Below, piece by piece: positions 1 through 64,000 of a DNA stretch of 64,000 nucleotides. This DNA comes from Aotearoamyces nothofagi. Its lineage: Eukaryota; Ascomycota; Leotiomycetes; Leotiales; Tympanidaceae. Position 1 is the first letter of the stretch; each line of letters starts with the position of its first letter. The position numbers were made by a program, and so were the translations under genes. The DNA lies in the NCBI GenBank assembly GCA_015345905.1, contig JADDTR010000023.1, positions 372,001 to 436,000 of the forward strand, given 5' to 3'. The notes beneath the pieces were generated by a model. It saw nothing but the letters and a program-made list of their open reading frames with translations. It was not told the origin of the DNA and searched no databases.

Positions 1-10
1 GATGATGCAG

Positions 11-128
11 CCGGCCGGGCATCCTCGTCCTGATCAACGACGCCGACTGGGAGCTCGAGGGCGAGGAGAGCTACGAGATCCAGCCGGGAGACAGCATCCT
101 GTTCGTGTCCACCCTGCACGGCGGCTGA
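11..128 (+). CDS. URM1: Ubiquitin-related modifier Urm1, last exon (5' part outside window)
   Basis: Urm1 is the ubiquitin-like sulfur carrier for tRNA wobble-uridine thiolation and for protein urmylation in the cytosol. Bases 1-10 end in a splice acceptor (gcag). The exon then reads in one frame to a TGA at 126-128 and contains the segment [14 protein letters not shown] and the C-terminal tail LFVSTLHGG. The last two glycines are the residues thiocarboxylated by the E1-like enzyme Uba4. The match to the C-terminal third of Urm1 is near textbook. The rest of the gene lies upstream of the window, so the total length and the other introns cannot be judged. Confidence 0.95.
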
Positions 129-1088
129 GCCCGCCCCGCCCGCCCGCCCGCTCATCCCTCTCCTCCTCCTCCTCCTCTGGCCCCCCTCGCCCGGGACAGA
201 GCCGGTGCCGGGGATGGAGGTTCTGGAGAGAGAAACCCTCTCCGGACGGGCTGGGCTATCCCTGGCCCCCGCTCCGCCCTGGGAACGCCCGCGGACCCGA
301 CGAAACCAGGCCCGGCGCGCCATGTCAGGGGGAGCAGGAAACCGCGGCGCCGTCCCGACGAGACTCGACTCCCGCGGACACGAAGAGCCTTGTGCAGTAT
401 ACGTCGAAGCTGCGCTTTGCGCTCTCGCGGACCCCCGCGGCCTCAGCTGGGCATACGACATATACCCCTCCGTTCCTCTCTGGTGGCAGGCTCGTATTTC
501 GAGACCAGGCACGGGCACGGCCGGGACGCGCGCGCCCGGCGCCGTCTCGTCTCGGCACCGCACCGCCGTGGCCGGATAGGATCCTAATCCACTCTTACGT
601 AGAACCAGGCAGAAGAATATACTCAAATCCGACATACACACACATGTCCACCAGCCGTGCCGGTTATCAACAGTCACTGCTCGCGCGCTCTCTCCCTCTC
701 CCTCTCTTGGCCTTGCATACATCACGAACACAAGATCAGTCACTCAAAATCAGCCGACGGATCAGATCAACCGGGTTTTAAGAATTAGTGCCCACGAGGC
801 GTGCCTACTATGCCCACTATGCCCGCGTCCCTCCTTCGCCTATGCCCATCGAAGATGAAAATCCCGCGCTTGCCCAAGTATGCATGCATGTATGTGTATG
901 TGTATGTGTATCTATGCCATTATCGCCATGTCGCTGATCTTCTATCCCAGTTCAATCCGATCCGATCCCATCCCATCCCATCCCATGCTCATCAGGTCGC
1001 ACCTGGCCTCGCTATCCTGCCACTCCCAACCCCAATCGCTCATCCCCCACACTTGGAAGAAAACAGCACCTCCTCTCGTCAATAAATA
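129..1088. other. Convergent intergenic region, no gene seen
   Basis: This is 3' flank shared by URM1 (+) and the zinc-finger gene (-). It holds pyrimidine-rich DNA, a TATG/TGTA microsatellite near 887-915 and a CCCAT repeat near 961-985. The reading frames crossing it are low-complexity and match no family I recognise. Confidence 0.6.
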
Positions 1089-3220
1089 TCAATAAATCCG
1101 CTCCGCGAATGTCAACTCTCCGCTCCTACCCTCGTTCTCATACCCTTCCTGCACATCCGATGGCGCACCATATAAGCTGCCCGCCGACGAGCTCGCACAC
1201 CCCTGCGAGCTCACCGTCCCATCAAGCTCGACATCAATCTCTCCATCATCGTCGTCGTCATCGAAGACCTCGTAGTCCTGCCGTGGTATCCGTCTTCTCT
1301 CTCCCGCTGTACCCACTGCAGCCATCGCTGCTGGCATTCCACGCATTGTGCCTCCGAGAGCAGTGTTAATCAGTTCTATCCCATTCATCCCGCTCATCAA
1401 CCCCGCAACCGGCGTGCTGTGCATTCCCGTCGTATCCATGCCGTTCGGGCTACTCGCGGGAAAAGATCCTGCTCCGGAGATGGAAAAGGACCCGCTCCCA
1501 ACCTTCCGATCCTTCCCTCGTCCCTTGATCCCCTTGTTCGAATTCTTGTACAGGTCGGCGAAATACTCCCACAGCTCCTTATCGGCCGCTGTGACTGTGT
1601 CGCCGTCGCCGACCGAGGCGAATCTGGCCGTTAGAGAACGGATCGCTGGAGCGTGGAATTTGTTTTGGTGTGACTGAGAGAGAGGTTAGTCTTGTTGTGA
1701 TATTTTCTTTCTTTCAAGGGAGCTTTTGGAACGTCTTAAGGTTGGAGAGGAGGGGATGTAGGAGATGGGAGATAGGGAATGGTTGGAGGGATGGATGAGA
1801 TAGCATGAGAAGCGTAGATGGCTAAAGGAACTCATCATGGAAATACCTTCAGATTTCCTAACTGCGTAAACATCTTCCCACACTCATCAAGCTTACACGT
1901 GAACGGTTTCGCCTGCTCATGCACGATCCTATGCGCCCTGACGTTTCCCCGTTGGGCAAATCTTTTCCCGCAAATCTCGCATTGGTATGGCCGTTCACCC
2001 GTATGTCTTCTCTCATGTGTCTGATAGATTTGATGAGCCAGTTAGTTTTTCTATTTAACTCTTCACGAGTCTCATGGGGTGAGATGATTATAAGATGGTC
2101 TATAGAAAATAAAAAATAAAAGAAGGGATACAGACACATACCTTCAAGTTCCCAAGTTGCGAGAAATGTTGATTACAGCCTTGAGCTTTACACGCCTGCC
2201 CACCACACCATTAGATCAGCCATGGTTTCTTCGCCGTCTCTGAATAAACGGGCATGAGTTGAAGATCATAGAATGAAGAGAACTCACATATGGTTTCACG
2301 CCCGTATGTGCCCTGACGTGAATCTCCAAATGTGTTTTCTGATAAAAGCTCTTTCCACACCCCCTCACCTCGCACTCGTATCTCTTCTTCGCCCCGGCAA
2401 CCTCGGCCTCCTCTCTCTCCTCATCATCGTTCCCGCGACGCTGGTACGGGACTATCATGGATGTCTGGCGAGAGTCGGCACCTGACTGGATCACCGGACT
2501 CCCCTGTTTACGCGCCGGCGAGCTTGAGCTTTGCTGGAATTCCGACGACGTCCTAGTCGAAGACGCTGCTATTTGTTGAGGTTTCGATTGGATCGCTTTC
2601 ATTAACGTGTCGACATCGGTGCCGAAATTGACATCGCGTGGGCCGGTGATTAGCACCGAGTTTGTGGGAGGATAGGTGTTGGTGTAGTTGCTCATGTCCC
2701 AGGTTCCGTTGCTGGGGAGGGTTTGGGGTTCTGGTTTTATTACCGGAGAGGCGGCGATGTAGGCTTGGTGTGGTTTCCGATCATATGGTGGAGTGTGGAC
2801 TTGGGATGTGCTTGGCATGGGGATTGGGCGGGAGTGGATGTAGTTGTTATGGTTGAATGGTGGGGCGAAGTTGTTGGAAGTCATGTTGCTTGAAGCGAGG
2901 CTGAAGGGATTCATATGCTGCTGCTGCTGATGATGATGATACCGATGTGTAACGCTGTTTGATGGTATACTGTTGTGGTATTGGGGAGCCATGATTCCTC
3001 GAGATAGAGAAGCTGATGAGGAGGCTCGTTGGTCGTAGGTTTGGGACTGGATCATCCCGGAAAGATCCATCATGTAATATTCGGATTGTGCTTGCTGTTG
3101 TTGTTGTTGTTGTTGTTGTTGCTGATGCTGCTGCTGTTGATGATCTTCCCAACGCCCCCAGGCCAGGGCTGGCACTTGTGCTATGACCGCCAGTGTGACG
3201 GTTGTCTTGCTCAATAGCAA
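1089..3220 (-). CDS. AZF1: Azf1-type C2H2 zinc-finger transcription factor (start unresolved)
   Basis: Nuclear DNA-binding regulator. I place exons at 2288-3220 (or further upstream), 2142-2195, 1847-2020 and 1089-1673, all joined in phase 0. Four consecutive C2H2 fingers span the exons: [55 protein letters not shown] and [19 protein letters not shown]. The last is followed by [12 protein letters not shown], the same order and linkers as yeast Azf1, a glucose/cell-wall gene activator. The N-terminal half is low-complexity with an 11-residue glutamine run near 3100-3135. The C-terminal part has an acidic run (DDDDDD) and ends at ERIY. The exon-1 frame is open to about 3249 but has no ATG there; the first in-frame methionine is near 3075. 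The true start is therefore either that residue or in an upstream exon, for example through the acceptor near 3190. Confidence 0.88.
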
Positions 3221-6200
3221 GACCCTTTCTGGGATAGGATATCTTTACTGAAGTTGTCGATAATGGAGATGTGTTTTACGAAAAAGCAAAGCAAAGGAAA
3301 GCAAAGCAAAAGTCCTCCAATAGCAAAAAGGAAAGGAAGTTCGGATTTTGAGATCAGGAAGAAGTCGTTATGTATAAGTCGTTATGACCATGAGATGTGG
3401 TTCAGGACGAGATGAAGTATGCGAATGTTGTGTAACGGATGGAAAAGTCAGGTACGATGATATAAGACTAAATGACGAATATCTTCAGCCCCGACTTTTT
3501 CGATAGATCAGATTCGAACTGCCTGTCTTGTCTGCTTCTAGATGCTCCGAGATTGAGCAGACAAGCAAGGCGGAAAGGAGATGCAGCAATTCATATATAG
3601 AACGAATGAAAGAAAACAATACGCACCCCACCTGAGCAAGCATCCCATAGAAGAGAGCCTTACCATGCAATCAGCGGGTCGGATACAGTGTACCAAATTC
3701 GAAATGGACAAAAGGTCTTCGACGTGGGATCTACCTAGCAGGATCTTTTGACCGTCGAAGGAAAGTTTGACACTAGAGTAGGGTTGGAAAAGCCACGTCT
3801 TTTGAACATGGGGGTGGTATGTGGGCATGGGGAGCTATGAAGGAGCCATATGGAAGCCATGGCTTGCCATCATGGCTGGATGGAGCATGAGGAGACAAGC
3901 TACAGGGCTCACGCATCGCAGTTGGACATCCATCTGTATCGAGAAGGTTTTTCTGCTCTCTTTTCTTTTTCTCCTCCTCTCTCTTTCTCCTCCTCTCCTG
4001 CCGAGGGCGGATAAGATCGTTGCTGACATGTACCCCGGCGCTCGAGTCCTTGGCGAATGTGGCTGTGGCTTCAAGACCTGGTGGGAGTACAGCACCGTAG
4101 TCATAGCATCTGCGACATATACGCCGGGGTCGCCTCACAGGGAATTTGATAGGTTGCCTGCCAGACCAGCAGATGGTTCGGTGCAGCGCAGATGGCACAA
4201 ACAAGCTGAGGAACGGGGGCATTCGAGCAGCGAGCACCGAGTCCTTGATGGCAGCCCTGTATAGTTGGGCACCACGTAGACAAGGAATGCCGTCTGGAAG
4301 GCCCTGTCGCCGGCCCCCAGTCGAGAGGACAGCACGGCGTGGAAATCCCACGGCAATGGCATAGCTACGATCGGGATGCTACACATCAGAATTTGCCAAT
4401 CCGTCCATCTGCTGGAGCGTATCCAGATCCATCCAGTATCCCGTCCAGCACTCGTCCATCCACCCATCCATATCCATGCAGCCCATACAATCGGCCGGTA
4501 AAGCCAGGGGGAGTGTACGGTAGCAGTTCGGTGCGGTACATATGCAGTCACAGTAAGTCAGCAGCGGTAGCAAGAGTTGTGGTGGTTGTGGTTGTGGTTG
4601 TGGTGGCAGTGGCAGTGGCAGTAGCAGCAGCAAACACCAGAATGTCCCTGACAGCAACCGCCGTCCCGCCTGTCCAGCCCGGCTCGCTCGCTACCGCAGT
4701 GAAGGGCTTTTCCCTGTCTCGTGTGCCGTCAGCAAGCTGCAGCCCTTTTCCTTCCCTTTTTTCTTCCCACGCCCGCCTCCCCTACCTTCCCTATTCCCCG
4801 GCATCGACCGCTATCCGGCGTTGTGCGGGAGTGCCCTCCAAGACATGCATACGTCGGATATACAGAGTGGCATATACTGGCACAGATACAGAGACACATT
4901 CAGATATGTAGGCAAACCTATTGTACCGACAGCCTTACAGTTTACGCTTCGTCCCTGACTGCTATACTGTTAAGAGGTGCATAGGGAATTAGATAGACAG
5001 GTCGCAATTACTGTATTATCCTGCTATTCTACTATTCTACCCCATTCTCATCTCCCTTCTCCGTTCCTCTTCCTCCTGGTCACGAAAAGACAAGAAAGGA
5101 AGCAGCGACGTGATGCAGTACGATGAATGCGACGGGTCAGGCTTCCATTTCCTTCCCTCTGTCCCTGTCTAGTCTATCTATCTCTGTATCTATCTCCGAT
5201 CCCCTGCAGACCATCATTATGGGGGGTTGACAGCACAAACACCATTGATGGAAAGAAAGGAAGGAAGAAGAATGGAAAAAGAGAGAGAGAGAAAACTCTT
5301 CTATACCTCCTGACACCAACACTCTACGCAACACTCTACGAGGTCGAGTCGTCTTTTCGACTCGCGCAGCAAACGAACTGCATGCAAACCTATCCGCCAA
5401 CCCCGTTTCCCCCTCCGGCCTTCGCTCTCACCGAACAGCTATGAATTGCTCCGGAGAAGAGCGAGTGAGAGCCCTGCACCTGCAGCTCGGATGTATGTAA
5501 TGTGTCCTGCGGAGTGCGAAAATAGCTACTATTGGATCGTCTAGGCGATATCATATGCAGGAGTGAAAAATTTATATTCACGCGTGCACGTATGATTTTA
5601 TTCCATTTTATGGGGTTGGATTTTCTAAGATGGTGAGGTTTCGGGCGCATCTCAGCGCCTTGGGGGTGGAAGTATGTACGGGTAATTATGATTGATGGCT
5701 TGGAGATGAGACACTCGTTTCAATCAGTGGATGGATGAATTCGGGGTTGAACCGAGTTTTCAGAAACTGTTCGAGCTGAAGATATCGTCATAGGGGTCGT
5801 GTCTACGTGTCCATCCTCGAGTCCTTATCACCGTTTACTGTGCTGAAATCGTCGAAACAAGTCAAAACCGTCGACGTCGAGTCAAGTTATCCATCCACCC
5901 ATCGCCCAACCCTCTCTCGTACCGAGTAGAAAAGAGCGAGAGGGGAAGGTTGTGAAACCGTTACATCCATGGCGGCAAACTATAAGGCTTTGTGATGGCT
6001 TTTGGGAGAGAGAAACCTTATCATTACTGTAATAGGAACGCCATCTAGGAGGCGCCTGGACGAAGGCTGAATAACGAAGATTGGGCGGTGTTGTTCGCTA
6101 CTTGGTTCTTAAAGTACCTAAATATACTATACAAATGCAAGTAGAAGAACCCTATCTACAAGACGTTGCTATCTTGACTCGGACCCGACTGAGGACTCGA

Positions 6201-9200
6201 TATCATCCTTATCCGGTTGGATGGATGGACACAAGCACAAAAATCAATCACCACATATCTCGAGAAACCCATCACCATCAATCTCAATGAAATCCAAGAT
6301 CCCTCCTTTCGGAGCTAGCCGATCCGGCATCCTTGACCTGCAGTACTACTATGCCGCGGGATGCTCGAATGCTGCCGTACTATATTATACACTGACTAAT
6401 CTGCGGCACGGCACAGTGCGGCATTGGCATGACATGGGCGTCATATAGTACATTACATAGCCATCTCGGCTGCTGACTTTTCCTTACCTCCTGCCTGCCA
6501 GTCATGCCTGAGGGTTTTGGGAAGTCGATCCTGTCTGGGACTGGATAGATAGAGAGACCTGAGCCGCCGTCTTGTCATCTGTGTGCGTATCCATAAACCC
6601 TCTCCTTTGCTGCGTTACGTGCTCGTGCGAAAGATATGACAAATGCAGTATACTGTACATGTGATGGCGAATCTGCTGTCGTTATCGGAGAGAAGAGGAG
6701 GGGGGATGTTTGTATGATGTAAGGCTGGCAGGGCGAACTTTCGGGAAGAGGTCGACTCGATGCCTGGATATCGAGATCGGCAGGAGATGAAATGAGATGG
6801 TTGGCCATGTGAAGCGACGGGGATATACTCGGCCATGAGAACTGCATGTGTCGTCGATACGGCGTGGCAAGCAATAAATACTGTATTACAGTAAGGCAGA
6901 GTGAAGCAGCCTCCTCTGTCCCCTTGAGGCCCAGCTTCGAACATACCCACCTAGCTGGGACGAGGCAATTCCTCCACTGCCAAAACCCTCCCATACCAGA
7001 CGGAGCGAACACACACGCCTTCCGATCCCGCCCCGGCGTTGTCCAAAGCCCCCCGATGCCGCCTCCCATCCAGTCTGGCGACTCGATGACCCGTGCCATC
7101 GACTACCGACAGAGCTGCAACAAGGATACCTCCCGGCTTCTTTTGTCGACATGACTCGAAAGCGACGCGAGCGTGGCTGGACTGGGAGTGGGCGGAACGG
7201 GTTGAGACTGCGGGATTTCTTTGGGGCAGGGTCATCCTTGGGGGATATATAAAGTGGCTGACTTCAAGGTCTGTATGCTACAGTGTAATTCCAAATCCAG
7301 CCAGCCAGACTATTCTACTCATTGCGGTATTCTATCTCGGTAGACTGTAGATTCCATAGATCTATTTTAATACTAATCCTCACCCATCTACAGTACGTAG
7401 ATACAGTGTCAGATCCTCCATTCACAAAGAGTCCTCACCCTTCATCTTCACTCGCCTTGACAATCCCATCATCCCTATCCTCTCACCTCAGGTTACCGCT
7501 TGCAGCATAGTACATACAGTATAGTCCGCGTCTCCCAAACCCCCAGCTCCACACAGCAGACCGCGACACAGATATATCGAACCAACTCCATCCAGCGATA
7601 TCCATCTGGCTGAAAGCATGGCCTGGCACCCCTGCTGCGCAAATCCCAGTACGCCGGTTACAGAGCACCTTGTTCCTTGCCTGTGCACGGTCCGCTTTCC
7701 CCTATCTCGGTTTTCCAGCTCCCAGGTGGACAGGCGGGCAAATGAGATGTTTGATCCGTAGATCGACAGGCGTGAGGCTGGATCTGCGAGGTGGCGACTG
7801 GCAGTGAGTAAGCACTGTACTACAGTACTCGAGTACTGTGATGGGAATGAGATTTAACTATACGGTGTGGTGGTCCGTCCCTATATACATACATAGCTCT
7901 ATTGCATGCCTCCTATAACCCAAGCTACTTCTCACCTTCTCTCCCACGTCTCCATCTGCTCGAGGCCATCATCATTGATAACATCTCTGCTTCCCACATG
8001 GGTATCACCGTATGTAGGAGTTAGCTCCAGTCGAGCACGCCTCGCTCACGAGATTTCCGTACACTGGGGTAGTTGCTTGGACACTGCCCTGTCACAACCT
8101 GGGATTGAATATCATGCAGGTTTAGATCTTCGTCGTTAGGCTATTGTTAGGAATCCATTTTACTTCCTGGGCCCAGCGCCATCAGATCCGGATACAGTGC
8201 GTGATCAGGTGGTAAGATTCCCAAACAGTCATTAAGTTACTGCTATTTCCAATTAACATGCCTACATAGACTTTGTATTCTACTACAGGTGAGCTGGCTA
8301 CCTTACTCGTAGTTGTACAAAAATAGTTCTCGGACCTCACCTCCACCTCCACTTGGACCACTCCCATAATCCATACTGTGGTACACAGACCATCCACTTT
8401 CTGCTTACTTGGTGCAGACCGCAGTATCGAAAGCTTAACACCTCGCCGCGCGCGGGCCGTCCGGGACGAGGCCGTAGTTCGATAGAGTGCAGGGCGAGAG
8501 TTCGCTACAGGGCGACACGATGCAATACGACGCGCCATCCCATCCCACCCATGCCTTGTACGTGGCGACATCTCAGAAACCCAGGCATCCAGGGGAACCA
8601 ATGATGGGATGTACAGTAGCATTCCGTAGAGGAGCCGTCACCAGTACTGTAGAAGCTGCTCCCCCCAAAACTATGTCTCAATTCTACACGGAATCGTGTC
8701 TCGGACTCCGGGGGGCTTGATCGGACGTGAATGGATGGACGGCTGGACGCGAGACGGGATGGCAATGCAAGGGAGGAGGCATGGTCAGGTCGTCGGTATG
8801 CTCGAGTGTCGACTTACTCGCACCAACTCTCGACTGACATCGACTGGCTGGCTGGCATATGTCTCAATGCTGATACGCAGCCAGCCCATCCCCAACTCCC
8901 AGCCCAGTATCCCAACACTTCGATCCAGACAGAAAGATTCACAGGAAAATCCGAGTTCGAAAATCCGAACTCGAATCCAGCGTCTCGAATCCCAGGCCTA
9001 TAATATATATGGCATCACATCACACCTCACCACTCATCTCACCTCGTCTTCCCTTCGATCCGCAATTCGACATATAATCCAGGGCCAGCTGAGATCAGAT
9101 CAGATCATTACCAGTCCGCTGGAAAGGCACCCTAAGCTTTCTAGCACGAAGGACGAGAAAAAGAAAGAAAAAGCAGATGCTCTGTTCGGTAATCCTTCCA

Positions 9201-9330
9201 CAGGCCTTCTCGTCCGGGAACCGGTTTGGCGGGTCGGGGCAGCTGGGGGTGGATGGATGGTAAGCGAAGCGAGGCGAAGGCGAGGGAGTAGGGAAAGTCC
9301 TATAAGGTACGTATAGTGTAGTAAGTTTTC
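3221..9330. other. Six-kilobase gene-poor region upstream of the zinc-finger gene
   Basis: No reading frame here shows a recognisable domain or convincing exon structure. The content is regulatory-looking low-complexity DNA: AAAGC repeats near 3283-3312, a GTTGTG/GCAGTG repeat near 4577-4630 that generates false poly-Val/Ala frames, purine and pyrimidine tracts, and scattered GTACTG/CAGTAC words. Long leader exons of the zinc-finger gene, or non-coding transcripts, could lie here; transcript evidence would be needed. Confidence 0.5.
7822..7839. repeat. 18-bp perfect palindrome
   Basis: The sequence ACAGTACTCGAGTACTGT reads the same on both strands, with an XhoI-type CTCGAG core. It lies inside the gene-poor region and contains the CAGTAC/GTACTG word that recurs through the long intergenic regions of this window. 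It could be a dimeric factor site or chance growth of that repeat word. Confidence 0.6.
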
Positions 9331-10788
9331 CTCTGCTAGGACGGGGAGTTTTTTCCTTGTTGTTATTGTTATTTGTAATGATGATTGTGGCTATGATTAC
9401 TAGGACAGATGCTCTTGGTTTGGGGTCTGTGGGTGATTTGATATTTGAGAAAATATCCTTGAGAAGTTGAACGCCTTTCTATAATCTATTCACCTGTCTA
9501 ATGGTTCTATCTAATGGTTAACTGTATATCAACAGCTATATACTATATCTGGGTTGTATATATTACTTCAACCAGCATGATACCTACAACTGCATTTACA
9601 GTCGGTTGAATTCTTGCTGTCTTTGCTACGTCATCTCCTTGCTATATATATACATACCTTTTTGTAAGTTATAGAAGACTATTATACTCCTGCTGTTAGA
9701 TTCTTCGTTTTCTTCTCTTGTTTTAAAACTGGTAAAGTAGAAAAGGACTTCTAGAATAGTGAGAGGGGTTTACTTTGTATTTGGCCTCCTTACTCGATCA
9801 ATAGGTTCAAAGCTGACTAAAATCGTTTTACCAGTCCTCGACAATTGCTGCTGTTACGGTTTTGGGTCTAACAGAGTAACAGATTCAACATCAATGGATC
9901 TCTTTCGTCAGTTTATAATGATAGCTTTTTACTTCATTTCTAAATAGTCAGCTAATATCCAATAACTAGTTCTTTTATATTCAACTCTGATCTTTAGTTG
10001 AGAAAGCCAGCAGTGCTCTACAAACCAAGAGTTATCTGTAGTGAATATAAAAAACCTCGACTCGGCCAGCAATATAAAACACCAAGGAGCCTTGAATAAT
10101 ATCGGCATATACAATATAGTTTCAGCCAAAATAGGCTACAGAGCAATCCTCTGTAAAGAAGAGATACAGTTCTCAGAAATGAAATCTCGTGATAAGAAAG
10201 TCGTCGACTATCAGTCATCAGTCGTCGACATTTGTTCAGTGGCAGAGATATATTCGGTAGCAGATACTCATCCGGCAAGAAAGTTATCAGCGGCTGATAT
10301 TTCTTCGACGGCAGACCCCTATTCGGTAAACAAATTATACTGGCTCAAAATCTCTTGTTCGATACTGGTACTGATTATTCTTTCTACAGGAGGAGCTCTA
10401 AAGGCATCAAAGAGGCTATATGCAAACTTGGTTCAAGAAAGAGAAAGGAAATACTGCAGACGATATAGAGTTTTATATTGGTCTTGCTTGCTAGAACTTC
10501 AGCCAAGATTGTTGGGATTAATCCTTTCGTCGGTTTCTGACAGAAGGTTTCCTAGAACTGATAATTCGAGAAAGAAATAAGCCAGCGCTTGATATGAATC
10601 CTGCCATCAGTTACTGATAAAAGGTTGCTAGAGGTTGCCATCCAGAAATCAAAGAGCAACAATACAGGCCGTTTTTATTTAAATGTAGATGTTAGGTGTT
10701 AATCCTTTCGTCATTAACTGACAGATGCTTTCAATTTCAAACATCGTCACGATAGTGAACAAAAATCGAAAAGCATAACTACTCTACT
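9331..10788. repeat. AT-rich relic with degenerate internal repeats
   Basis: Base composition drops visibly from GC-rich to AT/TA-rich here, then recovers at FLX1. Near 10200-10330 there is a short degenerate repeat that translates as a series of S(V/A)AD-like units. Near 10515, 10597 and 10699 three diverged copies of a unit containing TCCTTTCGTC and ACTGACAGA follow one another. A 179-codon open frame (10041-10580) spans part of this but has no recognisable domain. The pattern fits a decayed, possibly RIP-mutated, transposable element, but no terminal repeats or element proteins are identifiable, so I do not assign a family. Confidence 0.5.
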
Positions 10789-11831
10789 CTATTCTACCCA
10801 TCTAGGCAAATAAAATCTAACATTCTCATACATCAGAAATGTCACCCAAGTCGCTGGCATTACCCTAACAGTACTCGGTCCCAAACCCTTATAAAAGCCT
10901 CTCAAACCATCCACTCTCCACATATTTGATACCACGCCACTTATCCCCTTCCCAAACCGTCTTTCTGAGTCGTATGTCTGTAATCTGCTACGTATGACTT
11001 GGTATGGATATGTAATTGTCCCGGCGATAACCTTCGCTGAGCCGCTGAGTAGGAGTGTTGCATTGTTTCCAAGCTTCACGTCTTTCTCATCCCATCTTCT
11101 TTCCCCTCCGATTATGTCCCTGTTCTTCATATCCCTCGTGGTGACATATGATAACCAATTCCTCTTCAACGGCTCATAAACCCCAAATTGCACTGCCACA
11201 TGACTCACACCCAGCATACTAACTCCCAAGCCTTTATAAAAACCCTTCATCCCTTCCGTCTTCCAAACCGCGCGAAAGCCAGCCCACATATGGGGGTATG
11301 CGCCTACCGCGCTAGCATCCGAGGAAAGCATGCGTGTTTTGACGACCCATATTGGATTGGAAACGACAGTAGTCAAAAGACCTGATGCGCCCGAGGCAAG
11401 AAAATAGTCGAAAGGCGTGAGAGGGATACGCTTCTGCTGTTGCTTATATGCCGCGCCTTGAGCGAACGGAGCCCCATTGTGGAATGATCGTAACTGCGAC
11501 TCAATCGAGGATTTGAAATAGAAGAAGACCGCCCAGGAGCTTGCGTTGCCGAGAAGATTGGGTGTCAGGCCGCGATAGAGGGCTTGGATGGGCCTCTCGT
11601 TGAGAGTGAGAGAGCGGAGGATCGTGAGGCTGTTGACTGAACTTGCTGATGTATTGCGGTGGACTGGGAGGAGTCAGAATGTATGGTTCTAATGGAGCTT
11701 GGGAATGTACCTTGAAGTCGTGTTTTGATTACGTCGAGGGGATGAACTGCGAGAGTTGAAACAATGCCGGCGGTGAGGCCGGCAATGGTCTCGACCTGCG
11801 CGGGGGACAGGTGCGCATCTTTGTCATTCAT
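10789..11831 (-). CDS. FLX1: Mitochondrial carrier, Flx1/FAD-folate type
   Basis: Inner-mitochondrial-membrane solute carrier. There are two exons, 11711-11831 and 10789-11663, giving 331 residues, the normal size. The three carrier repeats each show the signature proline motif: HPLDVIKTRL near residue 35, NPIWVVKTRM in the middle and YPYQVIRSRL in the third repeat. The PIWVVKTR and PYQVIRSR variants belong to the carrier subgroup with yeast Flx1 (FAD), the mammalian folate/FAD carrier and the Ndt/Rim2 transporters. Flx1 is the closest in length and motif order, but substrate cannot be proved from sequence. The ATG at 11829-11831 opens directly into the first repeat, as expected for a carrier without a cleaved presequence. 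The stop is the TAG at 10789-10791. Confidence 0.88.
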
Positions 11832-12242
11832 AGGATTATGGGATTTGCATGTTTTGTGGTTGGAGATGGGTGGCTATGACGAGGTTGAGGTTCTGGGAAT
11901 TTACCGAGATGGTTAAAAACGTTCAAGACGTCAGATTCCGATTTAGAATGGCAATGGCTCAATTATAATTTGCTTGGTGACATTTCCCTTGGGATTGTAA
12001 TCTAGTATGGTTCCTGCTATCATTGATGGTATGCCAAGTGGTGATTGCGTATATTAACGCTATGGTACGATATTGTACAAGAATCCTCTGTGTATGCCCG
12101 ATCCCTATCGATGCCTTGAACAGTCCTCACAATATTGAAAACGCCTCTTATGCTCTTTCGTACATATAGCTCCTCTACTCAGTCTCCTCGTCCTCGTAAT
12201 CCCTCTAATCGTAGTAGTAATCGTCCTCCGGTGCCATTAGAT
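11832..12242. other. FLX1 upstream / TOM7 downstream spacer
   Basis: About 410 bp between two genes on the minus strand. It must contain the FLX1 promoter and the TOM7 3' UTR. It is AT-richer than the flanks, and no further coding signal is seen. Confidence 0.6.
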
Positions 12243-12619
12243 CTATGCAAGAGGAGAGAATAGTCTATATCCTGTTAGCTATCTTCCACATCTGGGCTTC
12301 TGATATCGGGAGTACATACCTGATGAATGATGGGCGAGGCTCGCTGCGAGTGTACCCTGCGTTCTATTAGTCCGTAGCCCTGTGCCATATACAAAGCTTC
12401 CATACCAAGGTAGATGATTAGGGGCAGGTAGCCACTTCTCGATGTCAGCTTCATTCTAGAATTCAAGATCAGGCATACATACTAATGAACGACCACGCGT
12501 GATAGGTCAATGAGTTTTCCGACTCTCTCCTAAACATCTGTCAATAGCTATCCAGATGGCGCCCGCCTGTGTAATCTGCCAACCTTTGACTCCTCTGACA
12601 GCTGCAATGTGAAGGCCAT
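12243..12619 (-). CDS. TOM7: Tom7, small subunit of the mitochondrial outer-membrane translocase
   Basis: Tom7 is a tail-anchored TOM-complex subunit that tunes complex assembly and stability. The gene is split into five tiny exons: 12584-12619, 12483-12529, 12406-12434, 12320-12356 and 12243-12264. Together they make 57 codons (56 residues). The spliced product starts MAFTLQLSEESKERVGKL, has the family core VVVHYGYLPLIIYLGYTR and ends PRPSFIRLFSPLA. The core HYG-(F/Y)-(I/L)-PL-x-IYLG and the RPS...LLSPL-like tail are diagnostic of fungal Tom7. Every junction uses GT-AG and restores frame. The first donor (gttggc) is weak, so the exon-1/exon-2 border is the least certain. It lies head to head with SF3B4. 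Confidence 0.9.
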
Positions 12620-12883
12620 GATGATTTCGAGAGCTACAATAGATTAGCAAAAGACCAAGAAGAGTCTCAGCTGCGTAATACATACATGGACAGATTGTTG
12701 TGTTTGTAATTAGCTTGATGATCCCAACTCGTCGTCGCCGACAAAAAGATCCATATGCATCAAATCGCAAACTTACATAAGCGAACTTTTTTCGAAGCTC
12801 GTTCAGCGTTCAGCACGCGGCACCACAGCCTTGTCACTCCAACTCTCCTCATACCCCGTTCCCACCTCACAGCTTAATCCAAC
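12620..12883. promoter_or_regulatory. Bidirectional promoter region TOM7 / SF3B4
   Basis: The two start codons point away from each other with only 264 bp between them, so both promoters and 5' UTRs must share this stretch. No TATA-like box stands out; short pyrimidine runs precede the SF3B4 ATG. Confidence 0.6.
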
Positions 12884-14112
12884 ATGTCTGGAGCAAGGCA
12901 TTGGTTCGTACCCCCTATTCCATCTACGTCTATATTCACGGCTTCGTAAGAATCATAGCTGACATGGTACAATTAGGGAGCAAGACAAGGAAGCCACCAT
13001 TTACGTGGGCAACATCGACGAGCGTGTGACAGACTCGCTGATATGGGAGCTCATGCTGCAAGCTGGCCGCATAGTCAATGTTCATCTGCCGAAAGATCGT
13101 GTCACGCAATCGCATCAGGGCTATGGCTTCGTCGAGTTTATCAGTGAGGAGGACGCCGAATACGCAGCGAGGATCATGAACCAAGTCAGACTCTATGGAA
13201 AGCCTATAAGAGTAAACAAAGTCAGTCCCATCCCCTCTCCCTCTACCCCCCTCTATCCCGTTCATATATCCAATATAACACACCCAAGTATATACACAGC
13301 CAGCTAACCACCCCCCTCAGGCCTCTGCCGACAAGCAAAAAACCGTCGAAGTAGGCGCCGAGCTCTTCATCGGCAACCTCGACCCCCTCGTCGACGAAAA
13401 GACGCTCTACGACACCTTCTCGCGCTTCGGCTCTCTCATATCGGCCCCCAAGATCGCGCGCGACCCCGAGAACGGGCTCTCCAAGGGCTACGGCTTCGTC
13501 TCGTACTCCAACTTCGAGGCCTCGGACGACGCCATCGCCAACATGAACGCCCAGTTCCTCATGAACAAGGACATCAGCGTGCAGTACGCGTACAAGAAGG
13601 ACGGCAAGGGTGAGCGCCACGGCGACCCCGCCGAGCGCATGCTCGCCGCCCAGGCAAAGATGCACAACATCGTCCCCGAGCACCAGATCATGCCGCAGCA
13701 GCTCCTCGGCGCCCTCCCCTCAGCCCCGCAGCAGCTCCTCGACGCGCCCCCCATGTCCGTGCCGCAGCAGCCCGGTTTCCGCGGTCCCCCGCCAGGCATG
13801 CCCGACGGCTTCGGCGCGCGGCCAAACGGAAACTACCAGAACGTCCCTCCGCCGCAGCAGCAGCGAGGCAACCCCGCGCTCCCCCCTCCCCCCTCCGGCC
13901 TCCCACAACGTCCCCCCCCAAGCCAGGCCGGCTACGGCGGTCCCCAGGACTTTCACCCCGCCGGCTTCGCTCCTCCTCAAGGCTTCCCGCAGCAGCTCCC
14001 TCCCGGCTTCGGTCCGCCTGGCCAGGTCCCCGGCGCGCCTCCCGGATTCATGCCGCCGCCGGGCTTTGCGCCGCCTGTACAGCAGGGCCCGCCCGGCTAT
14101 GGCAGACGGTAA
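12884..14112 (+). CDS. SF3B4: Splicing factor 3b subunit 4 (SF3B4/Hsh49/Sap49)
   Basis: U2 snRNP SF3b subunit that contacts pre-mRNA near the branch site and binds Cus1/SF3B2. Exons are 12884-12903, 12977-13220 and 13321-14112, giving 351 residues. RRM1 covers about residues 12-88, with RNP2 TIYVGNI and RNP1 GYGFVEF. RRM2 covers about 101-180, with ELFIGNL and GYGFVSY followed by [20 protein letters not shown], the hallmark linker of this family. The C-terminal third is Pro/Gly/Gln-rich, as in metazoan SF3B4 and unlike the short yeast protein. The splice junction between the RRMs yields [12 protein letters not shown]. It shares a promoter region with TOM7 and converges on CBP80. Confidence 0.95.
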
Positions 14113-14990
14113 GAGAGCGCTTGCCGATACCGACTCTATAGCTTGGGCGGAGACGGGCCCGAGGAGAACGGCGGCGAAAATACGCCCCGCAAAGCATAGC
14201 ATAACGAGGGCCGGTCTGGCCTATAACAGAAGAGAGGAGAAGGAGAAGAGCATTTCCAGGCGTTTTTTTTTTTTTTTTTCCTACAAAAAATGGAGAAAAC
14301 TAAAGGCGTCAAAAGGGGTTATCGATAATACACGCGTGCTTGAGCACCATGCACCAGTCAGCCAGGCAGGCAGGCAGGCATGCCTAGCCGCACGTACAGC
14401 CGTGCAGCACAGCACAGCACATCACATCAGAGCGCGAGAGAAATAAAACACATCTAAACACGTCAAAAACCCCCGGCTCGGTTCCTCGGAACGGAACCCA
14501 CAGCACGACGAGGGAAAGAGGAACGGCGAGGGGGGGCATGGGCTCTGTCTGTTCGCTCTTGCTCATTTTTCGTCTTGTTTTTTTCTGGACAGCAGGACGG
14601 ACAGGACAGGACAAGACAAGTCAGACATGCAGACGGATGACGCGATGATGATTTTTTTTATTTTTAATATTTCTCTTTCCTACGAGCACGTCGCGCTACT
14701 GTACATATATGTGATGCAGGATGAGAAGAGAGAGAGAATCTAGGGCTGAGGCCATGTAGAGAGGTCCTCTCCAGAGATGGTCACAAGGATGGGGGGGGGG
14801 GTGATGATTAATCGAGATTGAAGAAACGAAACCCCTCTGTGCAGAGACGGAAAGAATAATCGAGCCCTTTTTTTTACTTTTTTTTTTTTTTATTGGCTCT
14901 CTCCTCCCCGTTTTCCCGTCCCGCCCGCCCGCCATCTCGCGCATGGTATCAGGCCAGAACAGGCCGTTGCCCTGTGCCCGCGCACGTCCC
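14113..14990. other. Convergent 3' spacer SF3B4 / CBP80
   Basis: About 880 bp between two facing stops. It holds poly-T/poly-A runs near 14261-14280 and 14869-14893, a GGCA microsatellite near 14360-14378 and a C/G homopolymer near 14790. No coding signal is seen; it is probably two long 3' UTRs. Confidence 0.6.
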
Positions 14991-17631
14991 TTAGATATCA
15001 ACCTCGACCTCCATGGCGTGCCCGTTCTCGTCTCCGTTTTCGTTTCCGCTCCCGCTTCCGCTTGCCACGGCAGCTGCTGCGGCGGCTGCGGCGGCGTTGT
15101 CGGCCTCGATGAGAAAGGCCTCCTCGACGGCAGCCCTTCTCCGGAAGACCCTCAGCCACCTCTGCCCCCATTGGCGAGCCAGCGCCTCGGCCTCGGCGGA
15201 GCCGTCACCGCTCTCGAGAGCCGCGCCTTTGCTTCCCGTCGCCCACCCGAGGAGTGCATCTTCCATGACGCGGAACAGGTCTCTCATCCCGGCCTGCTCC
15301 CGCTGTAGCGTCCCCTGTAGCAGTGCCTTTTGTTCTTCTGGTAGTCCAGCCGCGTCTCGAGAGCTCACTATTTGTCTTACCCGGTTCGTGACCTTTTGCA
15401 CCGTGGAAGCAACCATCTCGAAGACGAAGGCCTCGGAGAGCTTGTCGCCTCCCTTGGTGCTGTCTACCAACGCCCACTCGACAACACTCAATGGCGTTAA
15501 GATTGTGTAATTGAGCAGCTTGTCGATGATATTGACGCCAACACCAGGCTGATCAGCCCAATATGCCATGACTGAAGAGATTATCTGGCGACGAGCAGTC
15601 TCTGAAGTAGCTCCGATAGAGACAAGACGCTCCTTGCAGCGCTCAATGCAGGAGAGAACATGGGAGAGTGACTTGGAACCGATGAAACAGATCGAGGTGA
15701 CATAGGCATCAGTTGACGGGAGGATAGGTTCGGGGAGGGCGAGAGTGCTTGCTAGTGTGTGGATGCGTTCGATGATAGGATCGATTTCGGTCTCCGGGGC
15801 TTTGCGACGGAGGAGAGCCAGGATCTCTTTACCTTCAGTACTAAATGGTGTGTCTAGTAGAGTTAGTTATTGAACTGTGCTGGAGATCACTAGAACTAAC
15901 CTTCGTTATTATACTTAAAGTCGGGAACGTCCTTTTCCTTTTCTTCACTGATCAAAGGTTGGTAAGGTGCTGGGAGAGTGCCCTTGATACGTTGAGCGAA
16001 ACTCAGCCGGATCTCCTTGTCCAAGGCACCTTGGATGAATGCCTTCTTTGGATGAAGTACGGGAAGCTCGACATCATCAATCCATTCTGTCCATTTCCAA
16101 GTAAAACCAAAGTTGCTCAGATGATGAGCAAACCAGTCCATGAATCGATAGCTCAAATCCAAGTCCATTTGGTCTACACTTCTGTAGAGGTAGCGGATAG
16201 CTCTTCCAAGACTAGGAGCAATAGCTGCAGGTGCGATCTTGCAAGCCTCCGTCAAGACCGAATGGTAATAAACGAGCTTATGTTCGGGGCTCGGTAGCTG
16301 GAAGAGCTGCGAGAAGACAGCATCCACTGCGACATCTTCGGGTTTCCATGTCGATCTACCACCCTCAACCTCCTTCAGTCTATCAAAAGGTGTAGCTCTC
16401 TTAACGAACGTTCCTGGCGAGAAGTAGCAGTCGATATCAATTAGAAACCTAGCTGTTGCATTTCGGTTGAAATCCAGGATGTTGATGGTATCAACTAGGG
16501 AGTCCCTGAGCAAGCACGATGCGACATCTGAAATCGGAGGTACCGTCTCGATATCTTGGTTGGCGTAAACAGAGAAATAAATCTCTGGGAAAAGAGGTCT
16601 TGCACCAGGAGCGACTGTCTCGGGAACATTGATGGCCGGCAGAGTATGCTTTGGTGCAGTTTCCAGAGGAATCTCCTGGTCGCCCTCAACGGGTAGCTTC
16701 CATAGTCGTGGAAGACAAGCCAATTCCCAGCCGCTGGTAGCTTCACCTTGCAGCTGCTTTTGAAGCAGGCTAAGTACACTTGTCGGTTCTGTAGGATCAT
16801 CCTTGCCATTTCCTGGGTATGGATCAACAAGAGCTTCGAGTGGATGTGGCGAGCCAGCTACAATCTCCGTCTTGTCGAGGAGACTGGCAGCATGCTCTTG
16901 AGAATCGGTAGATGACGAGGCCATGATGTATGGGATCGTGAAGAGGATAACCTTGACAAGCTCCATACCGAGCGTCTGTTCAACATCCGTTAGCAAGCTG
17001 TCATATACTCATAGCGCATCCGGGCTCACATCTTCTGACGAAGCAGTCTGCAGGTCAACCGCCCGCTCAAAAAGCTCCGTCAATACAGGCCATACACCCT
17101 CGTCAGCCAATACACCCTGCAAGCTTCCAAGGAACTTCAGCAGCAGCTTGACCTCCCTCCATTCTCCGGCTGCGATTCGCTGCTCCGTCTCAGTCGCAGC
17201 CCTTGTTAGGACCTCCCCAACAGCCTCCTCGCCTCTGCTCAGCCCATTCAGCACCACCACAATCGCCGCGACGAATGGGATTTTGAACGGCTGCTCCACG
17301 ACAAGCTGCAGCGCCAGGCCAAAGAAAGTTGTCCGTACTTCCACGTCGTCGTAGTTGTCCGAGACGATCTTCGCGAGGGAGTGTACCTGATCCTCGACCC
17401 GGGTGAGGGGCGATTCGGCAATTGACAAGAGCTGCTTGCGTATGCGGACGGGCAGAGGCTCCTCGTAGCGACGACGCTGCTGACGCCGGTCGAAATCGTC
17501 CTCATCTGGTATCACCGTCAGCCTCACTCTCACATTTGTGTTTCTATAGCCTAGGGTATAGGCTCACCCCTGTATCGTCTCTTGCGGTTATTGTAGCCGC
17601 CGCCACGGGGTCGCCGATCGTAGTCAGCCAT
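14991..17631 (-). CDS. CBP80: Nuclear cap-binding protein large subunit (CBP80)
   Basis: Large subunit of the nuclear cap-binding complex, which with CBP20 binds the m7G cap and couples it to splicing, export and decay. Four exons: 17568-17631, 17030-17505, 15901-16975 and 14991-15853, giving 825 residues, normal for the family. The product starts MADYDRRPRGGGYNNRKRR, a basic leader typical of fungal CBP80. It continues into an N-terminal MIF4G helical domain (about residues 40-250, including RIRKQLLSIAESPLTRVEDQ) and two further helical repeats, with MAYWADQPGVGVNIIDKLLN in the C-terminal one. It ends in an acidic tail (EVEVDI). All introns are short and phase-consistent. The gene converges with SF3B4. 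Confidence 0.92.
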
Positions 17632-18764
17632 GATTATGCAATTGCGCGGAAGTGAGGGTAGGTCGGGGGTGGAATTTTCTAAAGAATCTCGAGTTCACTG
17701 GATTCCTGGCGCAGCTTGACGACGTGCCTGAATGGTTGCGAGACGCGCTAATCTAATGGCGTTAGCGTCGCTTTAAACCCTGTGATATAATGCAGCTCTC
17801 CGACCAAGTTGTTCAACAGTACTACATGGAGATTAGAGAGTATTACATAGAGCGTAAAACCCAAAATAAATCAGATTCATGCCTCCGAATATCTAAGCCT
17901 ATTACATCTTCATGAATTGTCTACAATCAACGACAGCTTATTCCCCTGGACAGTTAGTACAGTCACATCGTCACACATTCAGACCTCCACACGTTACAGA
18001 AACAAAGGGTTATGAATTTGAGTCTGCATTGAGTGCAGCAGTTTGCAAGTCTTCCTAGGACAATCTCTGCAAAGTAGCCACCCCCCTTTTAGTAGCCAGT
18101 ATAAATGGCCGATTGCACCCTAAGGAAAAGAAAATCTTTTGATCATGCCAAAGCCTGAGCCATTTGCCATCCCATTCGTTTGGGCACGAAAGGCCCCGTT
18201 TCCATGCATCCTTTCAACGCAAGTGTGCCAGCAATCATACGCCCTGAGCTTTGGGATATAAGAGAAAGAGGTCCAGCCACCCATCTGCTCGCTTCCTGGA
18301 ACTCAAATACTGAAACAAGAATAGAAGCAACCGGCAATGTCGGCCATGCAAAAAGTCTAACGCGAAGCGTTTTCAAAGGAGAAAGAGTGCCAAAGTCTGT
18401 GACCATAGTCCGCAAATTTTAATTTTTTTTGCAGCATGGCAAAGAAAATGCTGGTTAACTGCGATCGAGTACAATGCGTTTCAATGCAACAACTCGGCGA
18501 CGACGAGAACCAGTTGTCGGGCTGATTCTCAGAACCCGAAAGGCATATCATCATAGCCGTTCCCATTTCCCATATAAACCGCCCGGCCGTACAAACTGTC
18601 ATGTCAATTTGTAAGGAGCCTGACGGGCAATTCTCGTGACTCCTAATATGCTGATATAATTTGGCTTTTGCGACGTGCTCCACCGACACTGACACGTTGC
18701 ACGGGGATATCCATGCAGAGCGCCGGAGAGCCATTCATTCATGAATCATATGCGCATTTAGACC
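17632..18764. other. CBP80 upstream / GSK3 downstream spacer
   Basis: About 1.1 kb between two minus-strand genes. It includes the CBP80 promoter and the GSK3 3' UTR. Short open frames at 18143-18734 show no domain and look non-coding. Confidence 0.55.
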
Positions 18765-20232
18765 TCAGTCTAGACGCGCCATCATTTCCTCCTTTGGCAT
18801 TGGAGTAAAGTTGTCGATATCAAGTCCTCTTGCTGCTAATGTAGCTCTCATGTGCTGCGGCACTAGCCTATGGTTGAGCTGAGGGGCAATAGAGAGTTCT
18901 GAATGGTCAGCTTAGTAATTCTTCCGTGAGAACGAGACGAACTTACCATGACGTGAGAAGTCGAATAGGGCAGGGAGATCCTTGATTTGCCCATTAGGGT
19001 GACGTGAATCGGGGAGCCTGGTACTTGGGTCTCGGAGCTCGTCGAAGAACGGGTGTACCATAGCATCGATGGCGGACAAACGCTCAGTGGGCGTGTACTC
19101 CAACAGCCTTGAGATCAGTTCGATGGCGTTCGCGTCGGCCTTGCGGAACACCCTGTTGAACGGGTGAGGCTTGATCTGCGGGAACTTGTGCTCCATATAA
19201 TTGGGATTCATTGTTCGAATCTGGTCTCTCGTGGGTGTTCCCAAGACCTTGATGATCTCCACAAGCTGGTCGATGCCCGACTCGCCAGGGAAGAGAGGCT
19301 GGCCCAGCATCAGCTCAGCCATAACGCAGCCGGTCGACCATACATCTAAATGTGCAGATTAGCGTCGATTCCGTCAAACAAAGAGTGGGGCCGGGGATAA
19401 AGCTGTGCTCACCAATCTTCGTGGTATAGTTCGTAGCTCCAAATATCAGTTCTGGTGCTCTGTAGTAACGAGAACAGATGTAAGAGACGTTTGGCTCGTT
19501 CTCGACAAGAATCTTGGCGCTACCGAAATCGCAAAGTTTCAGGATGCCACTGCTGGGGTCCAATAATAGATTTTGCGGCTTGATATCACGGTGGCAGATG
19601 CCCTGGGAATGAATATATGCGAGCGCGCGGAAGAGTTGGTAGGTATAGAGTTTGACCTCGAGTATCGGCATGGTCGTCTTCATCTTGTTGAAGTATCTCG
19701 AGGCGCGGTAGACCGTCTCTGGAACGAATTCCTGCACGAGGTTTAGGTAGACCTCGTCCTTCTGTTGTGCGTCAGCAGCTGCCGTGTCCGACGTGATCTC
19801 TCGAGCGTCTCTCGAGCTTACCCGTTCGCCATTCGAGTAGTAGAAGGCCTTGAGCTCAACAATATTCGGGTGCCTGACGATGCGCATAATCTGCAGCTCA
19901 CGGTTCTATCGTCCGTCAGCCCCACCCACCCACAATGACAAGCAACACGGCATACCTTGAATCTCTTGTCCTGGAGCACGCGCTTAATCGCGGCATCTTC
20001 ACCTGACGGCGAGAGCTTTGTTTGAAACACCACCCCAAACGAACCGTTGCCCACGATCTTGCATTGGGTGTATTGCATATCCCGAGTCTCTCCCGTGACA
20101 CCGTCCTGGACCTTTTCCCGAATGACCTCTGCAGACGCACGTTAGCAGGCAGCGCAGACGACGGAGAGGGGCCGTGGTGCTCTTACCTCCCATCCTCAAG
20201 CTCGAGAATGCGGCGGGCCGATTTTGCGACAT
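18765..20232 (-). CDS. GSK3: Glycogen synthase kinase 3 family protein kinase
   Basis: Serine/threonine kinase of the GSK3/shaggy family (yeast Rim11/Mck1, S. pombe Skp1), acting in growth, stress and differentiation signalling. Six exons: 20187-20232, 19956-20128, 19822-19905, 19413-19761, 18947-19345 and 18765-18898, giving exactly 394 residues, the common filamentous-fungal size. Glycine loop [11 protein letters not shown] (41-51), catalytic lysine K64 (AAIKRV), HRDIKPQN with D160, DFG with D179, and the activation-loop tyrosine Y195 in [14 protein letters not shown], equivalent to human GSK3-beta Tyr216. The intron at 19762-19821 is 60 bp with no in-frame stop, so an unspliced mRNA would encode a 20-residue insert after NGER (residue 101). 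A roughly 10-kb non-coding region lies upstream. Confidence 0.96.
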
Positions 20233-21276
20233 CCTGAGCCCCAAACCAAGGTGGCTATCGCGAGCACGGCGGGGTGAAGTCGAGCAGGGTATCTAGGAGG
20301 ATGGTCGACGGCCTCGTGGAGTCCGTGATGGGCAATTGGACCTCGAATCAATTGAATGGCAGCGGGTGCGCAACGACTGGCCGGGCGTGGGTAACGTGAC
20401 AACGGGCGCCAAAGAGGGTGCTGTGTGCGTGCAGCGGGTTGCGGGTTGCGGGTTGCGGCCCAAGGGAGACGGAGGCGACAGAGGCGGGCGGAGGAGGTCG
20501 TGCTGGTTGTGGTGGAAAGAAGGGCGTAGGAGTATCGCGGATGGTTTGCGTGGTCGAAGTTGTGCACCACGATGCCGATATTGTGGAGTTGTTGGTGGAG
20601 TTTCGTTTGATGAAGTGAGGCAGGGTGATCCGCAGAGGGTGAGCGCAGTGGAAGTGACGAGGTAATGCCTACTAGGCCGAGCTTAGAGGCGACCCAAAAG
20701 GTTGGCTTGCTCACGCGCTCGGTTTGAGACTGACGAGCGGCTGGGACTACGGGACTACGGGGCTAAGCACAATTGGATTCGACGGCGAGACGAGGAGAGT
20801 GGGCTGGGGGGGGTGGTGCGGATTGGATGTTGGCTGCTGCGAGGGCCACGCACCAGCGAGCGTCGGGCGGCGGATTCCTGGGTGCGCTGGGCGCAGTGCA
20901 GTGCAGCGCAGTGCGGTGCGGTGCAGCGTACCGTGTGCACTGGGGCCATGCGCTGTGGGCCGGCGTTGACAGTGGGAGCAGTGGGTGCTGGGCTGGGCAG
21001 GGCAGGGCAGTACAGCGAGTGCAGTGAGGGTAGGGCAGGTAGGCAGGTCGCTGTGGGCGTTGGTGGGCGGTGCGGGCAGACAGCGACGGTGCAGGGCCTG
21101 CTGCAGCGTACAGAGAGTGCTGTAGGCTGTGGGCTGTAGGCTGTGGGCGGCAGAGACAGACCTGGGCGCGGGCGGGGAGGGGAAGGGCAGGCAGGCTGGG
21201 AGGGGAGGGGTCTCAGTGCTGCGGCAGCGCGGCCAACAGGTGAGCGAGCGTGAGAGACAGACAGACAGGAAGACGG

Positions 21277-21316
21277 GCAGGCAGGCAGGCAGGCAGGCAG
21301 GCTGGCAGGCAGGCCC
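21277..21316. repeat. GGCA microsatellite
   Basis: About nine tandem GGCA units with one interruption (gctggcagg). A run of the complementary unit lies 2.8 kb away at 24090-24126. Confidence 0.85.
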
Positions 21317-24089
21317 GAGGAACTTGGCCGGCGACGGACGTCCTAGGTAATACTATAACGCACCTAGGTCTGTCTACCGTAGTGGGCGTCTCTGCTACTC
21401 TGCTACTCTGCTACTCTGCCGCTGGAATGCGTGCAGGCGGGCTGGGACGGGCCTGGACGAGCCCGCACAAGCCTGTAGCTTAGCCTGTGGCTCGCACAGC
21501 AAGTAGCAAGTAGCAAGTAAGTAGCCTGGCGGTTGCTCCTGTACTGGCGGTCTGGCTTGGAGCCCCGAGCCTGGACGGCGTGCCTGGCTGCAAGTCGCTT
21601 AGTGCCCTAGGGCCAGCGACTGACGCTGCGCTCCCTCGTCTGCGGATGCAGGGCGGTGGTCCTGCGCTGGAGTACCGTCGCTGCTCTTGTTCTGCACGGG
21701 GCAGTGGACAGGACAGACCGGCGCAGGGAGAGCGACCGGACGGAGATGGGTGGCTGGGTACGGGGCGGGGGAGGGGCAGAGGGGGAGAGGGCGCAGGTAG
21801 CAGGTAGCAGGTAGCAGGTAGCAGGCAGGCCGGCCGGTAGAATCTGCGAGGTGAGAGGGACGCACTGCACTGTACGGGAATGGATTTGTACAGTACAATG
21901 GGAGAGGCCGAGGTGGAGATCTCCGGACGGTGCAGCGGCGGTGATCTGATCGGATCTGATTTGATTGTTGCTGGACGTATGTTCGTTTCGAGACAGGAAG
22001 CCCCCCGACCTCACCGGAAGCGTCTTAAGCTTTCGCGAGCTGCCCGGCCAGGACGGCGTGGCTGGGCAGGAGGGAGGGGAGGGAGAGCCGGGAGGGTTTG
22101 GAAAAGCAAGGCATTCCGGCATGGTCAGTCAGGAGCCCGGCAGAGGCGCGTCTGAGTAAGTGGCATATAGGGTAGGAGGCATGGCGGCGCAGTTTGGAGT
22201 CGATCATCATGAGACCCAAACCCCAACCCCAAATGGCAGACCCGACCTGCCCGCCCGCCTGCCCGCCTGCCTCCCCGGCCCCCGGCCCCCCGGCCCCCGT
22301 CCGCCCTCCGTCCTCCGCCCTCCCCCTCGCCCCTCCCTCCGCGGCGGCCTAAGGTATCCATCCACGGTCTCCAAGGCATCCACTCCTGCCACTGCTGCCA
22401 CTCCAGCCCAGCCCAGCCGCGCCCGCGCCCGCATGGTCGAAAACCGGGACTGCCGTAATGGCGAATGGGCATCTATGGGCGACGTGACGCCATGGCGGGC
22501 GCCGCGGACCTGGCGGCCATTGGTCGCCCGGCGAGGCGAGGGCGTACGCGAGGATAAGCTTCGCCGGAGCATCCAGATCAGCCTCGATCAGCTCTACCTT
22601 ATGCTGTCATGGTCCGTAGCGCTGCGCTGCGCTGCGCTGCGTCACTGGGCTGCGGGCAACGGACGGGAACTATGGAGCTGTAAGGCTACAGCAGACGACA
22701 GCACTGGGAGCCGGACGGGATATAAGTAGTTGCAGGATCCCCAGGTATACTGTACGATACGCAATATATAAGGTAGGCGTACATACGAAAGAGATACCCG
22801 TGCAGAGTCTGAACGACTATGCTGGCGAGTACGGTCCGGCTTGCTGTTGATCCCGTAGTATCCTGATGGCACCGTTTGATAGCTCTTCTTCCTCCGGCTT
22901 TGCCATTGTTTACTTTCACATGCTGCTGTTGGGCCCGTGGAGAGACTTTGATGCGGCTTCCGTCGCCTCACTTGTGCCGTCAACGCGTGATATCTGTTGA
23001 GCACGGTACTCCGGGCTAGTAAGCCTCAATATTTGCTGCTGCTGCTACTACTACGATAGCCTTTTCTGCATCATGCAGCGCGGAGTGCAGGCACGGGATA
23101 CATCATACTACTGTACGGTGCAATGTTAAAAGCTGCAGGAGCATGTATGTAAGACCCCTTTCCCAGGACCCTCGGACTCCCAGGCGTCGCCGGTCAAAAG
23201 AAAACATGAGGCCATTCCGCCTCGTGAGGTGTTGAGTGAGCTGCCGGTTGCCAGTTGCCAGTTGCCAGTTGCGAGTATGCTCGTCCATATGCCCACATGC
23301 CTGAAAGGAAAGTGCGGCATTACAAGGGAGGCCAGGAGGCACGGTACATACAGTACTTGCTGTTCTGTACCTTACTCGGAAGGCTGGTACCAAGCACAGA
23401 CGCCTGGGTGATCACGTAGCCTTGCACTATATGCGATGCACGGAAAGCCTAAAGGGCTAGGTGAGTAGGGCGCTTTGATACAGTGCTCAAGGCAACCTGT
23501 CTATTGCAGCAGCAAGGCGGGTGGGAGGTGAGATGTGAGATGTAGGAAGGGGGGCTGCTGGGATGCAGGATCCAAGATGGACTGTTCCGAGTAAGGTGCG
23601 CGTACTGGTGCTGTACGTAGGTACGGTGGGTACCGTACCTGTTCAACGTTCCTGTACTGTATCGGCAATGTATACAGTATATATATATATATATGCATGC
23701 GTCTCCTACAGGCTCGTCTACCTCATGCAACCGCGTGGCATCTTTCCAGGCACAGGCCAACCGACCCAGCGGCCACCGCCCACGTCGCACCCAACCTGGC
23801 CATGCTTCGAGCGACGCGCAGAACGACAGGTCAGGGCCCGTCCGTGCCGCCATGGCGAGGACCGTTGGGTTGGCCCCAGCACTCGTCAGGTCATCACGGG
23901 GACACCTCAGGAGGAGGCATGCATACACACTCACCGTACCGTACCGCACGCATCCTCATACATAGCCAGACGGCGGTGGCGCGAGAAGATAACAGTACAG
24001 TACAGTACAGTAGATTCACCCGACGCCCTCGCACCCGCTGCCAGCCAGGATGGGCATCGGGAGTCACAGTAGTCAGATTGGACCGCGGG

Positions 24090-24126
24090 CCTGCCTGCCT
24101 GCCTGCCTGCCTACCTGCCTGCCTGC
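24090..24126. repeat. CTGC microsatellite
   Basis: About nine tandem CTGC units with one CTAC variant, opposite in orientation to the GGCA run at 21277-21316. Confidence 0.85.
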
Positions 24127-24842
24127 AACGGCGTCTCCCTTCTCTCATCCCATCCCACCCCATCCCCATCCCAGGACCCTGCACGGGCTGGCAGGCAATC
24201 ATCGTCCGCCTCGGGGCGGGCGTGTTGATTTGAAGAAGGTCCCCTCTCCCTCTTCCGAGACGAGACGACACTGCAGGGCGTCCCCCCGCTCGGGATTGCG
24301 CTTCCTCTCGCGAAAGCATATGCGACGCTGCGCGCGCACGCTCCTGCCACTTGCTGGACGCGCGAGAGCGAGCGACCTCCCTCCTCCTGCTGCTGCTTTG
24401 CTGCTGCTGCTGCGTGTAACGTTTTGCGTGGCCTGGGTGAGAAAGTGCCGCCGGCTTGTATTGTACATACAGTAAGGTGCTGGCAGTGCTGCCTGTGCTT
24501 TATTTATATACACTCGGCCCGTCGGGGCTTGTTGTAGGTACTTGTACATACATACAAGTACGTACCAAGGTCTCGCGTGGATACGTACGTACTTTTTAAG
24601 GATGCTGGGGAATGTCCCGATGAGGGCAGGCACCGTCTACTGCTCCAGGGCATGTATAGTACAGTATTGTACAGTACAGCGCGGTACGCTCTGCTCGGTC
24701 GGAACAGCATGGTCAGCATGGCTAGCGAGTACTGAGGCATGCACTGAAGCATGCATGTATGCATTGTATCAAGCACTCCATACAGGTACAGCACAGTGCT
24801 GTACGGTACTCTAGCATGCCCTGGTTACTAAGTACAGTACTG

Positions 24843-24892
24843 TATTTCATGGGGGATTCTCCCCCAAACCCCCTGTCCTCGCTCCGCTCGCT
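24843..24892 (+). repeat. 50-bp GC-rich dispersed element, copy 1
   Basis: This 50-bp sequence recurs at 28483-28532 in the same orientation with 48 of 50 bases identical. It begins TATTTCAT, contains the inverted repeat GGGGG-ATTCT-CCCCC, then AAACCCCCTG and CTCGCTCCGCTCGCT. The surrounding DNA differs between copies, so it is a discrete repeated unit and not a long duplication. Its nature is unknown. Confidence 0.75.
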
Positions 24893-25399
24893 CGTCGACT
24901 GCCTCTTCTGTTCTTTTGATCGACTCGTTACTGTTTACGGTACTGCAGGAGCAGGCCGAGGGTAGCCTTCGGCGTAAATATACCCTATTTACCGCTGGCA
25001 CTCCCTCGTCCTGTCCTGTCCTCTCCACTACAGCACCGCTGCCAATTGCTCGAAGCCCCACCGACTCTCCGTTGCTCCACCCGCCCAATCACGAGACCAC
25101 CGAACAATGCAGTCGGCCCTCGCAGCTCTTGTCTTGCCTTGGCTGGGCGACGGTGCGGGCACGATCGCATGCTTGGCCGGTGCTGTCCAGAGACTCCAGC
25201 GTAGCTAACACAGAAGACGCGGCACGCAGGAGCCAGGAATCAGCACATCGCAGTCAGCACACAGCTCAGCATACAGCTCACGGGACCTCGAGAAGTAAGT
25301 CGTGACTGACTGCGGGCAAAGCGGTTTAACCAAGCGACTGGGACTCATCAGCATGCCATTACGAAAGAGCCCTTCCAGGCGCAGGGCACCTGGGCCGAT

Positions 25400-25522
25400 G
25401 GGTTCACAGTAGTCAGTACCGTAGTCAGTACAGTAGTAGTCAGTACAGTTAGTAGTCAGTACAGTAGTCAGTGCAGTAGTCAGTACAGTAGTTTGTACAG
25501 TAGTAGTCAGTACAGTTAGTAG
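25400..25522. repeat. CAGTAGT/CAGTAC compound minisatellite
   Basis: Irregular tandem array built from the words CAGTAGT, CAGTACAGT and TAGTAGT over about 120 bp. It is the densest example of the CAGTAC word in the window. Confidence 0.8.
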
Positions 25523-27623
25523 TCTGGAAATTTCAGTGGGTTTTTCCGGTGGGTTCGGTGGGGTTCCTCGCGCGAGCCCACGGGATGGGATGTGCGTGCA
25601 CCTGGGCAGAGAAGAATCCGGTGGTCATGTGAAAGGGCATTCTCCTTGTTGGCTGGGCAAGGCCTCAGCGGCGCCGCCAGAACAGGCCAAGCCAGGCGCC
25701 GCCAAGCCAGGGCTGGTCAGGGCAGGCCAGGGCAGGCCAGGGCAGGCCACGCCCCGCCCCTCCGGTACGGAAGGACCGTGGTAGGTACTGTAGCAAGCAG
25801 GTCCTTCCCGACTGTCCTGTGTGAACAGACGGCGTATACTGTACTGTACAGCGTATACTGTACAGCGTAGCTGAGGGTAGGGTTACTGTACTGTACAGCA
25901 CACTCAGTAGTGTACAGCGACAGCGGCAGCGGCAGCGGTAGCGGGGTGGCTGGCAGTGGCTGGCAGTGGAAAGAAAGAAGGAGAGAAAGAAAGAAGGAGA
26001 GAAAGAAAGAAGGAAAGAAATAGTGGTCTGGCATGTGTACTCGGTACTGTGCTGTAGACAGTACTGCGGTTACTGTTACCGTCACAGTATCTACCGTACC
26101 GTCACAGTACAGCATCTACAGTAACGTGATCCCCCTCCACCGAGAGAGAGTCCATCCCATCCATCCATCCCGCCATCCATTAAAGTGTTTGATAATCGAT
26201 TCGATCGAGGGCTGCTCGTGACCGCACGCCCCCTCCTGCCCCTCTCCCGTGGCCAGTAGGCGGCCAGCGAGCGCAGACTCGCTACCGTATACGCCAGACT
26301 ACAGCTTGCGGGCTGCGCAGACTGTGCAGAAAACATGCTGGCCATGCTGCTTACGGCCGGTCCTCTGTCCACGAGCTCCCCCCCCCTCTTCTGTAATCTC
26401 TGCACGGGAAACTCAATCGCCACGGGCAGGATTCTTGGAGGTGCAGGCTGTACAGACCTCTGTACAGACCTCTACAGCAGTTTTGTTTGTTTGTTTTGTT
26501 TGTTTTGTTTTGTTTTGTTTTGTTCTGTTTACTTGGTCCTGTACTCTTGTAGTATTGCTGCTGCTACTATGGTTACTACTGCTGTATACTACAGTTACTG
26601 CTGTCTACTCTTGCTGCCTGCTGTATACTACAGTTACTGCTGTTACTACTGTCGTTTACTACTGTAATCTACTACTACATTCTTCTTCTTCTCTTCTCTG
26701 TCGAGACCAAAGAAATAGGTATGGCCAGTACAGTAACAGTATCGACGAGCCAGCTCTTCTCAGAGATGAAGCACGCTTGTAGCTTCTCTATAGTACAATG
26801 TATATACAAGATAGATAGAATACAAGATAGATAGATAGATGTACAACAGCCAGACCAGCATATAGGCAAGGCCGAGCAACTGTCAACCACCAAGCCATCC
26901 ATCCAAACCTCGCCGCCGATGTGCTGTCTGTCCTGTCCTGTCCTGCTCTGCTCTGTACCCTGGGAGGCCCTCGGGGATCCGGCCAACGTGTACAGCCCTC
27001 AGCGGCCGGCCGGTGCTGTGCTGTGGCTCTGTCCAGTCTCGATCCTGTCTCCGGTCTCGTTTCTGTTTCCAGTCTTGTTTCTGGTCTTGTTTCCGGTCTC
27101 GTTTCTGCTTCCTTTCTTGTTTCTGTTTCCAGTCCTGTCTCCAGTCTTCCACCCTCGCAGTGCCTCGCACAGACAGCACCCTGGATATGCACAGCAATGT
27201 ACAGTACAGCACTGCACAGCACTGCACTGCACAGCGTCTCCGTCACCCGCCACTCAACTGGCGAGGCCTCGAGAGGCCCCGACGGGGTTATCTTATCATC
27301 TGTTCGGTCTACGGGGGTGGTATTCATTCACCCGCATTGCCTGTCTGCGCTGCACGCACCACTCCACTCTCGCGTCCTCGTCCATCTCCATCTCCATCTC
27401 CATCTCCTCCCGCACCGTCCATCTATCTATCATATTCTCGTCGTCTCACCACCTTGCCATCTCGTCACATTCTGCCATTCCACTCCTCCCGACTCCTACA
27501 GCAGCACGCGTCGCTCTGCAGGCCGAGCAAGCAGGCCTTGGCCGGCGATGACGACACTGAAACATGCACGACCCTTGCTGCGACGCGGGGTAGAGCACGC
27601 TCTCAAAGGTACGGGTAGCGGGG

Positions 27624-27672
27624 TCTGTTGTCTGTTGTCTGTTGTCTGTTGTCTGTTGTCTGTTGTCTGTTG
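27624..27672. repeat. Seven-bp tandem repeat (CTGTTGT)n
   Basis: Seven near-perfect head-to-tail copies of a heptamer. The 100 bp that follow contain a looser repeat of AGGTCAGTCAA. Confidence 0.85.
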
Positions 27673-28482
27673 CCGCCAGCCAAGGACCGTCGGGTCAGTG
27701 AGGTCAAAGGTCAGTCAAAAGGTCAACGGTCAGTCAAAGGTCAGTCAATCTCGGTCAATCTCACTCAATCTCACACAAGCTGCTTCACTCAGGCTCTGGA
27801 GAATATAAACCCTGACAGCCCGACACGTTCTGCTCCTCTTTGCTCGGTATGAAGCCAGCCATTATCCTAAGGTTGTGCTACAAGTAAGCAATTCTCAATC
27901 GATAAGACGATCCCTTTCACGCCTCGCCTTGTCTGCATCGACTCTCGTCTCTGCAACCGGGACTCGGGCATTTCAGCCTTGGCACTCCAGTGGTCATTGC
28001 CTCTTCCAGCCCTCTGATATATCGTAATATAGCCCAATATACGTACAGCAGCTACCGTACATCTCCCTCTAAAACCCAATCAAAGCCCCAACAGTTTGGA
28101 AAAATGCCGCACCCTTTTCCCTCTCTCTCCCACCCCCCACAAATTCTATCAGATCTCAACATCTAGTGCCAAGAATTGCTTAGAATTGCTTGTCACAGCA
28201 TACAGTATATAACTTTATTTATTTTACTTTTTCCCCTCTTTACAATAATTCCCTACGTTGCTGCTGGGCGAGGTAGCAGCCTGGTTGGTAATGAATACAG
28301 GTGACGGGATGGTTATTGCTCGGCTGAGTAAGTGATATGACGGACTCCGTGTACTACTACTGCTGCTGCTGCTGCTACATCGTCCCTTAAAACTGCGGCG
28401 CACCTACCCGAGAACCCCAAGATGGCGAACTGAGCCCGCGTGTACATTACATTACATACATATATATATGCATACATACCTT

Positions 28483-28532
28483 TATTTCATGGGGGATCCT
28501 CCCCCAAACCCCCTGTTCTCGCTCCGCTCGCT
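28483..28532 (+). repeat. 50-bp GC-rich dispersed element, copy 2
   Basis: Second copy of the element at 24843-24892. The hairpin here is GGGGGATCCTCCCCC; it differs from copy 1 at one base in the hairpin loop and one base after the CCCCCTG block. Confidence 0.75.
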
Positions 28533-28762
28533 TGCTCTCTCTCGACTTCCTCTTCCTGCCTCTTCCTGCTCCCCTCTCCTCCACTCGCGACGGCAACAGA
28601 CCCAGCGTGCCCCCTTTCGGCGTGAAATGACAGGGCTGTAGACCGTATCTTGCCATCTTCTCCGAGTCCGCCTCCCCGCATCCTATCTCGTCCAGCGCGC
28701 TGGATCGGGCTGGGTTGGGCTGGACTCTGGACTATGATCTCGTGCGGAGGAAAGGGGCATGG

Positions 28763-28802
<40 letters not shown>

Positions 28803-28816
28803 GTCCTGGTCCTGGA
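28763..28816. repeat. Hexamer repeat (TGTTGC)n grading into (TGGTCC)n
   Basis: About seven copies of TGTTGC followed by two of TGGTCC. It would encode poly-Leu in one frame, which explains the spurious open frame across it. Confidence 0.8.
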
Positions 28817-29561
28817 CTGTGATCCGTTCGCTCGTCCATTTCGTCCATCTGATGTAGATGGGAGTGCAGAGGTTGGAGTCGGAGTTGATGGGTAGAGATA
28901 GAGATAGAGATAGAAAGAAGGCTAGGTGATGGAGGTTAAGGTTGGTGGATTGGAAATGGATGGATTAGGGTGGGGTTGTAAGATGGATTAGGACGGGGCT
29001 GTAAGATAAGTAGAGACAGATAGACATTACTGGATAGATAGAGAGACTCGCTGAGCTATATATACATCGTTTATACTATTACTACACAAGAGAAGACAGA
29101 GAGTATAATAGATGAGATAGACTGCTGTATGTTGTCTTTAGATCTGGGTCTGGGTTGTTCTACTGTATATATAACTATTACAACACCGAAAACTACAACG
29201 TCGGATATACCGAGGTAGAAGCTAGAACATAAACAGAATCAAATATACACATACAAGAGGTACCTAGTTATATACATACATATCTATATCCATATTCACA
29301 CACCTCTCCATCCACCCCCCTCGCACCCCACTCGCCGAATCAAGTCTCTAGCAAGCACACACACATTCTAGAGAGGAATACCCATCCTGCTCTTACGTAC
29401 AGCACAGTCGTAAACACCTCGTAAGAGGTGGGTCGGTCGGTTCCTCTGGCTGTGAAAAATCTGCAAGGCTGGCTGCATCGGTCTTTGTTATTCGGGGTGT
29501 CTGTCTGCGGTTTGTGTTCTTCTTGGTCGTGCTCTGGTGGTGGGGTTGGGGTTTGGAGATT

Positions 29562-29580
29562 GGGGGGGGGGGGGGGGGGG
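29562..29580 (+). repeat. Poly-G run of 19, followed by further G blocks
   Basis: A run of 19 G is followed by AGA, another eight G and GAGGAGGG. A 13-G run lies at 29913-29925. Such tracts can form G-quadruplexes and are also prone to sequencing length error. Confidence 0.8.
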
Positions 29581-29660
29581 AGAGGGGGGGGAGGAGGGTA
29601 TAGACTGGATAACTGTAAAAAATACCTAATCGCTGGATACTGTCAGCTTGTAGAGATAGA

Positions 29661-29832
29661 TTAGCTGGTTTAGATGGGGTGGATTAGATTAGCTGGTTTA
29701 GATGGGGTGGATTAGATGGGGTGGTTTAGATGGGGTGGATTATAAAGGCTTATTTATAGAGGCCGGTTTAAACTGACTGCTTTAGACTGATCGACTTAAA
29801 GTGACTGCTTTAAACCGACTGCTTTAAACCGA
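29661..29832. repeat. Two adjoining minisatellites
   Basis: First block (29661-29741): about four copies of a 15-16 bp unit close to TTTAGATGGGGTGGAT. Second block (about 29761-29832): copies of GACTGCTTTAAACC. Neither overlaps a gene. Confidence 0.75.
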
Positions 29833-30001
29833 CCAGGAGGGATAAGATACGAATATCACGAGATGTTTCCTCTCTTCGCAACAGCTACCGACCGCTTGGG
29901 CTGTGCACACAAGGGGGGGGGGGGGATTGCATGTATCGCTCTGCTTTGCTTGGAGGAGAGAAAGGGGGGATATTGGTTTTGGGACGGGTGAGGTTTGCTC
30001 G

Positions 30002-30245
30002 GGTGCCGAGAGGCATGTGTGGATCTTCATCTATAGACTGGCCCGTCTATGGGTCACGGAGAGTTGTATAGTAGGTATTCAGATTAGGTGCCGAGAGGCA
30101 TCGGTAAATCTCCGTCTATGCCCTAGCCCGTCTATGGGTCACGGAGACTTGTATAGGTATTCAGATTAGTTGCTCGAGGCATCAGTAAATCTCCGTCTAT
30201 GCCCTAGCCCGTCTCTGATCACGGAGACTTGTATAGGCATTCGCC
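30002..30245. repeat. Three-copy 82-85 bp tandem repeat with internal inverted repeat
   Basis: Copies start at about 30002, 30087 and 30169. Shared blocks are GCCGAGAGGCAT (GCTCGAGGCAT in copy 3), TAGCCCGTCT, TCACGGAGA and TTGTATAG. In copies 2 and 3, TCTCCGT and ACGGAGA face each other across about 25 bases, enclosing CCCTAGCCCGTCT, so each unit can fold into a stem-loop. The array ends about 45 bp from the FES1 stop codon, so it probably lies in or next to the FES1 3' UTR. Confidence 0.8.
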
Positions 30246-30289
30246 CATCCACCCAAACGCCAAACACCATCAATGCCATGCCGTTCCTT

Positions 30290-30931
30290 CTACTCGGATT
30301 TCGCTGCCTCATCCCTCAACCCGTTGATGATCGTGTCGAGCGCATCCATATCCGCCGCATCGACCTTGCCGTGGTCGCGCCCTCTCTTCTCTAGCTCCTG
30401 CACAAACTCGTCCGTCGCGGCCTGGTAGTTCCTGACGGCCGAGCTCAGCGCGTAGATGGCCTTCCTCTTGACGTCCTTGCTCTCCTCGCCCCGCGTCGCG
30501 AGCTCCGTCAGCAGCGGGATCGCCCCCTGCGCCAGACACCTCTCCTGGCTCTTCTCGTTATTCTGCACCGCCGTGCCGACGCACCACGCCGCCATCTTGC
30601 GGATCTCGGCCGCCTCGTGGCTCAGGCAGCTCAGCAGCGGCGTCCAGAGCCCGAGCGGCGCAAGGTTGTTGGCGTTGTCGAGGTTCTCGATCAGCTGCTC
30701 GAAGTTGTCGAACGCAACCAGCTTGTCCTCGACGCTGATCTCGGGGTCCGGCGAGACGATTGCGGACATGGATTCTTTCATCAGGTCGGCGTCGCTGGGG
30801 CCGCCCATCAGCGCCGCGAGGGCCTCGGCGTTCAGACCGCGGTTGCGCGGGGGCGCGGCCTCGGGGTCGTTTTCTGTGCTGCTAGAGTTTTCCACGCTCC
30901 ATTTGAGGAGCTCGTTTATGCCTCTGTCCAT
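30290..30931 (-). CDS. FES1: Hsp70 nucleotide exchange factor Fes1/HspBP1
   Basis: Armadillo-repeat co-chaperone that releases ADP from cytosolic Hsp70 and so promotes substrate release and turnover. Single exon, 213 residues, ATG at 30929-30931. The N-terminus MDRGINELLKWSVENSS is the family signature; the helical repeats follow, including IRKMAAWCVGTAVQNNEKSQ (about residues 110-130) and DVKRKAIYALSSAVRNYQAA (about 152-172). The C-terminus ends GLRDEAAKSE. Yeast Fes1 is about 290 residues, but 205-220 is usual in filamentous fungi. Codons are strongly G/C-ending. The upstream side faces the actin gene. Confidence 0.95.
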   Translation of the reverse strand: MDRGINELLKWSVENSSSTENDPEAAPPRNRGLNAEALAALMGGPSDADLMKESMSAIVSPDPEISVEDKLVAFDNFEQLIENLDNANNLAPLGLWTPLLSCLSHEAAEIRKMAAWCVGTAVQNNEKSQERCLAQGAIPLLTELATRGEESKDVKRKAIYALSSAVRNYQAATDEFVQELEKRGRDHGKVDAADMDALDTIINGLRDEAAKSE

Positions 30932-32166
30932 GATGGGTGGGTTGGAGAGGTGCGGTAGTTGGTGGGTGTGGGGGAAATTTATTGAGAGGCCGTGGGTGGG
31001 CTGGGGGAGCTGTGAACTTTCTCAGATTCGAAGAGCTCGATAGTACGTGATGTAATTCTCCAGTCGTGGATGACTTATCGAGGAAGAGGTTGTATAATAA
31101 CGAAATCTGGTCTGGGTTTTAGAAAAGGGTCTTGGAGGTTGCAGTGGCAAGCTTTCACACTTCGTGGTTATACCTTCAAATTATTTTTTGAAGCATCTTG
31201 TACCTTCTGGAGCTTTCCGCATTTCCGCGAACCTTAGTCCTAAAAGAGCATGGTGTCCACGTGACCGTATTCGAACGCCAGAGGTGCCCCCTGATTGTTA
31301 AATGCAAGTATCAAGCACTCTCCCAACCATATCACCTAGCATTTTCGCTGCTTGGGTGATGCTACGGGAAATGCTTGGTGATCTAGAATCTCGAATTGGC
31401 TATTCACCGCCGCGTGCTGGCTACCCCACTACCGAATGCCCCTCCATGGCCGGCCAAGTCCCCTTATCTACCCTATTGTAAAACAGCGACCCGAGCACGG
31501 TCGTAGCCCGAGTCTGCCGCCGTGCTTGGGAGTGGCACGAGTGGCTGGGGTTTTCTCCATTCTGCACTGAGGCGCAGTTAAATAGGAGGCTGCCACGTCT
31601 GCTCTCCTTGCCCTTGCATCCGAGTACGCACGCGCTGATTCACCAAGATTTGGAATTGTTATCTCGAGAAGTTATTTTAGAGTTGCCTGCTTGGCGGTAT
31701 TTCTGACAGCGGCAAGAAATAGGAGAGGCTGATGGCGTAGACGCGCGTCCGAGGCAAATAACGGCGAGCTTCCTCAATAGCATCGCCATCTTGATCATAT
31801 GGAGTATGCTGTATCCGTGAATGCAGCCCGACTGTGAATATATGCATTCCTGCCAGTTGTTGAGGTTATCGTAGATCTGTAGGAAATTTCTCGTCCCCAG
31901 CCTTCCAACATCCACGCGCCAAAATCTTTAAAGCGGCAACGCCACCTCTCGCCTAGCGACACACTACACATCGTCACATCACCGCCGAGTTGCTTCCTCC
32001 TCCACCACCTCCAATTCACGATCATCATCAAGACTCTATCGACCACGAATCCCTTTTCGTGATCTCTAGCATACGTCCACCAGCTCTCGTAAATTTCCCT
32101 GAGCTCTTCACCTCAACTCACAAACATCACGCACCCCCTTGAACGTCTCGAACGTAATCCGCCGCC
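30932..32166. promoter_or_regulatory. Divergent FES1 / actin intergenic region
   Basis: About 1.2 kb between two outward-facing genes. The last 250 bp before the actin ATG are pyrimidine-rich, as is usual upstream of highly expressed fungal genes. A 74-codon open frame without an ATG runs from 31482 to a TGA at 31704-31706 (plus strand) and reads ARVCRRAWEWHEWLGF near its start. It could be an exon remnant of an F-box-like protein, but this is weak and I do not call it a gene. Confidence 0.55.
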
Positions 32167-33755
<1,589 letters not shown>

Positions 33756-34559
33756 ACGTAATCCTAATGGTTGGGGCGCATGCCACGAACTTCACGAATA
33801 TGATCAAGACGAAGATTCGAGCAAGCCAGGCGTTCCCAGTGGCTTGGCTCAGCCACGTGTTTACATTCTGAAAAGTTCTGGTTGCTGTCGTACAGGGTGG
33901 TGGTTTCTATCGATGAATGGTTGGCTTGTGTTTAGCTGGTTGCTTACTTGGAGGAGTAGCAACTCCGCGATGGATCGTACAACTTTTTCAATGGTTCATT
34001 CATGTTTTGAGGGCCTCATTCATAGCGCGAAGATGTTTGTAGAAAATTCAAATAAAAAGGTCTACTAGAAGTTCAACTGTGATGATTGATTGGCAAGGCA
34101 TTTTATTGAATAGAGTTCTCCCGTAATCGTGCCTATTACAAGGGACCCGTTACCCAATGAAAGACTTAATTCGTGGCGTACCAAGGGAATTTCGAGGCCC
34201 TTGGTCGCTGTATAGTGTGCAATTAGCTGAATCTAGAGTCAATCTCCGATGCTGAACACAGACGTCAAATAGCGAGGCAATCGCACCCACGTGTATCCAG
34301 CACGTGTTGACCGCGAAGGGCCCGACATGGATAATAAATGTTGCCCAGCCACGTTTCCGTGTATATGCACGTAAAGGTCCCACTTTCGTAACTTGGACAC
34401 CGACGTACCTTACCTTATCTCTGATTATGGATCAGACTCGATATTTGGAGATGTAGGTTTGAAAGTCTATATATGTAAGGTATGTAGTCCATGCTCTGGA
34501 AAGATGGGCCTCCAGCACTAGTCTCTCTCAATCGCAGATTGTTTTCCCCCATAGCCCTA
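33756..34559. other. Actin 3' flank and upstream region of the acid phosphatase
   Basis: The first 320 bp look like actin 3' UTR; an AATAAAA near 34050 could be a polyadenylation signal. The remainder should hold the phosphatase promoter. No gene is seen. Confidence 0.6.
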
Positions 34560-36458
34560 ATGGCAGTCTCTTGGTTACTCAGACTTGCTTGTGTCTCTAT
34601 TTCCATTGCAAGCTCTGTGGATGCTCAGACTCTCAATCCAACTAACGATATAAATTTACCAGCAAGCGCGTCGGCATCAAACCCTCTTGAATGGGTCGGT
34701 GCGAACGGACCTTGGTTTGCTGGTAAGAATTATAAGGGGATAATTGCAGGCTGTTATTGATGTATTCTAGGCCCTAATGCCCACGGCATATCAAGCGATG
34801 TACCAGAGGGATGCACCGTTGAGCAGGCGGCGTACATGGTGAGGCACGGAAGCAGATACCCAGATACAAGCGCCTGGAATCAGTGGGTTGCTCTTCAAAC
34901 GAAGGTATGCTATTGAATTTTGGTCAATGCAAGGATTGGGCATCACTAAATGAGCATTCATCAGATTCAAGATGCAGAGTTCACGGCCAGCGGCTCGTTA
35001 TCATTTATTTCCTCATGGCAACAACCATTGACGCGCCCGACCGTTCAGATGTCTCAAGAATCACTCACTGGTTACAAGGAGAGCTATGATCTCGGCTATA
35101 CCCTACGTTTGAGATATCCTAGCTTCTATGCAGAAGGTTCCCACTTCCTGGCTTGGGCGAATCTGTATGCTCGTGTTGTACAGACAGCGCGTATGTTCGT
35201 CAGAGGATACTTGGGACCGAACTCGGACACTCTTGGGACCGTCATCTCTGTTAATTCTACAGGCTGGCCTGAATCGCTGGGCGACTCTTTGTCCCCGTCT
35301 GATCTATGCCCCGCCTTCGTCGACGGCAATGGAGGTACAGAAGCTACTTCGTGGGATGCAATATATCTGCCACCAATCACGACTCGCCTTAATGCCCTTA
35401 TAACCGGAAATCTCACTTTCACAGACAGTGACGTATCCATCATGCCATATCTCTGCGGCTTCGAAAGTCAGATCCTTGGTCAACTGTCCTCATGGTGTGG
35501 AGTCTTCACCGATGAGGAGTTGAAAGATTATGAATATCGTCAGGATCTTCGATACTACTATGGAATGGGTCCCGGAACTGGCCTTCCCCAGACGATGATG
35601 TTGCCATTTGTCAACAGCACTTTGGGATTACTGGCGCAGGGTCCAGGTGTCCTGGGCAAGTATGCGAATGGATCAACGTACACGCTACCAAATTTAATCA
35701 TGGCTTTCATCAATGATGGCCAGATTGCAGAGGTTGCTGCGTCCCTTGGCATTTTTGATGATCAGGCCGCTTTGTCTGGAACCGAAAGACCGGATAATTG
35801 GACTTATGTTGCATCGCACTTCGTGTCAATGCGTGGTACTGTTGCTTTGGAGAGATTGAACTGTATCGTTACACCTGCCATCAGCACTACCTCGTCTTCA
35901 TCTGTTACATCTGCTACATCGACAAGGTCGAGTCATTCTACTTCGACAACCTTGATCACGTCCACAAAGAGTTCATCTGTCATCTCTTCAAAGACTTCCA
36001 CCAGCTCGGCCATTCCAATTGCCACGAGCAAAGACGGTAGGTGCGACGAACATACATCCTGTCACGGTAGTAGATTTGGCGACTGCTGCTCTCTATGGGG
36101 CTGGTGCGGTTCAAACCCTGAATATTGTGATCCAAATTGCACGTGCGGCGACGATAGCAGTGGAAACGACAATCACAACCATCGCCGCGCCCTGAACTTC
36201 ACTTCCACCTCCACCAACCAGACATATATCCGAATCAGACTGAACGACGCCGTCTATCCAGTTACAGTATGCCAGGATGGGCCAGGAGGAAGCTGTCTGT
36301 TGAGCAAATATGTAGGTATTATTTCCGACAAGTACGCAGCTACAGGAAACTGGCATGATAACTGCAATGTTACAAATCCCGAAAGTCCAACGCAGGTGCT
36401 TGGGGCGAGCTTTTTCACGGATTTAAGCTTGCCGTGGTTAGCAAATGTGACGCCATAG
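34560..36458 (+). CDS. Secreted histidine acid phosphatase with an internal CBM18 chitin-binding domain
   Basis: Exons 34560-34722, 34771-34904 and 34965-36458 give 596 residues. I chose the ATG at 34560 because it opens a signal peptide (MAVSWLLRLACVSISIASSV, cleavage near DAQ); an in-frame ATG at 34491 would bury it. The catalytic motif MVRHGSRYP puts the nucleophile at H80. The usual second motif HD is FINDGQI here (N349, D350). After VASHFVSMRGTVALERLNC (residue 399) comes a Ser/Thr linker (about 401-455). Next is a Cys-rich CBM18/hevein-like module (about 456-495) with the spaced motif GDCCSLWGWCGSNPEYC. The final phosphatase strand YIRIRLNDAVYPVTVC (520-) and CNVTNPESP follow. The module is therefore nested within the phosphatase. 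Several N-glycosylation sequons are present. The likely role is phosphate scavenging at a chitin-containing wall; substrate unknown. Confidence 0.9.
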
Positions 36459-37233
36459 GGGAATAGAAAGGTAGAAAGTTTTGTAGTTTGATAGAGAGGT
36501 TTATTATATATATACTGGATTAAAAAGCCGGCGCTGTAGGCGCCGCAGAGTATGAAGATGTAAATGTTATAACTTAAATGTAAGGTTCAAACTCGTGATT
36601 CACCGGAGCTGCATGTACGTGATATGGATTTTATACACCGAAGGCAAAAGCTTCACTTTTAAACAGGAACAACAGCAACAGCAGTGGCCTCCTATACTAT
36701 CTACCAACCTTTATAATAGAGGAAGGTAATATATTTGAAATGTAATCTATTCCTATATACAACTATTATTTAAATACTTTTTGAATTTTGAAGCTTGTCT
36801 AAACTTAATTATATAAATTGAAAAAAAAAAAAATTAGAAAACGCTCTTTATAGACATTATAGAGAGGCTTTGGAAATAACTTTTTTAGAAGAGCTAAATA
36901 CACTAGCCAGCTGTTAGTAGAATACCTTAACTATACATTTGAAGTACAAATTTATTTTATATATTACAGAATAATAAATATACATATAGTTAACGAATTG
37001 GCAATTTCACTAGGTGCTCCTAATTGGGGGGCAATATAAGGTTTTAACAGGAATCGAAGCTGTTAGATTTAACCTCATGGATCAGCATCAGGTTACGGCA
37101 TCTGCCGCACCTCAGTAAACCTCACGGTACAACCACGTTTCAGGAAGAACACCCAACTTGCTGCCAGCGTTACGAGCTACAGGACGAGTTACAGTGTACA
37201 TATCAACAATGCGACCGGCGACAACATAGTCTG
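36459..37233. other. AT-rich spacer before SEC8
   Basis: From about 36480 to 37010 the DNA is strongly A/T-rich with A and T homopolymers and many TATA-like words, unlike both neighbours. It may be a decayed repeat. The last 200 bp return to normal composition and should hold the SEC8 promoter. Confidence 0.5.
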
Positions 37234-40200
37234 ATGGCTCGAAATCCATACGCAGGTCTCAGCACCAGCGCAGACCCGTATACAAACGGGGCCAGCGTAA
37301 CCCCCCCCCCGGCTCCAAGCACTGACGACTACGACCCTTATGGTGATCGATATGGAACACCTTCCATAGCTCCTGGCGCTGGGCATGAAAGGCAGCAGGC
37401 TCGAAATGGTGGGTATGGAGGCTTTTACGAGAACGGCAATGGGTCGGCGCCGGCTGTCCAAGCGATCCCAGAACAGAGACAACCGCAGGACAGATATAAC
37501 AGATCTGGTACCAGACCATCAGATGAACCTGCACCCCAGAGATCCCCGAGAAGACCAGCTGGTGGAGACCCGAACAATGCGCGACGATACAGGCAAGAAC
37601 GGTCAGATGGGGACCCCGGCGATGCTGGTCGCGTTCAAGATTTTAGGAGACGCGACGACCGGCCGTACACCAATGGCAACGGAGAGACTCGCGATATTGT
37701 GGTCGGAAGGAGTCGAGGCCCTCGAACCGGTGGTGATGGGACAAGGCAAATTGAAGGTCAGTGAATACATAAGACATCTTACATATCAACCACAGTGTGG
37801 CGTCGCATTCTTCCCCATTGAAGTGGAGTAATTCCTCTCTCGAATTCAAACGTACACTTGACATGGCAAGATCCTTAGAGATGTTCAGAAAGAAGGCTAA
37901 CCCTCCGGTGTCGTCTGACTATATAGAAGTTCTCCAATACATCCAATCAGAATGGTCGTTCATGGCACAAGACCAGTGTGTACCGGTGCAGGTCGCACTA
38001 CAACTCATGGACTCAAGCTCCCTTGGCCGAGCACAACAATACGGACAATTCCAAGATACACACAAACAGTTGCAGCGGGCTCTCAAGGCGATTGTCAACG
38101 AGCATCATCAAGGGTTCAACAGCTCGATTGGCACATTTCACAAAATCCAGTCAAGCATACAGTCATCTCAGACTCGATTACGAGACCTGAAGAATTCATT
38201 GAGCCAGGCCAAAGTTGGCCTTTCGACAACAAGACCGGAATTGAAGGGACTAGCTGCTACCTCACAGAGCTATGATGAGATGCTCCAAGCGCTTTCACAA
38301 ATTGAGCAATTACGGCTGGTCACGGACAAACTTGAGGCGAGGATTTCGGAGAAACGATTCCTTACAGCTGTGGATGTTCTCCAAGATGCTCTGCGGATGA
38401 TGAGGAAGCCAGAAATGGATAATATCGGAGCCCTGAGCGACTTGAGAACATACCTTGCGAACCAGGAAACCAGTTTGACGGATATCCTCATTGAGGAACT
38501 ACATAGCCATCTATATCTTAAATCGCCATATTGCCAAGATCGATGGAAGGCCCATGCTAAAGAACAAAGTAATGGAGCAAGCCCTGAAGGGAAAGATATG
38601 GTTGCGCCGGTTGTACAGCCATTATACCAGTTCCTTGAAGATTTTGACTTGACAAAGCCTATGGTTGAGGATGCAGCGAGAAACCCTGAGGCAGACAGCT
38701 TCTACTATATTCAGCTGCTCGTGGAATCCCTGAATAAGATGGGACGGCTTGACGCCGCTGTAAATGCTATCGAGCAGAGATTGCCGGTTGAGCTCTTTAG
38801 AGTTGTCGATAAGACGAATGCTGAGGTTGATCAGCGTCACCCATCTTCACTACGGGGTGCAACGAGGAATTCAAAAGGCAACGTGGATCTTGGTATTGAT
38901 GAAACTGATATTCGTGCTGTTGTTTTATATGATCTTCTATGGACCCTATACGCCAAATTTGAAGCGATCGCTGAGGGCCACCGCGCTTTCCATGAGGTTG
39001 TCATTGGCATCACCAAACGAGAAAACATTCGAAATCCTGATGCTTTGACGGGAAGTTTTAAAGAACTCTGGATGCTTTATCAAAATGAGATCAGATCGCT
39101 GTTGCATGATTACCTTGCAACTGACAACAATATATATCGCATGAGCCAGTCAATAGAAACCAATGCACACGCATCTAGACGTGGTACACGCAACAAGGAT
39201 AAGAAGCTTTTCAGCTTGACAGATACGGATCCTAGGTCCATGGAAATGAGGACTGAACTCGAGGATCTCGAGGCTATTTTAAAATCATCTGTTCCTGGAC
39301 TAGTTTCTGATTCTAGAAGACCAACTGGCGTGGCATCTGATGATAAGACTCAGCAGACGGATGGCGCTGCTACAGGTCACAAGATGTTGATAGAACCAAG
39401 TGTGTTCAATATGGGCTTACTTCTACCTCCATCGCTGGCCTTCCTTCAAAGACTGAAAGACATCGTTCCTCCGAGACAGGATATCAAGACTAGTACTTTG
39501 ACGTCTTTCCTAGATGACTTTCTTGTCAACGTCTTTCTGCCGCAGCTCGATGAAACATTGGTCAAACTCAGTTCCCAGGTATTTGAGGCTTCTGATGCAT
39601 TCCAAGAAGACCCTCAGTGGGCACAAGTTGCCCGAAGGCCAGTATTCAGGGGCAGTGCTGCCTTTTTCAACTTGATCACCGCATTCTGCAGAATGCTTGA
39701 TACGATTCCTCATGATCAAGCGTTTACTCAACTTATCATTACACAAATGGTGGCATATTATGATAAATGCTGTGATTGGTACAAAGCACTTGTGGCACGT
39801 ACTCAAGACACAAGTTCATACGGTAGCCCCCTCAAAGCTTCTGCTACCTTTGCCAGTGGGCCTGGAGAGATTCACGATACAATGCAGAAGCTTTGGACTG
39901 CTGAAGAAGAGGATAATGATCTCATGGACAAAGAGATTGGCCTCTTGATACTCCAGACCAACGAGGTACCATTGAACCTTACCGATATCATCATGGATCG
40001 CAAGACTATCGCCTCATTATGCTTGCTATACACTAGTATGAAATGGTTAGCCAGCAAAGTTTACCAGCTGCGCCATATCACTCATCAGGACGCCGACTCT
40101 TCCCGCCGTAATACTTTGCGTGTGTCTCATAATCGACGCTGGACCCTACTGAATGCTCTCTCCAGAGGTAGCGATGAAAAGGCTCCGGTGTACTTGCCGA

Positions 40201-40910
40201 TGACACAGGAGACTGTCATGTAAGCTCTCTTTAACTAACTATATTGGAAAGCATCATACTAATTCTGATTTAGCGCTTTTGATTCAATTGTATCATCATA
40301 CCAAGAACTCGCCGGCACCGTTCTCTTAACACTACATATGGAAATTCGTTGCCAAATCATTCAATCTCTTTCACTCGCACTCTCCCCCGATACAGCTCCG
40401 TATCTTCTTGAACAAGTCGTAAACGACCCCGACCCCCGTATCCTCACTCTCAACGCAGACCTAGTCTCCTACGACGAAACCGCAACCCGCTTCCTCCGTG
40501 ACAAAGAGATCAGCTTTATTCGCAACGGCCTCGGCCTCCTCATCGACACCTTCCTCGTGACCAACGCCGGCATCGTCCAAGCCATGAACGCAAACGGCTG
40601 CGGTCGCATGCAGCTCAATATCCTCGTGCTCCAACAGAACCTCAAAAACATTGAACAAGACGTCAGCCTTGCACGCGCAGCCAGCTATTTCGACCTCTTT
40701 ACCGAAGGTGTCGAGGCTGTGGTAACGAAAGCGAAGAAAGGAAAGGAGAAGGGCGGACGCGAAACGTATAGTTACGATGAGTTGAAGACGCTCGTGGAGT
40801 TGTGCTTCAGTGAGCAGATAGCGGATCCCGAGCGAGGCGTTAGCACGGTTGCGAAGAGGTCGATGGGAGAATATTTGCTTCAATTGAGCGAACATATGTG
40901 GCAGAGCTAG
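37234..40910 (+). CDS. SEC8: Exocyst complex component Sec8
   Basis: Subunit of the octameric exocyst that tethers secretory vesicles at sites of polarised growth. Three exons, 37234-37756, 37927-40219 and 40274-40910, give 1150 residues. The first 174 residues are a low-complexity Gly/Arg/Asn-rich leader (MARNPYAGLSTSADPY...). The intron at 37757-37926 then joins RQIE to EVLQYIQSEWSFM, exactly where fungal Sec8 proteins enter the conserved domain. Conserved blocks follow: DQCVPVQVALQLMDSSSLG, KAIVNEHHQGFNSSIGTFHK and ITDILIEELH-type LTDILIEELHSHLYLKSPYC. Coiled-coil propensity is high around residues 220-330. The C-terminal exon begins AFDSIVSSYQELAGTVLLTL and ends LLQLSEHMWQS. Reading on without splicing at 37757 hits a stop at once. 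Confidence 0.95.
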
Positions 40911-43900
40911 GACAAAGTGTCGATAGTAAAGTAAAGTGCATTTGGCAAGGCGTTTGGAGCGAGCTGTTCATCGTCAAGAGACGGCTTTTGGTGTAAATTT
41001 GTTGTCCCGGGTATGTACTAGTAGGCAGATAGGCCATGCTGGAACCTGTATATATAGGACTGATACTACTGGAATTAAAGGACTCAAGATTTTTGATATT
41101 GCTATATACTGCTGCTGATATATGTCGAATGATGCCCTGGCATCGAGGCGTATAGCATAGGGAATAGTGAGCTAGTCAGAAGCACGCGCAGCATATTATA
41201 CTGGACCAGTATTCTTTCTCTTGAGGATATCAATGTACCGTACGATAAACTCCAAGCCTAAGAATAATCTCTACTTGTTAATCGAACTGGTACCGCCAGC
41301 ACACCGTACTGCAGCTGCTATCCCGATCTACGGCGGAGAGCCGGGGAGAGGAAGCAGTTAGTTCCGTTTGAGACGGCTCTGGATTTATCGATAGGGCGTT
41401 GAGGAGCCAGCCGGCCGGAGAGGAGAGGAAATAGGCGAGACTCGAGAGGGCTCGGGGAGAGAGGTATAGTATAGAACAGCAGAGAGTGGCCAGTAGTACA
41501 AATACAGTATGTAGTTCTGTTGTAAATGTATAATAGATAATTTGGGATCAGCTACCCGATGAAGCATATACTAAATTATGAATGAACAATAAATTGTATT
41601 ATTTATTGTTTCTAACCATTTCTGTAAATGCAGCCAGACGTGTTTGTTTAGTTAAATTGGTTCTTTAGTGCCCGCTTCGGCAGCCGTGCCAGGCAATTGC
41701 TAATCACTAACGGGGTCGGAGGACAAAATGATCTTAGATGCCGTAGCTGCTCGAGATAGCTGATTGGTAGCTGATTGGTCTATAACATGGAGCTTTGCCA
41801 ATTCAAAAGGGATAATCATCGTGATCTCACGATAGGGCTCTATTGTGTCAGAAGCAAATAAAGAGCAAGGTGCTGGGACTGGGACATATTCACTCGAGGT
41901 TTGGATCCTTAATTCATCAAATTATATAACTATAGACGAGGCGTCGAGGCTGCAATAAAAGAACAAAACTCTCCTACCTTTTGCGAATAATAGTAGACTT
42001 TTATAATACTCAACTAGGTCGTACTGAAAGCTAATCAAATCGTAAACTGTAAACTGTGCTTACACGCGGCAAATAGTGCGAGGATGCACGTGGTGGGGCC
42101 TGTGACGCCGGGTACAGATAGATCGTAGATTCGTTCGTAATGACTATATCGTGCCATGCATAAACACAAGCGCGTCGCAAGATGCTCCCAAGATGGTCGC
42201 AGGACGGTAATCGCCTCCATCAGGCCACTCGGACAGACGGGGTAGCACTGGAATTGACATTGATGGACAATTGCTTTCTTACATACAGATACTACTTGTG
42301 CTTCGCTTACTATTTGAAATACGTGCTGGAGGGTAGAAATATTAGAATTTAGAGGAGGAAAGAAATCATTGTCGATTGGTTGGACAATCCCTAAACTCTG
42401 TTTGGTGGGCGAGTTCGAGGTAAAAGGATGCGACCTTCCAGGGATTCAGCACAGGTATGTATTGGCTGATTGCTCACACCGCACCCCGATCGTCACCCAA
42501 TCCACTGGTTTGGGGACCACGCGCGCTCCCCCGAGGTACGAGTTGGAAGCAGGCAACTGATCCGATAAGACAGGCGCATGTGTGTGCTCTTTCAACCCAA
42601 ATGCCGTCGAATGCCGTGCCTTACGGACCGCCCTCTGCAGTACGTACGTACTGATGCAAGAAGCTTGGCATTGGTTGATAGACAGCCGGCGGTATCTATA
42701 CATTACCATTCTGGGAAGTGTAATCGGTTCGTCTTGGCAACTAGTACCGTACGATATTATCGGTCAGCTTGAAAAGACCTCGGCAGGCCAAAGACTCCAA
42801 GTGTACTTGTCTAGTACATACCTCTTACTCCGGTCGAGTATTAACACGCCCAATAGGGCTAAGCGATGCAAGGTTGGCGGAACAGGCCCGTCTCGTGAGT
42901 CGGGACAGTGGCACGATACTCATGAACCTGAGTTTATTGACTGATGCCCAGTACTCGTATTACGGCCACAAAAGGATATGTAAGGATGCTTGGACGACAC
43001 CATCCGTCAAGCAGAGAGGTAATAGGATTGTGCGGATCGATTCCGGCGAGACTGGGCAGCGCCTGGTGAGGAGCGTGGGTGAGGGGGAGTGATACTCGAG
43101 GTCAGTTCTGTATCTTTGCTCCATTCACTGAGTGCCAAGTCGACAACGTACCCAACCGTACCGAGAGTCTGAGTCCTTTGCATGGTACAGGGATCTATGC
43201 ACATCCGCGCATTTGAAGATCCGAGATGAGAAACCCGATGGGATCTTCAACATTCCATCGAGGCCTGGCCTTTCTCCCACCCGGAAACTGTGGAGGGCAA
43301 CCTCATGAATATTGCGTCAGACTGCTCCGCACAGTCGCAAGATGGTGGATGTCGAGGAATTGTTGTGTTTGTATTTGGCGTATGCCTTCACCGCGTTCGA
43401 CGTCGATGCGTTTGTTAATTGTGAAAATCTCAACGGCTGAATATAAATCAAATCGAGAGATGTAGGTGCGTGACCAATTCGTAAACGCTAGAAATGCTTT
43501 TATGCATCAAGCGCATCTAGCACATCTGGTGACTGGTAGGAATGCTTTGCTTGAGATGCAAGCTAGCCACAGTGAGCAGGATCGACTATGTCGTGCAACA
43601 GTAATAATGCTTGCCCGGCGCATAGCACATCAATACTGCTTACCGAATGCATTGCTTACAGGATGGAAGAGTCCCCATACAGCATGAGAGGGCCAAGGCT
43701 TGAGTGGTTGGCAGGGCAGTGACGGGATATGAGAATCTGGGGATTATTTGGTGGCAAATCCACAATTCGGTGAGTAAACCCTCATCACACGAAGTACACG
43801 AGTAAAACGTCTGCTACGATGCGCGTGCCATCTGCTCAACACTTTAATCGTCCTCTTCAGGTAATCTGACCGAATATCAGTGCACAGGGGATACTCCGTA

Positions 43901-44023
43901 CTGACGGAAATCTGATATGCAGACATGAAACGCCATAACTTGGCAAGGAGGTCCTTCCCGAGATGATAGTATGCTTTTTCAAGATATCCCGGAGCAATGC
44001 AATTGAGATGTTGTAATTTGAAC
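40911..44023. other. Gene-poor region between SEC8 and the GNAT gene
   Basis: About 3.1 kb without a recognisable gene. The part near 41500-42050 is AT-richer, with a short duplicated word (AGCTGATTGGT twice near 41758-41780). Open frames at 42582-42944 and 43226-43465 lack any recognisable motif. It could be decayed repeat DNA, but no element structure is visible. Confidence 0.5.
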
Positions 44024-45855
44024 TCATATGTCCCGCCAGACATCTTTGTACTGCGCCCATTCCTTGAAGCCTGTAATAAGCGCGTAGTTAGAAAATTTAA
44101 ATGAGCTGTATGACCACAGTGAAGCTCACCAAGTTGTAGGAAGTCTTCTACTCTATGTCGTATGCAGTCGAGGAACATCCTTTTCATGCCCTGCTCCCTA
44201 AGAGTCTTTACACACGCATCGAGGAGCGGAACCATAAGAGTATCTTGTCTGCTTGCTAATTTATCACTGTTATTATATGGAATAAGACAAAATGGCAGGC
44301 TAGCTTCACAGACACTTACGTGAAATACAGATACAAGTTACTCCCCCAACATCATTACCAATCTGTCTCGGCCATGGCAGATCAGAAGCGACAGGGCTGC
44401 CAGATGAGGGTGTATAGGTTAGGGAAACTGCTATAATGGAGCTGTTTTCCACTGCTACCACTACATCTTTGGCGTGGGTATCATTTATTAACCTCGAGTA
44501 TTGATCGAACCATCCTACTGCTGTATGCTCGCGTTTCGTTTCTTCCTCGACAATTTCTAGCACTCGACTCATATCCTGCTGCGTGCATGAACGGAAGTTC
44601 ACAGCACCTGCACGGAATTTGTGACCGGCATTATCCCAATCTTCGAAATCGAGTATCAAATCGTAGACGATTAGTCCCTGTCCTGGATAGTGTCGATTTG
44701 TCTGCCAACCCCGGCGGGAGAACCATGCTTGGTCAAATTTACCGCTCTGAGGAGGCCCAGGAAGAATCCTAGGAAACGTGCTTCCAAGTTGGAGGCGTCT
44801 AACTCCCCTAGTCTTCTTTAGCTGATCCATTGCATGGTTATGTAGGCTCAAACCGATTCCTTGACCACGGTATTCAGACTGTACGAGTAATATAGCCAGC
44901 GACGCGATTAGCTTCTCGCCGGCTTGGTCAACATATGTGAGATAAGTCGCACAGAAGCCGAGGGGATATTGTTGAGTTGGGTGCTTCACGATGTAATGTC
45001 GAGCATAACCAGGCCGTCGTAGTAATGACGCCAGCGAATTTGGATGCATTCCAAACCGAGCATCCATACTTTGATTCCAAAGCTCTGCAATAACCTCGAT
45101 ATCTTGCGGCTCATCCCATTGCTCCACTTGCCATGGCCTAGCTGGCTGTCGTCCAGCCACTAACGGTCGTCCAATCGATGAAGTTACTGTGTTGTTATCT
45201 CCAAATATGAGCGACGCTGCCATCTCCAAAGTGGGCTTGGTATAATCTCGAGACTGAATAACGGTAGGAAAGTCGTCGGAAAGTCGCAAAAGGTCTGTAG
45301 AGCTGCAGGTTATTAGGATTAACAGTGGCGTTTCGTCTGCTAGAACCCTGGTAACATGAGCAGCTTCAACGTGTGGCATTTCCCCTGAAATTGTAGCATC
45401 GTTCATGACAAAAATGACCACTGAGGCCCTTTTGATGAATCCGACATGCGTGCTTGTAATACCATTCCTGTTAGTGTATGGCTGATGCCGAATTTTAGCA
45501 TGTCGCGATTCCAAAGCCCGTCCAAAGCATTCGAACGGATCCGAGGTGTCTTCCGGATCATTACTGACTGGAACGACAAGAGGGGTGAGAAGGACAATGA
45601 TATCTGAATATTGTAGATTTCTGACTACGGAAAGCCAGTTGGGTGAGTCGCGGATAAGGGTCACTGCTTGATCATTAGATCTTGGTAAATCTGCCGAGGT
45701 CCCATCCCGAGGGATGGGCTCTCCAAGAGCTTTGGCAGTGGCCCTAACGGGGGAGAGATAGATCAGTTCTAGCTTCCTTCTGGTAGAAGCAACAAGTCTC
45801 ACCTTGTCAAATTCTGCTCTTCAGCTGGATTTGCGCCATCGTCTCTGCTTGACAT
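44024..45855 (-). CDS. GH3 C-terminal-domain / tandem GNAT protein lacking the GH3 catalytic barrel
   Basis: Four exons: 45803-45855, 44320-45743, 44130-44255 and 44024-44070, giving 549 residues, all phases consistent. Residues about 45-225 (DQAVTLIRDSPNWLSVV, LQYSDIIVLLTPLVVPVSND, then FIKRASVVIFVMNDA) resemble the alpha/beta sandwich that follows the TIM barrel in fungal GH3 beta-N-acetylglucosaminidases. A GNAT acetyltransferase domain follows (WNQSMDARFGMHPNSL; acetyl-CoA loop SEYRGQGIGLSLH). A second, weaker GNAT repeat ends GFKEWAQYKDVWRDI; its acetyl-CoA loop (SPSRQDTLM) has lost the R-x-x-G-x-G pattern. GH3 enzymes with a C-terminal GNAT region are known in fungi. Here the barrel is absent: the frame is closed by a stop about 75 bp before the ATG, and no barrel motif appears upstream. 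It may act as an acetyltransferase or be a degenerating copy. Confidence 0.75.
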
Positions 45856-48477
45856 ATCCAAGTCAAGCGTTGATGATGATTTCACATAAATAGACGGCTG
45901 TAGGAGCACACACAGACTGCTCGCCTACGAGTCTCTACCATGCGGAGCTAGGCAAATAAGTGACGAGCACACACTACTCCGCAGGGCAGACCGAATCGTC
46001 AAGCACAGAATCGATGGAACACAATCAGCTGGGATAGACTTGCACTTCGTAGGGCTATTAGAAAAGGTTCGGTGCCAATTGTATTGCCAGGAATTGTTCT
46101 TTCGCTGGCCTTAAAGATTTTCCAAGTCCTTGGTGTACCTCGTTGCTCGATGACAATAACAAGGCAATCAAAGTAATAAGGAAACTCCTAGTGCGACTCC
46201 GGGGGGGGTTCACGGTGTTATATTAGGAGTATCCCTGACGACCAAGACGCACTTCCATGCAAAGCCGAACTTTAAATCACCGGATCGAAGGATGATACCG
46301 TCAGATCAGATAAATGTTGGTGATTTGCTAATATTGTTGTGGCTAGACCAGTCCAGAGAGTGTTTCTATGAGAGTTGGCATTAGACCTGAAGCCTCGTTG
46401 TGAAGTAATGCCTGTAGGCTTGCTAGTCCTTTAGCTCGCGCGAACCGACTGAGGAACACCACCTCACTTCGTCAGGGTATCGTGCTTCCGGAGCTAGCAC
46501 CCAGACGTCACTGCGAAAAATCGTCGTATATTGCTGACTAATCTGCAAACTCTGCACCACCTTCCCCTTGAGGTACAGTACAAAGATTAGCTAAAGGGCT
46601 TAGAGAATGTCCAAATTGAATAAAAGAGATTGTGGTACTTTAGCTGCGCCGCGCCTTATTAGAGTACGCCTTGATCGCCAGGGCCGAGAAGTTAAGAATT
46701 CTAGCGGGAGTCTCCGCTTCTTCAAGCCACTGTACTATACTCTTAACGCGGACTTTGGTCAAATCCGAGACCGATGATGTCTCTGGCATGCACCGACGTT
46801 CTTAAGATTCATCAATATTGGGCATGAGCGACCCGACGCCGCATCAGACTCCGAGGCGGGTTTAACTTTTTACATAAGGGAAAAGAGTAACGGCTCATGC
46901 AAGATACAAAATAGCGCTGTGAATGCAGCCCGATTAATCGCGAAAAGAGAAAGCTTGGGACATAAGCAAAGTATATGCCCTACAGAGATATACTAGGTGT
47001 TCACCACCCCAATGTGGCTGGTGCTTTCAAGGAAAGTGGCTTGAAGCTGCAGTTTGGTAAGGTAGGTGGTGAGCAAAGCTAGAGGTCTAAAGACAAGACA
47101 ACAAAGAGCTGAGAGATCTTCACCTTTTCCTTGGGGTTCCATTCTTTCGCACCAATTGCTGCACTGCTTTACTGCACTCCCTTGCCCAGAAACAAGCACG
47201 CACAGTAGTATGTCGAGAATCAAGAGCCTGTTCCGTAAAAGGTGCAGGACGGGTCAAATGTCGGACGTAGTACAAAGTATCAGACCTTGATCGTCACAAT
47301 GCACTGCCTGCTGATAGGAGCACTGCTGCGCAGCGATCTCTGGACAAGGTCTCTACTTCGAAAAGCCAATCGGCACGTCCTCCGCTTGTCACTTATGATT
47401 GAGCTCATATCATCCATACCAGCCGCAATAAAGGCATGTCACCGTACGCAGTAGACATCAAGGCGTGTGAGTATGCCTAACTCTTTCACTGGCTCGAAAT
47501 CGTACGACATCGTAGGTTTAGGTTTCCTCTCCGAATATATCCTCGTTCCAGGTCTGCAAATGCTGCACATCTGTGATTTGTATTGCAAGGCAGTTGCAAG
47601 GCACAGGGCAGGTGCAAGGCCAATGGCAAGGCCATCGGCGGCCAGCTGGCAAGATCAGCTGAGTCGGCTGTTCCTCTTAAGCTGCTGTTTCTTTCGCAAG
47701 GTGGAGAGATCTGGCTGCTGTGAAGTGGCTGCTTTGCTTGATCTGTGACTTTCCTCAGGGCACTGAGCTCGGACTGATCAACCGTAGTGGGGTACTTGTG
47801 AAAATAGGAAGTTTCTGATGTCGAGTCAAGACCGGGCAGGAGAAGGACAGTTTGGAGATGCAGGTGCAGATGCTGATGCAGATGCACCAGAGAACTCTAC
47901 TCTATCTTGGTGATAGGGGTCCTGTCACATACCAGGTGCAAAGATTGCAGGATTAAAAAGAATCAACGCTGTGTAACATTTTGTGACACCACTGCTGTCG
48001 TGTGTGCTGTGCTGCCGATGTGGACATGACGCTGACCGACGCGCACGCCGAATGAAGTTCAGATAATGCCATCTGTGGAGGGAGGCTGATGTGGGAGATA
48101 GTTGAGTGTGCGGTGGATGATGGATACAGAAAAGGGATTCTTGCTATATGATTCTGGTTCAGGCCGGAACTCCTGATGTTAACCTCAACCGTTTCGCTAA
48201 AGGTAGGGGGCGTCCCTTATGCCCGTAGCTATTTAGATTGGTCCAACTCCTGGGGGTCAATGTTACACAACGCCTGCAAGGATTATGGCCAAAATGCCCG
48301 GTACCGCGGAGGTATGTAGGGAGCCACGGCATATAAGGCATATCAGGCACGTCAGGCACCCACAAGACAACTACAACAACCACAACCCCATGCGGCGCCC
48401 ATGTATTGCCATTCTTGAGCAGAACAAGGCATTTGTAGCTCCAGCTTGACCAAAGGCTCTATGCACTGCAAGCTACC
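45856..48477. other. Gene-poor region between the GNAT gene and MIS6
   Basis: About 2.6 kb. It contains the GNAT promoter side, a nine-G run at 46201-46209, and the frame-broken coding remnant at 47210-47454 listed separately. The rest gives only short, unconvincing frames. Confidence 0.5.
47210..47454 (+). pseudogene. Candidate decayed coding remnant, family unknown
   Basis: An ATG at 47210 opens MSRIKSLFRKR, a basic start common among fungal proteins. The frame stops after about 26 codons, but the next frame reads without stops through DRHNALPADRSTAAQRSLDK and SARPPLVTYD, and a third frame continues with ELISSIPAAIKACHRTQ to a stop at 47454. Protein-like, hydrophilic composition passing from frame to frame suggests a host gene with two small frameshifts, or sequencing error in a real gene. 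I do not recognise the family. A chance run is also possible. Confidence 0.35.
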
Positions 48478-50981
48478 ATGTCTGCGTCCCCACAGGGCCA
48501 ACACGACCAGCTCTCGCTCGGCGACGCGTTAGTCGACCTGAGGAACGGTGAGACGCGTCTCCAGTCGCCAGATCACGTGTAGTACTGATTCCACCCTGTA
48601 GCTGCACGAATACCGGCGAAACGACGCGCAGTGAAGATTAACACAGTAGTGAACAAGGTGTGCACCAAGGCCTATGAAGATGGGCTGCTGCCAGATCTTC
48701 TCGATGAGCTCATCGACATCATTACACTGCCTAATGAGCTCGACCAAGCCAGCATTGGAGCCATCATCCGAAATCTATATCCTGCCAGCAAAGTACCCGA
48801 GACTTCTGTGATCAAGGTGGTTAGTTGCCTTGGTCACGGACAAGCAAAGGTGGCGTATCCAGCTCAAGCCGCTCTTCTTAAATGGCTCGTGATGATCTAC
48901 GACGTTCTTGAGAACCAGAAGATCCTATCACAGCTATACAGCTTATTGTTCAATCTGCTCGATACTATTGCAATCAGGTGAGACACTCTTCCAGCGATTA
49001 TAAGATGCGTGCTTATTCTCCCAGGCAACCTCTCTGTCATCTTATTTCACTTATTACACGTCGAAGACATGTGAGACCGTTCAGAATACAGATGCTGTAA
49101 GATTCCACTTGAACCCATCTCGATAAATCCACCACTAATGCAAAAAGACTTGAACTGGCTCGGAGAGTTGGCAATGAACCACCGCTTGTGGGATTGATCA
49201 GGGTCTATAAAGACTACTATCCAGATGTCATCGTCGGCGATGTGGCTGCAGGACGCGCTTCCGTCTTCATTGTAGGACTCGGACTCAATGCTAGCAGTGT
49301 GGTCGACTAACAGCATGATAGCATCCCAATCGCGAATGGAGGCAACGATTAGATGAAATACAAGAGGCACAAGCTCAAAGAACGCAGGATGCAATACCCA
49401 ATCGCCAGCACACGTTTAGGGTTGTCCGACGAGGTGTGAATGGCGTAAAGCGAAGTAAGATATCAGTGGTACCGGAGGTGCACACTTCACGTGCTCAAGA
49501 GGTGAGTCAGAATAATGATCCATATAATATTATCACTAATCCACTCTAGACCTCAATCACATTAGAAGAAATTGAAAATGTAAACGACTTTATAGGGAAG
49601 CTTGAAAGGATAGAATTGCCGAATCAGTTAGTGGCAGTGATGGGTGATCCTCTACTCCAGAAATTGCTCCAGCTAAAGTCATCTGATGCAATCATGAAAA
49701 GGGTAAACAACTGGCTTCTATCATTCTTTGAGGATCAGCTTGAGGATGGCAATCACTTAGGAGATACATTACTCGATATGTTGTCAGCCATACTTGAGTA
49801 TGCAAGGTTTACGAAGGCAAGTTCTTCAGCACCTGTCTGGATATTTAATATTAATGAAGCTAGACTTTACCTTCTGCTTCTGTCAAGTATCTTGAGTCTA
49901 TGCTGGAATCTTGGAACGGTATTACTGGCCGAGAAGTGATTCTAGAACTACTCAGTTTCCTTCCTATTGAACCATTCGAAAGTACTATTCCCTACTTATA
50001 TTTCACTTCCTTATTTTAACCTCCATAGGCCTTTATCAATCCACCTTCCAAAGTCTTGAACGAGCTCTCCTGGATAACAACTCGACGTCCCAACTTACCC
50101 TGTTATCATTTTACACAACACTCCTCCGCCACTGGACCGTCTATCTCCTCTCAAACCCACCACCGGACTTTGCCAGCACGGCTATCAGCGCCCTAACAAC
50201 GCATGCGAACACTTTAACTTTAACACTCCTGCAAACGTCTCCATCAGTTTTTACCCATTCCGCCATCCTGACATTCTACGAGACCACTGCCTCGCTCCTC
50301 TCCCACGCTGTTCTACAACCACATATTCGAATCACGACTCCACCATCTGCACTAATCTACACCCTACATTTCTCACCCAGTCTCGCCACGCTCTCTCGCC
50401 TCTGTGCCATTCTAGCGCTCTATAAACGTGCTTTCGAATCTGCGATGTCAAAACCCACTGTTTCACCTACAGATCCGGAAACCAGGCCCATTGAGCCATA
50501 TCCCAAGGATTATGTAAATCATTTCAATGGCTTTCTCATGGACATATGTAACTGCCTGTGGCGTTCTCGTGCTTTTAACACATCGGATATGAACGCTCTT
50601 GGTTGTTTACTGCCCTCTCCTCTTCTGCCACTGCTCACCGCATACGTGTCGTCGCTTGACTCTGGGCTGGTATTGTCATCATTATTTAGTCTGTCGTACT
50701 CGCCTGTGTTGTGTAACCTCTCCATTGGCTATCTGCGAGAGCTAGAAGACAAGGAAGGACAGGGCGGCCAATCTGGGATAATGAAGAGGCATGCTGGCCC
50801 AGTTACGCAGCGCAGCTTAGTGCTGTTGGGTAAAGAGGGAGGGCTAAAGTTGCCATGGCCATCATATAGGCTGGGCGTTCTGCAATATTTGGAAGGCAGA
50901 GGTGTGTTAGGTATTGGACAGTTGATGTACAATACCATGAAACATTTGATGACAGCACGAGAGGGGGTAGCGAAGACTTAG
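48478..50981 (+). CDS. MIS6: Inner-kinetochore protein Mis6/CENP-I/Ctf3
   Basis: Constitutive centromere component needed for CENP-A loading and kinetochore assembly. Eight exons: 48478-48547, 48602-48977, 49025-49096, 49148-49271, 49322-49501, 49550-49816, 49864-49981 and 50029-50981. They total 2160 bp (719 residues), normal for the family. Landmarks are RRAVKINTVVNKVCTKAYED and LLPDLLDELIDIITLPNELD near the N-terminus, CHLISLITRRRHVRPFRIQ and VGNEPPLVGLIRVYKDYYPD in the middle, and YLESMLESWNGITGREVILE further on. The protein is helical and HEAT-like throughout. The intron at 49817-49863 is 47 bp and begins GC (gcaagt), with a clear ATTAAT branch site, so it is a GC-AG intron. The exon after it starts TLPSASVKYL. 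The end of exon 8 is single and clean. Confidence 0.9.
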
Positions 50982-52570
50982 GAAACGATCCTATATTTAT
51001 TTATAACTTGCTGGCACCTTGCTAGATGGGCAAATTTCTGGGAACGGTAGAAATGGCTTGATGACTTCTTGATACCCGACATTGTTCTGTCAATGCAAAG
51101 CTCTGGTTTTTGAGCAAGGACTATACATGCATACTTCTAAAAAGATTTTTGTTCTGGAAGTTCGGCGTTGCTCGTCCCATCGATCACAAAAACTTGAAGA
51201 CTTCTGAGATAACGGCATCACCCTCTAATAGACCTTCCATACCTTGAGGTTCTCGGAGCATATTGAGGGGCACACATGTATTGAAGACCTCGATAACTCT
51301 ATAGCCACAACCTTTGTGAGCTTAACATCCGATATCTATTGTTCCTGCAAGAGCCTTTGGTGATTATGAGACTTCGAGGCACATACCTCAACATCTTGTG
51401 ATTCTTGTCTACGAGACATTTACATTTGGCTAGGGAAAATGCGAACAGATAACTACATGCAGCCCTATTTATTTTCTCTGCAAGGTGTAGAATCAATCCT
51501 ACACTTTCCATCTATATCCACTGCCATTTTCTCGTCTAGTGATACAAGACATCTTCCAACTAATTGATATGCGACCACCACAACTACTTTACACCCCCTG
51601 CACTGAAATGACGGCAAGAAAACCAACGGTGACGAAGACTATCGACAGCGAGAGCCCTAATAACCGTCAGGAAGCAAATCGACCCATCGTAAACCTGTAG
51701 CCATATCATAAAGTCCAAGCACGGCTCACTATTCCTCATCAAATTGCTGGTTACCCAGAAGAAGTCTCGAGGTAGGACAGGATGTCCTTTTATACTGTAC
51801 TGGCATCTTTCTGAAGAGGTGGGAGAAAACGCCTTAGTATACCTCTTCTAGGATAGGCTATGCCGAATCCCCGCTTCACTATTCTGAACATAATAAATTG
51901 GCTAATGATCTGGTACATATATATATATATATATATACACTATCATCATGGGTGCCGTTATGGAAGTTCATTAGAATCAATATGAGATGAAACTTGAAAT
52001 CTCGGCTGGTTATAATGGAAGCAATAGGCAGGGCAGCATGGTAGCAAGAAAGGAGATGGCGACAAACAGGCATATATTTGGTTCGTAGGCTCAACAGCTG
52101 TATATTCTTCCTTGTGATAATACTACTGCTAGGTTGTTGCTCGAGAAATTTGATGGTTTTCTGTCTCAGTCTATCCCTGCGTAACCGGCTCTAATCAGAA
52201 CTCCCCTTTTAAAACGTGTGCATCGTTGTAGTGCCTATTAGAAGGAACTGTATAAATTCACTGAGTATATATATCAAGATCTGAACGGGTCGGTGGTGTT
52301 CCTCTTAATCATCTTAGATTTATATTAATCATTATAGCATACTTTATAAGTGGTACGTATCTTGTGCTATCCCGGTTATGGCCCTCTCCTTGCTCCCGTA
52401 CGCAGAAAGAATCCGTAATAGTATCATACGCCTCCGGCACATAGCGTGCTTTGAAGCCGAGCAATGCAGTGCAAGGCTTCACCCTTTATACACAATCCTG
52501 GCTTCCCGTTACCACCATCTACCTCATGTCGATCGCGCTGATCAGATCATTGCCCATAACATAAACACCC
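50982..52570. other. Convergent spacer MIS6 / serine palmitoyltransferase small subunit
   Basis: About 1.6 kb between facing genes, longer than two 3' UTRs need. It has an AT dinucleotide repeat near 51916-51938. A 43-codon frame starts at the ATG near 51569 on the plus strand but has no recognisable motif. No gene is supported. Confidence 0.5.
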
Positions 52571-53080
52571 TCACAACTCCATTGGTACAGTTCCTGGTAC
52601 ACTGCCTGCCACATGGCCCGCCCCATGCATCATAGCGGCATCAACGACCTTCCTCATCTTCATCGCCGTCTCGCTTGCCAGAGCCGTAGTGGCACTCGTT
52701 GTCGCGGTATCAATGGCCGATTTCACAACCTCGATATCGCCTTGGTAGTAAAACCAGGCGCGACGCGTGAGGAAAGCCATGTGCTGTGGGAGGTAAAGGG
52801 AGATGGCGATGGCGATCATGGAGACAAAGAGGAAGATGAAGGAGTCTAGGAACGGGTTAGTTCGGGTTCTGAGGGTGGTGAGATAGCGAGGAAAAGGAGC
52901 GTCCTGGAGACGAGACACCCACTCGCGCGATTGAGCAGGGAAGATAGGAGCTTGTGGGCCAGGAATGGACGTACTGAAGATGAACTTCTCCGTAGGAGTC
53001 AACATGTACAGACTGAACGTGACTTCGTATTGGTATCGCTTTCGCTGGAGCCAGCGGAACGTTGAGGCGGTAATTGACAT
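52571..53080 (-). CDS. Serine palmitoyltransferase small subunit-like protein
   Basis: Small ER-membrane activator of serine palmitoyltransferase, the first enzyme of sphingolipid synthesis (animal ssSPT, functional counterpart of yeast Tsc3). Two exons, 52975-53080 and 52571-52845, give 126 residues. The family core is clear: RWLQRKRYQYEVTFSLYMLT, then PTEKFIFNSFIF after splicing, then the membrane helix FVSMIAIAISLYLPQHM. The 129-bp intron contains no in-frame stop, so an unspliced reading gives a 169-residue frame. The spliced form is preferred because it restores the EKFIFN-hydrophobic helix continuity of the family. The C-terminal 50 residues are fungal-specific and Ala/Thr-rich. It shares a divergent promoter with RSO55. 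Confidence 0.85.
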   Translation of the reverse strand: MSITASTFRWLQRKRYQYEVTFSLYMLTPTEKFIFSTSIPGPQAPIFPAQSREWVSRLQDAPFPRYLTTLRTRTNPFLDSFIFLFVSMIAIAISLYLPQHMAFLTRRAWFYYQGDIEVVKSAIDTATTSATTALASETAMKMRKVVDAAMMHGAGHVAGSVPGTVPMEL

Positions 53081-53418
53081 TTTGACGTGACGAGAGATGT
53101 TGTCAGCTATATAGGAGGCGCAGGTAGATATGAGTTCGAGATCAATTGCACCGATAACTTGACAAACGAGGGTTGATATGTAAAGAAGGGGCGCGTTTGT
53201 CGGAATTCGGGAGTAACTTTTTGAAATGACCGTATAAGCATTTTGGACCTTCGGCGTCGGGCGGGTCTAGTCTCCGCTGTACACTGTTATTAGCGTCTTA
53301 AATCCCGATATCAATCCAATCATACCAGCACTTGACGAGTCTACTGACAAACTTCAAGGTCAATCCTCATAAAGTGTCGCAATTTACGCATTTGAACATG
53401 CGATGATAGTTTCACATA
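53081..53418. promoter_or_regulatory. Divergent promoter region, SPT small subunit / RSO55
   Basis: The two ATGs face away from each other across 338 bp, which must serve both genes. No diagnostic motif stands out. Confidence 0.55.
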
Positions 53419-54038
53419 ATGCTGAGTGCTATTTCTTCACGTGTGCTCTATGGAGGCATTCGCAGTGGAAGTTGCGTAGTAGTCGGGCGGTGCATCTCAA
53501 CCTCGACTATGCGATTAGCAAAGCAAATGCCGCCGCGCCCACCACCTGTAAATGAAGAGGACATCATAGAAGCGTTTCTGAAAGGTAGTGGACCTGGCGG
53601 ACAGAAAATTGTACGTCAATTGCACTGTCCCCGTATTTGAACTCTCAGTTTCCCCATGGCACTCCCATTTCCACCAGCCAAGCTGATTCCTTACCCTACC
53701 AGAATAAAACCTCCTCTGCAGTGCAGCTGAAGCACATCCCCACCGGAATTGTCTTGAAAGTCCAGGAGACAAGATCCAGGAGCCAGAACCGGAAGATTGC
53801 GAGAGAGATGCTGGCGTTGCGCATTGAGCAGATGGAGAAGGGTCCCGAAAGCAGAGTGGCGGTCGTCGGAGAGACGAAAAGAAAGAGAAAGAGCAGTGCA
53901 GTAAAAAAGAGCAAGCGCAAGTACAAGGCTTTGGAAATGGCGAAAACCGAGACTGCGGTTGAAGGCCAAGTGTCGCACCAGAATGCCAGTGACGAGATGG
54001 ATGGGGGAGGAGCTTCTAATGCAAATGCAGCCCCCTGA
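53419..54038 (+). CDS. RSO55: Mitochondrial release-factor-like protein (Rso55 / mtRF-R type)
   Basis: Codon-independent peptidyl-tRNA hydrolase-like rescue factor of mitochondrial ribosomes. Exons 53419-53610 and 53703-54038 give 175 residues. The first 35 residues are basic and Ser/Arg-rich without acidic residues, a typical mitochondrial presequence. The catalytic loop GSGPGGQKINKTSSAVQLKH carries the GGQ motif (residues 60-62) and is formed across the splice junction (KI|NK). IPTGIVLKVQETRSRSQNRK and a lysine/arginine-rich tail (KRKRKSSAVKKSKRKYKALE) follow, as in yeast Rso55 and human C12orf65. There is no codon-recognition domain, which separates it from RF1. It converges with VPS68. 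Confidence 0.9.
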
Positions 54039-54775
54039 TTTCAAAATAGCGATGGCCCAAAAGTGTGTCGTCAGCGGACTCGGAATGCTTACAGCGAGGC
54101 ACGGTTCCTAGGATGGAAAGCCGTATCGGAGTCAACGACTAGATTCGTCAGAATGCCATGTAAAATCACCCGGTATAAACCTTTCCGACGTCAAAGGAGC
54201 TTTGCAGCCCAAGGAAGGCTCGTGCGGAAAAGGAGGACCAAATACTCCCCCATCCAGGCTTTACAAAAAGAAGTCGAACAGGATGACCGGCGGCAGACCT
54301 AATACTCTTGAAGACATGCTCCGGCAGAGATAATTTTTGTAGCTAAATATCAAGCCTTCAAGCTTGGTAATGACCATCTCGACAGGTCCTCACGCGCTCA
54401 GGAGGAGCATGTCAATCAGAAAGAGGAAATCGGGGTACGCTGTGATTTGGTCGGAAGCATGCCGCTGTGCTCAAAGTGGTGTCTTTCTCCTATGGGGAGT
54501 TTCTATAGGCAGGGCGATGAGGCCATAAGCAGAGGGCTATAAAGCCGAGGCTTATATAAATAAGAGATCTGTCATAAAGTTGTATATGCAGAATGAGAGA
54601 TTTACTGATTCCGCAATGACAAATGCTTTACTTGACTGCCCGCATGTGTAGAAAACGCCTAATGCTACAACATTCATTTCAATACAAGGATCATCATCAT
54701 CCACTCGTTCCAAACCATCTTCGCACCAACATTTCTCAAGCCTCGCCAAGTTCCATATCCACCTCAATTTCTCCC
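54039..54775. other. Convergent spacer RSO55 / VPS68
   Basis: About 740 bp. A 79-codon open frame at 54063-54302 is basic but has no recognisable motif and starts immediately behind RSO55, so I treat it as 3' UTR sequence. Confidence 0.5.
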
Positions 54776-55553
54776 CTATAGTGCCAAGTTGTACGAGTAC
54801 TCATCCTCCATATTCTGCGAGATCCAAAGGACCACCGTGCTATCCAAAATCAGTAAACGCTCAACCAACTCCGCTTCGCCTGCCCTTCAACTCACCTCAA
54901 CATGACCAAGCTATTTGCAATGACATTCGCAATTCCCATATATAGTGTCGGCAGCGGCCAGCCGGGGACAATATACTTGAGCACAAAGACACAGACGCCG
55001 CCGGCCAAGCCGCCGGCCAAGAGCGCAAAGCCCAGGAACAGCACGACGCGGGCCTTCCAGGCGACGCCGCTGCCGCTATAGCTGAACGAGTCGGCACCCA
55101 GGCGCGACTTCTCGATCGAGTTGATGATCAGCATGCCCAACGACGAGAAGATGAAGGGCAGCCAGTCGATGAAGCGGATGTGCACGACTGACCCGTTGAG
55201 CGCTGATTTCGAGTACACGGCTGCGTCGAGAAGCACGTAGAAGGCAAGCGAGAACTATAGCACAGGTGCAGCACGTTAGTGAGCGACTTTTGCTAATGCG
55301 GAGAAGAAGGGATGCTGCGGATGCTGCGTTTGGTCGTTGAGGTTGGAGAAGAGGGGAGCGGGGGATTAGCATCAATATGCCTGCCCGCCTCGCCCTTCCG
55401 CTATGTCCATCTCCTGTCTCCAGCTCATGCAACAGGAATAGGGGTAGAGAAACCACATACCAATCCACCGGCACCATATACGCCAGCGCTCCTAAAAGCC
55501 ACGCTGTTCATCCATTCTGGCCGTCTGAACTTCCAGAGTCTCTCTTCCGACAT
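54776..55553 (-). CDS. VPS68: Vps68 / TMEM50 (UPF0220) membrane protein
   Basis: Small four-helix membrane protein that works with Vps55 in late endosome-to-vacuole sorting. Exons 55461-55553, 54896-55254 and 54776-54839 give 171 residues, the family size. The N-terminus reads MSEERLWKFRRPEWMNSVAF. The core FSLAFYVLLDAAV (helix 2) and HIRFIDWLPFIFSSLGMLII (helix 3) is followed by NSIEKSRL. Two more helices come next, including VVLFLGFALLAGGLAGGVCV. The C-terminus, completed only by the short third exon, is VLWISQNMEDEYSYNLAL, which is highly conserved. All three junctions are GT-AG. Confidence 0.94.
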
Positions 55554-56310
55554 CGCGGCGGGTGGAGCCACGGGTTCGGGGCGTGCAGGTGGTAGATGAG
55601 GTTCTTTGCAATCGCAGGCTTGCAATTGTTCGCTCGGGGGTGTTTTAGATAGGGAGTTCACTCTGGTTCCGTGGGCTGGGTCTTCTGTTGTGAGAGCTGC
55701 TACCTTATATCGTCATCCGGAGGTCAGCTCAGCTTGCCTGCGACGGGTGCGGTTGATGATGCGTTCCGGCGCTAGTGACATGGGTCACGTGTGACCGACA
55801 GCACCGCCACAGGTCATGTAAGGATTGATGAAATATCAGAACTAGAGCAATACAGAGAGAGGTAATACCATTGTATTTAGCTATTTGTCTGTACCAACTA
55901 TGCATTGCTTGGCCCTTCGGTCTATGCCTCACTCCTCAATCAAGGCGCGCGCAAGGTCAACCATATCTACGTACATACAAAGGTTCATGGAACCCCTCTC
56001 CAAGCCTCTCACCTCTAAACGTGTTTCTCGTATGTGCCAAGCATCCTTCCGAATGTGCATGAATGAAAAGAGAATCAGACTCTATAATACAACGTGACTT
56101 GCGATGTTTCCAGAGAGTAACAACCAGCAATCAACCAGTTTGCCGCGGCATAAGGACCAGTCATTGTCGTGCAATCCACCCTATGCAATACGCCTGAACA
56201 GAGCAAGCATAGTTTACGCGTAAAGGAAATCTCCGAATGCTGTACTATGTGCTCACTCCTTTTAACGCCATAATCTCACCGTTTCGAATCAAAATCAAGT
56301 TCGCTCGTAA
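55554..56310. other. VPS68 upstream / SMI1 downstream spacer
   Basis: About 760 bp between two minus-strand genes; VPS68 promoter and SMI1 3' UTR. No further gene is seen. Confidence 0.55.
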
Positions 56311-58089
56311 TCAGATCTCGATCGTCTTCATACCACTGTCGTCTTCAACTGTAGCTTGTTTCTTCGCGTTACCATTTACTAGACCAAGTCCCTTGTTGCC
56401 TTCAGCTGTTCTCGAGTTCTCCTTGTCGTCGTCATCCAATGCGATAGGGCTAAGAAGATTCTCAAGATTCTTTGTCTGCTTGGGTTCTTCGTCACTCGGA
56501 CGTGGCGTCGACACCTCGATTAGTTTGCTGTTCACGTTCGAGAGATCCTTTGTATGGACGGCGATTGGGGTTGGTGTCTCTTCAGTAACCTTGGCCAAAG
56601 GACTCGATTTGCCATATCCTGGCCTGTTTGGGCTAGAAACTGGCGAACTGCCACTGAAACGTTGCATTGATCTTCCTCGAGGTTCACCACCAATTTCTGC
56701 CGTTGGGCTAGCATATGGCGAGGCAACATGAGAGCCACCTGCGTTTGCTGAGCCGTTGGGTGGTGGTGCTGTAGTTGACCTTCTCTTTCCGCCTTTCCGG
56801 CCATACTTCTGGTCCACCCTCCATCTGAGGATGTCCAGGTAAGCAGGTTCGACATGGGAATTCTTGAATTCTCTCAACTTGAGCTCTGCAGTGTCTTCCT
56901 CCACGAAGCATTTCCCGCTGTTCATATCATCCGCAACCATAACCAAGAAAGCGGACCAGGATCTGGCCACAACATACTTGCAATCATAGTCCCGACCAAA
57001 GAGGATAACTTGACCCCATTTTCCAGCAGGGCCTGGAGCTAGATCCACAGCCAAATTGTTTCCGCCCCAATCTCTCGCTAACGGGATCCAAGAAGGATGA
57101 GCATAGACTTTCTGAATTGCATTTGGCGGTTGCGAATCCTGACGAGCAAGGAGATCCTGTCGCCAATGTGGGTTTTGTGATGACGGGCGAGCTTGTTTCG
57201 AAGACGATGCTGACGAGCTTCCACCCAGGGCTTTTGACGGAGTTGCCGGCTTGAAAGTGATGGGCTCGGTGAGGTATTCTTGGTTGACAACCTTCCAATT
57301 ATGCCACTCATGGACAATTTCCTCGCAGTCAAGCAGCATGCATCCGAAGATAATTCCCGTTGGTCTTCCACCCTGTTCCTGGCCATCGTGGACTTGCAAT
57401 GATTCGCGAACTTCCATGGGTAATGAGCAATCAAGCTGGTGCTCCAATTCATTCAAATCATTATTGGTACAACCCTCTCCAAGCTGGTCGAAAAGCTCTT
57501 CGTAATTCTCCTCGGCCCACTTGTCAATTCTTCGCCATGAATGGGAACATGGTGGAGGTGGTGGTAGACCTTCCTGAAATGCTTGTAACTGGATTTCGCC
57601 CGAGGCGACACTCTCAAATTCGTTTGTATTCTGTCGCTGAAGCGCTGCGCTTGACCTCATGCCAGGAGAGTATGGAGAGTTAGCACCTGGACTTTGCGGG
57701 AACATTGGCGATCCAAAGGTGCCGCCATTCAGTGCAGACATTGAGCCGCGCTCAGCATCTTCAAAGTAAGGGGAGGACACATCAACGTGAGACTCCGACG
57801 CATTAGTCGCGACAGAGGTAAGAGGCGCATGCCTGCTTTGCCCGAGTGGAACGTGCTGGCCCGTTCGATAGGGAGAATCGAAGTCGGAGTCTGTTGAAGT
57901 CTATATCAGCGGTGTGTCTACCTAGAAGGACAGGAAGAGGGTGATCTTACGGCGGTCATTACTTGTCAAACTGTGCCAGGCATTCCGGAATGCTTTTCCA
58001 ATGCCGAATCTGTTTGTAGATAGCACAAGTTAGCAATGTATACTGGTGCAGAAGGGCCACGGGGTTAAGGGTGAGGCTCACGCAGCCAT
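56311..58089 (-). CDS. SMI1: Cell wall assembly regulator Smi1/Knr4
   Basis: Intrinsically disordered hub with a SUKH/Smi1-Knr4 core, linking cell-integrity signalling to glucan synthesis. Exons are 58082-58089 (only 8 bp, ATGGCTGC), 57951-58009 and 56311-57890, giving 548 residues. The start MAAFGIGKAFRNAWHSL followed by TSNDRHSDFDSPYRTGQHVP matches fungal Knr4 N-termini, which supports the microexon. The core, about residues 135-370, includes SWRRIDKWAEENYEELFDQL, GIIFGCMLLDCEEIVHEWHN and VYAHPSWIPLARDWGGNNLA. It then shows VAVDLAP-type VDLAPGPAGKWGQVILFGRD and EPAYLDILRWRVDQKYGRK. N- and C-terminal arms are Ser/Pro-rich and probably unstructured. The last intron acceptor was chosen to keep the SPYRTG frame; two alternative AGs lie just upstream. 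Confidence 0.93.
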
Positions 58090-60521
58090 TGTATCTGTGG
58101 TGCAGGTATCAGGTATCAGGTATCGCAGACACCCTTCGGTCAATCGTCAATGTCTGCCAGTTCGGCTGCAGCCAGACAGATGAGACTATGCCGACGATGC
58201 TCGCAGTGACGGGACAGATGGGGGACAAGTAGAGATCGCAGACGTTCGCGTCTTGGAAGCCGTTTGCTGTTGCCTCGTTGCTCGTGCAGTTGTTGCTTGT
58301 AAAGTCAAGTTGAACAATTGACGCTAAACCGTGTTTTGGCGACGGGCGATTTCGTCTAGGGCGTGAAAAAAAGCCGACCCAGCGGGTTTCACTTTTCAAG
58401 TGATGCGAGATAATGGGGATAAGGTGGACGAGAGAATTGATTAAGGCAGGTTTAAATGAACAAATCAACCTTTCACAGCGAGGGGGTGAAGAAGTTGGGG
58501 AATCAATTAAGGAGGCTAAGACGGGGTTGGCAGGATAGGGTGTAGAGACTGTCGGCGGACTCTGCAGATGCTGCGGGTACGGAGGAGCCGCTGGTGGTCG
58601 AAAAGCCGGCTGGAAGAAAAGAAGGATCGCGGTTAGGGGGAGGTTAGGGAGGTTAGGGAGATGGAGTGTCGAGGATGACGGAGGAGCATTAGAGTAGCCA
58701 GTATAGTACAGTATTATTGCGTTGCAATCAATTGCATGTCACTTCTCAATTTCGCGCTCGCCTATTTCTCTACAGCATATCTCATTTCTCATTTCTCTGC
58801 ATTGACGTACGCAATCCTCGATCCGATGATGCAGCAATCCAATAATCTCGCGCCGGGCGGGCTCTGCTGTGCGTTCGGGGGGTGCATCGAGAAAACCTGG
58901 TGTAGTTGGCTTTTCGTTTCGTTTCCCGTTTCTCCCATGCCCGAGCACTATGCTTATTGGGGGGGTGTCCGTAATGATGACTTAGCAGTGGCAGTTCCCA
59001 CCGAGCCACCGAGCCACCGCAGGGCAGCGCCTGGCCGAGGGCGCCCACGTCATTTTACTGCAGTAGCACCTGCGCAGTAGCTGTAGCCGTGGCTGTAGCG
59101 GTGCTGGACGGTGCTGGACGGTGCTGGCCGGTCCTCGAACAAGCAGTACAGGCGCTGGCTGGCCGCAAATAAGAACGCGCATGCCCCTTTGCCTTTTGCC
59201 TCCTGTCGAAATGCATGCAGGACATCCGCCAGCGTAGAACGCGCTTCTGGAGTTGGGTGAGTCGCAGCATCCGACGAGTTCCTGCTGCACAGCTGTTGGG
59301 CTGTTGGGCTGTCTGTTTAACAACAACAACAACAATGGGATTGTAGCTGCCACCGCCCTCAAATGCAGCCAGCTCGGCGATGCCCCGAAAGCAAGAATCG
59401 CGAGTCGAAGTCAAGATCCTGCTGCACGCGGTTTCAAGTTGAGCATGCGCATTACGAGCTGCTGCATTCGCCCCCCAGCTGCCCTGGACGAAGTCCCTAC
59501 GGCCTGCCAAGCAGGACCCCAGGGAGCACCGCCAGGATTCCTCGCCCTGGCCTGCGTGTGCCCTGCAGCCTTTGCAAGCTGCAAAACCACTGCGCTGGCC
59601 TCAGGAGCTAAGGGCCCGGCCGGGCTTAGCAGACGCTGTCGGGCATTCAGCCATTCTGCAACAGGCCCGTCTGGTTGGCGGCTAGTGCCTCTAGTCAGGG
59701 GCCGTCCACGCGCCAGTCTTGCGCGATGGCTCAATGGACCCAAGCGGCAGCGTCGAGCGGCAGAACTGTGCAGCCGACCCCTGACGCACAAATCAGAAGG
59801 CGCCGAAGCAAGTCACCTAGGGAGGAACAGCACCTTATTAGGGACGAGCACCAGCTGCCAGTTGCTGCCGGCTGCTGTCGGTTGCCATAGTACCGCTGCA
59901 GCCCACAGCAGGCCGCAGCGACCCGGCAGACCCGGTAGCCCCCAGTGCAGCTGTACTGTACTGTACAGTACTGTTCCAGTACCGCACTGGAAGCAGAGAG
60001 AGCACACCCGTAGCACAGTACTGTACTGTACTGTACTGTACTGTAGGTAGTGCACCGTAGGCTCGTTTCTGCACCTTCGCCACTGCCGCTGTAAATTTGG
60101 CCCCGTTGACGTTGCACTGGTCCCTGCCGACCATCCTAAAGCGCTGGATGAGGTGAGGGAGGTATTAATAGATTTAATAGATTCGATAGATTCAATGGAT
60201 TCTGGAGTCTGGAATGCACATGCATGCATACCGGGCATCACGAGACACATACATGTTTACTTCCTGTCGCATTCGTATCAGTATCCTGCTGGAAGGAAGA
60301 CACACTGCGTGTAGTCACGCACCGGCAAGGCAAGGAGCCCGTGCTTGCCACTCACTCTCACTTGTCCTGGAGGCACTGCTTCGCGTTGCTCTGCATACGT
60401 CACGGGACCGAGACACCCGAATGTACGCTACTTTACTTTGTTTTCTGTATGTATGTACATCTCCATGCAGTTCAAGATCAGGTACATATGCCAGTCGCTT
60501 CATATACCAGTGGCCGCTCTC
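58090..60521. other. Long intergenic region upstream of SMI1
   Basis: About 2.4 kb between the SMI1 start and the PEBP-like stop. The proximal part is ordinary promoter-like sequence with a GGTTAGGGA repeat near 58640-58660. The distal part (about 58700-60050) is GC-rich with CAGTAC/ACTGT repeats. The 265-codon frame at 59253-60050 is built from such sequence and has no domain. Confidence 0.5.
60015..60045. repeat. ACTGT pentanucleotide microsatellite
   Basis: About six tandem ACTGT units; a shorter, partly inverted run lies 60 bp upstream (59951-59972). It is the same word as the repeats at 24-26 kb. Confidence 0.85.
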
Positions 60522-61419
60522 TCATAGTAGACCGAATAATATACCAAGGACCCCGATACCTCCGAGTGCGCTGTTCCAACTAGTCGCCTCCTTGGCAAGG
60601 CTTGAAGAGATGATTGATGGGTCTGCATCGGTGCTTGTTGCAGTGGCAGTACCGCTCGCGCCTAATGTCTCTGATGCCCCTGCTGTATCCGCTGTACCTG
60701 AGGCTGCGCCAGCCGCTGCTCTAGACGCCGTTCCAGTAGCAGTACCAGACGCTGCTCTAGACGCTGCTCCAGTAGCAGTAGCCGTACCGTTAACTGCAGC
60801 CGCATTGGTGACATTAAACCAGTTCCCAAACACAACCTTCACGCCGGCCCTACTCACCACATTGGTGGCATCAAACTGTGACCTATTACTTGCAAAGCTA
60901 GCGAGAATCTGAGATGCATTGCTCGCATTGGTAGTGTTCAACAGCAACTGCACATATCGGTGTGAGAACGGCGCTCGAGCAGGCGGGTTAGGCTGTATAT
61001 AACTGGCAAGAGCAGAGCCGTTGGAAGGGTTGACCAGTGCATAGACGGTCTTGCCAGCCAATTCAGATGTCGTGTTCGCAGAGACATAGCCGGCTTGCAA
61101 CCAGTGCAAGAGTTCGGATGTCTGGTTGCTGCCGCTCGCTGGAGGGGTGTCCGCGTCAACCATCATCAAGGCATAGCTCCCCAAGAGCCTTTCTTCCGTG
61201 CCCAGGCTCGGCACCGATGCAGTATCTGTGCGGTAGGTATTAGGAAACGTGCTTCATCCATCAGTGAGCCATACCATCTTTAGACAACACAATCCCATTC
61301 AGAGCTCCAACCGATCCAAATGCCACTGTGATATTCCGAGATGAGGTGGGCGAGAAGCCAGGAGGAGTGAAAGCGGTCACTGTACCGGACAGTGCCGTGA
61401 TGACCACCAATGTCTGCAT
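60522..61419 (-). CDS. Secreted PEBP-like (phosphatidylethanolamine-binding) protein with possible GPI anchor
   Basis: Exons 61275-61419 and 60522-61225 give 282 residues. The ATG at 61417-61419 opens a signal peptide (MQTLVVITALSGTVTAF). The PEBP fold is marked by YALMMVDADTPPA with LLHWLQAG shortly after, and by the later HRYVQLL strand. Numerous N-glycosylation sequons (NTTNASNAS and others) fit a secreted protein. Residues about 200-265 form an Ala/Thr/Gly/Ser-rich stalk, and the C-terminus ends in a hydrophobic stretch (GGIGVLGILFGLL). This is the arrangement expected of a GPI-anchored surface protein, though anchor attachment is inferred. The ligand is unknown. Confidence 0.85.
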
Positions 61420-62579
61420 GATGGAGAAATATGACTCTAGATCATGGCGGCTACTTGGAGGACGGCAGTGGCACTTCAAATATGCATAGATAAAAGGTTG
61501 AAACTCTATGTGCAGTGATGACGCTATGAAACGACTTGCCGTCATGCTCTCCGCCCTGCGAAACCTACAACCGCGTCATTGTCTAGGCAGCGAGCCCATA
61601 TAGAAATGCGCGGTGGGATATACATTCTAGGCTTCGGCGCGGCGCATTGATATTCGTGATGGTAATCACGGTGTTGAGCTTTTCTTGTCTACTTCTTGCC
61701 GTTCTGCTGTTGCTCTCGAAGGTCTTGGATATAAAATCAAACATACCGGCAGGGGTCGTGTTAGATGCGCTTTGTCGATCGCTCGGAGCATTTTTCGCCT
61801 GTTTCATCGGGTATATAAAACCTGTATAATTACTGTCTTGGTATGGTGTATTAAGGAAAGACAAAAAGTTCTGTTGGCCGCTGATGATGGCATTTTAATC
61901 AATCGATCGGAAATGCACTCTTTTGTAATTTTAATGATCACTATTGCTAAGTACTGGAAGTCTTAGAGTACTCCGGGAAAGCTCTCGCCGATAACTGACA
62001 GAAGCGGCTACTTCTTCTTTTATATTTTATTTTGTATAGTTAGTTAATGATATTATGACAATTAAAAAGCTCTCACTGATTACGGGCAAGCAGTTTATTA
62101 ATTGCAATCAATATTAATTTTCTCTAAGCGTTCTAAAAATTAACACAAGTACCTAGAGTACACTTGGAAATAACATCTATATACATTTCTAATGATAATC
62201 GAGGTCCCCGATTCATTAATCGTTAAATAGAACGGATATTCAGCTCTTCTCGCGAATCCCGACTAANATTTTGTATAGTTAGTTAATGATATTATGACAA
62301 TTAAAAAGCTCTCACTGATTACGGGCAAGCAGTTTATTAATTGCAATCAATATTAATTTTCTCTAAGCGTTCTAAAAATTAACACAAGTACCTAGAGTAC
62401 ACTTGGAAATAACATCTATATACATTTCTAATGATAATCGAGGTCCCCGATTCATTAATCGTTAAATAGAACGGATATTCAGCTCTTCTCGCGAATCCCG
62501 ACTAATTTGACGGGGGAGCTATATGTAGCGAATTATCGCAAATTACTCCAACAATTACCAGACTGGCTCAACAGTCACA
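61420..62579. other. AT-rich region upstream of the PEBP gene, containing an assembly join
   Basis: The PEBP promoter occupies the left end. From about 61640 the DNA becomes AT-rich. Opposed open frames at 61583-61864 (-) and 61647-61829 (+) overlap; neither has a recognisable domain. A 238-bp direct repeat around a single N is listed separately. Confidence 0.5.
62029..62505 (+). repeat. Identical 238-bp direct repeats flanking one N: probable unmerged contig overlap
   Basis: The stretch 62029-62266 is repeated at 62268-62505 with no difference that I can see, and the only base between the two is the undetermined N at 62267. A perfect duplication separated by exactly one ambiguous base is what results when two contigs with overlapping ends are joined without merging. 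The real chromosome may therefore contain one copy. Confidence 0.85.
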
Positions 62580-62664
62580 TCCGAACTGGTGTATCGGTAA
62601 CATATCCGCCTCTCAAGTTTGGCTTAGTCCGCGGTTGCGCGGGGTTCGACTCCCCGGTTCGGAA
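62580..62664 (+). tRNA. tRNA-Glu (CTC) with a short intron
   Basis: A full cloverleaf can be drawn. Acceptor stem TCCGAAC/GTTCGGA; D arm GTGT-ATCGGTA-ACAT; anticodon stem TCCGC with GCGG; loop CTCTCA plus one C, giving anticodon CTC at the normal place after U33. T arm is CGGGG-TTCGACT-CCCCG; discriminator A at 62664. An extra stretch of about 14 bases (agtttggcttagtc, about 62614-62627) sits after position 37, the standard site of nuclear tRNA introns. A Pol III-type T run follows at 62706-62711, with a longer one about 20 bp further on. The first anticodon-stem pair is a mismatch, so the intron borders may shift by a base. Confidence 0.88.
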
Positions 62665-63053
62665 TTCATTTCAGAACCATCCAAGATCACTTGGATCAGT
62701 CTTCCTTTTTTGCCCTTTTCTCCTTTTTTTTTTTGTAGTTTTGATCAAATAATAATTATTTTGTCGCTCAATCCAGATTGTTAAGCGAGATCTTCGTTTG
62801 TCTATCGTGTCAATGCGTGTCTATCTACATATAACACTAGCCTTATCAAGCGAGCCCGCCATGTCTGTCTGGTCGCTTTGCGTCAACAGCTTCCTGACGC
62901 TTCTGGCGTTTGAGCTTGAACTTCAGCCCTCTTTTTTGTCTCAAGCATTTCCTCGTTATGTTGTTTCGATATCCTGAACCACACTTTCACGCGCTTTCCT
63001 TTTTCCTAGCAAGAATCCTTATAAGCACATAGATATCCCCCACCTCGGAAACA
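62665..63053. other. tRNA terminator and promoter of the STRIPAK gene
   Basis: About 390 bp. It includes a small inverted repeat (ATCCAAgatcacTTGGAT) just behind the tRNA, T runs that should end Pol III transcription, and then the upstream region of the next gene. Confidence 0.6.
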
Positions 63054-64000
63054 ATGTCAGCTCTCTGGAGCTCGAATAGCTCTAAAAAACCCCCCGGAGC
63101 TACTAGAGATGACGCAGATGTCGCAGATACTGGCCTGGCAGATCTTGGACTGCCACGGCCAGAGTTTGAAGCTCCTGTTGGACCCTCCTTTGGCCGACCA
63201 CAGCTACAACGAAACCAACCTGCCCCACCACCACCGCATCAACCCCCCCCTCCGCCATCTCCCCAGCAGATTGGTGCTCCTTCCGATTCGCTATCATTGA
63301 TGCAGTTGAAGCGCATAGTATCCGAATTTCCACGAGTCGAGCCCATTGCGTACGCTTTTACTTATGCTGATACCGCCTCTTACGAAGAAGAGATCGACGA
63401 ATGGTTCTCGTATAATGATGCCGAATTCGCACGACTGCGGCGGGCGAGGGATACGTTCAATAGGCGATGGAATAAATACCATAGCAAGGGCTGGGTTGAG
63501 GCTAGTCCTGACGTTCAGAAGGCTTTTATAAGGCGCGAGATCACTGGACTTAAATCCATTGAACTTCAGCGTCGGTGCAAGAGTCTCCAGACGCTGTTGC
63601 ATGTAGTGCTTGGGATTTGGGATGAGAGCGCTGGGATTATGAACCCAAATCCGGACTCTGCGGACGCCGAGGGTGTCTCTGATAAGGGTCGAAGTTCTGC
63701 CACGAAACCTCATGTCGAATCTATGAAAGCAGGCGTGCTTATAATCGCAGAATGTGGTGGAGTTAGCGAGGTCTACGGTGCACTGAGACGTGCTCTAGAA
63801 AAGCTCTGGTGACTAAATTATGCTCTTCCACGTAAACTCTGCTAACCTTTATAGGAGTGACGACTTCCAAGAAGTCAGTTTTGCAGATGAGGACATTCCT
63901 CTCCTACAAGACGAGCTTGACAATGTTATGACAATCATGTATATACTTATTGAAAGTGCGCGAGATGATAGCACAGGACTGGTAGCAACAAACGAAGCAC
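63054..64000 (+). CDS. FAR11: STRIPAK component Far11/HAM-2 (STRIP1/2, N1221 domain), 5' part
   Basis: Scaffold subunit of the striatin-interacting phosphatase/kinase complex, needed for hyphal fusion and fruiting-body formation in filamentous fungi (HAM-2, PRO22). Exons 63054-63808 and 63855 onward; the gene runs off the window at 64000. The N-terminal 80 residues are Pro/Gln-rich (QPAPPPPHQPPPPPSPQQ). The N1221 domain then begins: VEPIAYAFTYADTASYEEEI, DEWFSYNDAEFARLRRARDT and ELQRRCKSLQTLLHVVLGIW. Exon 2 continues SDDFQEVSFADEDIPLLQDE, joined in frame at the KLW/SDD junction. Only about 300 of an expected 900-1000 residues are in view. Confidence 0.9.

Follow-up and report, generated by a model that had tools for sequence, protein, structure and literature searches.

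The window, a 64,000-nucleotide stretch of contig JADDTR010000023.1 of Aotearoamyces nothofagi, includes a three-exon gene on the plus strand (34560 to 36458) located between actin and Sec8 genes. The exon boundaries were deduced from the reading frame and splice consensus sequences, and the joined exons would encode an open protein of 596 amino acids. The gene and the neighbouring genes assigned by gene-family matches are as follows.

30290 to 30931, minus strand: Fes1
32707 to 33504: actin (best PDB match 8a5d, 570.6 bits)
34560 to 34722, plus strand: exon 1, with the start, a signal-peptide-like N-terminus and the first phosphatase part; open in the spliced frame
34723 to 34770, plus strand: putative intron 1, 48 bp, GTAAGA...TTCTAG
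34771 to 34904, plus strand: exon 2, containing the catalytic RHGxRxP motif
34905 to 34964, plus strand: putative intron 2, 60 bp, GTATGC...CATCAG
34965 to 36458, plus strand: exon 3, with the remaining phosphatase, an insert, a closing tail and the stop codon
37797 to 40223: exocyst Sec8
56311 to 57780, minus strand: SMI1/KNR4

PDB entry 8a5d is from a filamentous ascomycete. Introns in the window are short. No tandem repeats were detected in 34000 to 38000, no Rfam match was obtained for the whole window at gathering thresholds, and an NCBIfam search gave no match. Elsewhere in the window, a minus-strand gene at 60522 to 61214 encodes a PEBP-like protein (PF01161) with a Ser/Thr/Ala/Gly-rich C-terminal part and a hydrophobic end. 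A 498-amino-acid frame at 44306 to 45802 (minus strand) matches GNAT acetyltransferase families (PF00583 and PF13508) at residues 261–339 only, the remainder having no Pfam match at an E value of 0.001. The block 20001 to 24000 has a GC content of 0.616, a GC skew of +0.143 that is the highest of 16 blocks, and many overlapping open frames.

The N-terminus of the 596-residue protein is hydrophobic (mean hydropathy 1.63 for residues 1–15 and 1.81 for residues 6–20), which is consistent with a signal peptide, and the protein has ten N-x-S/T sites. A continuous frame of 497 codons (34965 to 36458) spans the phosphatase body, the chitin-binding module and the tail. When the three forward frames were compared through 35865 to 36224, the coding frame alone was open throughout. 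The GC content at third codon positions (GC3) is 0.49 in the exon 3 part of the body and 0.47–0.48 in the first linker, the chitin-binding module and the tail.

The body of the protein belongs to the branch 2 histidine phosphatase family PF00328 (residues 70–406, 140.7 bits against a cut-off of 23.6, E 9.9e-41). Three segments of its active site could be located.

34842 to 34862, plus strand: RHGSRYP catalytic motif, residues 79–85, conserved, with the nucleophile His80
35172 to 35189, plus strand: RVVQTA, with the second conserved Arg of the phosphate pocket (R169), aligned with GRVIETA of 1QFX
35706 to 35723, plus strand: FINDGQ, at the site of the His-Asp proton-donor motif, here Asn349-Asp350

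R169 was taken as the equivalent of R156 in 1QFX, for which the pocket residues were those given in PMC5733987. FINDGQ corresponds to FAHDTN (His318-Asp319) of 1QFX, such that the Asp is kept and the His is replaced by Asn. In the HD motif, Asp is the proton donor and His is a member of the ligand pocket (PMC5733987). The preliminary description of this gene had named the product a histidine acid phosphatase; the superfamily is upheld by PF00328, but the Asn-Asp form of the second motif had been overlooked. As the His of the HD motif is replaced, the protein is placed in the superfamily and not among the canonical HD-type histidine acid phosphatases and phytases, and phosphatase catalysis is not to be assumed. 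Retention of the proton donor Asp350 makes activity likely nonetheless. On these residues, phosphatase activity appears likelier than its absence, though it may be lowered or altered by the Asn-Asp motif.

The body extends to the strand ERLNC, which is followed by a segment of different composition.

35850 to 35864, plus strand: ERLNC, the strand preceding the insert; C399 matches C368 of 1QFX
35865 to 36038, plus strand: linker 1, residues 400–457; 58 residues, 35 of them Ser or Thr
36039 to 36146, plus strand: CBM18/hevein-type module, residues 458–493, with eight Cys and the core CCSLWGWCGSNPEYC
36147 to 36224, plus strand: linker 2, residues 494–519; 26 residues, with His, Asn, Ser and Thr and the dibasic pair Arg506-Arg507
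36225 to 36455, plus strand: closing phosphatase segment, residues 520–596; 77 residues, with the YIRIRLND strand, the C535-C543 pair and C566

This organisation agrees with the preliminary description, in which phosphatase sequence ran to residue 399 (its last base is 35864) and about 55 Ser/Thr-rich residues preceded a CBM18-like Cys cluster. The span reported there, 35757 to 36404, corresponds to residues 364–579, and the insert proper covers approximately residues 400–509 (35865 to 36194).

The module has the Cys pattern C-x5-C-x7-CC-x5-C-x6-C-x3-C-x-C. When the segment was shuffled 100,000 times, this signature arose in 23 cases; with 50,000 shuffles of the entire protein it never arose. 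CC-x5-C-x6-C-x(3-5)-C occurs once in the window in all six frames. A 44-residue piece searched alone matched PF00187 with 28.4 bits (E 2e-6), just above the cut-off of 27.8, and the score fell below the cut-off in longer contexts (24.7, 21.5 and 21.2 bits for 198, 497 and 596 residues, respectively). The best solved relative is hevein (1hev, E 1.5e-4), to whose CCSQWGWCGSTDEYC segment CCSLWGWCGSNPEYC was aligned. Hevein contacts sugar through Ser19, Trp21, Trp23 and Tyr30, and all four positions are kept in the alignment. A single-sequence structural model of the piece had a pLDDT of 57 and gave 22 fold matches, none of which was significant (best E 0.16); the first 20 of the 22 matches were of the hevein type, as classed by title. 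In linker 2 (36147 to 36224), GC3 is 0.73 over 26 codons versus 0.47–0.49 in the adjoining parts of the exon, perhaps by chance in so short a stretch or because of a different origin.

When the tail region (36216 to 36455) was searched alone against the PDB set, only two fungal enzymes, both of the phosphatase family, were matched up to an E value of 10: 2GFI (residues 384–439, E 5.2e-7) and 1QFX (residues 378–424, E 2.2e-5). 2GFI is the phytase of Debaryomyces castellii. The tail thus matched two of the six phosphatase sequences found, and its HMMER score against PhyA, 0.4 bits, is not significant. It has no Pfam match when searched alone, because the PF00328 match already stops at residue 406. 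These matches bear out its earlier designation as the closing phosphatase segment.

On 1QFX, the body is matched as far as residue 371 and the tail from residue 378; on 2GFI, the body match stops at residue 318, short of the join between the two strands. In 1QFX the two strands flanking this join form a hairpin. Between C399 and Y520 there are 120 intervening residues versus ten in 1QFX (C368 to Y379), so that about 110 are inserted. The same join in Aspergillus niger PhyA comprises six residues (C391 to L398, in the sequence stretch printed in PMC5733987). The near adjacency of these strands in ordinary members of the family, as previously stated, holds in 1QFX and PhyA. In the MAFFT alignment with 1QFX, the difference appears as one gap of 110 columns, at residues 400–509, directly after the ERL-C strand. 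A single gap of this size and a join of 120 residues versus ten or six indicate that the module interrupts one homologous domain.

All 16 Cys residues after the signal-like segment could be assigned: eight match phosphatase disulfide positions and eight fit CBM18. The disulfides are 52-368, 109-453, 197-422, 206-279 and 394-402 in 1QFX and 8-17, 48-391, 192-442, 241-259 and 413-421 in PhyA (Table 1 of PMC5733987). In HMMER alignments, C69-C399, C214-C566 and C535-C543 match three of the five 1QFX pairs, and these three together with C263-C277 match four of the five PhyA pairs; two of the 1QFX disulfides and one of the PhyA disulfides are missing. HMMER aligned C214 with C197 of 1QFX; MAFFT did not, but placed it opposite a 2GFI Cys. 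The predicted C69-C399 disulfide would close just before the insert and the predicted C214-C566 disulfide would span it; a single fold should accordingly require both pieces. According to the available text of PMC7034034, removal of 'bridge number 2' abolished the activity of the A. ficuum phytase; this bridge would be 48-391.

Thus, the arrangement of a phosphatase fold with a CBM18-type module between two of its strands is confirmed at the level of sequence. An appended domain was rejected, since the gap in the alignment lies inside the phosphatase sequence and the tail, taken by itself, is part of a phosphatase. With the putative insert-spanning disulfide added to these, nesting of CBM18 within the phosphatase fold, as the preliminary description had it, is well supported. 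A structure prediction of the exon 3 protein (AlphaFold without an alignment, 497 residues, lacking residues 1–99) had a pLDDT of 32, too low to be of use. In the Pfam search that had been proposed, PF00328 was placed at residues 70–406 and PF00187, under its cut-off in the context of 596 residues, at residues 461–492. From these coordinates alone, with the tail blank, the protein would appear as an ordinary tandem fusion, and similar cases may therefore hide in annotation.

Candidate introns were sought in 35780 to 36420 with donors GTRNG, acceptors YAG and lengths of 40–450. The only consensus-like donor before CBM18, GTAGGT at 36037, causes a frameshift with the acceptors at 36157, 36160, 36221 and 36238; its in-frame acceptors begin at 36261, and their use would also remove the YIRIRLND strand. 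The weak donor GTGCGA at 36041 has in-frame acceptors at 36157, 36160 and 36238, the last of which cuts into the YIRIRLND strand. With the pairs 36041-36157 and 36041-36160, almost all of CBM18 would be lost while the tail stayed in frame, and hence an isoform without CBM18 is possible. A branch-like motif is absent from all listed pairs, which counts for little because it is also absent from one of the two putative introns of the gene. The CBM18 part as an intron was rejected, as none of the scanned pairs with a consensus-like donor removes the module and keeps the tail. After CBM18, the dibasic Arg506-Arg507 (36183 to 36188) is a possible Kex2-type site, cleavage at which would give two disulfide-linked chains.

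The gene product is probably a secreted, chitin-anchored branch 2 histidine phosphatase interrupted by a linker-CBM18-linker cassette. Other explanations were weighed against this one. The protein might be a pseudo-phosphatase: the His to Asn replacement would have weakened or abolished catalysis, leaving the fold as a scaffold and the product as a secreted lectin that binds chitin or masks it. FINDGQ in place of FAHDTN would fit this, as would a sugar-binding core very like that of hevein. A precedent is described in the available text of PMC10728186: in fleas, acid-phosphatase-like proteins that have neither catalytic His any longer have become binders. However, the RHGSRYP nucleophile motif, R169 and Asp350, the proton donor, are all retained. 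The three flea proteins also lack the nucleophile, and the same text warns that activity may survive the replacement of a catalytic residue. In MINPP phosphatases, HAE replaces HD and the enzymes are still active (PMC7762957, in the part available). We consider a pseudo-phosphatase unlikely. Alternatively, the cassette may be a near-neutral insertion with little effect. The join is a short connection between strands where a loop could be permissive, the long Ser/Thr-rich linkers suggest tolerance, and no relative that could show selection was found among the viral and prokaryotic collections searched. Yet all eight Cys and the Ser/Trp/Trp/Tyr contacts are intact, which points to selection for function, and we give a neutral origin little credence.

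The module might also be removable, either by alternative splicing or by Kex2-like cleavage at Arg506-Arg507, so that some forms would be anchored to chitin and others not, or the enzyme would consist of two chains joined by disulfides. The Arg-Arg pair in linker 2 and the two in-frame pairs that drop nearly all of CBM18 and keep the tail speak for it. Against it, these pairs rely on the weak GTGCGA donor, and the donor at 36037 leads either to a frameshift with the four acceptors up to 36238 or to deletion of YIRIRLND; removal seems quite improbable. An artefact of the gene model or assembly, with the CBM18 part being an intron or part of another gene, is very improbable. The model is drawn from DNA sequence, but one frame of 497 codons holds the body, CBM18 and the tail, the CBM18 part is protein-like, no scanned pair with a consensus-like donor excises it while keeping the tail, and 34000 to 38000 is without tandem repeats.

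In the favoured explanation, a secreted phosphatase anchored to chitin, a linker-CBM18-linker cassette of about 110 residues would interrupt the fold between the ERLNC and YIRIRLND strands. The two phosphatase pieces would fold together, secured by the disulfides of the family, including the one across the insert, with CBM18 carried on a doubly tethered arm that is probably O-glycosylated. CBM18 would hold the enzyme on chitin, either of its own fungal wall or nearby, and the enzyme so held would free phosphate from esters. The catalytic domain would thereby be displayed on chitin and phosphate release tied to wall binding. If this is true, phosphate scavenging would be kept on the fungal wall without a membrane anchor. 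The protein would also be a natural case of a tolerated domain insertion between strands, useful for enzyme display on chitin. A bolder and rather unlikely proposal is that a fungal lineage has a class of wall-displayed phosphatases with CBM18 slotted in mid-fold and held to chitin through two linkers. In such a class, the catalytic domain could respond directly to whether the module is bound to chitin, cut at Arg506-Arg507 or removed by splicing, and the Asn-Asp site would be tuned to a wall-associated substrate.

The preliminary description knew of no report of such nesting, and this fits the outcome of a search of one open-access literature collection, where no pairing of a phosphatase with CBM18 was found among the matches listed. 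A phosphatase with CBM18 is not described in the available parts of PMC5198202, PMC5118889, PMC4226871, PMC3569864, PMC8351168, PMC5573122, PMC4480369, PMC11457142 and PMC9390090. In a 2026 survey covering 3,058 sequences of fungal acid phosphatases, PF00328 is the only Pfam domain given for the seven HAP groups, which hold 2,655 sequences by summation of the table rows, and the main text mentions neither 'chitin' nor 'CBM' (PMC13390437); the table may list common domains only, and rare fusions could thus be missed. For the genome of a lichen fungus, one PF00328 and one PF00187 protein are recorded, the available text leaving unstated whether these are the same or separate (PMC8355462). In tblastn searches, the exon 3 and alignment A1 queries gave 4 and 21 pattern stretches, respectively, in viral contigs and 45 and 51 in prokaryotic genome contigs, with no relatives in either; as the collections were viral and prokaryotic, this is uninformative about fungi. 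Nested proteins of PF00328 and CBM18 may be common in protein databases.

Among known systems, the A. niger pH 2.5 acid phosphatase (phytase B, 1QFX) has the same fold family, 32% identity in the MAFFT alignment and the RHGxRxP motif. In the HMMER alignments, the positions of its C52-C368, C197-C422 and C394-C402 disulfides are occupied by Cys here, and the closing strand and tail are the same. It differs in being without the insert, in having an intact HD motif and in two extra disulfides. A. niger 3-phytase A (1IHP, 3K4P) belongs to the same family by sequence, and the Cys residues of four of its five disulfides are present. 2GFI, also of this family by sequence, gives the best match to the tail. 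There is no chitin-binding module in the matched parts of 1IHP, 3K4P and 2GFI, and the join in PhyA is six residues long. With hevein and CBM18 (PF00187), the module shares the eight Cys and the CCSxWGWCGSxxEYC core. The fungal partners of CBM18 named in the available literature are GH18 (often together with LysM), deacetylase and tyrosinase domains, or the module stands alone, whereas here the partner is a phosphatase. The CBM18 carriers in that literature are thus chitinases, chitin deacetylases, and tyrosinase-like or lectin-like proteins. The protein is an unusual arrangement of well-known parts.
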